From contig NZ_LMVP01000035.1 in NCBI RefSeq assembly GCF_002287235.1, positions 1 to 49,618 of the forward strand: 49,618 bases of DNA, given 5' to 3'. Positions 1-49,618 of this stretch are shown here, piece after piece. The translations under genes and the position numbers were made by a program. Source of the DNA: Methanosarcina spelaei. GTDB lineage: Archaea; Halobacteriota; Methanosarcinia; Methanosarcinales; Methanosarcinaceae. How positions within the stretch are numbered: the stretch's first letter is position 1; every line of letters begins with the position of its first letter. The notes beneath the pieces were generated by a model. That model was given only the letters and a program-made list of their open reading frames with translations, had not been told where the DNA came from and ran no database searches.

Positions 1-547
1 GATCATGTTTCGCTCAAAATTGTCAAAACATAGTCTAAAGTTTATCAGTTTACTCCAACGAAGATAAAGATAATAAATTAATGTTTGAGCCCAAAGATAT
101 CAAATTTAAAAAAAAAGTAAAAATGTAAAAATTACTCATATGTGTGCCTATAGGGAATAAACTTTGTCCATATCTCTCAGTTTGTTTCATAAAAAATTCC
201 GACATCCAAAAAACAGATAACATTAGGAATATAAAAATTTTAGGGAACATGAAAAGAATAGGGAGAAAAAGAGAAAACATGCAAAACTCTGTTGGAAAAA
301 ATGATATTAAGAGAACAATACTTGAACTGGTTTATTCCTTACACGAGAGATATTTAAGATTTGAAATAAAAGTTAAATAATAAGAAAACTAGTAATGTTA
401 AAACTGATGTTATTACACGGATAATCGGTCAGGTCTATTTTATCTCAAGTCCATTGGTAGGTTCTGTCTCTCCGTTTATTATATCTCATTTTCCGAGTAA
501 ATATTTAGAATAAATTTACAGAGTCTGTAAAATTCCTTTGAGTAAAT

Positions 548-610
548 TCACTAAAAATACTCACTAAAAATACTCACTAAAAATACTCACTAAAAATACT
601 CACTAAAATA
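548..610. repeat. 13-bp tandem repeat, about 4.8 copies
   Basis: The unit TCACTAAAAATAC is repeated head to tail without spacers. It lies in the AT-rich, apparently non-coding first 900 bases, where I see no convincing gene. Confidence 0.9.
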
Positions 611-910
611 AGCAATTTGACACTAATACAATGGCGCTTTCATCATGAGCGTCTGAATTTCTGCATATGTTGATGATTGGGTTAAAAGCCTACTCGTTCC
701 GCAAACTATGAGTATATTTGGCTTCTTCTGACCATTTAACTCTATTACACTTTGAACCGCTTATAGGTGATCCCTGTTCATTTTATGAGCAAACTCACAC
801 AATTATTGTATCAGTGCTATTATTTTTCTCAATAGCAAACGTCTAACTATATAGAATACATCCAATAAATATATAAGAAACTAAGTTTCTTTATATTTTG
901 GAGGTATCAA

Positions 911-1096
911 GTGGTTCGATTCAAACAAATAACCCAGGATCCATACAACTCTTATTTTCAACAAAAATACTTCGTCTCGAAAGTAACCTCTTTCTCAATC
1001 GATGCACTTGTACTTCCAGACAGATCTCCTTACGAGCTGCAGATCGCTCTCGTCTGCAGCTCACAAGGTCAAAATAGTAAATCAATAATTGCGTAA
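911..1096 (+). CDS. possible small protein of 61 aa, unknown function
   Basis: The frame opens with GTG at 911, six bases after a good ribosome-binding site (GGAGGT, 900-905). A possible TATA-like stretch lies near 845-852. The product is 61 residues with no domain I recognise and no membrane segment. It could be a real short gene or the 5' remnant of a longer one. The signals upstream are the only reason to list it, because the protein itself looks unremarkable. Confidence 0.25.
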   Translation: MVRFKQITQDPYNSYFQQKYFVSKVTSFSIDALVLPDRSPYELQIALVCSSQGQNSKSIIA

Positions 1097-1429
1097 TACT
1101 TTATGGAAGTTCACTGATTTTATGGAAGTTTAGTGATCTTATGTGTTCAGTGATCTCAGCTTAATTCTTACTCTTTTGTTTTATCCCTATTAATATTTTC
1201 CAAAAAAAACAGATGTTTATTTGAAAACGAAGACAGGAAATCAAAGGAATTGACTTAACTTCTAGAGGTATAAAGGCAGGAAGTATAAGTATACCTGCCA
1301 GATAGGTGCCTCTCAAATGACATGCCAGGACGGATAAATGGCGTATTTAAACGAAATACTTTTTCCCATGTTATGTGACAGCATGTATTGTCAGAGAGAT
1401 TTCAGGCTGGATATAAATATTATACGAAG

Positions 1430-1648
1430 TCACGCAGAATCGAGAGTTTTCTTTATTTCCTCAAACTCTTCTTTAGTAATTTCACCTTTTGTGTATCTTT
1501 CCTTTACTATATCCAGTGCAGTTTTTTCTTCATGTACTTTCTTGCTTCGGTTAATAAGATATCTGATTGACAGATAAATTAGTAGAATAACAGGAATCCA
1601 AAATATGACAATTCCAAAGATCAATATAATTTCACTTGTACCTATCAA
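1430..1648 (-). CDS. SHOCT-domain small membrane protein
   Basis: The 72-residue product has one hydrophobic segment at about residues 5-28. It is followed by basic residues and a C-terminal SHOCT-like motif at about 43-70 (ALDIVKERYTKGEITKEEFEE). SHOCT is a short helical domain common at the ends of archaeal and bacterial membrane proteins and is thought to mediate oligomerisation; the exact role is unknown. The start is TTG, chosen because a strong GGAGG lies seven bases upstream, while the nearby ATG is out of frame. The gene stands alone. Confidence 0.75.
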   Translation of the reverse strand: MIGTSEIILIFGIVIFWIPVILLIYLSIRYLINRSKKVHEEKTALDIVKERYTKGEITKEEFEEIKKTLDSA

Positions 1649-2182
1649 TCATTAACCTCCGTTAACTTTTAAATAAATTTAAGTGGTTATTGTATTTATG
1701 CTTACTGACGTGCTAAAACGGCTGGAATTATCGGAATTTTATGACTTGCACAAGATAACGGGAATTGTCGGGCTTTGAGTCTTCAGGATAGTCAAGTTTC
1801 AACTGAGCAGTTGTTTTAGCTCACACAAAACAGCGTAGAGCCATTTTTATAAATGAGATCATATTAACCCGGCTCTACATCCTGATTTTTCGTGAGGAAG
1901 GAAAAGAATATAGAGTTGGACAGTTTACAAAATTTTTGGCCCATTGCCTGGTGACCTACTCATGCTCAAGAATATTTAATTTGTGAGAAAAGTATAACAC
2001 CGATTTCTAAATGTATTATGATAAAGATCATTTTATAATAAAAAGTTTATAGAAGCAAATCTTTATATAACTACCGAATTAAAAAATCTTTCCTGCAAAA
2101 AGAATTTCAATATACGTAAAACGGTTAGATAAATCACATTTGAAAAAAGAAACTTTTGACTGACATCAGATCAGAGAGCAAT
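1649..2182. other. intergenic spacer upstream of the histidine kinase
   Basis: This AT-rich stretch separates divergent genes. I see possible TATA-like sequences near 2060-2070 and no coding frame, RNA gene or repeat that I can support. Confidence 0.5.
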
Positions 2183-5005
2183 ATGAGAAACCGCAACCGA
2201 CTTTCTGGTATTAATATTATTGAGGACGTACCTTGGGGAATACATTTCTGCCAGTTCTGCCAGACAAAAGAAGACTTAATTGACATAACTGTTCCCTATT
2301 TTAAAGCAGGACTGGAAAATAACGAGTTTTGTTTGTGGATCGTATCAGAACTTATAGATGAAGATGAAGCAAAAGAAGCTTTAAAACTAGATATTCCGAA
2401 TATTGACGCTTATCTACGAAATGGGCAAATCGAGATTATTTCCTATACTTACTGGCGCATAGAAGAGAATGCTTTAGATCCACAAACGATATCAAACTAC
2501 TTGATTGAAAAAACCGGTAAAGCTCTAGCCAGTGGATACGATGGTTTGAGGTATAGTGGAAATGACTTTATGAGCCATGAAAAATTACTGGACTCTGTCA
2601 TAGGCAAATACCCGATAATGGCTCTTTGCACCTATCCAGTTGACAGGTGTAGTGCAGTTGAGATACTGGATCTTATTGCAAACCACCGGTTTACTTTGAC
2701 TAAGAAAGAAGGTAAGTGGGAGAAAATAGAAAGTTCAGGGGAGAACATTAATAACTGCTGGCAAACCGAAAAAATACTTCAAGAAAGTGAGGATAAATAT
2801 AAGGCAGTATTCGATAGTAGCCTCGATGGCATTTTTATTACAATTCCGGACGGAACTATTCTTGCAGCCAACGCAGCTGCCTGCCAGATGTTTGGGATGA
2901 CAGAAAAAGAACTTATTCAAGCCGGAAGAAATGGAACTGTCGGTGCATCTAATCCAGAGCTTAAATATTTCCTGGAGGAAAGAGCCAGGACAGGCAGATT
3001 CAAAGGGGAACTTGACCACAAACGAAAAGATGGAACAACCTTTCCAGGTGAGATATCGAGTTCGTTTTTCAAAGATAAGAATGGTCTCACTAAAGGAGTC
3101 CTGATCATCAGAGATGTTACCAAGCGCAAAGAAGCAGAAGCTAAGTTGAAAGAGACACTTGATAACTTAGATAAATTGGTTAAAGAACGTACAGCGGAGC
3201 TTCAAAAAGCTTATGATTCATTGAAAAAAAGTGAAAGAAATCTTGCTGAAGCTCAAGAAATGGCTCATATTGGAAGTTGGGAACGAGACTTTGCAAATAA
3301 TGAACTTCACTGGTCTGATGAAACATATCGTATTTTTGGACTTAAACCACAGGAGTCACAAGTAGATTACAATACCTTCTTAAGTTATGTGCGTCCAGAA
3401 GATCGAGACCTCATAGAAAATGCCGTTAAAGAGGCATTAAAAGGAAAGCCCTTTGATATTTATTACAGAATTATCACAGCTAATGGGGAAGAGCGCATAG
3501 TCCATGAGAAAGCTGAAGTTGTTTTTGATGAGAGAAAAAATCCTGCTCGAATTATTGGAACAATTCAAGATATAACCAAGCATAGGAAAGCTGAAGAAAA
3601 AATTCAGAATTTAGCTAATGTTGTCGAATCATCAGCTGAAGCCATTATAACTGAGTCTTTTGACGGTATTATCACAAGCTGGAACAAAGGAGCAGAACAG
3701 GTTTATGGTTATTCGGTGAAAGAAGTTATAGGAAAGTCCATATTAATCTTAGAGCCACCTACATTAACCGGAGAAACAGAAAAATTATGTAAAATAGTTC
3801 AACAGGGAGAAAAGATCCGGCAATATGAGACCTTAAGATTGAGAAAGGACGGGAAGCTAATAAATGTTTCACTTACTATTTTTCCGGTTCTTGATAACCA
3901 GGGAAAGATAACTGCTGTCTCGGTCATTGCTACGGACATAACTGGAAGAAAAGAAGCAGAAGAAAAACTGAGAGAAAGTGAGGAAAAATACCGTAACATT
4001 GTTGAAACTTCTAACGAAGGTATATACTTAGTAGATAATGAAGCTAAGATTACCTACGCTAATAAAATAATGGAAACTTCAGGATACACTCTGGAGGAGA
4101 TGATCGGTAGACCTATATGGGACTTTATTAGTGAGGAAAGCAAGCCTGTTGCCAAAAGGAGTTTTGAAGAGAGGCGGAAGGGTATCGATGATAGTTATGA
4201 ATTGAAGTTAGTGCGTAAGGACGGTTCATTTATATGGGGACTTATAAGTGCCAAATCCCTGTTTAATAAGGAAGGCAAATTCATAGGCTATCTGGGTATG
4301 TTAACTGACATTACTGAACGCAAGAAAGCTGAAGAATTTCTGGCAAATCTTGAAACTGCCCGTAAAAAGGAAATTCACCATAGAATTAAGAATAACCTTC
4401 AGGTAATCTCCTCTTTGCTGGATCTGCAGGCTGAACAATTCAAAAACAGAGAATGTATTGGGAATTCCGAAGTTCTCGAAGCCTTTAGAGAAAGCCAGGA
4501 CAGAGTCATATCTATGGCTCTTATTCATGAAGAATTATATAGAGGTAAAGAGCTTGATAATCTTAACTTTTCGCCGTACATTGAAGAACTCACCAGTACG
4601 CTTTTCCAGACATACAGACTTGGGAATACCAGTATCAGTTTAAGTATGGATCTGGAAGAGAACCTTTTCTTTGATATCGATACTGCAGTCCCGTTAGGAA
4701 TAATTGTCAATGAACTTGTCTCCAATTCCCTCAAACATGCATTTCCCGACAGGGAGAGAGGAGAAATTCGAATCAAACTTCATAGGGAAAAAACCACAGA
4801 ACTTGAAATAGAAAACCGCGAAAGTACCAGTACAAATTTCATTCTGACCATTTCCGATAACGGTGTAGGAATTCCTGAAAATCTCAATATTGAAGACCTT
4901 GATAGTCTTGGAATGCAGCTGGTAACTTCTCTGGTAGATCAATTAGATGGCGAACTTGAACTGAAAAGAGATGGTGGAACGGAATTTACCATAAAGTTCA
5001 GTTAA
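2183..5005 (+). CDS. MEDS/multi-PAS sensor histidine kinase (HisKA_2 type)
   Basis: A soluble sensor kinase of about 940 residues. The N-terminal ~170 residues match the MEDS domain (VPWGIHFCQF, TVPYFKAGLENNEFC), a methanogen/methylotroph sensory module related to DcmR. About four PAS/PAC units follow (roughly 200-320, 355-465, 475-595 and 600-715), each ending in an 'IxDITxRKxAEE'-like PAC tail. A HisKA_2 dimerisation/phosphoacceptor region (EIHHRIKNNLQVISSLL, first or second His) and a HATPase_c domain (NELVSNSLKHAF, DNGVGIPE) complete it. No transmembrane segments are evident, so it should sense a cytoplasmic signal, possibly redox or a small ligand. A TTG at 2156 would add nine residues; I prefer the ATG at 2183, although neither start has a clear Shine-Dalgarno. 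No response regulator gene is adjacent. Confidence 0.9.
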   Translation: MRNRNRLSGINIIEDVPWGIHFCQFCQTKEDLIDITVPYFKAGLENNEFCLWIVSELIDEDEAKEALKLDIPNIDAYLRNGQIEIISYTYWRIEENALDPQTISNYLIEKTGKALASGYDGLRYSGNDFMSHEKLLDSVIGKYPIMALCTYPVDRCSAVEILDLIANHRFTLTKKEGKWEKIESSGENINNCWQTEKILQESEDKYKAVFDSSLDGIFITIPDGTILAANAAACQMFGMTEKELIQAGRNGTVGASNPELKYFLEERARTGRFKGELDHKRKDGTTFPGEISSSFFKDKNGLTKGVLIIRDVTKRKEAEAKLKETLDNLDKLVKERTAELQKAYDSLKKSERNLAEAQEMAHIGSWERDFANNELHWSDETYRIFGLKPQESQVDYNTFLSYVRPEDRDLIENAVKEALKGKPFDIYYRIITANGEERIVHEKAEVVFDERKNPARIIGTIQDITKHRKAEEKIQNLANVVESSAEAIITESFDGIITSWNKGAEQVYGYSVKEVIGKSILILEPPTLTGETEKLCKIVQQGEKIRQYETLRLRKDGKLINVSLTIFPVLDNQGKITAVSVIATDITGRKEAEEKLRESEEKYRNIVETSNEGIYLVDNEAKITYANKIMETSGYTLEEMIGRPIWDFISEESKPVAKRSFEERRKGIDDSYELKLVRKDGSFIWGLISAKSLFNKEGKFIGYLGMLTDITERKKAEEFLANLETARKKEIHHRIKNNLQVISSLLDLQAEQFKNRECIGNSEVLEAFRESQDRVISMALIHEELYRGKELDNLNFSPYIEELTSTLFQTYRLGNTSISLSMDLEENLFFDIDTAVPLGIIVNELVSNSLKHAFPDRERGEIRIKLHREKTTELEIENRESTSTNFILTISDNGVGIPENLNIEDLDSLGMQLVTSLVDQLDGELELKRDGGTEFTIKFS

Positions 5006-5281
5006 TTTGCAGGCACGCTCTTACTTATCTTGTCTTTCAGAAATGATGATCTCCGAAACCAGGGTTTAAAACTTTAAAATAGGTTGAAAAACGCGATTAA
5101 GCTAGGGTTGAAAAATGCAATTAAGCTAGCTGCCAAATTAGTTTACAAGTATATGAAAAAACCTGCTCATCCCTCAAATTAGAGATATCTTTTAATTCCT
5201 CATTCTAAAGGAGAAAGAAGATAAATTATTTCTTTTTCTCTCTCCTTGTATAGTTACGCTTTTATCAGGTTCACCGGTTTT

Positions 5282-6541
5282 TTACTTTTTCTTTGCTCGT
5301 AAGTTCTTCCTGCTAGTTTTTCCTCTTTTCTCTTTTTCCTGATTCAGACTTTTCTTTATAATTTCGCTTGTTGGCTTTTTTCTTGTCCACACGTTTCGCT
5401 TCACTTTCAGCTTCTCGTTTTCCATTCTTTCTTCTTCGTCTTCATCGAGAGCTATCCCTAGCTTGGAATTTACGGAAGCAAGGGCGTTTCTAGCCTCGGT
5501 ATGGTCCGGATTGAGCCTGAGAGTCCTGTCAAGGGCTCTGAGAGCTTCTTCATTTTTATCCAGGCCGGAAAGGACCATGCCTTTACAGTACCAGGCGTCG
5601 GAAGAATCTGGCTTTATTGAAATCGCTTTGTTACAGGCTGCAAGTGCTCTTTTATATTTGCCGAGTTTGAGGTGGACAAGTCCTTTCCCTACCCAGGTTT
5701 TTGCATTGTCAGGGTTTATTTTGAGGGCAGCGTCATAAGCCATCATGGCTTCCACAGGCCTGTTCAGGTTATATAGGGCGAAACCTTTATCCATCAGGGC
5801 TCTTGCAAGGTTCGGGTTAAGCTTAAGTGTGGCGTCATAGGCTTCTATAGCTTCTTCATATCGGCCCAGGTCCGCAAGCACAGAACCTTTTGCATGCCAG
5901 GCTCCTGCAAGCTAAGTATTGGCAGAAAGAGCTTTTTCAGAATCTGCCAGGGCTTTTTCGTGCTGATTTAGCCTGCAAAGGACTGAAGTTTTGAGATTCC
6001 AGGATTTATCACTGTCAGGTTTTATTTCGAGCAACCTGTCAAAGACCTGTAACGCATCTCCTTCCCTGTTGAGCTGCAGGAGCACAAAAGCTTTTTCGTA
6101 AAGGTAATGAGGGTTTTCAGGCTCGATTTCAAGAGCTTTTTTAATTGCCTTTAGGGAGTCACTGTACCTTCTGTACTTTAGAAACACTGCTGCCTTACCA
6201 GCCCAGGCCGCAGGATCCTCAGGTTTTTTCTCAAGGGCTTTTTCATAAGGTTTGAGAGCTTTACTCAGACGGTCATAAAATGTCTCAGCTTTATCGGTTC
6301 TGCCTGTACTTTTCCTACTTATTCCCCTGCCTGTCCTGCCTATCCTGTCACTTTTACCTGTTTTGCCTACCCCTTTTATTTTACCTGTTCTATCTGTTTT
6401 GCCTGACCCGTTTATTTTGCCGGCTCCTTCTGTTTTACCTGACCCATTTATTTTGCCTGCTCCATCTGTTTTACCGGTCTTGTTTGTTCTACCCTGTTTT
6501 CCCTGTCGTTCGTTTCTATTTTCTTTAAAATTGTTTGCCAT
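5282..6541 (-). CDS. TPR-repeat protein interrupted by one in-frame UAG
   Basis: Two open stretches, 6541-5915 and 5911-5282, lie in the same frame and are separated only by a TAG codon at 5914-5912. Together they give about 419 residues. The N-terminus (about 5-65) is a low-complexity Gly/Lys/Thr tract with GKTxGxGK-like repeats. The remainder is tetratricopeptide repeats, about eight to nine in all, ending in a Lys-rich tail. The amber codon falls in the loop between two TPRs (ALSANT-stop-LAGAWHAKG), and the repeat register continues exactly after it. TPR proteins are protein-interaction scaffolds; the partner is unknown. Because Methanosarcina can decode UAG as pyrrolysine, a full-length readthrough product is possible. 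The alternative is a recent nonsense mutation (for example CAG, AAG or GAG to TAG). Confidence 0.75.
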
Positions 6542-7044
6542 AGTGTCAGTCCCATGTGGTTCGGTTTAGAGTGATTATTCTTTGTAAAAAGAATTCGGTA
6601 CAGTTCGGTATTACCCCAACTCCCCGGAAGAGTGGTTAATTTTCCGGGAAATTTATTTCAAACTCAGTTCTCTTATTTCAATCTGATCCTGTTATATTTT
6701 AAATTCAGGGTGCTGGATTGCTCTGCAGAACGGAAATAACTCGTCCGTAAGTGGAAATTTAGCTTTTCATATCTTTTTCATTTGAATAATATTTGCTACA
6801 ATAAGATACTTATCAACAAGATAGTCATTGTAATGATAAACGTAGGAACATAAACCTTAGATGTAGAAAAGTGTATTGTGACTCAGCAGACAGATCAGCA
6901 AAATTATTTTGAGATTTACAAAAATTCTTACTGCAGATTTACAAAAACTCTTACTTTAAATTTACAAAAACTCTTACTGTATTTACAAAAACTTTTGCTT
7001 TACTTTACTTTACTTTATATGTCAGAACTCAAATAATCATGTAA
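6542..7044. other. spacer between divergent TPR and methyltransferase genes
   Basis: No gene is visible. It contains AT-rich promoter-like sequence and, at its right end, the tandem repeat listed separately. Confidence 0.5.
6915..7016. repeat. degenerate ~18-22 bp tandem repeat followed by TTTAC pentamers
   Basis: Four copies of a unit like TTTACAAAAACTCTTACT start at about 6915, 6938, 6961 and 6983. They run into a short TTTAC microsatellite. The array sits directly upstream of the methyltransferase start at 7045, where a promoter and leader would be expected. Confidence 0.8.
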
Positions 7045-7890
7045 ATGCTCCATAATCTTTTCCACATATTCTCTCAACCCTTAAAACCTCCTCTTTTCGA
7101 ACCTGGCGAGCTTCGCTTCTGGGACGACCCATACATTTCGAAAAGCATGCTTGAAGCCCACCTTAACCAGACCCATGATGGAGCAAGCCGAAGAAATGCT
7201 GAGATCGAAAAAACAGTTTGCCATCTCGTAAATTCAGGGTTCCTGAAAACCGGAGACCGGGTACTTGATCTAGGCTGCGGGCCAGGGCTGTACAGCAGCA
7301 AGCTGTGTTTTGAAGGCATGAAAGTAACCGGTATCGACTTATCCCAAAGATCTATAGACTATGCACGGGCTCAGGCTAAAAAAAGTTGTCATAATATCGA
7401 TTATATCTGTGCAGACTTTTTCAACATCGATTATGAAGGGACCTTTGATGCCGTTCTTCAGGTCTATGGGGAAATCTGCACCTTTTCCGATGAAAAACGT
7501 GACCTGCTGCTGAGCCTTGTCCACAGGGCACTTAAAGACAACGGAGTTTTCGTCTTTGATGTGTCCACAAGAGAATTACGCATGCGGGAAGGACTTAAGA
7601 ACATGTGGTATTTCTCAGAAGGTGGGTTCTGGAGACCAGGCAGGCACCTTTTGCTGGAAAAAGGCTTTGATTATCCGGAAAATGACACCTGGCTAAATCA
7701 GTATATAATCGTGGATGAAGATGGGACTGTAAAGGTTTACAGGCTATGGCTGCATGACTATTCCTTTGAAACTATAAGCAAGACTCTTGAAAAGAGTGGG
7801 TTTAAAGTTGAACAGGCATGGAATAGTTTATCCGGAGAGTTATACCGGAAAGGCGGGGACTGGATAGCGATAGCTGCAAGAAAAGCATAA
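7045..7890 (+). CDS. class I SAM-dependent methyltransferase
   Basis: A 281-residue protein with the Rossmann methyltransferase fold. Motif I is VLDLGCGPG at about residues 73-81. The acidic residue after strand beta-2 is in VTGIDLSQRSIDYA, and an acidic motif follows in CADFFNIDY. The substrate cannot be told; proteins of this type in methanogens are usually annotated as small-molecule or UbiE/Tam-like methyltransferases. No transmembrane segment or signal peptide is seen. It appears monocistronic, with a minisatellite immediately upstream and a spacer downstream. Confidence 0.85.
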   Translation: MLHNLFHIFSQPLKPPLFEPGELRFWDDPYISKSMLEAHLNQTHDGASRRNAEIEKTVCHLVNSGFLKTGDRVLDLGCGPGLYSSKLCFEGMKVTGIDLSQRSIDYARAQAKKSCHNIDYICADFFNIDYEGTFDAVLQVYGEICTFSDEKRDLLLSLVHRALKDNGVFVFDVSTRELRMREGLKNMWYFSEGGFWRPGRHLLLEKGFDYPENDTWLNQYIIVDEDGTVKVYRLWLHDYSFETISKTLEKSGFKVEQAWNSLSGELYRKGGDWIAIAARKA

Positions 7891-8033
7891 CCGGTTTGCA
7901 GAAGCAATTCCAGAAAAATTCCGGCTCAATACGGTCGGCATAACTTATGTATTTAATCGAAATTAACAGAATCTCTTATAAGGCATCATAATTTGAAGAA
8001 TTGAGTACACAGGTTTCATCCTTCGGACAAATC

Positions 8034-8444
8034 TTAGTATCCGTTTAACATAGCCATAAAAATCACCATTATCATACATGCAAAAGAAAAGACAAGCACA
8101 AAGATTTCCTTTTTCTGTTCTTTTTCCTGTTCTCTGGATAGTTGGTCCGGTACTCCCTTTGTGTACAGCACATAAAGTAATGGCACTAAAACCGATTCTG
8201 TCCAGAATAAGTACTTGATGTCTTCATAAGATACTCTTTCAGTGACAATCAATAATATTTGCGCAATCATAAGCCAGATTATAACAATATAAGTTCGGAG
8301 AATAATTCTTTTATTTATAGAAGGAAATTTAGAACTATTGTTGCTATGTTGAATATCAGTTTTAGAATCTGTCAACTGCATAACACCATAACTTATTAAG
8401 AATACATTGTTTAAAAATTTTTTTATCGCAGTTGCAAACATCAT
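8034..8444 (-). CDS. small multi-spanning membrane protein, unknown function
   Basis: A product of up to 136 residues with hydrophobic segments at about 47-66, 79-95 (weaker) and 112-133. A charged loop rich in E/K/Q lies before the last segment. The start is uncertain: ATG at 8444 has no ribosome-binding site, and an internal Met 21 codons later (near 8381) may be the true start and would leave a polar N-terminus. I do not recognise a family. Neighbours give no functional hint. Confidence 0.5.
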   Translation of the reverse strand: MMFATAIKKFLNNVFLISYGVMQLTDSKTDIQHSNNSSKFPSINKRIILRTYIVIIWLMIAQILLIVTERVSYEDIKYLFWTESVLVPLLYVLYTKGVPDQLSREQEKEQKKEIFVLVFSFACMIMVIFMAMLNGY

Positions 8445-8919
8445 TCTAGAGTCCGCAGTTGCACTGGACAGTCTTAACCAAGTACTTTAATTAACGATAT
8501 TGCATGAATTCATTCTGACCTCTAATAAGGAATACTATTCACGTCTCTGATTCTGAAGCTGTCTTCTTTATTCTTTTTAGATTAGTTCCAACTGCATATT
8601 TCGGACTTTTTCCAGAGTTGAACTGAGGAAGACTCCTTTTCACATTACATTTTTCGCACAGTCTTCACAGACTACCTGGATTTTACAAGCAGGGTACACC
8701 TTTCATTCTGTAAACATTTTCCAAAATTTGTCAATAATCGATTTAAATCTCAGGTCACGTGATTTTCTGTCAACCGCGCATATCAAATTTAGTTAAAATT
8801 GCTTAAAAGTGTCCCTTAAATAGTTCTCTCATATATGTAAAACAAAATCTATAATAGGTAATATAAAGTAGCAAAAAAGATATCAAAAGTATTAAATATT
8901 AGTTTGTAGTATAGTTAAT

Positions 8920-8977
8920 TGTCTCTACCAAACAGACACGAATAGCATAATGAAGTGTCTCTCCGAACAGACACGAA
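8920..8977. repeat. duplicated short inverted repeat (GTGTCT...AGACAC)
   Basis: Two copies of a roughly 22-bp element, TGTCTCTxCCxAACAGACACGAA, occur 36 bp apart. The right copy is an inverted repeat, GTGTCT-N8-AGACAC. The left copy retains a shorter stem. Confidence 0.7.
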
Positions 8978-9024
8978 ATCTAAATCGCCTCCTAGATTGT
9001 CGAAAGCACCTGGATTTCTTTTTG

Positions 9025-9054
9025 CCCCTGCCTGCAAAGAAAAACAGACAGGGG
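9025..9054. other. strong hairpin in non-coding DNA
   Basis: The arms CCCCTGCCTG and CAGACAGGGG pair over 10 bp with one mismatch around a 10-base A-rich loop. It is GC-rich against AT-rich surroundings. It could be a structured RNA or terminator remnant; no gene end is next to it. Confidence 0.6.
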
Positions 9055-9737
9055 TCAGGGTGCTGAAAAAAAAGAAATTGAATTTGAGGCGTTTTACCTG
9101 TCCATAAGCCAGGAATATATTCTCTGCGTACTGCTTCTTTATTAGATAGAAACACTTAAATCCAAGTATTCTTTTTAATGACACATTTTTTATGTTTTTC
9201 TGCATATAAATTTTCAATTGTCCAGTTATGTATACTGAGTTGAAACCATGCCACATTAAATTGTTTCCACGATCGATAACCTTATATTCGACTCTATAAC
9301 TTGGACAGAAACCAGAGGTTTAAATTCTCTAAAGTCTGATTAAAGCTTTTGATCAAATTTCTTTTACTAATTTTCCCTTTTTGGAATGAAGTTATTAGTG
9401 ATTAATAAAGGAGGAAAGTATTTTATACTCGGTCAAACGTTTTTAATAATACTTACAAGGTTCTTATTAAAAACTTACTTAAATAGTACTGAAATAAGAA
9501 CAGCAGAGACATAGAAAATGTTCTCATAGAAAATGCTCTCAAAAAAATAAAACAATGCTGTTTGTTCAATTGGATAACATATCAGGGGAATCATTATCCA
9601 TAAACAATTATGTAAAAGTTGAACTGCTTTTCTTTCCGGATTAAAGAAGATCAAATGCCGGTTTCTTTGAGATGTACTTCTGAATGATCAATACAGCAAA
9701 AGAGCTTATGTGATAAATATTCAGGAGTTAGATCTAC

Positions 9738-11345
9738 ATGCCAGGAACCGAAGTAGCAAGTGAACTTTTACTTATAAGTAAGACAGAGGAGCCTGAACTC
9801 AAAATACTTGACGACTCTTTTGAGCCAAAGGCAGTACATGACCATTTTATGGAACTAACAACAAGATACCACCCGTCTGGTGAGGAGAATCAAGTTCGTG
9901 AGTATGTTATGGAATGTGCCAGAAAGATAGAAGGCGTAGAAGTCATTCACTACGATTCAGAAGCTAAAGATCCCGGAGAAAGAGTGATTGTTCTTCGTAG
10001 AAAGGGCTCAGGGGATCATGCCAGTGATCCTTATGTCACTTTACAGGCGCACATGGATATGGTGTGTTCTCCTGACAAGAATATTTTTCCATTAAAAGTC
10101 TTTGGTTATCTTGATAACGAAGGTGCAAAATGGATAAAAGCCGGAGATACTGACAGCATTACTGACCCAAAAAAAGGTACTACCCTGGGTGCAGACGATG
10201 GAATTGGAGTAGCAACTATCCTTGCCATCCTGGAAGATAATAATCTCAAAGACTACCCAATTGAGTGTTTTTTAACTGTCCAGGAAGAAACCGACATGGG
10301 GGGAGCTGCAAACTTTGATAAAAGCCTCCTGATCGGTAGAAAGTACATAAATGTTGATGCTGAAGTTGTAGACACTATTATTTACGGCAGTGCAGGAGGG
10401 TGCAATGTCCAGTATGAAGGAAACCTTGCTTTATCAAGTGTTCCATGTGGTTATACCAATCTGAAATTATCGATTTCAGGGCTTCTTGGAGGACATTCCG
10501 GCATCAATATCAATAGTGGGAGGCTCAATGCGATCAAGGTCCTCACTGAAATTCTCATTCGATTTAATAAGCGGCTCACAAATCTTGATGTTGAAGGTGA
10601 AGGTATTAAGAGTTATGATCTGCGTCTTATTTCATTGCAAAGGGACGAAGATCCGATCTCAAACAAAATTCCAAGCTGTGCCAGCGCCATAATAGCTATT
10701 CCTGGCGGCGATAAGGAAGAATTTGTAAATGATTTCACAGTTTACTGTGAAGCTTTAAAAGTACAGTCTCAGCCAGAGGAGAATTTAGTTTATGAGATTA
10801 AAGAAATAACTCAAAACTCTCTTGATGAAGCATCGACAGATGCACTTCTGTGCTTACTTCAGCAGATACCCCACGGAGTCATCCACATGATTCCGGGAAA
10901 AACTAGTTTGGTAGAGACCTCAAGCAACCTGGCAAATATCGCCCTGCAAAATATGCTAATCAACGCTTCAAATCGCAGCTCGGATGCAAATTCCATGAAC
11001 GCCCTAATTCAAATTCAAAAATCAATAGGTGAACTCTTCAAGTACTCGGTAGGGACAAGTGATTCCTATCCTCCATGGGAACCAAGTAATTCTGACTTAC
11101 TTGATAAAGCACAGAATGTATACAAAGAGATCTATCATAAAGAAGATGCAGCCACCGTAATCCATGCAGGCCTTGAATGTAGTTACGTTGTGCAAAAATA
11201 TGATGGTAAAATAGACTGCATTTCTATAGGGCCTACTATATTGAACCCTCATACAGGGAGTGAATGCCTTAAGGCGGACACAGTGGAAACTTTTTATAGT
11301 GCAGTAACCAGTCTTATTCAGGAACTTTTCCAGAAAAACGCATAA
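9738..11345 (+). CDS. pepD: M20-family aminoacyl-histidine dipeptidase (PepD-like)
   Basis: A 535-residue cytosolic metallopeptidase of the PepD branch of M20. Metal and catalytic motifs appear in order: LQAHMDMVC (metal His and catalytic Asp, about 107-115), GTTLGADDGIGVA (bridging Asp), TVQEETDMGG (catalytic Glu pair), NVDAE, and the lid-domain signature LGGHSGININ. Known family members hydrolyse dipeptides such as Xaa-His. Length is slightly above the usual ~485 because of an N-terminal extension of about 30 residues. It lies 111 bp upstream of the glutamate decarboxylase on the same strand, so a role in feeding amino acids to the decarboxylases is possible but inferred. T-rich stretches at 11378-11397 may terminate transcription. 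Confidence 0.9.
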   Translation: MPGTEVASELLLISKTEEPELKILDDSFEPKAVHDHFMELTTRYHPSGEENQVREYVMECARKIEGVEVIHYDSEAKDPGERVIVLRRKGSGDHASDPYVTLQAHMDMVCSPDKNIFPLKVFGYLDNEGAKWIKAGDTDSITDPKKGTTLGADDGIGVATILAILEDNNLKDYPIECFLTVQEETDMGGAANFDKSLLIGRKYINVDAEVVDTIIYGSAGGCNVQYEGNLALSSVPCGYTNLKLSISGLLGGHSGININSGRLNAIKVLTEILIRFNKRLTNLDVEGEGIKSYDLRLISLQRDEDPISNKIPSCASAIIAIPGGDKEEFVNDFTVYCEALKVQSQPEENLVYEIKEITQNSLDEASTDALLCLLQQIPHGVIHMIPGKTSLVETSSNLANIALQNMLINASNRSSDANSMNALIQIQKSIGELFKYSVGTSDSYPPWEPSNSDLLDKAQNVYKEIYHKEDAATVIHAGLECSYVVQKYDGKIDCISIGPTILNPHTGSECLKADTVETFYSAVTSLIQELFQKNA

Positions 11346-11456
11346 TACATTAATTGGAAGCATAAGCCCGCATCCAATTTTTTCTTATTTTTTTATTATT
11401 CAAAGTAAGCTGGATAAGGAAAATTAATTTGTAACTCTATGTGAGGGGTTAAAGTT

Positions 11457-12863
11457 ATGATTTCTAGAAAAGTAAATCTGGAAACTCTGGATGAATCTAA
11501 AAAGTATCGTGTCGGCGCATACAGTGCCAGATATATCGCAAAAGTCAAAGAAAAAGGAATTCCAAAGTATGAGTTCCCTGAAGAAGGGATGAGTCCGAGA
11601 GCTGCTTATCAACTGGTACATGACGAGCAGAGTCTCGACGGCAATCCCTTCCTGAACCTGGCAAGTTTTGTTAATACATGGATGGAACCGGAAGCAGACA
11701 AGCTTGTCATGGAAAACATCAATAAAAATATCATAGATATTTTCGAGTATCCTCAAACTGACAAAGTTATTCACAGGAATATTGTAAATATGCTTGGGCG
11801 TCTTTTTAATGGGCATCATACCGAATTCATGGGCACGGCAACAGCAGGATCCTCTGAAGCCATAATGCTGGGTTTGCTGGCTCACAAATGGAGCTGGAAA
11901 AACTCAGGGCGAGGCACAGGCAAGCCAAACATAATTTTCGGAAATGACGCTCACGTTTGCTGGGATAAGTTTGCCAAATACTTTGACGTTGAGGCTAGAA
12001 AAATTCCTATAGACAAAGATGTACGTACTATTACGGCAGATGCTGTCTCAAAGAAGATTGATGAGAACACTATCTGTATTGGTTGTGTTCTGGGAACAAC
12101 TTTTACAGGAGAAATCGATCCTGTAAAGGACATTAACGATTTGCTTCTGAAATACAGGAACGAAAAAGGCTGGGACATACCAATCCACATAGACGCTGCA
12201 AGTGGCGGCTTCATATTGCCATTTACTGAGCCTGATTTTAAGTGGGACTTCAGGCTGGAAAGAGTAAAATCGATAAACGTTTCAGGGCATAAATACGGAT
12301 TGACTTATCCTGGCCTCGGCTGGCTGATTTTCCGTGACGAAAGTGACCTTCCCGAAGAGCTGATTTTCCATGTAAACTACCTTGGAGAAATGGAAGACTC
12401 TTACACCCTGAACTTTTCAGGAGGCAGTGCAATGGTTGTGGCTCAATATTATAATATTTTAAGATTCGGAAGAGCTGGCTACACCGGAATAATGACGAAT
12501 ATCCTTGAGGTTTCCCAGGACCTTGCCAGGAAAGTTAACAACTTGGGCCGTTTCGAAATGCTGAACAAAGGAGAAAGGCTTCCTATAATTGCTTTCAAAC
12601 AAAAAAAGGAAACTGGTTATTCCCTGCAGCAGCTCTCATATAAGCTAAGAGAGAAAGGCTGGATAATTCCCGCCTACTGTCTTCCGGAAAATGCGGCAGA
12701 TATCGAGATAATGCGTATTGTCGTAAGAGAAAATTTCACTTCGGACATGGCGACAATTCTTGTCAAAGATATCGAAAATGCATGCCAATTTTTTGAAAAT
12801 GGTAACAAATCCGGAACAAAAAAATCCTGCCCGTCTGAAAATGACATGGCTCATATTTGCTGA
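11457..12863 (+). CDS. gadB: glutamate decarboxylase, PLP-dependent
   Basis: A 468-residue group II PLP decarboxylase that converts glutamate to GABA and CO2, consuming a proton. The family motifs are present: TAGSSEAIMLG (phosphate binding, about 130-140), HIDAASGGF (Asp 246, cofactor contact), and SGHKYGL with the Schiff-base Lys 279. The length matches bacterial GadB (466) and the N-terminal region resembles it. In bacteria the enzyme serves acid resistance; in methanogens the role is not settled. It is followed 93 bp later by a second, unrelated decarboxylase, which strengthens the idea of a proton-consuming or amine-forming module. No antiporter (GadC) is in the window. Confidence 0.92.
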   Translation: MISRKVNLETLDESKKYRVGAYSARYIAKVKEKGIPKYEFPEEGMSPRAAYQLVHDEQSLDGNPFLNLASFVNTWMEPEADKLVMENINKNIIDIFEYPQTDKVIHRNIVNMLGRLFNGHHTEFMGTATAGSSEAIMLGLLAHKWSWKNSGRGTGKPNIIFGNDAHVCWDKFAKYFDVEARKIPIDKDVRTITADAVSKKIDENTICIGCVLGTTFTGEIDPVKDINDLLLKYRNEKGWDIPIHIDAASGGFILPFTEPDFKWDFRLERVKSINVSGHKYGLTYPGLGWLIFRDESDLPEELIFHVNYLGEMEDSYTLNFSGGSAMVVAQYYNILRFGRAGYTGIMTNILEVSQDLARKVNNLGRFEMLNKGERLPIIAFKQKKETGYSLQQLSYKLREKGWIIPAYCLPENAADIEIMRIVVRENFTSDMATILVKDIENACQFFENGNKSGTKKSCPSENDMAHIC

Positions 12864-12956
12864 AAATTTACACTTCAGCAAACTTATTTTTTAGAAAAAA
12901 CCGATCTCCTAACTTGATCATGAACTTAAAAATCAGAAGTCAGAGGTGCCATTAAT

Positions 12957-15416
12957 ATGTCACGAAAGCTTCCTGTTTTAATCATTGCCAGCGAAAAGTA
13001 TGGAAATGGATCTGTTTCCGACCAGGCAATGAAACGTCTTATAGAAGCACTTCATGAACTGGGCTATGAGACAACAATGACCACAACCCCTGAAGACGGT
13101 TTGTCTCTTGTCGTTTCAGAACCGGGATTCGGATGTGTCTTTCTGGACTGGGATCTTCCAGGAGAATCTCACTTCAGTGAGCATGCAGCAGAGGACATTA
13201 TAAAATCCATCCGTGCCAGAAATGAAAATCTTCCTATCTTTCTTATTGCGGAAAAAACACTCGTAGGTGACCTGCCTACCGAAGTGATCAAGGAAGTACA
13301 TGAATACGTCTACATGTACCAGGATACAGCAGCTTTCATTGCAGGCAGAGTGGATTTCGCGATTCGGCGCTACTATGAAACTCTTCTCCCACCATACTTC
13401 CGCGAGTTAAAGAACTTCACAGAAGATGCAGCTTACAGCTGGGATGCACCCGGACATATGGGAGGTGTAGCCTATCTGAAACATCCCGTAGGAATGGAAT
13501 TTCATAAGTTCTTCGGAGAGAATATTATGCGTGCCGATATCGGCATCTCAACTGTGGAACTCGGTGACTGGCTTGAGCACATTGGTCCTCCATATGAATC
13601 CGAATGTAATGCAGCGCGCATCTTTGGGGCGGAATATACTTTTTATGTTCTCGGGGGTTCCTCTACATCGAACAGGATAGTCTGCCAGGGGGCTATAGGT
13701 GCGGAAGAAATTGTAGTCGTAGATCGAATTTGCCTCAAATCTCTCAACCATGGGCTGACAATCAGTTGGGCAAGAGCAGTTTACCTGAAACCCACACGCA
13801 ACGTTTACGGCATGATAGGACTCATACCCCCAGGCTGGTTCGAGCCAGAATATATAAGAAACCTGATCAAAGAGAGCCCATTAGCAAGTGATGCAGTATC
13901 CGGCGACCCTTCTTATGCAGTTGTGACCAACTGTACTTATGATGGGTTTTGCTATGATGTAGATCGCGTAGTCGAACTACTGGGCAAAAGTGTTCCCAGG
14001 ATTCATTTCGATGAGGCCTGGTATGCCTATGCCAAATTCCATCCTCTTTATAGAGGCCGCTTTTCAATGGGTGTTCCGGAGAATGATAATCTGCCTACCC
14101 TCTTTGCTGTACAGTCAACTCATAAAATGCTGCCTGCTTTTTCAATGGCCTCGATGATTCACCTGAAGGTCAATCCGAAAAGAGCTCCTCTGGAGTTTGA
14201 TCAGTTCAATGAAGCATTCATGATGCACGGGACCACTTCACCTTTCTATCCGATGATTGCTTCTATCGACGTGGCCACTTCAATGATGGACGAACCTGCC
14301 GGCCCGACAATGATGCAGGAGACCGTTCTGGACGCCATAAACTTGCGTAAAGCAATTGCCTCGGTAGCCAGAAAACTTGCGGTAGAAGGCGGACAGGATA
14401 ACTGGTTTTTCTCCTGTTATCAACCCGAAAAAGTCTCAGATCCGAGAACAGGAGAACAGTTTAACTTTGTGGATTCACCTGATGAGCTGCTTGCAAATGA
14501 GTCCTCCTGCTGGATGCTAAAGCCAGGAGACAGATGGCACGGATTCGAAGATGATTGCCTTGATGAGAATTATTGTATGCTCGATCCGACAAAAGTGACA
14601 ATCACATGCCCTGGTATTAATCCAGAAGGTCAAATGTCGGATTGGGGAATTCCAGGAGCTATCCTGACACGTTTTCTGGACTCATGCCGCATTGAGATTG
14701 CAAGGACAGGGGACTACACTGTGCTCGTACTCTTCTCAGTAGGGTCAAGTAAAGGCAAATGGGGTACTCTTCTTGAAGCCCTGATTGAGTTCAAACGCCT
14801 CTATGACAACGGAGCGGCTGTCTCTGAAGTCCTTCCTGATCTGGTCGCCGAATACCCGGAAAGATATAGTCTGAAAGGCAATGGTCTGAACAGCGATGAA
14901 CCCATGACTCTTAAGTACCTCTGTCAGACGATGCACGAAGAAATGAGAAGACTTGATCTGCCTGGCTTGCTGAACAAAGCCTGTGATACTATCCCGGATA
15001 CGGTTCTTTCTTCCGCCGAAACATATCAGAAACTCGTCCGTGGGAAAACAGAAAAACTCAAAGTCGAGGATGTCGAAAACAGGGTTTCCGGACATCTGCT
15101 GGTACCTTATCCTCCCGGAATACCAATCCTTATGCCAGGAGAACGCCTTGGAAACAAGGATAGCCCTCACATCAAGTTTTTACTCAATCTTCAGGAATTC
15201 AGCCAGAGATTTCCAGGTTTTGGGCATGAGATTCACGGAATCGAGGTTGATGAGGAAGGTGTTTTCTGGATGCGCTGTGTGAAGAAAGAAATCCGGGAAA
15301 CTGAAGAAATAATCAGGGAAAAGAAAGAAAAGAGAACTTTTACTTCTACTCTGATCCACAGGCAAATGACCCGTCCGCGTTCGGCTATGAGATCATTCAA
15401 AAAGGGCCGCTCCTAA
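12957..15416 (+). CDS. Orn/Lys/Arg decarboxylase (AdiA/LdcC/SpeC-like), group III
   Basis: An 819-residue fold-type I PLP enzyme. The N-terminal ~130 residues are the receiver-like wing domain typical of the inducible Lys/Arg/Orn decarboxylases. The PLP core shows FDEAWYAYAKFHP (Asp 352) and QSTHKMLPAFSMAS with Schiff-base Lys 390, then the C-terminal domain. Length exceeds the usual 710-755, partly through a basic C-terminal tail (about 785-819, rich in K/R). The substrate (Arg, Lys or Orn) cannot be decided by eye; the overall layout is closest to arginine decarboxylase. The start ATG at 12957 follows AGAGGTG. It probably shares a role with the adjacent glutamate decarboxylase. Confidence 0.9.
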   Translation: MSRKLPVLIIASEKYGNGSVSDQAMKRLIEALHELGYETTMTTTPEDGLSLVVSEPGFGCVFLDWDLPGESHFSEHAAEDIIKSIRARNENLPIFLIAEKTLVGDLPTEVIKEVHEYVYMYQDTAAFIAGRVDFAIRRYYETLLPPYFRELKNFTEDAAYSWDAPGHMGGVAYLKHPVGMEFHKFFGENIMRADIGISTVELGDWLEHIGPPYESECNAARIFGAEYTFYVLGGSSTSNRIVCQGAIGAEEIVVVDRICLKSLNHGLTISWARAVYLKPTRNVYGMIGLIPPGWFEPEYIRNLIKESPLASDAVSGDPSYAVVTNCTYDGFCYDVDRVVELLGKSVPRIHFDEAWYAYAKFHPLYRGRFSMGVPENDNLPTLFAVQSTHKMLPAFSMASMIHLKVNPKRAPLEFDQFNEAFMMHGTTSPFYPMIASIDVATSMMDEPAGPTMMQETVLDAINLRKAIASVARKLAVEGGQDNWFFSCYQPEKVSDPRTGEQFNFVDSPDELLANESSCWMLKPGDRWHGFEDDCLDENYCMLDPTKVTITCPGINPEGQMSDWGIPGAILTRFLDSCRIEIARTGDYTVLVLFSVGSSKGKWGTLLEALIEFKRLYDNGAAVSEVLPDLVAEYPERYSLKGNGLNSDEPMTLKYLCQTMHEEMRRLDLPGLLNKACDTIPDTVLSSAETYQKLVRGKTEKLKVEDVENRVSGHLLVPYPPGIPILMPGERLGNKDSPHIKFLLNLQEFSQRFPGFGHEIHGIEVDEEGVFWMRCVKKEIRETEEIIREKKEKRTFTSTLIHRQMTRPRSAMRSFKKGRS

Positions 15417-15442
15417 TTGGTAAAGAAAAGGATTAAAGGGGA

Positions 15443-15537
15443 GCTGAAAACTGTAAAGACGGCTGAAAACTGTAAAGACGGCTGAAAGCTGTAAAGAAAT
15501 CTGAAACATGTAAAGAAATCTGAAACATATAAAGAAA
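15443..15537. repeat. 19-bp tandem repeat, 5 copies
   Basis: Five consecutive 19-bp units like GCTGAAAACTGTAAAGACG lie between the decarboxylase stop and the aminotransferase start. The last two copies diverge together (TCTGAAACATGTAAAGAAA), so the array grew in steps. Confidence 0.9.
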
Positions 15538-15576
15538 GCTAAAAATTTTGAATTTTAATGACTTTTTGGAGGATAA

Positions 15577-17121
15577 ATGAATGCAATAGAAAAAGATCTA
15601 GAAGTTAACTCCGATTTCAGTCCGGAAAAAATGAATAGCTCTTTTGCGGAATTCAAACAAAATTATCCGGAATTTGAGACAACACACATTCTCGATGAGC
15701 TGAGGGAACTTGAGTACGCACGCCTGGACTGGCAGGACCAGATCTATCTGGATTATACTGGTGGAGGGCTATATGCCAATAGTCAGCTTATCAAACATAT
15801 GGAACTGCTTCAGTGCAATGTTTTTGGCAATCCTCACTCGGAAAACCTTACTTCAATGGCTATGACAAAACTTGTGGAGCGAGCCAGGAACAAAATATTA
15901 AGCTTTTTTAATGCGTCTCCTGATGAATATGTAATTATTTTTACTCCCAATGCAACAGGTGCCCTCAGGCTGATAGGAGAAGCCTATCCATTTGAGAAAG
16001 GAGGGCAGTTTTTGCTGACCGTAGATAATCATAACTCAGTTAATGGGATTAGAGTTTTTGCAGAAAGTAAAGGAGCTTCCGTAAACTACATTCCTGTAAA
16101 ACCTTCTGAGTTGAGAGTGGACGAAAAAAAGCTGGAAATTTATCTTGGTAAAGCCAAGCCTAAGGGAAACAACCTGTTTGCTTATCCTGCCCAATCCAAT
16201 TTTTCGGGAGTACAGCATCCTCTGGACTTGATTGAAAAAGCCAGGAAAAAAGGCTGGGACGTCTTGCTGGATTGTGCTGCTTTCGTACCTACCAACCGTC
16301 TTGACTTAAGCCAGTGGAACCCTGATTTTATCTCAATCTCATTTTACAAGATGTTTGGTTACCCAACTGGTCTTGGCTGTCTCCTTGCTCGAAAAGCTGC
16401 TTTAAATAAACTGAAAAGGCCCTGGTTTTCCGGAGGTACCATTAGCATAGATTCTGTCCAGAAAGAAAACTGGTATTGCCTGCAACAGGGCGATGAAGCC
16501 TTTGAAGCCTTTGAAGACGGAACTATTAATTATCTCAGCGTACCTGCTATTGAAATAGGACTGAAATACATAGAACGGATTGGAATGGATATTATTCATA
16601 AAAGAGTTATGTGCCTTACAGGCTGGCTGCTGGATAATATGCAGGCTCTAAAATATACCAATGGCCAGATTTTTGTAAAAATCCATGGCCCGTCCGATCT
16701 TGAGAAACGGGGAGGAACGATTGCTTTTAATCTCTATCATGCAGACGGAACACCTTTTGATTGCCAGGTGGTACAGGATGCAGCAAATAAGGCAAAGATC
16801 TCTTTACGAACCGGCTGCTTCTGCAATCCCGGAGACGGTGAAGTAAGCCATAATATTACCAGAAATGAAATGGCTTCATGTTTTGAGAATCTGAAGCCTT
16901 CTAGCATGTATCCTTACGGCTCAGACTGCAAGAACCATGAATCCTGTCTTGTCGTAAAAACTAAAATGGTAAGCATACGTGTATCACTTGGCCTTGTAAC
17001 AAACTTCTCAGACGTCTACTTATTTATGAACTTCCTCCACGGACTGATGTGTGAGCCCGAAATCCAAGTCTCTACAGCAGAAAAAGTAAAACACAGAGCG
17101 TTCCTGAATAAAGGGCCATAA
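15577..17121 (+). CDS. class V aminotransferase / MOCOS-like cysteine desulfurase
   Basis: A 514-residue fold-type I PLP enzyme. Motifs: NATGAL (PLP phosphate), VLLDCAAFVPTN with the cofactor Asp 232, SFYKMFGYPTG with Schiff-base Lys 258, and SLRTGCFCNPGDGE carrying Cys 414 and Cys 416. That last loop is the signature of molybdenum-cofactor-sulfurase (MOCOS/ABA3 N-domain)-like desulfurases, where the first Cys is the persulfide acceptor. It lacks the C-terminal MOSC domain of true MOCOS, so the sulfur acceptor is unknown. The ATG follows TTTTGGAGGATAA, a strong ribosome-binding site. It lies after the two decarboxylases on the same strand but 160 bp away across a minisatellite, so co-transcription is uncertain. 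Confidence 0.85.
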   Translation: MNAIEKDLEVNSDFSPEKMNSSFAEFKQNYPEFETTHILDELRELEYARLDWQDQIYLDYTGGGLYANSQLIKHMELLQCNVFGNPHSENLTSMAMTKLVERARNKILSFFNASPDEYVIIFTPNATGALRLIGEAYPFEKGGQFLLTVDNHNSVNGIRVFAESKGASVNYIPVKPSELRVDEKKLEIYLGKAKPKGNNLFAYPAQSNFSGVQHPLDLIEKARKKGWDVLLDCAAFVPTNRLDLSQWNPDFISISFYKMFGYPTGLGCLLARKAALNKLKRPWFSGGTISIDSVQKENWYCLQQGDEAFEAFEDGTINYLSVPAIEIGLKYIERIGMDIIHKRVMCLTGWLLDNMQALKYTNGQIFVKIHGPSDLEKRGGTIAFNLYHADGTPFDCQVVQDAANKAKISLRTGCFCNPGDGEVSHNITRNEMASCFENLKPSSMYPYGSDCKNHESCLVVKTKMVSIRVSLGLVTNFSDVYLFMNFLHGLMCEPEIQVSTAEKVKHRAFLNKGP

Positions 17122-17188
17122 GTAAGAAAAGTAAGATAAACTCATCCTGGGTTCTGGTATCAAGCCTTTTAAGAAAACTGCTTGACCG

Positions 17189-17211
17189 CAAGCCTTTTCA
17201 AAAAAGGCTTG
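17189..17211. terminator. perfect 10-bp stem hairpin after the aminotransferase gene
   Basis: CAAGCCTTTT and AAAAGGCTTG form a perfect stem with a 3-base loop, 68 bases after the stop at 17121. A partial copy of the left arm (CAAGCCTTTTAAG) lies at 17161. It may act as a terminator or be a dispersed repeat element; no T-run follows on the plus strand. Confidence 0.45.
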
Positions 17212-17245
17212 AGCGAAAACAACTGCTAAATCTAAACAGTCATAA

Positions 17246-17335
17246 CGGCGTGATCAACTGACTCAACGGTTGTGTTTGGATTTGGAAATCTCATCCCCTA
17301 ACCCTATCGGCGTGATCAACCGGCGCAACGGTTGT
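17246..17335. repeat. 28-bp direct repeat, two copies 62 bp apart
   Basis: CGGCGTGATCAAC-N5-CAACGGTTGT occurs at 17246-17273 and 17308-17335. The arms are identical while the five-base centre differs. It lies between convergent genes, so it may be a remnant of a dispersed element. Confidence 0.75.
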
Positions 17336-17348
17336 TACAAATCAATAA

Positions 17349-18377
17349 TCACGCTGGAGAATCCTGATCCGGAAGATGATTTGACTGGAATTGAACTTCC
17401 TTAACCACCCTGAATCCCAGTCTATTTAACTTTTTATCCTGGGCTGCAAAAAGTCTTTCAGCCGATCGGCAGCACCCTGCGTTTCCATTCCAGCCTCCGC
17501 CTCTCCTTATCCTCACTGGAGTAGATACGCTTGGGAAAGAGTTTTCCCAGGCCCTCCCGTCTGTTGGGGCTCCTTTGTAACTTATATGGTACTCGTCCTG
17601 TACCCATTCCCCTGCATTTCCATAAATATCGTAAAGTCCCCAGGGATTTGGCTTTTTCAGGCCGACCGGATGGGTTTCAAACCCGGAATTTTCCAGAAAC
17701 CAGGCATATTCCGTAAGTTTCGATTCGTCATCTCCAAAAAAATAAGCGGTTTCAGTTCCTGCCCTGGCTGAGTATTCCCATTCAGCTTCAGTTGGAAGGC
17801 GGTAGATTCGGGAAACTCTGTCTGGATTTTCCAGAGCATTGAGTTTCCGGAAAAAGACCTGAATCTCATTCCAGGAAACGTTTTCAATCGGGTGTTTTTC
17901 ACCCTTGAAATATGCAGGATTGTTCCTCATGACTTTATGCCATTGCTCCTGTGTGACCGGGTACCTGCCAAGGTAAAAAGGTTCTTTGATTGTTACTTTA
18001 TGCACAGGGCTTTCCCAGAGCTTCCTCCTTTTTTCACGCATTGGAGAGCCCATATTAAATTCTCCGGCAGGAATTAGAATGAACTCCATTCCAACAGAGT
18101 TAATTGTTAGACTACCAGATAAACTCTTGATTGAGTTATTTATCGAGTTGTCCATTGAGTTACTGACGGGATTGTCAATTGATTTATTTAGTGAGTTATC
18201 TCGTGAGTTATCTCGTGAGTTATTTAATGAGTTATCCAGTGAGTCATTCAGTGAGTTATTCAGTGAGTTATTCAGTGAGTTATTCAGTGAGTTATTCAGT
18301 GAGTTACCTACTATTACCTGGTTATTTATTGCGTCATTCAGTGAGGTAAGGGTTGTTTTGTCCATTGGTTTTTTCAC
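17349..18377 (-). CDS. SUMF1/FGE-like domain protein with Asn/Ser repeat N-terminus
   Basis: A 342-residue protein. Residues about 20-90 are tandem NNSL/DNSL-type repeats encoded by a 12-bp DNA repeat. Residues about 95-330 form a formylglycine-generating-enzyme-like (SUMF1) domain: PAGEFNMGSP, YPVTQEQW, ENVSWNEIQVF, YRLPTEAEWEYSARAG, NPWGLYDIYGNAGEWVQD, RRGGGWNGNAGCCRSAER. True FGE uses a Cys pair in the segment after GGS; here the first Cys position is occupied by Asn and only CC remains, so formylglycine-forming activity is doubtful. No signal peptide is seen. The repeat region makes length variation likely. Two Met codons lie close together at the start; the first is taken. Confidence 0.8.
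   Translation of the reverse strand: MKKPMDKTTLTSLNDAINNQVIVGNSLNNSLNNSLNNSLNNSLNDSLDNSLNNSRDNSRDNSLNKSIDNPVSNSMDNSINNSIKSLSGSLTINSVGMEFILIPAGEFNMGSPMREKRRKLWESPVHKVTIKEPFYLGRYPVTQEQWHKVMRNNPAYFKGEKHPIENVSWNEIQVFFRKLNALENPDRVSRIYRLPTEAEWEYSARAGTETAYFFGDDESKLTEYAWFLENSGFETHPVGLKKPNPWGLYDIYGNAGEWVQDEYHISYKGAPTDGRAWENSFPSVSTPVRIRRGGGWNGNAGCCRSAERLFAAQDKKLNRLGFRVVKEVQFQSNHLPDQDSPA
18115..18305. repeat. 12-bp in-frame repeats inside the SUMF1 gene
   Basis: Units such as GAGTTATTCAGT (plus strand) recur many times, most regular at 18236-18305. They translate on the minus strand as Asn-Asn-Ser-Leu. The 12-bp period keeps the frame when copies are gained or lost. Confidence 0.9.
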
Positions 18378-18725
18378 CGGAACACTATAACTGTGGATTG
18401 AATTACTGATTAAGCTATCAACTAAATCGCCAGATCTAAGAAGTTCAATTTCTTCTGAACCTCTTATTGTAAAGAGAATTTTTTTCAGGAATCAGTGTTC
18501 TCACCATGTTGATTTAATAACCAAAAATATATTCCAAAAACCAGGAATATACCATAAGATTTATCTTTTTTGTTGTTACTGCTTCTTGAACCAATAAAAC
18601 TGTGCTAACCAAGCTCTGTGTACAAAACAAAACGGAATAAAATATTTAAAAACTAAGAGCCCATAATCAAAAAGTTTTTATGACATTGGTATAGAGGCAA
18701 AGGTAGAGACTGGAAGTGAGCAAAA
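18378..18725. other. intergenic spacer between divergent genes
   Basis: The spacer separates the SUMF1 gene (minus) from the winged-helix regulator (plus). TATA-like AT-rich runs occur near 18525-18535 and 18635-18650. No gene or repeat is supported. Confidence 0.5.
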
Positions 18726-19523
18726 ATGAAACACTGCCTTCTTAACCTGATTCTTTTTTCGGGCAGGAGAAAAGAGATTTTATTACTTCTTGAAGAAAAA
18801 CCAAGAGATATAGATGAGATAAAAGAATTACTTAACGTGAACGCCAATTCGATCCAGCTTCATATGAAGAAAATAAAAGAATCTGGCCTGATAACTCAAA
18901 AAAACAAAATTTACAGTTTATCTGAGATTGGAGAGATAATAGTTGAAAATATGCAGCCTATGCTCAGCATGGCTGAACTTTTAGGAGAAAATACCGAATA
19001 CTGGATGAGCCACGATTTAAGCTCGATTCCTGAGTTCCTTCTGGAGAGAATCGACGAACTCGGGTATTGCAAGCTACTGGAACCTGACGCTGAACACCTT
19101 TTTGAAACCCCAAAAGTACTCCGGGATAGTATTCTAAACTCAAGAGAGATCCTGACCTTTGTAACTTATTTTCACCCTCAAGCTCCTTCGATTTATACAG
19201 AGCTTGCGGAGAATGGATCTGAAATTGTACTCTGTATGACCGAAAGCGTTGCACAGCGTTTATTTTTAAACAATCGTATAGAAGCGGAGAAATTGTCCAG
19301 AGCCGGCAACTGCAGGCTTTTTATATCACGAGAGCCGGCAACAATTCCATCCTTGATTGTAACGGATAAGCTCGTTGCATTCAAGCTCTTTGAAACCAAT
19401 GGAAAGTTAAGGGACCAGCTAGTTTTGTCTTTTGGGGAAAGAGCCCTATGCTGGGGAAAAGAATTTTTCAGGCACTATCTGGAAGCAGCCGAACCTCTGA
19501 ATGAGAAACTGTTCCTTCAGTAG
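18726..19523 (+). CDS. winged-helix transcriptional regulator with FilR1-like (DUF1724) domain
   Basis: A 265-residue regulator typical of Methanosarcina. Residues about 10-85 are an ArsR-like winged helix-turn-helix (RRKEILLLLEEKPRDIDEIKELLNV... then a GLI wing). Residues about 130-258 match the FilR1/DUF1724 C-terminal domain (SREILTFVTYFHP, AGNCRLFISREPATIPSLIVTDKL). Related proteins control methanogenesis or filament genes in methanogens; the target here is unknown. It stops with TAG and the frame would close six codons later, so no readthrough product is implied. The next gene starts 23 bp downstream, so the two may be co-transcribed. Confidence 0.88.
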   Translation: MKHCLLNLILFSGRRKEILLLLEEKPRDIDEIKELLNVNANSIQLHMKKIKESGLITQKNKIYSLSEIGEIIVENMQPMLSMAELLGENTEYWMSHDLSSIPEFLLERIDELGYCKLLEPDAEHLFETPKVLRDSILNSREILTFVTYFHPQAPSIYTELAENGSEIVLCMTESVAQRLFLNNRIEAEKLSRAGNCRLFISREPATIPSLIVTDKLVAFKLFETNGKLRDQLVLSFGERALCWGKEFFRHYLEAAEPLNEKLFLQ

Positions 19524-19545
19524 CACCTGGAAATGTTAAATTAAA

Positions 19546-20190
19546 ATGAAAAGGAGACAGATTATGAGATTCTGGTTACTCAAAGCTGCAGGTACCCTGG
19601 AAGATGAAGAGCTGATTCTGGAATACAGCGTGATTACAATAGGGTGGGCTGAATTCGCAGATTTGTCAAGTATTAGAAATGAGGCACAGATAAAGAGAAT
19701 AATGCTCGAGAAATATCCCGGAATGCAGGACGAGCGTAGTTCTGCCTGGGCAGGAGAGATTTACTCGTTTATCACAAAAATAAAGAAAGGAGACCTTGTG
19801 GCGGTCCCACTCAAAACCAGGAATGAGATGCTGATTGGAAAGGTTACCGGAGAATATGAGTATCGGCAGATCAGCGACTTTGTCAGGCATATCAGGAGTG
19901 TGAGCTGGCTTAAAACCCTCCCGAAAGAGGATTTCGAGGGAGAGTATGGTGTTGACCTCAGTTCTCCTGAGACACTTTCCCTTATAGAAGCAGGGCCTGA
20001 AAAGTTTTCAGACATAACTAAGGTAAAAACCCTGGGAGTCCTTCTTGAAGAGCTTAATTTTACCCTTGATGAACTTGGCTCCCTGAAAGAAAGGCTGCTT
20101 GAACTTACTTACAGGCTAGCTGAGACTGAAGAGATCTCAGAAGTCCGAGAAATCGCGGCCGAAATGGAGAAAATACTGACAGAAAAGTGA
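19546..20190 (+). CDS. Mrr/EVE-like N-terminal domain protein, unknown function
   Basis: A 214-residue protein. The first ~120 residues resemble the domain found at the N-terminus of some Mrr-type restriction proteins and EVE-like modules: RFWLLKAAG, ITIGWAEFADLS, AGEIYSFITKIKKGDLVAVP, LIGKVTGEYEY. The C-terminal ~60 residues are a predicted coiled coil (rich in E/L/R). The nuclease domain usually following is absent, so this may be a stand-alone sensor of modified bases or a regulator. The alternative start at the second Met (codon 7) gives MRFWLLKAAG, the family-like N-terminus. It follows the winged-helix regulator closely. Confidence 0.6.
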   Translation: MKRRQIMRFWLLKAAGTLEDEELILEYSVITIGWAEFADLSSIRNEAQIKRIMLEKYPGMQDERSSAWAGEIYSFITKIKKGDLVAVPLKTRNEMLIGKVTGEYEYRQISDFVRHIRSVSWLKTLPKEDFEGEYGVDLSSPETLSLIEAGPEKFSDITKVKTLGVLLEELNFTLDELGSLKERLLELTYRLAETEEISEVREIAAEMEKILTEK

Positions 20191-20545
20191 AGGAAAGAAC
20201 GAGAATAAGAGAAAAGAAAAAGGGGAGAAGGGGAAACGAAAAAAAGAGAAGAAGGAGAAGAAAGTAGAAGAGAGGATAAAAGAAAAAGGCTCTTCGTCAT
20301 TTCCTATGGATAAGATGATTTTCAATTCAAGATCGCATTGGTTTTTATGAGAATATTATGAGAATATCCACACAAAACAACGAAGAGCCAAGAAAAAAGG
20401 AAAAAGAGGGGAGAGGGGAGAAAAGAAAGGTAGAAAAGAGGAAAGGAATGAAAAAAGGTAGGTAAAAAAGAAGAGAAAAGAAAAAGAGGGGAGAGGGGGG
20501 AAAAGAAAGATAGAAAAGGGGAAAGGGAAGAAAAAAGAGAAGATT
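20191..20545. repeat. polypurine tract with internal 84-bp repeat
   Basis: The plus strand is almost pure A/G over 20190-20290 and 20388-20545. A block around 20400-20445 (AAAGAGGGGAGAGGGGAG...) is repeated at about 20484-20529. The two halves flank a normal-composition piece bounded by the inverted repeat GGCTCTTCGT (20288-20297) / ACGAAGAGCC (20380-20389). It lies between the convergent ends of the preceding gene and pheT. Confidence 0.85.
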
Positions 20546-20576
20546 CTCCTCTTAACAGAGAATCTAATTAACAATA

Positions 20577-22205
20577 TTAACCAATAAGGTCATTGAGGTC
20601 AAGTTCAAACCCGACAACTGCGTATCCGAGGGCAAAATTATTTATGACCTCCGGATGAAGTTCTCCAAAGACTCCGAGTTTTTTGCCCCTTACATAGACA
20701 TCGGCCCGCCTACCTTCCAGGAATGCGGGATCTTCGGACTCTTTTACCTCGTAGGGAAGCATCATTTCCCTCATCAGAGCGTCTACAACTTCATAGACCT
20801 CAGTAAAGTTGGCCTGTGGGTGAATCGAAACTGCAGCTATGTGCTGGCCGGTTATTTCGTTGTTTACGACCTCTCCAAACTCAAAAATCTTCTGAGGCAA
20901 TTCCCTGTGCTGGTTTAAGGCAAGAATCTCAAGGAGGTTCGGAAGCAGGGTTGTCCTGATAATTGTCTGGTCTTCGCTGATCGGGTGAAGCACATAGGTT
21001 ACATCATCCGTTTTTTGCCTGCGCATGTTCTCGAAGTTAATTTTTTCGCTGGTAAGCGTAAACGGCATGACCTCATAGTAGCCGAGCCCTACCATTATCT
21101 CGTTAACGGGAGCGCGAAGCAAAGAAATAGGGTGAGATTTTCCTGGGGTATAAGTTTCAGGGATACTTACTTTGATATTTTCATACCCATAACCCTTGGC
21201 AATATCCTCTACAAGGTCGTAGTTATGAAGAATATCGGCCCTGTAAGCCGGGACATTTACCTCAATGGTTTCTTCATCAAGGGCTTTTGCTCCAAAACGC
21301 ATTCTCTCAAGCTGTTTAACGATCTCTTCTAAGGAGAGTTCCATGCCTAAAAGGTCTTTTACTTCAGTCTTTGTAAGGAACCTGGTCTTCGGTTCAAGAT
21401 CTGGCAGGATGAGTTCTCCGGAATCGGGTCTGGAAACCTTTACGAATTCTATCTGGGCGCCCCTTTCCGCAAGAGCGGTAACAACGATATTCAGGGCTGT
21501 ATACACGGCTTCTCCAAGTCCGGTAACATCGATAAAGAGGTCGGTTGTGCGCTCGGTCACACTTGTAAGTGTCCCGTTAATGATAGGCGGGAAGGACAGT
21601 ACATTATCGTCTGAGTCCAGGATTATAGGGTATTTTTCAAAGTCCCTTACAAGATGGGCAAACCTCGTGCCCTTTGGGTGTTTTTCCAGGATCTCGGTCA
21701 TACTCATTTTTTCAGTGTAGTCCAGAGGCACGAACTCGAAACTCGGATCGACAGCCATATACCTGAAAGGCGGCCTGACGTTTGAGAGGTCATGTACGCC
21801 TATGGACACTTTTTTCCTGTTTCTTCCAAGCCCCCAGTGCAGGTCTTCCTGGAGGTCCATAAGGGATTTTATGGACGAGGATGTGAATTTTACGTTCCTT
21901 ACAACCGCACACCCAAGAAAAGGCCTGATTTTCAGGATCTCCTCACTAACTGAGATGGAAACCCTGGGCGGCTTCACCTCATATTCGGACAGTCCGGTCT
22001 CAAGGTCAAGAAAACCTCTCATTGCCCTGGCTGCTCCTTCCACACTGTAAAGGTCAGGCCTGTCAGGGAAGAACTCGATATCGATATATTCGGCTTCAAC
22101 CCTTTCGACATCTGCCCCTATCATTGGCACCCTTTTTATGATGGTCTCCTTATCGGTTCCTGTGAGTTTCTCGAGGTCGTCGTACTGTAAGGTAATTACT
22201 GGCAT
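20577..22205 (-). CDS. pheT: phenylalanyl-tRNA synthetase beta subunit, archaeal type
   Basis: A 542-residue subunit of the cytosolic alpha2beta2 PheRS, which charges tRNA-Phe. Its length matches the archaeal/eukaryotic beta subunit (~540-590), shorter than the bacterial ~800-residue form and without the N-terminal tRNA-binding (EMAP) domain. Visible features: an N-terminal B1-like region, a B3/B4 editing domain (about 80-270) and the B5 domain (about 275-345, with [22 protein letters not shown]). The C-terminal catalytic-like core follows ([25 protein letters not shown]). The alpha-subunit gene is not in the window. Confidence 0.95.
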
Positions 22206-22853
22206 TGGTGGTTCATCTCATCTTTTGCTCGCTAACTTAACCCAAAACATACTCAACTTCAGATTTAATGTTTTTGTTTGAGGCGGTGTTTATAGAACTT
22301 CAGTGTAGGTCCTGAAACTCTGGAAAGCCTGCAGGCTGAAAATTCGAATGAGTTCACAAGTATGAGGTCGAATCTGTTCCAGATTTCTTCATAAAACAGG
22401 ACAGTAGAATATCTTAATAGTCAACCAGAGTTCTGTAACAGTTTTGTAACTAAAACAGTTTTGTAACTAAAAATAAGTAGTTTTTACTTTATAATCCAGA
22501 TAGGCAACTCTTCCGAAATTCAGGTGTGAATCATCCTTATAGCCAATACTTATTCCAGCTATAAATTAAACATATTTTTGAGCCCACATGCCAGAACTAA
22601 CTTTGCAGGTCTGAAAATTGTAAGAAATTAACTCGAAATATCTGGAACATCAACGTTCTGGGTATTAATATTGCTGTCTTGATTGTTAGATCAAAACAGT
22701 TACTTTTTATACTTTTTAGTTTAATTCAATATTAAAAGTCCAATATAATGATATGTATTGAAATATGTTTATAAATGTGTTAAAATGTTTTTAATATTAT
22801 TATAACAAGTCAATAAACTAACCAAATATAAAAAATAGTGAAATACTTGAATA
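22206..22853. other. spacer upstream of pheT
   Basis: About 650 bases of AT-rich DNA with no coding frame I can support. The pheT promoter, pointing left, should lie at its left end; the 16-bp repeat array begins at its right end. Confidence 0.5.
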
Positions 22854-23029
22854 GGAACTATTCACTTGAGGAACTATTCACTTGAGGAACTATTCACTTG
22901 AGGAACTATTCACTTGAGGAACTATTCACTTGAGGAACTATTCACTTGAGGAACTATTCACTTGAGGAACTATTCACTTGAGGAACTATTCACTTGAGGA
23001 ACTATTCACTTGAGGAATTATTCGCTTGA
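22854..23029. repeat. 16-bp tandem repeat, 11 copies
   Basis: The unit GGAACTATTCACTTGA is repeated eleven times. Ten copies are essentially identical and the last has two changes. The array lies 135 bp upstream of the DUF4214-methyltransferase gene. It has no spacers, so it is not CRISPR. Confidence 0.95.
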
Positions 23030-23163
23030 TATATGTAGTCAAGTCACAAACACTGTGATTTCAATTTCAATAATCGACGGCTAAAGAAAGTATAATGCTA
23101 TAATTTTTCAGTTAACTGCAGAGTCTTAAGGCAAGGTAAGCGGATGCACTGGGTGAGTTGAGG

Positions 23164-24384
23164 ATGGAACAGACTTTTGACGAATTCCTTGATTATTGCT
23201 ATAGCAAGATTTTAGGTAGATTTCCTGATCCTGAAGGAAAAGAACATTATATCAAATTACTGAATAAAGGCATACCAAAACACGAAATCTTAATCTCTTT
23301 TTTGAACTCTGACGAATATGCCGAACGCATAAAAAATCTTGCAGTAGAGGAGCCAGAAAGTCTGAAAATAGAGCAGACTTTTGACGAATTCCTTGATTAT
23401 TGCTATAGCAAGATTTTAGATAGATTTCCTGATTATGAAGGAAGAGAACACTATAACAAACTATTGAATAAAGGTGTACCAAAACACAAGATCTTAATAT
23501 CTCTTTTGAATTCTGATGAATATGCTGAACGCGTAAAGTATATTATGAGTCCAGCGATCAAATTCGCTCCTCCAGGGCATTTTTACTCTCCATTACCAGA
23601 TCCGGATAACATTTTGAATTTATATCAAAAAATCGACAAATCACGGAACCCGACTGGAATTGAGATTAATGGTGATAGGCAGATAGAATTACTAAAAAAG
23701 TTTCAGAAATATATTTCCGTAATCCCGTTTGGGGATGGTTTCAAGCAGAATAATACCAGATACTTTTTTAACGGCAATGAATGGTATAGTTACGGTGATG
23801 CAATCGTTTTATTTTGCATGATCAATTACTTTAAACCAGAACGACTTATCGAAGTAGGATCAGGTTATTCATCACTTGTTACTCTGGACACCTGCGAATT
23901 GTTAAATCTTAAAACCAGAATAACCTTTATAGAGCCTTATCCAGATCTGCTTTTAAGTATATTGTCTGACCGAGACGACCCTGAAAATCTTCTTTTAAGA
24001 AAAGAGGTTCAAACAGTGAATTTATCTCTTTTTGAAGGTCTGAACAGCGGAGACATTCTATTTATAGATAGTTCACATGTTGTGAAGTTCGGAAGTGATG
24101 TTCTTTTTATTCTTACCGAAGTACTTCCACGTCTGAAACCCGGTGTAATTATCCATTTTCACGACATTTTCTGGCCGTTTGAATACCCTCTTGAATGGCT
24201 AGAACAGGGTTTTGCATGGAATGAGGCATACTTTTTAAAAGCATTGCTTATAAATAAAAATTATGAAATATTATATTTTAATGATTATATGGGACAAGTG
24301 TATTACGATCTGTTGAAGGAATATATGCCGCTCGCATTGAAAAATTTTGGTTGCGGAATCTGGTTAAAGAAACTTGAGTCTTAA
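23164..24384 (+). CDS. DUF4214 tandem repeats fused to a SAM methyltransferase-like domain
   Basis: About 406 residues. The N-terminus holds two near-identical DUF4214-like units (about 1-60 and 64-122): EQTFDEFLDYCYSKIL, then RFPDxEGxEHYxKLLNKG and LNSDEYAERxK. The rest (about 150-400) is a class I methyltransferase fold with LIEVGSGYSSLVTLD as motif I and ITFIEPYPDLL after strand 2, then IHFHDIFWPFEYP. DUF4214 units are common in surface polysaccharide and glycosyltransferase contexts, so it may modify a glycan or cell-surface molecule; this is inference. ATG 23164 is preferred over TTG 23158 because GGGTGAG sits at a better distance. The DNA of the two units is very similar, indicating recent duplication. 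Confidence 0.8.
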   Translation: MEQTFDEFLDYCYSKILGRFPDPEGKEHYIKLLNKGIPKHEILISFLNSDEYAERIKNLAVEEPESLKIEQTFDEFLDYCYSKILDRFPDYEGREHYNKLLNKGVPKHKILISLLNSDEYAERVKYIMSPAIKFAPPGHFYSPLPDPDNILNLYQKIDKSRNPTGIEINGDRQIELLKKFQKYISVIPFGDGFKQNNTRYFFNGNEWYSYGDAIVLFCMINYFKPERLIEVGSGYSSLVTLDTCELLNLKTRITFIEPYPDLLLSILSDRDDPENLLLRKEVQTVNLSLFEGLNSGDILFIDSSHVVKFGSDVLFILTEVLPRLKPGVIIHFHDIFWPFEYPLEWLEQGFAWNEAYFLKALLINKNYEILYFNDYMGQVYYDLLKEYMPLALKNFGCGIWLKKLES

Positions 24385-24441
24385 TCTTCTTTAAGTCTTA
24401 ATCTTCTTTAAGTCTTAATCTTCTTTGGGTCTTAATCTTCT
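24378..24441. repeat. 17-bp tandem repeat overlapping a stop codon
   Basis: GTCTTAATCTTCTTTAA is repeated about 3.8 times. The first copy includes the last bases and TAA stop of the methyltransferase gene, so the array grew out of the gene's 3' end. Confidence 0.9.
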
Positions 24442-24782
24442 GTTGTTTGAATAAGTATGTAACGCAACAATTTATATAAATTGTTGACAGTTCTAAGATT
24501 TATATCTCTTCAGGCTGTCTCAAAACTACATTTAATTATACGAATGGGTTAGAAAACTCGACTTCAAAGTAAGTATATACGTTTCAGAATAATTTACGGT
24601 AAACACTTTTAACAGTCAACAATACTAATTACTCAATTTAGAAACGGGTTAAGTTTCGGCCCTGTGAACACTTTTGTAAGTGAATTTTCATTTTTCACAG
24701 GTTTTGTAGAGTAAACTATACTTTTACCTACCTTTATAAATAGTAAAAGTTCTCTTCCTTCAAATAAGGAGACAGCCGAAAA
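24442..24782. other. spacer upstream of rnhB
   Basis: No gene is supported. AT-rich with a TATA-like TTTATAAATAG around 24733-24743, which may be the rnhB promoter about 25-40 bases before its leader. Confidence 0.45.
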
Positions 24783-25454
24783 ATGATGATCGCAGGAATT
24801 GATGAAGCCGGAAAAGGCCCTGTAATCGGGCCCATGTGCATAGGAGGCGTAAAAATTGAGGAATCCAGAGCCCATGTCCTCAAAGTGCTCGGGGTTGCGG
24901 ACTCCAAGAAACTGACGCCAAAAAAGCGAGAGCAGCTTTCATCCCAGATTAAAAAGCACGCCGACAGCTTTTTCATTCTTGAGGTCAGCCCTTCCCAGAT
25001 TGACGAGCTTCGGAAGATTATGACAATGAACGAAATCATGGTAGTCTGTTTTTCAAAAGTACTTGAACAGCTAAAGCCTGACATCGTATATGTCGATGCC
25101 GCTGATGTCAAAGCCGAACGTTTTGCAGTCAATCTCCGAAGGCAGTACGCAAAAACCAGCCCTGACCACGCAAAGGAAATAGAGATCGTTTCCATGCATC
25201 AGGCCGATGCTATTTATCCCACAGTCTCGGCAGCTTCTATTATTGCAAAGGTGCGCAGGGATGAGCTGATAGAGGAACTCAAGAAAGAATGGGGCCTCGA
25301 CTTTGGAAGCGGTTACCCCTCAGACCCGAAGACAAAAGAGTTCCTGTTAAACTGGGGAAAAGAGCACTCAGGAAAGTTTCCCGGAATAGTCAGGCAGTCC
25401 TGGCAGACTGTAGAAAATATCAGGGAAGAACTGAAAAAGACCGAACCGAAATGA
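24783..25454 (+). CDS. rnhB: ribonuclease HII
   Basis: A 223-residue enzyme that removes RNA from RNA-DNA hybrids and single ribonucleotides misincorporated into DNA. The catalytic motif IAGIDEAGKGPVIGPM (Asp and Glu at about 6-7) is at the N-terminus. The second acidic site is in IVYVDAADV, and the typical ADAIYPTVSAASIIAKVRRDELI with its catalytic Asp and conserved Ser/Lys follows. Length matches archaeal RNase HII. GGAGA lies about 10 bases before the ATG. It is apparently monocistronic; a T-run at 25504-25512 may terminate it. Confidence 0.95.
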   Translation: MMIAGIDEAGKGPVIGPMCIGGVKIEESRAHVLKVLGVADSKKLTPKKREQLSSQIKKHADSFFILEVSPSQIDELRKIMTMNEIMVVCFSKVLEQLKPDIVYVDAADVKAERFAVNLRRQYAKTSPDHAKEIEIVSMHQADAIYPTVSAASIIAKVRRDELIEELKKEWGLDFGSGYPSDPKTKEFLLNWGKEHSGKFPGIVRQSWQTVENIREELKKTEPK

Positions 25455-25597
25455 GTGTTCGGAAAACTACAAAAGAAGAGCTGAAAAAAAGATTACAGAG
25501 AGTATTTTTTTAAAGATATCACTTTATGAAAAGAATAGGTTAACAAAAAAATAACATCCAAAAGAGAAAATTAAATGAATAAAATTAAAAAGCCAGG

Positions 25598-25699
25598 GTG
25601 AAAAAAAATTGAAGAGATATATTATAAGTGAAAAAAATTGAAGAGAGATATTAAAAGTGAAAAAAGATTGAAGAGATATTAAAAGTGAAAAAAGATTGG
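25598..25699. repeat. 28-30 bp tandem repeat, ~3.5 copies
   Basis: Units like GTGAAAAAAATTGAAGAGAT followed by ATTAAAA start at 25598, 25628, 25657 and 25685. They lie between the convergent rnhB and NosD-like genes. Unit length differs by one or two bases through A-run changes. Confidence 0.85.
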
Positions 25700-25804
25700 A
25701 AAAAGAAAAAAGTCGTTTTTCTTTTTAAGATCCTACAGCAAAATTTAGCAGATCTCTTTACTGAATTACTCTTTAAGATCTCCTATGTAATTACTACTTA
25801 TATT

Positions 25805-26845
25805 TTATTGGTTACCTGATTGTTGATCACCTGAGGAAACGTTATTTGCCAGAGGCATGTAATCTATGCTTCCGGTTGTCTGGTTAACAACATAAGGGGT
25901 GTCCCCTATACCGTTTCCATCAGCATCTGTCCCATTATAATCATTCCACTTATTGCCTGCTGAACTGCTGTTCCAGGAGTTTGTTCCTTCATCCACGGCA
26001 TTGATGAAATTGAAGAACTTATTGAGGGAAATATTATTACCGGTAGGTCCTCCAAGGTACATTCCAAGACCATTCATGTACAGGCTGTTATTGGTCAGAA
26101 CATTAGATTCTGCCATATTCTTAAAGACTACTCCATAACTGTTTCTTGAAATGGAGTTGTCTGCAAGCGTATTAGTTTTTGAAGTGTCAAGGCGGATTCC
26201 TACATCGTTTGATTCTGCAGTGTTATTCATGAGAGTGTTATTAGTAGAATTATCCAGCCGGATTCCCTCGTCATTTGCCTCTACCAGGTTGTTTGACAAC
26301 TTGTTTTCGTTTGATCCTGAAAGAATGATTCCGGCAGAGCCAAGAGTTATCTTATTATTGTCAAGGAAATTTCCTTGGGAATTATTGAGGCCAATGCCAA
26401 CATCGTTCAACATCAGGGTATTGTTACTTAAGGTACAGTTCTGCACACCTTCAAGGAAAAGCCCGACTTCCTGATAAGCATCAATCCCCGACGGACCTCC
26501 CATAATATGGAAACCGGTTATTTTTACGTTATTTGACTTAACACCGAAGACATCATTTGCCGGAACTGCGCCTATCACATAGGTACGGTTCGTCCTGTCT
26601 CCAGAAATATCAGTTTTCGAGACAATTGCAACTTCTTTAGTCACGTTTACATTTTCTATGTATATGCCAGGACTTACAATAATTGTATCCCCATTCTGTG
26701 CATTATTAACAGCTTCCTGAATAAAAGTATAATTTTCTCCCCCATTAATGCCTACGGTAAAAACAGCAGCCTCTGCCTGAGTAATCGTTGCCCCAAGTAC
26801 AAGGAGGAAGATTATGCAAGTATTTTGGATTGATTTTCTTTTCAT
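25805..26845 (-). CDS. secreted NosD-like parallel beta-helix protein
   Basis: A 346-residue protein with an N-terminal signal peptide (hydrophobic about 9-26, likely cleavage after AEA). A right-handed beta-helix follows, built of NosD/CASH-type repeats: NNxLxxNxxxxNDxGIxLxxSxxNTLxxN is visible about eight times between 100 and 290. The end carries WNDYNGTDADGNGIGDTPY, the common NosD-family segment. Such proteins are abundant at the Methanosarcina cell surface; sugar binding or structural roles are suggested for the fold. No membrane anchor is obvious at the C-terminus. True NosD (nitrous oxide reductase maturation) is unlikely here because no nos genes are present. Confidence 0.85.
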   Translation of the reverse strand: MKRKSIQNTCIIFLLVLGATITQAEAAVFTVGINGGENYTFIQEAVNNAQNGDTIIVSPGIYIENVNVTKEVAIVSKTDISGDRTNRTYVIGAVPANDVFGVKSNNVKITGFHIMGGPSGIDAYQEVGLFLEGVQNCTLSNNTLMLNDVGIGLNNSQGNFLDNNKITLGSAGIILSGSNENKLSNNLVEANDEGIRLDNSTNNTLMNNTAESNDVGIRLDTSKTNTLADNSISRNSYGVVFKNMAESNVLTNNSLYMNGLGMYLGGPTGNNISLNKFFNFINAVDEGTNSWNSSSAGNKWNDYNGTDADGNGIGDTPYVVNQTTGSIDYMPLANNVSSGDQQSGNQ

Positions 26846-27483
26846 AAATTATTACCCCCATTAATTATAAATTATATATACAGAAAGACAATTATTGTTT
26901 TTATAATAATTCGTATGAATAATAATTTTGGATAATAAAAAGATTTTGAAATATATTTTCTGAAAAATAAGCCTGAACTTATTTTTATCTGTATATTTAA
27001 TAGACCCATTTGATGCTGGAAATTGAATACTACCTTAAAAATCTCAAATATTGAGTCCAGCGTGATTGTCTCAGGAAAAAACAGAGGTCATGATAAGGAA
27101 TTCAAGACAGATAAAAAGAGATTGATCTGAGTTCTAATATATCCTGGAAGTCAAATATTCCAAAAAGTGGTTCAGTATAAAGTTTTTAGTTATATAGAAA
27201 TCTTTCTACTTATGAAACACAGATGTTTTGAAATGGATTTTTAGCAATTTTTATTTCCGGTAACAGACAAAGGAAATGAAATAATAGGAGTTGTAAATCA
27301 GTGAGATGTCGGAAGCTGACACTTCACTCCCTGGAATAACAAGTAAACGGACTCCTATAGTTAGGTTATAAGAGACTCTCTACCCTTGAAATAAATAAAT
27401 AAATAAAAATAGAAAAATTATAAAAATAGTAAAAGTTCTAAATGAATCAAAAATAAATAAACAAATAAATAAAAACCAACTGA
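26846..27483. other. spacer containing a structured element
   Basis: No coding frame is supported. It contains the putative structured element at 27284-27358 and an AAAT/AAATA microsatellite at about 27390-27475. Confidence 0.5.
27284..27358. ncRNA. putative 75-nt structured RNA or small mobile-element end
   Basis: The ends pair perfectly over 8 bp (ATAGGAGT / ACTCCTAT). Inside is a second helix: AGTGA and TGTC pairing with GACA and TCACT around the loop GGAAGCT. Nested helices of this kind in an otherwise AT-rich spacer suggest a folded RNA. I cannot assign a family; it does not fit a tRNA cloverleaf. The TGTCGGAAGCTGACA core is reminiscent of the 3' ends of IS200/IS605-type elements, so a mobile-element remnant is an alternative. 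The strand is undetermined. Confidence 0.35.
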
Positions 27484-28182
27484 TCAGAAATTATCAGTAA
27501 TATAATCCACCATGGACTCGAAAACCCGTAGACCATCGTCTGAGCCCAGGATTGACTCGGAGGCTCTTTCAGGATGGGGCATGAGACCGAAAATGTTTCT
27601 TGAGGTGTTTACAATTCCTGCAATATTTTCGAGAGAGCCGTTAGGATTGGCTGCATCCGTTACTTTTCCGTTTTCATCGACATAACGGAAGACAATCTGC
27701 TCGTTTTCATCAAGCTCGGCCAGGGTTTTTTCTTCGGCATAGAACTGACCTTCCATATGGGCAATAGGCAACCTGATAACCTCACCCTTCCTGAACTTCG
27801 AGGTAAAAGGTGTATCAACGGTCTCTACCCTGAGATTGGTCCAGTGGCACCGGAACTTCGGATATTCGTTAGTAGTCAGAGCTCCCTCAAGCACCCGAGC
27901 TTCAGTAAGAATTTGGAAGCCGTTGCAGATTCCAAGCACAGGCTTGCCTTCGGCTGCGAGTTTTTTTACTGAGTTCATTATTGGAGTGCGAGCTGCAATT
28001 GCTCCTGCCCTGAGATAGTCTCCGTAGGAGAAACCCCCAGGAACGACGACGCCGTCAAAACCTGTCAGATCTTCCTGTTTGTACCAGACAGTCTCGGCGT
28101 CCACACCCACAACGTCTTTAAGGATATGAAGGACGTCCTGGTCGCAGTTTGTGCCTCCGAACTGAAGTATGGCAATTTTCAT
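27484..28182 (-). CDS. purQ: phosphoribosylformylglycinamidine synthase subunit PurQ
   Basis: A 232-residue class I glutamine amidotransferase subunit of FGAM synthase (purine synthesis step 4). It supplies ammonia from glutamine to PurL. Motifs: KIAILQFGGTNCDQD at the N-terminus, VPGGFSYGDYLRAGAIA, the catalytic nucleophile in GICNGFQIL, and the His-Glu pair in LMPHPERA. Length is normal. It lies 64 bp downstream of purS on the same strand, the usual PurS-PurQ arrangement; PurL is not in the window. Confidence 0.96.
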   Translation of the reverse strand: MKIAILQFGGTNCDQDVLHILKDVVGVDAETVWYKQEDLTGFDGVVVPGGFSYGDYLRAGAIAARTPIMNSVKKLAAEGKPVLGICNGFQILTEARVLEGALTTNEYPKFRCHWTNLRVETVDTPFTSKFRKGEVIRLPIAHMEGQFYAEEKTLAELDENEQIVFRYVDENGKVTDAANPNGSLENIAGIVNTSRNIFGLMPHPERASESILGSDDGLRVFESMVDYITDNF

Positions 28183-28246
28183 TTTATTCCCTCAATTTTC
28201 AAAGCTTTGGCTTTTTCTTTACGCCTCAATCGCTTATCCACACAAC

Positions 28247-28498
28247 TCAGTTAAGTTCCTTGAGCTCGATTGTGTAATTATGGATAATTGGGTTTGCAAT
28301 AAGTTTCTGGCACATCTCATCAACTTTCTGGTTTGCAATCTCGGCAGATTCGGCCTCAAGCATGATTTCATACAACTTTGCGGTCTTTACACTGCTGACC
28401 TGGTAGCCAAGTTGTCCGAGAGCCCTTTTTGCGGTAGTGCCTTCAGGGTCAAGCATACCTGCTTTCTGTTCAATTCTAACTGTTGCCTGGTACTGCAT
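28247..28498 (-). CDS. purS: phosphoribosylformylglycinamidine synthase subunit PurS
   Basis: An 83-residue protein, the normal PurS length. It opens with YQATVRIEQKAGMLDPEGTTAKRALGQLGY, and the motif GMLDPEG is characteristic. PurS dimers bridge PurQ and PurL and channel ammonia in the FGAM synthase complex. Its position upstream of purQ supports the call. Confidence 0.96.
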   Translation of the reverse strand: MQYQATVRIEQKAGMLDPEGTTAKRALGQLGYQVSSVKTAKLYEIMLEAESAEIANQKVDEMCQKLIANPIIHNYTIELKELN

Positions 28499-29190
28499 TT
28501 ATAAGCCTCAATTTTAAATTTTGAAATTAACCGAATGTCCCGCTTTTCGGGACCCGAATGTGGGATTAAATAAGATAAGTAAATAATTCTCAGTTTGTTC
28601 TCAGTTTGCATTAATAAGTATAAAGTATTTGATTCATTTTTGGCGATAATATAAAGTATTTGATTTCCCTAATGTACCATTTCCCTAATGTACCTTTTGT
28701 TTATTTTTGGGCGTTAGCTGGTTTTAACTCGACTTACCAGCGCCGATTTCAAGGGAAATAAGGATAAAACATATTTAATCTTATGGGTATCAATTTGTTT
28801 TGGCTACCAGCTGGCCGGTACAAAAATAGAAGCTTTGATAAAATCCTGGATACTTACAGGCTCTCCTCTAAATATTACTGAACTGGTCATTTCTCGCTCC
28901 TTTCCAAAATCCAAAACCCCATGTAAGATCCAAAAGTCATCTTAAAATCTAAATATTACTCTAAAAATCTAAACCTATTCTAAAAACTAATATTTTTATT
29001 GGTCTATAGGGCAACAAGCCTTAACTTAAAAAGACATCAATGACTACATCAGGCTTAAAGTTAAAGGAGAAAAAATAGAATTGTTGGAGCTTTGTCTATA
29101 AAGTGATAAAACTAAAGATATAAACCAAAGATATATACTAAAGATAAACTAAGATATATACTAAAGATATAAACTAAAGATATAAACTAA
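28499..29190. other. spacer upstream of purS
   Basis: No gene is supported. The purS promoter should lie at the left end. A degenerate ATAAACTAAAGAT repeat near 29110-29190 merges into the 12-bp array. Confidence 0.5.
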
Positions 29191-29382
29191 GATAAAACCA
29201 AGGATAAAACTAAGGATAAAACTAAGGATAAAACTAAGGATAAAACCAAGGATAAAACTAAGGATAAAACTAAGGATAAAACTAAGGATAAAACCAAGGA
29301 TAAAACTAAGGATAAAACCAAGGATAAAACTAAGGATAAAACCAAGGATAAAACCAAGGATAAAACCAAGGATAAAACCAAA
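29191..29382. repeat. 12-bp tandem repeat, 16 copies
   Basis: GATAAAACCAAG or GATAAAACTAAG is repeated 16 times without spacers. Because 12 is a multiple of 3, it produces artificial open frames (for example repeated LSLV or ILGF on the minus strand), which I do not regard as genes. Confidence 0.95.
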
Positions 29383-29501
29383 TGACAACTTACATGAAGG
29401 CATTTCAGCCAATTATGGAAGTTTTGTGTGAGTTTTAAGGAGATAAAAATAAAAAATAATTTTGGGAAGCTTCAACTTCCCTTGCTTCTTATTATTCAAA
29501 C

Positions 29502-29792
29502 TTAGTTCATAATCTGATTAATTTTGCTGTAAAAATCTATAATAAGAGTTGTTGCCTCATTATCCATGTTCAGCTGGAAAGTCCGGATTTGCTTACCCAG
29601 GGGTTTTTCCTGAACAATGCCTGAAAGAACCAGAGGTGTGATAACCCTTGATACACTGGAATGAGACAGGCCAGTTTCTTCAGCTATCCCTGAAAGATAG
29701 GTTGGTTCATTCTGGTTTTCGATCAGATTCTTAAGAACTGTCATCTGTGCGGTTTTTCCAAATATTTTTTCCATTGAATCCATTGATATCAT
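29502..29792 (-). CDS. small winged-helix (MarR/ArsR-like) DNA-binding protein
   Basis: A 96-residue single-domain regulator. A helix-turn-helix is visible at about 33-60 (YLSGIAEETGLSHSSVSRVITPLVLSGIV), then a beta wing (EKPLGKQIRTFQLN) and a C-terminal helix that may form a dimer. The target is unknown. It is divergent from ilvD across a 220-bp spacer, so autoregulation or control of ilvD is possible but not shown. Confidence 0.8.
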   Translation of the reverse strand: MISMDSMEKIFGKTAQMTVLKNLIENQNEPTYLSGIAEETGLSHSSVSRVITPLVLSGIVQEKPLGKQIRTFQLNMDNEATTLIIDFYSKINQIMN

Positions 29793-30013
29793 CTCAGAGG
29801 TGGCTATTCTCTATAAGTGATTTCCAGTTCCAATAACTGTTGACGGTTAATAAACTTATCTTCTAATTTAATATGTTAGAGATCTGTATAAATACTCTTA
29901 ATATTTTGATATTTTACTATTGAAAATGTCTAATGTCTCTAACTTAGCAAGCGCGTAAGTCGTATATATATTATAACTTTTATCCTCACCACGAAACTTT
30001 ATGGAGATTTAAC

Positions 30014-31675
30014 ATGAGAAGCGATATTATTAAAGAAGGACCGGAAAGGGCTCCCAATCGCTCACTTCTTAAAGCGACCGGAGTTACAGATTCCGAAATG
30101 AGAAAGCCGTTTATCGCAGTTGTCAATTCCTGGAACGACATAATTCCTGGTCACATGTACCTTAACAAACTCGCTGACGCCGTAAAAGCCGGAATCAGGA
30201 ATGCCGGAGGAGTTCCTTTTGAATTCCATACCATCGGAGTCTGCGACGGAATCGCAATGGGACATGAGGGTATGAAATATTCCCTTCCCAGTAGAGAAAT
30301 TATTGAAGATACAATTGAACTGATGGTTAAAGCTCATCAGTTTGACGGTATGGTTCTTATTCCAACATGTGACAAGATTGTGCCAGGTCACCTTATGGCA
30401 GCAGGCAGACTTGACATTCCTGCAATTGTTGTAACCGGAGGGCCCATGCTCCCTGGATACGTTGATGACAGTTACAAGGATTTCATCTCAGTTTCTGAAG
30501 GAGTCGGAGCTCATAGAATAGGCAAAATTTCAGACGATGACCTCAAAGAACTTGAAAATTTTGCGTGTAATGGAGCCGGATCCTGCGCAGGGATGTATAC
30601 CGCAAATACTATGGCCTGTATGACCGAAGCGCTTGGTCTGAGCCTTCCAGGCTGTGCAACTGCTCACGCAGTGGATGCAAAAAAGACTCGAATTGCCAAG
30701 GAATCCGGTGAGCGTATCGTCGAAATGGTTAAAGAGAACCTGACTCCCCTAAAAATTGTCACTTATAAATCTTTTGAGAACGCCATAATGGTAGACATGG
30801 CAGTTGGGGGAAGCACAAATACCACCCTGCATCTTCCTGCCCTTGCTCATGAATTCGGGCTGCATCTCTCTCTTGAGAAATTTGACGAACTGAGCAGAAC
30901 AACCCCTCATTTGATCTCGCTTCGTCCGGGAGGGTCAAATGTTATGTTGCACTTTGACAGAGCAGGTGGAGTTCAGGCAATTATGCAGAGGCTTTCCCCT
31001 AAACTATATCTGGAACAACGTACTGTTAACGGCAAGACTATCGGGGAAAACCTGAAAGAACTGGACATTGTTAATCCCAAGCTTAATAAAGAGATTATAG
31101 GAACTCTTGAAAATCCAATTCATGCTCAGGGAGGAATTGCAGTCCTTAAAGGTAGCCTTGCTCCTGAAGGCGCGGTTATAAAACAGGCAGCAGTTGATCC
31201 AGGAATGCATGTTCATACAGGCCCTGCGCGCGTTTATGACGGTGAAAAAGCTGCTATGGAAAGTATCCTTGCAGGCAATGTGAAACCTGGAGACGTTGTA
31301 ATTATACGATATGAAGGTCCTAAAGGCGGTCCTGGGATGAGGGAAATGCTTGCAGTGACAGCTGCACTCGGAGGTATGGGCCTTTTAGAGTCGGTTGCTT
31401 TGATAACTGACGGACGCTTTTCTGGAGGTACTCGTGGACCCTGCATAGGGCATGTCTCACCTGAAGCCACGGAAGGAGGGCCAATCGCTCTTGTAAAAGA
31501 TGGAGAGATGATCGAAATCAATATTCCTGAAAGAACTCTAAATATTAAGATTTCAGAAGAAGAGCTTAAACAGCGGAAAGCTGCCTTTGTGCCACCAAAA
31601 ACAGAAATTACAGGTTACCTTGCCAGGTATCAGCGTTCCGTTCATTCCGCAAACACAGGTGGAATAGTTGACTAA
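30014..31675 (+). CDS. ilvD: dihydroxy-acid dehydratase
   Basis: A 553-residue Fe-S dehydratase for the third common step of valine, leucine and isoleucine synthesis (also pantothenate). The cluster-binding cysteines appear in [24 protein letters not shown] and [24 protein letters not shown]. The C-terminal [21 protein letters not shown] is the family signature. Length is standard. ATG 30014 follows TATGGAGATTTAAC. It stands alone, divergent from the small wHTH regulator. Confidence 0.97.
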
Positions 31676-32008
31676 ATTGTCCAGTTATGTTTTGAATTAT
31701 TATATGTTTGGAGAGCTTTTTTCTCCATTACTTTCTTTAATCGTTTGTTATTTCAAATGTTTTTGAGATATATTTTAATATTTTCCTTTGTCATTCAACC
31801 GCTGAGTCTATGGCGTGAACTTTAGTTATTTGAAATACGCAATAAATGTCAAGGTTCTTATTTAATACATATTTTAGGATGCACAGATAACGGTAACCCA
31901 AATAGTTTAAATAAACAATTGATATAAATACATATGTAACAGTGTGAATAGTATACTTATATCATTTTCAGGGCCTTAAAAAAATCGGTAATATAGTAGA
32001 CGACAAAT
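31676..32008. other. intergenic spacer, nothing recognised
   Basis: AT-rich DNA between ilvD and the thioredoxin-like gene. T-rich stretches near 31719-31735 could terminate ilvD transcription. Otherwise nothing is seen. Confidence 0.5.
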
Positions 32009-32560
32009 ATGAGTAAATTGGTTATACTATTGATTCTCTTTGCAGCTGTGATCTTAACAGCTGGCTGTATTAATAGCAAAACAACTCTCACAAATTCTCA
32101 GGAAACCCAGGAAAACTCTATAAATTCTCAGGAAACCCAGGAAAATCCTCAGAAAATACAGGAAAACAGCAGTGTTATAGAGATTACCCAACTGGATCAG
32201 ATAAACACATCTCTCAAAAAAGGACCTGTTCTTTTGAAACTCGGAGCTGAGTGGTGTGAAGAGTGTCAGGAGTTAAACCCTGTTTTAACTCAGGTTGCAA
32301 CAGATTATGCAGGTAGAGCCACGGTTGTGACTGTAGATATAGATAAGAGTCCGAAACTTGCTGATTATTTTGGAATATACGTAATTCCTGACTCGTCTGT
32401 AATCGTAGGAATTGAAAATGGAAAATATGTTTATATGCAGGAGGATGGAAACGTTACCACTGAAAGATCAACGGCTAAGATTCTAAAAATAGAGGGTAAA
32501 GAAGTATACGAAAATGTTCTGGATCTAGCTCTCCAGAAAGAAAAAGTCAAATCTAATTAA
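32009..32560 (+). CDS. thioredoxin-like lipoprotein
   Basis: A 183-residue exported protein. The signal peptide ends in a lipobox, VILTAGC, with Cys 20 as the likely lipidated residue. A low-complexity linker (about 25-55) contains two copies of NSQETQEN encoded by a 30-bp DNA duplication. A thioredoxin fold follows with active site EWCEEC (Cys 83 and Cys 86) and a cis-Pro region in VIPDSSVIV. It probably acts as a thiol-disulfide oxidoreductase outside the membrane. The CEEC dipeptide is more acidic than the classic CGPC, so redox potential may differ. No partner gene (CcdA/DsbD) is next to it. Confidence 0.88.
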   Translation: MSKLVILLILFAAVILTAGCINSKTTLTNSQETQENSINSQETQENPQKIQENSSVIEITQLDQINTSLKKGPVLLKLGAEWCEECQELNPVLTQVATDYAGRATVVTVDIDKSPKLADYFGIYVIPDSSVIVGIENGKYVYMQEDGNVTTERSTAKILKIEGKEVYENVLDLALQKEKVKSN

Positions 32561-32968
32561 GATTTTACAGCCAAAAATACATTCTTCTTTCCTTTTTAAA
32601 CATAGCGTAGAGGATCAAAACTAATTTCAGAAACGTCATCTGTTAGTATTCTAGTATAATTTTTGCTCCCAAACTCACAAAGCTTTGGAACTCTCATTTC
32701 ATTATCAAAAACTCGCTTGGATTCCGACATTCCGAAAGTAATATAGAGGTTTGGAATTAACTCAAAATAATAATCTGAGCCAGACTTCTTGTTGAGTCAG
32801 GTATAGTAATTACTTTTTAAATTTTTACTGTTACTGTGGCTTGGCCCTTCACCTCGTTTTAGTGACTTTCTGTTTAACATCTGTTTAGTCTCATGATTTC
32901 GCTGACTACTTCTTTGTTATAAATAAGCTGGAAGACGAAGAATTCCTGTAATACTTTGTCCTCTCCTA
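32561..32968. other. spacer between convergent genes
   Basis: About 400 bases between the thioredoxin-like gene and the 3' end of the radical SAM gene. No supported gene, hairpin or repeat. Confidence 0.5.
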
Positions 32969-34873
32969 TCATCCTTTGAACTTGAGTTTACAAGCCGGTA
33001 GCATGTTAAAAGGTTGAGTAATCTCACTGCCGAAATTTTTAGTAGAACCCTGCTTTGGCACCTCCATTTCGACGTAATTATAGAATGTTTGCTTGTGTGG
33101 CCAAATACCGGATGAAGGCCTGTGGAAAGATCTGTTGGGTCTGGCTTCCTTAAACCGCATACCATAAAACTTCAAATAAAAATCATCTGCTTCCTTTCTC
33201 AGGTCAACTCCAAGTTTTCCTGGATGCAGTTTGTCTGCTATATACAATAGCCCCAATATCCAGCGGGGACTTCCGAAATCCCAGGAAGGTGGAATTTCAT
33301 AGACCTGCTGTTGTGTCACAGCCCTGGCATGTATCCCATATTTTTGACACAGGGTATAGAACTCATCAAGAGGACGAGAAAGGAAACCGGAGACGAAGAT
33401 AACCCCAGGGTCGTGCTCATTGATGAAGGAAGGAGAAACACTTACACCCAGTTTACCTTCCTTTTGAAGCTGCTTATTGATACTAACACCTCCGGAGAAT
33501 GTCACAAGGTTATTTTCCATTCTCCCGGCATTCAGAGCAAAGAGAGGAGATCCCATGCAATAATACACATTATAACTACTTTTTCCTGCTGCAAGGTTCT
33601 GGACAATTTTTAAACGTTTATGAATGAAAGAAACAAGTTCTTCTCCTTTTTCCGACATATTAGCTTTTTCAGCAATAAATTTGATAAACTCCAGATAAGA
33701 GTATGGCTGCCGTATCATGTTATGTATTTGCGTAAGGGTTTTAGGATCTGATACCTTACTCCAGACATCCATTAATTTATCCTCACCCCAGATATCCATT
33801 AGTTTATAATCGTCCAGCACTCCCAAACATGTAAGTACTGCATGAACCATACTGAAATCCTGACTTATAATACTATAACTGTCCATGAAACCTGCTTCAC
33901 TAAAACCTTCATTGGTAGCTCTCCCCTGCACTGGAATGCTGCTACCGCAACTACATTTTTGACTTACCCATGGTTTTACAAGTCTGGAGCCAAAAGGCAT
34001 GTGAAATTCCCGTTCTATTAGGAGACTTCCACATTCAGGACAGTATGTGTTTAATAGTTCCGTGCCTGGAGAATTAAAGAGGTAAACAAAATCCAAATAT
34101 CTGCGCAAGGCAGAACATATTTTTTCCGCTTCTCCTACTGATGGTTCCAGTTCTATCGGAGCATAGCCTAAGGGAAGGAACCTCATGACATGCAATGGAA
34201 TAGTAGAAGAGATGTCAGACACTTTCTCTGCGACCTTTATAACATCATCCTCATTTCCCTTTGAATAAACGACTGAAGTTTCAATATGTACTCCCATGTC
34301 ATAAAGCCTGGAAATATTGCGAAAAACAGGAGCTGATGACTTTGCCCCACAATTTTTGTAACTTCTGCCAGAATAACCTTTGATTCCTACATTCACAAAG
34401 TTCACGAACTGTCCAAATTCTTCTAAAGTCTCGCTCGTGAAATAGCAGTTGGTTGAACAACCTACAAGTAAACTTTTTTCCCGTGCCTGAGCTGCAAGAT
34501 CCCTAAAAAGATAGTAATTAGCAACAGGATCGTTTATTGCTGAAACTACACCCAGACACTCCTGCTTTAAGGCTCTTTTCACTACCTCGGACGGGCTGAG
34601 TGAAGCTTGCTGGGTAGAAGGCCTGCTTGATGCTGGCATCCGTGCCATACAACCGGGACACTGGAAATTACATCCTGTACTGAAAATTTGCAGGAACTTA
34701 CCTGAAGGATGGAAATGAAGTAAAGGAACTGCTTCTATTGAAACCGGATGTGCCCCAAGATATCCCATGCCCGGGTACTGGATTATAGTATTGCCAGCAT
34801 TTACATAAGTACCACATCTGCCCATACCATGCTTATTGATTTCGCATCTGACTTCGCATACATTGCATCGCAT
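32969..34873 (-). CDS. radical SAM protein fused to a FepB/BtuF-like binding-protein domain
   Basis: A 634-residue protein. The N-terminal Cys cluster (C3, C6, C10, C20) and radical SAM motif CNFQCPGC (C68, C72, C75) resemble the PflA-like AmmeMemoRadiSam group. A zinc-ribbon-like segment follows at about 281-325 (CPEC ... CSC). The last ~300 residues resemble a periplasmic siderophore/corrinoid-binding protein: YNVYYCMGSPLFALN, FSGGVSIN, DPGVIFVSG, and the C-terminal WILGLLYIADKLHP ... EADDFYLKFYG. There is no signal peptide, so the binding-like domain is cytoplasmic. It is divergent from vnfH across a region with ModE-like operators. I infer a role in metal or cofactor handling for V-nitrogenase, but the reaction is unknown. 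Confidence 0.7.
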   Translation of the reverse strand: MRCNVCEVRCEINKHGMGRCGTYVNAGNTIIQYPGMGYLGAHPVSIEAVPLLHFHPSGKFLQIFSTGCNFQCPGCMARMPASSRPSTQQASLSPSEVVKRALKQECLGVVSAINDPVANYYLFRDLAAQAREKSLLVGCSTNCYFTSETLEEFGQFVNFVNVGIKGYSGRSYKNCGAKSSAPVFRNISRLYDMGVHIETSVVYSKGNEDDVIKVAEKVSDISSTIPLHVMRFLPLGYAPIELEPSVGEAEKICSALRRYLDFVYLFNSPGTELLNTYCPECGSLLIEREFHMPFGSRLVKPWVSQKCSCGSSIPVQGRATNEGFSEAGFMDSYSIISQDFSMVHAVLTCLGVLDDYKLMDIWGEDKLMDVWSKVSDPKTLTQIHNMIRQPYSYLEFIKFIAEKANMSEKGEELVSFIHKRLKIVQNLAAGKSSYNVYYCMGSPLFALNAGRMENNLVTFSGGVSINKQLQKEGKLGVSVSPSFINEHDPGVIFVSGFLSRPLDEFYTLCQKYGIHARAVTQQQVYEIPPSWDFGSPRWILGLLYIADKLHPGKLGVDLRKEADDFYLKFYGMRFKEARPNRSFHRPSSGIWPHKQTFYNYVEMEVPKQGSTKNFGSEITQPFNMLPACKLKFKG

Positions 34874-35101
34874 TTAACCTCCCCCAAATAATACCACAAT
34901 GAAGCCGGAGTCATCCTGAATTATATGGCAGGAAATATCTTTTCGTTTTCCAGTTTCGCGTATAATTTGAAGTTTTTCTAACTCAGGCTTTTTTGAGTTA
35001 ACACTCCGTTCTGGAATAACTGTATTTATTTAATTATAAATTTCATACGTTAGTTTCTTTTGTACTCAAAACACCATTGCTATCCGTTTTTAAGTTTTAA
35101 G

Positions 35102-35126
35102 CGTTATGTATATTCATACATATTGG
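35102..35126. promoter_or_regulatory. degenerate ModE-like operator, copy 1
   Basis: CGTTATG-N10-CATATTGG. The left half matches the perfect copy at 35230; the right half keeps only CATA and the final GG. Confidence 0.45.
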
Positions 35127-35229
35127 CATAATATATTTTTATCAAGATGGTTGTGTACCGAAACTTAACAACTTAGTGTTCTTTCATTTTTCATGTTAAA
35201 ACACTATGTTTCTATGATTTAATGGTTTG

Positions 35230-35257
35230 ACCGTTATGCCTATTTATACATAACGGT
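35230..35257. promoter_or_regulatory. ModE-like operator, perfect palindrome
   Basis: ACCGTTATG-N10-CATAACGGT is a perfect 9+9 bp inverted repeat. CGTTAT and ATAACG are separated by 12 bases, the same half-sites and spacing as the E. coli modA operator bound by the molybdate-responsive repressor ModE. It lies about 260 bp upstream of the predicted vnfH TATA box and 357 bp upstream of the divergent radical SAM start. Confidence 0.7.
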
Positions 35258-35488
35258 TCAGAGTTTTCTATTGTTATACGTGACTTCTCAAACCTAACAA
35301 AATATGGGTATAAGACAGTACTAAACATTCATAGAGATAACCTTATTTTGCCTTTAAATTGAAACTTTTTTTCCATTGGATGAAAAATGAATGGTAAATG
35401 ATATTGTTTTTACAATAATAACCTTTTTAATAATTTATAAACAAGTGTATTTCTCAATCAATGTACTAAATATTCGGGGAATGAATAC

Positions 35489-35498
35489 TTATATATAG
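35489..35498 (+). promoter_or_regulatory. predicted vnfH TATA box
   Basis: TTATATATAG matches an archaeal TATA box. Transcription would start near 35520, giving a leader of about 290 nt to vnfH. The third ModE-like site lies about 20 bases after that start. Confidence 0.5.
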
Positions 35499-35540
35499 TA
35501 TTAGATAGGAAGTAAGCATCTGTATTCCGCCACACAAGAG

Positions 35541-35569
35541 ACCGTTATGTCCAGATAAACATAATGAGT
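35541..35569. promoter_or_regulatory. ModE-like operator, copy 3, near the vnfH start site
   Basis: ACCGTTATG-N10-CATAATGAG: the left half is identical to the perfect palindrome; the right half differs at three of nine positions. Its position just after the predicted transcription start would suit a repressor that blocks RNA polymerase. Confidence 0.55.
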
Positions 35570-35793
35570 GTAAAAATATTATGGAATGTATGAGGTGGAG
35601 TAAACAATACAAGAAAACTGGAGAAAAAGGAGTGATATGCAAAAGAAAACATATTTCATATCAAAATAATAGGTAATGTATGAATTGGGACAGACAACAT
35701 AAGAAATCCAGTAATTTTGCTTAAAAATTCAAAGGGATGTTCAAGATACGAAGTTCAAAGAAGCGAATGGGTTTCTGGGCAAAGTTTGCGTAA

Positions 35794-36639
<846 letters not shown>

Positions 36640-36657
36640 TTAAAGGAGATATCAGCA

Positions 36658-36975
36658 ATGAAAATGATCCGTGCCATACTACGTCCTGAATGGACTGAAG
36701 AAGTAACCGATGGCCTTTCAGAAGCCGGTTATTATTCCCTTACAAAAATAAACGTCTTTGGAAGAGGCAAACAAAAAGGTATCACTGTTGGTGATATGCA
36801 TTATGATGAGCTCGCAAAAACAATGATCATGATGGCTGTAGAAGACGAGGCTGTTGACGAGATAATAAAAATAATTTCCGGAAAAGCATACACTGGTAAC
36901 ATGGGAGACGGGAAAATCTTTGTGAACACGATTGAAGATGCATACACAATTAGCTCGGGTGAAAGGGGATTATGA
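36658..36975 (+). CDS. nifI1: nitrogenase PII-like regulator NifI1
   Basis: A 105-residue PII-family protein starting 18 bp after vnfH, with AAAGGAGATATC upstream. It has the PII core (MKMIRAILRPEW, GRGKQKG, MGDGKIFVNTIEDAYTISSGERG). In methanogens NifI1 and NifI2 form a complex that inhibits nitrogenase post-translationally when fixed nitrogen is available, relieved by 2-oxoglutarate. The place between H and D is the standard archaeal arrangement. The T-loop is short, as in NifI1. Confidence 0.93.
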   Translation: MKMIRAILRPEWTEEVTDGLSEAGYYSLTKINVFGRGKQKGITVGDMHYDELAKTMIMMAVEDEAVDEIIKIISGKAYTGNMGDGKIFVNTIEDAYTISSGERGL

Positions 36976-37022
36976 GAAACAATCTAAAAGGCATAATATT
37001 TTGAAAACCGAGATGTTTCCAC

Positions 37023-37394
37023 ATGAAAGAAATTACTGCGATTGTCAGACCTAACAAAATGTCTGCTACTAAAGACGCATTGGATAAAATTGGCTTTTCT
37101 GCCATGACAGCAATTCCGGTATTAGGGAAAGGCAAGCAAAGAGGCATCTCAGGGGAGCTTAACTTTTACATACAACCAAGACTGCTTGCAAAAAGATACA
37201 GTACAGGCATGAAGTACATACCCAAAAGACTTCTGAGTGTAATTGTAAATGATGAAGATGTGGATCTGGTAGTTAAAACCATTATCTCAGTTAATCAGAC
37301 TGCTCAGATTGGTGATGGAAAGATTTTTGTTGAGTCCATTGACGAGGTTATTCGGATAAGGACTGGCGAAAAAGGAGAACTAGCTTTAAAATAA
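37023..37394 (+). CDS. nifI2: nitrogenase PII-like regulator NifI2
   Basis: A 123-residue PII-family partner of NifI1. It shares the core (MKEITAIVRPNK, GKGKQRG, IGDGKIFVESIDEVIRIRTGEKG) and carries the longer T-loop with basic and aromatic residues (GELNFYIQPRLLAKRYSTGMKYIPKR split over about 42-67) by which NifI2 is distinguished. It should act with NifI1 in ammonia switch-off. The gene starts 47 bp after nifI1 and is followed by vnfD 19 bp later. Confidence 0.93.
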   Translation: MKEITAIVRPNKMSATKDALDKIGFSAMTAIPVLGKGKQRGISGELNFYIQPRLLAKRYSTGMKYIPKRLLSVIVNDEDVDLVVKTIISVNQTAQIGDGKIFVESIDEVIRIRTGEKGELALK

Positions 37395-37413
37395 ACAGAT
37401 ACGAGGCCTGTAA

Positions 37414-39191
<1,778 letters not shown>

Positions 39192-39195
39192 ATAA

Positions 39196-40596
<1,401 letters not shown>

Positions 40597-40643
40597 ATGA
40601 AAGGAGGCAAAAAAATCGATGACAACCAAAGGTACATGATGAA

Positions 40644-40759
40644 CATAACGAGATCATCTTCTATGGCGGTTACATAACGAGATCATCTTCTATGGTGGTT
40701 ACATAACGAGATCATCTTCTATGGCGGTTATATAATAAGATCACCTTCTATAGCGGTTT
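40644..40759. repeat. 29-bp tandem repeat between vnfK and vnfE, 4 copies
   Basis: Copies start at 40644, 40673, 40702 and 40731. The unit is CATAACGAGATCATCTTC plus TATGGCGGTTA; the first three are almost identical, the last diverged. Each of the first three carries TACATAACG or ACATAACG, the right half of the ModE-like palindrome upstream of vnfH. Confidence 0.95.
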
Positions 40760-40869
40760 TCGGAGCCGTAACTGCCTGAGTATCCTGTTTGATAGCATAA
40801 AGCTGCAGCTAAACGCAATCAAGAAGTTTTTGTTTTTTGATTGTAACCGGTTTCAATAATGAGGGTAAT

Positions 40870-42399
40870 ATGGTCGGCATTGCTAACGAAAGTGTAGTGT
40901 TTTTTGGACATTTAAGCGAGCTTTATCAATTAGCGAAAGAAGGAAAAATTGACACAAAACTACAGGGCAGCCATACCCGTCCCTGTAAATTCTGGACGGC
41001 TATGAAAATCTTAAGCGGCATTAAAAATACTGTTGTTATTGCTCATGGTCCAAGTGGCTGCGCGATTGGAGTAAAACAGGCTTATAAGCTAACAAATTGC
41101 AGAAATAGCGGTTCCCCATACGAATCCATTATTACTACAAATATTGATGAAAAAGCCATTGTATACGGTGGCGAAAAGGAACTGAAGGGCGCCATACTCG
41201 AGGTAGATAACAAATATAAGCCTGACGTTATTTTCGTAGCAACAAGCTGTGCCACCGGAATAATTGGGGATTATGTAGATGCCATAGTGAACAAAGTTAA
41301 GCCCAAAATTAACGCCGAAATCATGGCCATTCATTGCGAAGGTTTTGCGGGAGAGTACAGGAGTGGGTTTGACCTGGTCTTCAGGCAGATTGTTCAGCTT
41401 ATGGATAAGCCTGATCCAGAGAGCAGATCAAAGCTTGCAAAATCCGTTAATATCGTAGGGGGCAAAATGGGTCCAGAAAGGACGGAGATTGAAACTGATG
41501 TTAAAGAATTGAGGCGGTTAATAGAAAGCATGGGTGCAAGTGTGAATGCGGTAATAGCAGGCAATTGTTCACTGGAAAAAATAAAACAGGCTCCCAGTGT
41601 AGCGGTAAATTGTACCCTATGCCTTGTTATGGGCTATGCGATAGGAAGAGAGATGCTTGACCGGTTTGACACTCCTTTAAACTCTACGATTCTGCCGTGT
41701 GGTATAAGCGCAACCGAGAAGTGGCTGAGAGGAGCAGCCAGGCATTTACATCTCGAAACTGAGGCTGAAGAGCTGATCAAAAGAGAATATGAAGCCATAA
41801 GCGTCGAATTTGAAGAGGCGAAAAAATGCCTATCAGGAAAGCTGGCAATTGTTGAAGGGCATGATGCGATAAAGTCTCTGTCAATCGCTCACATGCTTGA
41901 ACGTGATTTTGGTATGAGGGTGGTTATATATAATTTTCATCCCTGGAGCACGCAGGCAAGAGAAACAAGTATTGATTACCTCTTAGAGACCGGGATTGAT
42001 CCTGAAATACTGATCACAAAGGGTACTCTTGCCTTTGGAAAATATGAGGCAATGGTTCAGACTGAAAATGAGCTTATGGAATATTTGGGAGATCTGAATC
42101 CTGAGACAACCGTGTATTTTGGGTCATCAATGAGTTTTCCGAATATTCCTGTAGTTGATTTAAATTCCATATTAAACCGCCCCAGATTTGGTTATAGGGG
42201 AGCTTTAAAGGTAGCTAAATGCGTTTGCACTGCTCTTGAGTATTCTTTCAGACCTCGCAGCTGGGTAATGAAAAAAATGGTGTTCTCTGAAAACTCAGGG
42301 TTGTGTTCAGCCCAGTCCCTCACACCGAAGCTGGCTCAGGATTTGCCGGATTGCACAGTTTATGCAGGAAAGGAGAGAGACAAATGTATGATGAGTTGA
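40870..42399 (+). CDS. vnfE: nitrogenase cofactor scaffold protein, E subunit (vanadium system)
   Basis: About 509 residues, a NifE homologue that with N forms the scaffold on which the Fe-V cofactor is built before transfer to VnfDK. Motifs: RPCKFWTAMKIL, IAHGPSGCAIGV, ATSCATGIIGDYVDAIV and HCEGFAGEYRSGFD. The ATG at 40870 is chosen because GAGGG sits five bases upstream; a TTG at 40837 would add 11 residues. The stop overlaps vnfN by 16 bases. The 0.27-kb spacer with repeats upstream could hold an internal promoter or RNA-processing site. Confidence 0.9.
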   Translation: MVGIANESVVFFGHLSELYQLAKEGKIDTKLQGSHTRPCKFWTAMKILSGIKNTVVIAHGPSGCAIGVKQAYKLTNCRNSGSPYESIITTNIDEKAIVYGGEKELKGAILEVDNKYKPDVIFVATSCATGIIGDYVDAIVNKVKPKINAEIMAIHCEGFAGEYRSGFDLVFRQIVQLMDKPDPESRSKLAKSVNIVGGKMGPERTEIETDVKELRRLIESMGASVNAVIAGNCSLEKIKQAPSVAVNCTLCLVMGYAIGREMLDRFDTPLNSTILPCGISATEKWLRGAARHLHLETEAEELIKREYEAISVEFEEAKKCLSGKLAIVEGHDAIKSLSIAHMLERDFGMRVVIYNFHPWSTQARETSIDYLLETGIDPEILITKGTLAFGKYEAMVQTENELMEYLGDLNPETTVYFGSSMSFPNIPVVDLNSILNRPRFGYRGALKVAKCVCTALEYSFRPRSWVMKKMVFSENSGLCSAQSLTPKLAQDLPDCTVYAGKERDKCMMS

Positions 42400-43748
42400 G
42401 ATTCGATAACTGCAACCATAGCAGGGACCCTATGGTCGGATGTGCTCTTGAAGGTGCCACCGGAGTACTGGCAGGAATCAAAGACATTAGTATTGTCATA
42501 CATTCCCCTCAAGGCTGTTCTTCAACGGTTTCGGCAGCCTATGACATCCATGAAATCGATTTTACGAAAAGAAAAGTTGCATGCACCAGGCTTTTTGAAA
42601 CAGACGTGATAATGGGAGCTTCAAGCAAGCTGAAAAACTTAATCAAAGAAGCTGATTCGAAATTTAAAACCAGGGTGATATTCGTAGTTGGTACATGTGC
42701 AGCTGATATCATTGGTGAGGATATTGAGGGCTTATGCCGAAATATCCAGCCGCAAACTGATGCAAAGCTTATTCCCTTGATGGCAGGAGGGTTTCGAGGA
42801 AACCTCTATGATGGTATTGAACTGGGACTGAATGCATTGCTTCCGTTTATAAAAAAGCAGAAGGAAAAAATTCCAAACACTGTGAACTTAATAGCGCCTC
42901 AAGCAAACCTGAACCCTACATGGTGGGCGGATTTGAAATGGATACGTGAAACCCTTGAAAAAATAGGAATTAAAGTTCAGGCTGTGCTTCCTCACGATAC
43001 GTCTCTGGAAGAACTAAATAATGCCGGGCTAGCATCGGCAAATATACTTCTCAGTCACGATGCTGGGTATCAATTTGGGTTAAAAATGCAGGAAGTACAT
43101 AATATACCGCTTATACTATCGGACATTCCACTCCCAATAGGACTTAAAAATACTGCAAGATGGCTTCGTGCAATAGGAAAATACTTTGGCGTCGAAGAAA
43201 AAGTTGAGGCAATGATAAAAGACGGGGAAGCTATGGCCATTGATGTTCTGAGACGCAGAGGGTTGATGATGATCCCCAGGTACCGCAACTGCAGAGTAGC
43301 TGTTTCGGCGGATGCGACCATGGGAATAGGGCTGACCAGAATGTTATTTGAAGAACTGGAAATGATTCCGGATCTGTTGCTGTTCAGATCTTCCGTGTCT
43401 GATTCTCAGTTGCTGTTGGAAAATGAGCTTAACAATATGGGAATTTCCCCGAAGGTTGTTTTTTCGGCTGACGGATATCAGATAAAAAAATCTTTGATGG
43501 AAAGCTGTATAGATGCTGTATTCTGTTCTTCGTGGGAGTATTATCTGGCTGAAGAACTGGGGATAAAGTTTGCGTTTGATGTTTTCAACCCTACAAACCG
43601 GCAGAACTACCTGAATAGGGCATATTTCGGATACGAAGGCATGCTGAACTTTTTAGAAAATGTTGCAAATGACTGGGAACGGGCTCTTCGTTCAAAGCAG
43701 ATTAACTGGGAAGAGTATTCGGAACTGACTCAAAAATGGAGCTTATAA
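42384..43748 (+). CDS. vnfN: nitrogenase cofactor scaffold protein, N subunit (vanadium system)
   Basis: About 454 residues, a NifN homologue pairing with VnfE. Motifs: CNHSRDPMVGCALEGATGVL, IHSPQGCSSTVSAAYD, VGTCAADIIGEDIEG, and AYFGYEGMLNF near the end. Open frame extends back to 42303, but ATG 42384 is preceded by a strong AGGAAAGGAGAG and gives the usual N-terminus. It overlaps vnfE by 16 bases, so the two are translationally coupled. Confidence 0.92.
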   Translation: MYDELRFDNCNHSRDPMVGCALEGATGVLAGIKDISIVIHSPQGCSSTVSAAYDIHEIDFTKRKVACTRLFETDVIMGASSKLKNLIKEADSKFKTRVIFVVGTCAADIIGEDIEGLCRNIQPQTDAKLIPLMAGGFRGNLYDGIELGLNALLPFIKKQKEKIPNTVNLIAPQANLNPTWWADLKWIRETLEKIGIKVQAVLPHDTSLEELNNAGLASANILLSHDAGYQFGLKMQEVHNIPLILSDIPLPIGLKNTARWLRAIGKYFGVEEKVEAMIKDGEAMAIDVLRRRGLMMIPRYRNCRVAVSADATMGIGLTRMLFEELEMIPDLLLFRSSVSDSQLLLENELNNMGISPKVVFSADGYQIKKSLMESCIDAVFCSSWEYYLAEELGIKFAFDVFNPTNRQNYLNRAYFGYEGMLNFLENVANDWERALRSKQINWEEYSELTQKWSL

Positions 43749-43749
43749 T

Positions 43750-44154
43750 ATGGACACTGAATGCACAATTTTAAATGAAGTAGCAAAACAGAGCTCTGAG
43801 ACCTTTAAGGTGGCAGTTACTTCAAAAAATGGAAAACTTGTCGACCAGCATTTTGGGCAAACAACCGATTTTATGATTTTTGAGATTACTGGTGGGGATT
43901 ACAAGTTTCTCGAGACACGCTCGACAAAGAAGTACTGCAATGGAGGTAATGAGCTTAACAATGGATACCATAGGAGGAAAGAAGCAATAGAAACGATCTC
44001 TGACTGTGATGCTTTACTTTCTATGAAAATCGGGTTGGGTGCACAAAAAAAGCTTGGAGAATTCGGAATCGACTGCGTTGAATATTGTTACACCGTTGAG
44101 AGGGGACTAAAGTATTTGCAAATAATGAGAAGTAAAAAAAGTGAAAAAAATTAG
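43750..44154 (+). CDS. NifX/NafY-type cofactor-binding protein
   Basis: A 134-residue protein of the dinitrogenase iron-molybdenum cofactor family (NifX, NifY, NafY, NifB C-terminus). Typical features are FKVAVTSKNGKLVDQHFGQTTDF (split), FLETRSTKKYCNGG, and DCDALLSMKIGLGAQKKL. These proteins bind cofactor precursors during transfer. It begins two bases after vnfN, so it belongs to the operon. A vnfX name is plausible but not certain. It ends with TAG followed by 14 open codons and TAA; readthrough is possible but not implied. Confidence 0.88.
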   Translation: MDTECTILNEVAKQSSETFKVAVTSKNGKLVDQHFGQTTDFMIFEITGGDYKFLETRSTKKYCNGGNELNNGYHRRKEAIETISDCDALLSMKIGLGAQKKLGEFGIDCVEYCYTVERGLKYLQIMRSKKSEKN

Positions 44155-44338
44155 CTTACATCCTGTAGCATTATTTTGAATCAATAATTTTTTCTGATTC
44201 CAGACAGTAGTAATAAGTTGCCATATATTATTAGAAGTATATTTTTGATGATAGCGGATGCTATGTCAAGAGTACCCTTGCCAGAATATTTAGTTCTAAA
44301 AATAATGCTGGATGCTAGCTCATAAAAGAGGTATCTGG

Positions 44339-45478
44339 ATGAACAATAGAACAATAGTTATCCTATTTGTCTCAATGCTGTCAGTATTATTTTTGTCAGG
44401 TTGTATCGAAGAAAATCTCAATTCGACAACGCATGATAATACGGCAAACATACCAACTTCAAACAATAATAATGTGGAAAATACGACAAACGTATTTTCA
44501 AACGATAAAAGTGGGGAAACCAGAGTTGTTACTGATTCGGCAGGTAGACAAGTTCAGGTTCCTTTAAAGGTGAAAAGAGTTGCAGATACCTGGATGGGAC
44601 ATAATGAAGTGCTGGCTATGCTTGGAGCTGATGACAGGATTGTTGCAACAATGTTCAGCCCAAAAACAAGACCATGGGCGTACAAAGTTTGTCCGGCCTA
44701 CTATAACGCTGTAACACTCAGCCCAACATATGATGTCGAAGCTTTGCTTGCCACCAAGCCGGATGTTGTTTTCATGCCAAGCAGGGATAAAAATATCGAG
44801 AAAGTTTCAAATCTTGGAGTTCCTGTTGTAGAGGTAAATTTTACAGATTTTGCTTCTATGAAAAAATGTTTTTCAGATACTGCGAATGTATTGGGAGACG
44901 AAGAAGCTTTGGAACGTTCACAGAAATATAATGCATATCTGGATAGCAAATTAGAATCGGTAAGAAATATCTCATCCAAAACACCTTACGAAGAAAGACC
45001 AAAAGTTCTCCATCTCGTATCACTATCACCTTTGTGTGTAGATGGCGGCGGAAATATCATCAGTGATTGGATTGAAGCTGCAGGAGGTGTCAATGCAGCT
45101 GAAGAAGTAAAAGGCGGCATTATGCAGGAAGTCTCAATGGAACAAATATTAAAGTGGAATCCTGACGTGATTATTCTTAGTGTGAACGCCAAATCCGAAG
45201 AGAAAGAACAGATAATGAATAGCGAGTCCTGGAAAAAAGTTAAAGCAGTTAAGAATAACAGGGTATATCTAAATCCTGAAGGAGCGTTTATATGGAGTAG
45301 GGCTGGAGCAGAAGAAGCGCTTCAGATCCAATGGGCTGCAAAAACCATCAACCCGGACATGTTTCAATCCATTGATATAAATAATGAAACAAAATGGTTC
45401 TACAAAACCTTTTTTGATTATGAGCTTACAGATGAGGATGTTCAAAAAATTTTGAATTCACAGATGATGCCGGATTAA
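44339..45478 (+). CDS. FepB/BtuF-like substrate-binding lipoprotein
   Basis: About 379 residues. The signal peptide ends in a lipobox (LFLSGC, Cys 22 of the chosen start). An Asn/Thr-rich linker follows to about 65. The rest is a helical-backbone binding protein of the siderophore/cobalamin class: DSAGRQVQVPLKVKRV, MLGADDRIV, LLATKPDVVFMP, WIEAAGGVNAAEE, WNPDVIILS. It probably delivers a chelated metal or corrinoid to an ABC importer not present here. Linked to vnf, it may bring in vanadium or iron chelate, which is inference. ATG 44339 has AAGAGGT upstream; ATG 44312 would put charged residues before the signal. Confidence 0.85.
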   Translation: MNNRTIVILFVSMLSVLFLSGCIEENLNSTTHDNTANIPTSNNNNVENTTNVFSNDKSGETRVVTDSAGRQVQVPLKVKRVADTWMGHNEVLAMLGADDRIVATMFSPKTRPWAYKVCPAYYNAVTLSPTYDVEALLATKPDVVFMPSRDKNIEKVSNLGVPVVEVNFTDFASMKKCFSDTANVLGDEEALERSQKYNAYLDSKLESVRNISSKTPYEERPKVLHLVSLSPLCVDGGGNIISDWIEAAGGVNAAEEVKGGIMQEVSMEQILKWNPDVIILSVNAKSEEKEQIMNSESWKKVKAVKNNRVYLNPEGAFIWSRAGAEEALQIQWAAKTINPDMFQSIDINNETKWFYKTFFDYELTDEDVQKILNSQMMPD

Positions 45479-45800
45479 TCAGAGACTTCATTGAGAATTT
45501 TAGTATTTAAAGATTGAATGTTGTTTTGTGAGGCTGCTGAGATAAATAAAATGACAGCAGCTTTTTTTACACAACTATCAAGGAAAAAGGACAGTACCTG
45601 TATAGTAAATGAAAAATTGAGAAATAAATACACAGTTCTAAGTAGCTTTTCACTCGAAATAGCAGAATAAGAAAACAAGTGCACAGTTACTAAATTGTGT
45701 GTATAAAATTATGTGCTATTGAGGGAAATTATACTTAAACAAAGTTGCTTTTAAAGGAAATTACTTTTAGAGAAAATTACTTTTCAGGTAAGGTGTGATT
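45479..45800. other. spacer with terminator before the homoaconitase subunit gene
   Basis: The spacer contains the T-tailed hairpin at 45533-45568 and otherwise AT-rich DNA. Nothing else is recognised. Confidence 0.5.
45533..45568 (+). terminator. hairpin plus T-run after the binding-lipoprotein gene
   Basis: GCTGCTG and CAGCAGC form a perfect 7-bp stem (45533-45539, 45555-45561) followed by seven T residues. It lies 55 bases after the stop at 45478 and may end vnf-operon transcription. Confidence 0.7.
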
Positions 45801-46343
45801 GTGAGTCTTATTGTAGGTCGAGTCTGGAAATTCGGAGACAACGTTAATACTGATGAAATTATCCCTGGTAAATATTTGCGGAGCAAAGATGTGCAGATCT
45901 TTGCAGCTCATGCAATGGAAGGAATTGATCCAGAGTTCACAAAAAAGTTCAGGATTGGAGATATCATTGTTGCAGGTACCAATTTCGGTTGTGGGTCTTC
46001 AAGAGAACAGGCTCCTCTTGCTTTGAAATATGCAGGAGTATCATGTGTTATAGCGAAGTCTTTTGCCAGGATCTTTTTTAGAAATGCAATCAATATTGGG
46101 CTACCTCTCATAGAGGTTGATATTAATTGTAAGGAAAGAGATAAAGTTAAAGTTGATCTGGCCAGAGGTGAAGTTACAGTTTCAGAGAGAGATATATTTA
46201 ACGGGAATAAATTGCCGGATTTTCTGCTTGAGATACTTAATGATGGCGGACTTGTAGCTCATAGAAAAAAAGTAACTAGAGAGCAAAACAAAAAAATTTT
46301 ACTAGAGCCATCAAAAGAAAGAATAAAAGGCCGTCAGTTCTAA
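45801..46343 (+). CDS. homoaconitase / 3-isopropylmalate dehydratase small subunit
   Basis: A roughly 180-residue swivelling-domain subunit of an aconitase-type hydro-lyase. Motifs: [57 protein letters not shown]. The substrate loop reads YLRS; in the methanogen enzymes YLRT (with Arg) marks homoaconitase, while YLVx marks isopropylmalate isomerase. Homoaconitase is more likely, serving 2-oxosuberate/coenzyme B synthesis. GTG 45801 with AAGGTG upstream is chosen over GTG 45795. The large subunit is not in the window. Homocitrate, the substrate upstream of this step, is also the organic ligand of nitrogenase cofactors. Confidence 0.88.
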
Positions 46344-46658
46344 ACATGGTCATTTTTTATATTACTTTGTCATATTTATTTCTGAGTTGTTTAAAGAAAC
46401 ATCTGCCACATTCAGTGAATATTTCTTCAAAACAGACGGATTAAACTTAAAATTTTCAGGATCATTAAATCCAAGGTGTAATATCTCATTTATTGTAAAT
46501 TTACAATCGAAATTTTGAGATTTTCCTTCAGTTCAATTTTTCTCCCGACATTTAACTTCAGTTGGAGTGGAATGCATTTGATTAAGTGAATAAACAAAAT
46601 CTGCGTTAATTCACAAGGTAGATATCTAAAAGTTCGGAAGGTCTGTTTCAAGTACTCA

Positions 46659-47676
46659 TTATCCTGAACACCAATTGATCTCAGTGTCAATCCTCTCTCC
46701 ATTTCTCAACATGTCACGCAGTTCCATCATTTTGCAATCCAGATATTCCATGTACATCAGATTCTTTCTTTCCTGTTGACTGGTCTCAATAATACTGGAC
46801 ATTGCACCATTCTTGATTACTATCCTGCGATCACCCATTAAAGCTAGCAGTGGATCATGGGTAGATATGAGCACTATTTTTTCTTTATTAACCAGAAGTT
46901 CCAGCGCTTTTCTCCTGTTAACTCCTGCATTCTCGATCTCATCAATCAAGACGACAGGAGAAGAGCTCAACAAAGCTGTATCTGCAATCATTAGTGAGCG
47001 TGTCTGACCCCCACTAAGTTGGGTAATTGAAATATCATCACTAAACTTCTCTCCTATCAGTTCATTTGCAGTATAAATTATATTATTAACCGTTTCATCC
47101 TTCTTGGAAATCATACGGCATTCAGCATGCATAGTAATGAATTCTTTTACTGTAAGGTCTACAACGAAATTCATGTTTTGAGACAACTGCGCCACTATCT
47201 TTTGGTCCATCGAAAAGCGTTTCTTTGCTTCAGGTACAAGTCCGTTTATTAGAATCTGCCTTCCTGTAGGTGTATCTTTCTGTGCCATACATTCAATATC
47301 TGCCAGCAGCCGGCTTTTTCCGGAACCAGTGGGACCAACAATACAAACTATCTCACCGGGTTTCAAAGTAATGCCTGCATTCTCTGGATTCCCGGACTTG
47401 TCTTTTCCCCCAATTACCGTAAGGGAATTTATTTGATGTTGCTTTTCGGGAATTATATTTATTTGGATTATTGCTTCGATATGGTTCAATATCTGTTTTC
47501 AATCCATTCCTGAATCCCTCAGGAATTCATCGGTCAGTCCTGAAAGCCAATCCTGCAAGGATAAGGATAAAGGAAGCTCTTTTAATCCGAGAGATGTAAA
47601 AAAAGTCTGCAACAAAGGGATGAAAATTCAAAATATCTTTAATCGATGAAGTTAACAGATGACCGTCCACTTTCAT
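46659..47676 (-). pseudogene. ABC-type ATPase gene broken by a frameshift and an in-frame TGA
   Basis: ATG 47676 has an ideal AAGGAGG before it and overlaps the GTPase gene end. The frame reads MKVDGHLLTSSIKDIL, NFHPFVADFF and then breaks in a run of seven T (47604-47598 on the minus strand). One base less restores TSLGLKELP ... FLRDSGMD. A TGA at 47501-47499 then interrupts, and the same frame continues through KQILNHIEA into a complete ABC ATPase core: Walker A GPTGSGKS, signature LSGGQ, Walker B VVLIDEIE, H-loop STHDP. Translation from TTG 47489 would give a 276-residue ATPase lacking the N-terminal helical (DUF1858-like) domain. No permease is adjacent. It is either a pseudogene or a truncated ATPase. 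Confidence 0.75.
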
Positions 47677-48367
47677 GCCCCTCCTTAAAAACCATTTTTT
47701 TTGCATTTCCACGCTGGTAATCTTTACTAATTACCATTTCTCCCACACAGTAAGGACATACCGCTGATGGCATGGAAAAGCGTAATTTCTTCCCCTCAAG
47801 TCCGCCTACTTCTACTGCCCTGCTCAAATAATAACTTAGATCAAAAGCTCCCTGGCCAGTAAACCCATTGACAAATATAATTTCGGCTTTCGGATTTGCC
47901 AATCTTACATTGAAAGCAAAAACCTCCCTTTCTGCTTGAGATACGATATCGCTTTTTGTAATGACGATAACATCAGCTAATTTCAACATTGGGCCTATTT
48001 TTTTTGGTGTATAAACTCCTGAAAGGTTATCAATGACACACACCCCAAGTACTTCTTTGATGTGCGGGGAACATCTGCTGCATAAACCGGCACTCTTGGT
48101 AATAAGTAGATCCAGTTTATTTTCTCTTCCCCAGGTAAGGCATTCATCAATGTTACTCACAAAGAAATGATCAGGGCATAAATTTCCCGAGAGTCCAACC
48201 ATAAACGGCAATCCTATTTTTTTATAGGCAAGGTCGTCTTTTGTATAAAGTGAATCAAATTTTATTATGCCTATTTTTTTACATTCTTTTTCAAAGTGTT
48301 CAACAGTCTTCAGTATGACTGAAGTCTTCCCAACTGAAGGCGGCCCTGCCACCGTAACTAATTTCAT
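47639..48367 (-). CDS. HypB/CooC-like metal-chaperone GTPase
   Basis: A 242-residue SIMIBI-class P-loop protein. Walker A is GPPSVGKTS (8-16), the nucleotide-specificity motif is TKSD (137-140), favouring GTP. Cysteines that could bind metal: C64, C96 and C99 (SAGLCSRCSPH), and CPYC at 204-207. The layout resembles HypB/UreG and other maturation GTPases that load metals into enzymes. The gene overlaps the downstream ATPase start by 38 bases and begins 16 bases after the preceding binding-protein gene, so the three form an operon. Its frame is intact although both neighbours are damaged. The target enzyme is unknown. Confidence 0.8.
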   Translation of the reverse strand: MKLVTVAGPPSVGKTSVILKTVEHFEKECKKIGIIKFDSLYTKDDLAYKKIGLPFMVGLSGNLCPDHFFVSNIDECLTWGRENKLDLLITKSAGLCSRCSPHIKEVLGVCVIDNLSGVYTPKKIGPMLKLADVIVITKSDIVSQAEREVFAFNVRLANPKAEIIFVNGFTGQGAFDLSYYLSRAVEVGGLEGKKLRFSMPSAVCPYCVGEMVISKDYQRGNAKKMVFKEGHESGRSSVNFID

Positions 48368-48383
48368 CTCACGTATCTCCTTC

Positions 48384-48901
48384 CTATTTTAGTACTCTGT
48401 TTATCTCATAAATATCAGATTTTTGTAAAGGAGTGACCTGCCACATTTCAAAAAATATCTTTGACGTTAGCCGAATTAATTCCATGGTATCATTGGAGCG
48501 CACATAGTCCCACCCAAACCATTTCAGTTTTGCATTGTCCGGATATCTGTAGTTAACTTCGGGATTTAGTGAGGGATAACAATTATCAGCCAGATACTAT
48601 CCTAACTCTCTGCCTGTAGCGTATTTTATCAACACGTCCAATTTATCCAGCTTTGATTTCTTGGCTAAAATATAGAACGGAAACGCCAGAGCACCATCTT
48701 CCGGCCATATTACAGAAGTATTTTCACGCCTCGGACAAATATCAGCCAGAAACCAGGGGATAACATATATGGCTGCGCCAAGCTCACTATTAGAACCTTC
48801 AATTCTCGACATATGAACATAATGCAGCATGTTTTTTATATTATACGCTAAATATTTTAGGCTCTGAATTCCATAGTCCTTATATAAAGTTAAAAATAAA
48901 A
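48384..48901 (-). pseudogene. 5'-truncated ABC substrate-binding protein (COG1840-like) with internal UAG
   Basis: The open frame enters from the IS66 end at 48901 (LFLTLYKDYGIQSLKYLAYN) and continues through LGAAIYVIPWFLADICPRRE and IWPEDGALAFPFYIL. A TAG at 48599-48597 interrupts after YATGRELG; the same frame then continues with YLADNCYPSLNPEVNYRYP and FGWDYVRSNDTMELI to a final TAG at 48386-48384. This is the C-terminal ~170 residues of an extracellular-type solute-binding protein; the first half is lost to the insertion. The internal codon fits a CAG-to-TAG change or a pyrrolysine readthrough site. The GTPase starts 16 bases after the final stop. Confidence 0.75.
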
Positions 48902-49618
48902 GTAACTATTCAGGGTATAGTTAGCGGCGCTCCTTTGAGCGCCGCGAGAATACCCTCTAAAACAGGTAAACCATTCTTTCTTATTGTTGAAATATATGCT
49001 CTAATTCTGCAGAAAGCTTCCGCTCCTCGTGCAGTTCTGAAAGTTCCTGATATTTTCTGCTGTAGCTTCATCATCCTGACATCTCTTTCTGCTTGATTAT
49101 TCTCAAACGGAACTTTCAAGTCTGTCAGGAATCTCAGAATCTTGTCTTTATGTTCTATAAACCTATCAAGCAGATTCCTTGCTTTGGTTTTTGGATTCTT
49201 ACCACGTTTTCCTCGTTTTTCAGGATTTAAAGAAGGTGGATTTTCTTCAATTCCTTTCGCGACTACAGCATTGAACCTTTTTTCTAATGCCTTAACTTGT
49301 TCAAAATCTAGATTTTTGACCTGCTCTTTACACTCATCAGCATACTTTTTCATTTCAGACAACAGCTCATTCATATCTTTAGCCCATTGCTGTTTATAAT
49401 TCTCTTCAATTCCAGTAAGTTCTCTCTGGAGATGAACATTGCAAAGAGCATGATCACAATTATAACTGTTGTAAGGTTTCCATCCATCGTGAACTGCTAC
49501 CCCTTTAAACTCTGGAAGAATTCCCATAGCATCAATAGCTTCGGATCCTCTTTTTGCATGAGTAAAATAACAGGTGTATTTGTCAGTAGAAGCTACATGA
49601 AGCCAATGTCTTTTTCCT
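48902..49618 (-). mobile_element. IS66-family insertion sequence, partial (continues past window)
   Basis: The end begins GTAACTATTCAGGG at 48902; IS66-family terminal repeats characteristically start with GTAA. The element interrupts the substrate-binding-protein gene. The other end, IRs and target duplication are outside the window. Confidence 0.8.
48910..49618 (-). CDS. tnpC: IS66-family transposase, C-terminal part
   Basis: About 236 residues, open to the window edge so the N-terminus is missing. The DDE catalytic region is visible: HVASTDKYTCYFTHAKRG, then GVAVHDGWKPYNSY with a catalytic Asp, and PFENNQAERDVRMMKLQQKISGTFRTARGAEAFCRIRAYISTIRKNG with the catalytic Glu, a signature of IS66 TnpC. 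The stop lies eight bases from the element's end. The open frame upstream of Met 49527 shows that this Met is internal. Confidence 0.92.
   Translation of the reverse strand, partial: GKRHWLHVASTDKYTCYFTHAKRGSEAIDAMGILPEFKGVAVHDGWKPYNSYNCDHALCNVHLQRELTGIEENYKQQWAKDMNELLSEMKKYADECKEQVKNLDFEQVKALEKRFNAVVAKGIEENPPSLNPEKRGKRGKNPKTKARNLLDRFIEHKDKILRFLTDLKVPFENNQAERDVRMMKLQQKISGTFRTARGAEAFCRIRAYISTIRKNGLPVLEGILAALKGAPLTIP

Follow-up and report, generated by a model that had tools for sequence, protein, structure and literature searches.

Putative ModE operators at the vanadium-nitrogenase promoter of Methanosarcina spelaei and the molybdenum-related genes that carry the same box

Introduction

How could a methanogen that encodes a vanadium nitrogenase keep this enzyme off while molybdenum is available? 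The question is raised by a 49.6 kb stretch of Methanosarcina spelaei DNA (the window, i.e., the whole stretch analysed here), in which vnfH and a radical-SAM gene are divergently oriented and three ModE-like palindromes lie between them. In E. coli, the ModE consensus ATCGNTATATA-N6-TATATANCGAT places 12 bases between CGNTAT and ATANCG (PMC545781). In Azotobacter vinelandii, ModE1 and ModE2 repress two activator genes, vnfA1 and, only in part, anfA (PMC9542535), and for Methanosarcina acetivorans the title of a 2025 report by Chanderban and Lessner (doi 10.1111/mmi.15377, cited in PMC13224831) announces ModE control of alternative nitrogenase expression. A sequence-only reading of the window had proposed that all three palindromes are operators upstream of vnfH and that they give direct support for molybdate repression of an archaeal V-nitrogenase. 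Here, we follow the palindromes through the window, the genome, the genus and the order.

Results

Three conserved boxes between vnfH and a radical-SAM gene

The genes on either side of the palindromes are as follows:

32969..34873, minus strand: divergent radical-SAM gene; the first 306 residues of its product are AmmeMemoRadiSam-like
35812..36639, plus strand: vnfH, nitrogenase iron protein (TIGR01287, 459 bits, over the cut-off)
36658..36975, plus strand: nifI1-type PII regulator (PF00543, E 3.1e-24)
37023..37394, plus strand: nifI2-type PII regulator (PF00543, E 3.6e-28)
37414..38856, plus strand: vnfD, V-nitrogenase alpha chain (TIGR01860, 1007.8 bits, cut-off 823.1)
38853..39191, plus strand: vnfG, V-nitrogenase delta chain (TIGR02930, over the cut-off)
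39211..40596, plus strand: vnfK, V-nitrogenase beta chain (TIGR02932, over the cut-off)

The nitrogenase is truly V-type, with vnfD, vnfG and vnfK all exceeding their equivalog cut-offs. Two NifE/NifN-like scaffold genes after vnfK (40837-43748) score far under the NifE and NifN cut-offs and may represent a divergent VnfEN pair. Also located after the vnf operon is a gene for a FecCD-type periplasmic binding protein (PF01497; 44312-45478), which perhaps serves uptake of a metal that the V-nitrogenase needs. On the other side, the radical-SAM protein next to vnfH is about 590-640 residues long, and its C-terminal half has no Pfam match. A paralogue (L028:3900-5672, minus strand) belongs to an operon with a putative ModE box, together with genes for a periplasmic binding protein, a methyltransferase, a FecCD permease and an ABC ATPase; this radical-SAM/uptake gene set is possibly a metal-chelator pathway.

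The intergenic region contains three putative ModE boxes:

35102..35125, no strand: copy 1 (CGTTATGTATATTCATACATATTG), which probably serves the leftward radical-SAM gene as operator
35230..35257, no strand: copy 2, perfect palindrome ACCGTTATG-N10-CATAACGGT, distal site
35543..35566, no strand: copy 3 (CGTTATGTCCAGATAAACATAATG), predicted vnfH operator, about +22 to +48 from the inferred start

Copy 2 is present exactly as had been described, with ACCGTTATG at 35230-35238, CATAACGGT at 35249-35257 and ten bases between the arms. Both degraded copies were found as well, the earlier start of 35541 for copy 3 counting two additional outer bases (AC). All three have the inverted repeat of a ModE operator (CG.TAT-N12-ATA.CG), with 0 mismatches to CGTTAT-N12-ATAACG at 35232-35255, 1 at 35543-35566 and 2 at 35102-35125. 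The 12-base spacing between CGNTAT and ATANCG equals that of the E. coli consensus, as had been stated. The inner bases differ, being GTT(T/C)...(A/G)AAC here and ATA...TAT in E. coli.

In an alignment of the window with four related vnf loci, copies 1-3 are all retained at corresponding positions, and the position of copy 3 is kept in all six vnf loci. Counted over the window and its four close relatives, 34 of the 42 columns that make up the 7-base arms of copies 1-3 show identity, versus 469 of 909 in the intergenic region (P about 6e-5, a guide value only, given that the calculation ignores the relatedness of the species). Around the conserved arms of these five loci, the surrounding sequence drifts. 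An Rfam search of the intergenic region returned no RNA element.

The box marks molybdenum-related genes

Within the window, the loose pattern with up to three mismatches was found 25 times versus 17.1 expected. Since a count so mildly above chance proves little by itself, the motif was tested genome-wide. In a genome of 5.09 Mb, about 0.02 occurrences of the exact core CGTTATG-N10-CATAACG are expected; there are four, and four more places have one mismatch. By contrast, exactly two mismatches were counted at 14 places versus 15.5 expected, which is no enrichment. Copy 1 is therefore significant only by its position and its conservation in relatives, and the loose pattern is at background (115 places versus 145 in the control). 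In the genus (31 genomes), there are 40 exact cores on one strand versus 0 in the reversed control; when up to two mismatches were allowed, a 16-base version gave 178 matches versus 17 (summed per-genome columns). Of the 186 genomes available for the order, 56 hold the exact 16-base version, with 0 control matches. It is the strong copies, their clustering and their recurrence that make the case for the motif.

All eight places in the genome with at most one mismatch flank Mo- or metal-uptake-related genes:

vnfH: two boxes
modA, with modB next after it: one box
intergenic region from which a modB/modC-like pair runs leftward and an fmdE homologue rightward: one box
fmd operon, with recognisable FmdE, A, C and B homologues and a molybdopterin dinucleotide-binding protein: one box
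modD-like phosphoribosyltransferase gene: one box
two FecCD-type uptake clusters: one box each

Far from being frequent and unconnected with molybdenum, the motif is rare and associated with Mo genes; modA, modBC/fmdE, fmd and the modD-like gene provide the link to molybdate transport and Mo enzymes that is typical of a ModE operator. The two-mismatch sites include boxes before an anfH-like gene and before the anf nifI1-nifI2-DGK operon of this genome, which encodes a true Fe-nitrogenase. A scan of the Mo-nitrogenase operon of the same genome found no boxes. Many genomes of the genus have the putative box of the fmd operon, CGTTATGTTTATTTAAACATAACG (G000:C527:42449-42472; L020:6450-6473), in identical or reverse-complement form down to its central bases.

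The strongest single result comes from ten loci across the order, all outside the genus, that were chosen by the motif only, because genes played no part in the choice: eight adjoin modA and one adjoins modD. We also looked for the E. coli-type box at 79 vnfD loci of other phyla and of further archaea (Methanothrix, Archaeoglobus). The matches were few and scattered, giving no sign of this vnf arrangement beyond the genus.

A ModE homologue accompanies the boxes

The genome does contain a ModE homologue, located on another contig (G000:C527:19453-20094). Positions 2-83 match TIGR00637 (E 2.3e-17), corresponding to the ModE-type N-terminal winged-helix DNA-binding domain, and a C-terminal Mop/TOBE domain is recognised by PF03459 (E 4e-16), one domain where E. 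coli ModE has two. The TIGR00637 score of 65 bits is below the curated cut-off of 98.5 bits, and we therefore call the protein a single-Mop ModE homologue and not an E. coli-type equivalog. The match to the LysR-type helix-turn-helix (HTH_1) is weak. The SARNQL, TSVV and VIKST motifs of the Mop domain are invariant in the genus alignment. Among proteins of solved structure, the sequence matches E. coli ModE, ModG, MopII and a ModE-like protein of Agrobacterium, and 2ijl, 1b9m and 1o7l are PDB entries matching the DNA-binding domain. The AlphaFold model has a mean pLDDT of 56, being of low confidence outside the DNA-binding domain and better within it; its top eight Foldseek matches are nevertheless E. 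coli ModE (1o7l, 1b9m).

ModE is conserved through the genus, and only two genomes, G017 and G018 (assemblies 73% and 92% complete), show a Mop-type match without the DNA-binding part. The same two are the only genomes of the genus without any boxes, and the anf promoter of G018 has the second element described below and no ModE box. With both assemblies incomplete, this joint lack of ModE and boxes is suggestive only.

Promoter assignment of the three copies and a second conserved element

Three further elements were recognised around the boxes:

35127..35143, minus strand: conserved TATA-like box of the leftward promoter (GATAAAAATATATTATG on the minus strand), from the five-locus alignment
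35489..35497, plus strand: TATA box of the vnfH promoter (TTATATATA), from the sequence and conserved in the alignment
35505..35528, plus strand: second conserved element ATAGGAAGTAAGCATCTGTATTCC (GGAA-N13-TTCC), spanning the inferred start, with half-sites resembling those of NrpR

The TATA box at 35489-35497 would put the vnfH start at around 35518, some 25 bases ahead of copy 3, in keeping with the earlier placement of this copy just past the start. Copy 3 alone is predicted to be placed as a classical vnfH operator, able to block transcription. The distance from copy 1 to the radical-SAM start is 227-250 bp in six loci (including G001); this near-fixed distance, together with the adjacent conserved leftward TATA-like box, makes copy 1 a probable radical-SAM operator, more likely to serve the divergent gene than vnfH. 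For copy 2, located 273 bp upstream of the 35505 element and 311 bp from copy 3, we found no evident promoter of its own, and its role would be in cooperative or looping repression. The assignment of three operators to vnfH thus stands for copy 3, has probably to be given up for copy 1, and leaves copy 2 as a distal site.

Relatives of the second element overlap the start site at every alternative-nitrogenase promoter examined and at two uptake operons (best form ATAGGAAATAGGTTACTGTNTTCC; further sites at G000:C90:26285, C90:33548, C527:40430 and C539:17559). In ModE-bearing genomes, a box begins 38 or 39 bases after the first base of the element at 14 of 14 alternative-nitrogenase promoters, six of vnfH and eight of anf or second-nifH genes, which are related and hence not mutually independent; in the window, copy 3 is at +38 from the 35505 element. 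At the uptake operons, which where annotated hold a periplasmic binding protein, a methyltransferase, a radical-SAM enzyme and a FecCD permease, the distance from element to box is 134-188. Five vnfH genes have upstream boxes at -272 to -277 and at -398 to -403, two anfH-like genes have them at -249, and others occur elsewhere. In G001, boxes occur at the same promoter position, and a radical-SAM homologue adjoins a second nifH.

We considered GGAA-N13-TTCC as an NrpR nitrogen operator and rejected this assignment: its spacing differs from the N6 reported for NrpR (PMC2723118), and variants of it are also found before genes for an S-layer protein and a corrinoid protein. The long vnfH leader contains an imperfect direct repeat, AATGTATGAGGTGGAGTAAACAATACAAGAAA / AATGTATGAATTGGGACAGACAACATAAGAAA, within 35580-35710.

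Tentatively, and with somewhat more doubt than conviction, we propose that the alternative-nitrogenase promoters of the genus share a composite module of a TATA box, GGAA-N13-TTCC over the start and a ModE box 38-39 bases on. Further ModE boxes, often present at 100-440 bp upstream, could act by looping, and both signals would also mark the FecCD-type uptake operons with radical-SAM and methyltransferase genes. If true, this would be an archaeal AND-gate for molybdenum and a second signal that links the backup nitrogenases to a possible metal-scavenging pathway.

Discussion

We consider it very probable that the three palindromes are operators of the ModE encoded in this genome and mediate molybdate-dependent repression. 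In the proposed mechanism, dimers of ModE, each subunit with a winged helix and one Mop domain, would bind the boxes when molybdate is present. Occupation of copy 3 would block transcription of vnfH-nifI1-nifI2-vnfDGK, occupation of copy 1 would repress the divergent radical-SAM gene, and copy 2 would probably strengthen repression. When molybdate is absent, ModE would release the boxes and V-nitrogenase could be made, provided that a second input, perhaps nitrogen status acting via the GGAA-N13-TTCC element, is received as well. ModE binding, its dependence on molybdate, the direction of regulation and the part played by copy 2 are what we infer from the boxes and the regulator gene; the sequence supports molybdate repression, as had been claimed, but does not demonstrate it.

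That the boxes are chance palindromes or copies of a dispersed repeat is hardly credible. The loose pattern is indeed at genome background, but the exact copies are far over chance and concentrated at Mo-related promoters, the control counts already contradict such an origin, and the arms are conserved although the flanking sequence drifts. It is slightly easier to imagine, and still very unlikely, that a different metal or nitrogen regulator binds the palindrome, as several boxes precede FecCD-type uptake operons for which the metal is unassigned. Against this, of the ten motif-chosen loci outside the genus, nine have the exact box next to modA or modD, half-site and spacing equal those of the E. 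coli ModE consensus, and boxes are missing exactly where ModE is missing.

An alternative that deserves more weight, although we think it improbable, accepts ModE as the binding protein and differs in the outcome: ModE would partly activate, or copies 1 and 2 would regulate only the radical-SAM gene and not vnfH. The placement of copy 1 relative to the radical-SAM start and its TATA-like box fits the latter version. The former draws on the box at the fmd operon, a Mo-dependent enzyme expected to be on in the presence of Mo, and on the fact that E. coli ModE activates some of its targets. However, most regulon promoters with a recognisable TATA box have the ModE box just downstream of it, in a repressor position, and upstream boxes are also seen at anfH-like promoters next to which the stretch read shows no radical-SAM gene. 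We thus retain repression by ModE, with copy 3 as the predicted vnfH operator, as the preferred reading.

Compared with known systems, the Methanosarcina arrangement shares with E. coli ModE and the modA operator the CG.TAT half-sites, the 12-base spacing, molybdate-transport targets and a repressor with HTH and Mop domains, and differs, besides the inner bases and the single Mop domain of the regulator, in that its targets include vnf, anf and fmd. The M. acetivorans system, as far as the title of the report tells, has the same regulator family and target genes in the same genus; the present work concerns another species, and the box map, the regulon and the fixed promoter spacing come from sequence. 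As in A. vinelandii, molybdate-ModE is proposed to keep the alternative nitrogenases off, with the difference that the boxes are located directly at structural-gene promoters. Our findings therefore add one more species to those with this known kind of regulation, and contribute a map of regulon and sites and the proposed composite promoter.

The arrangement explains from sequence how a methanogen could hold both of its alternative nitrogenases, the V- and the Fe-type, off as long as molybdenum can be had. ModE would here act directly at the structural genes, and not via activators as in Azotobacter. In addition, the analysis yields a box consensus and a list of targets (vnf, anf, mod, fmd, the modD-like gene and the uptake operons) for experiments in genetically tractable Methanosarcina.
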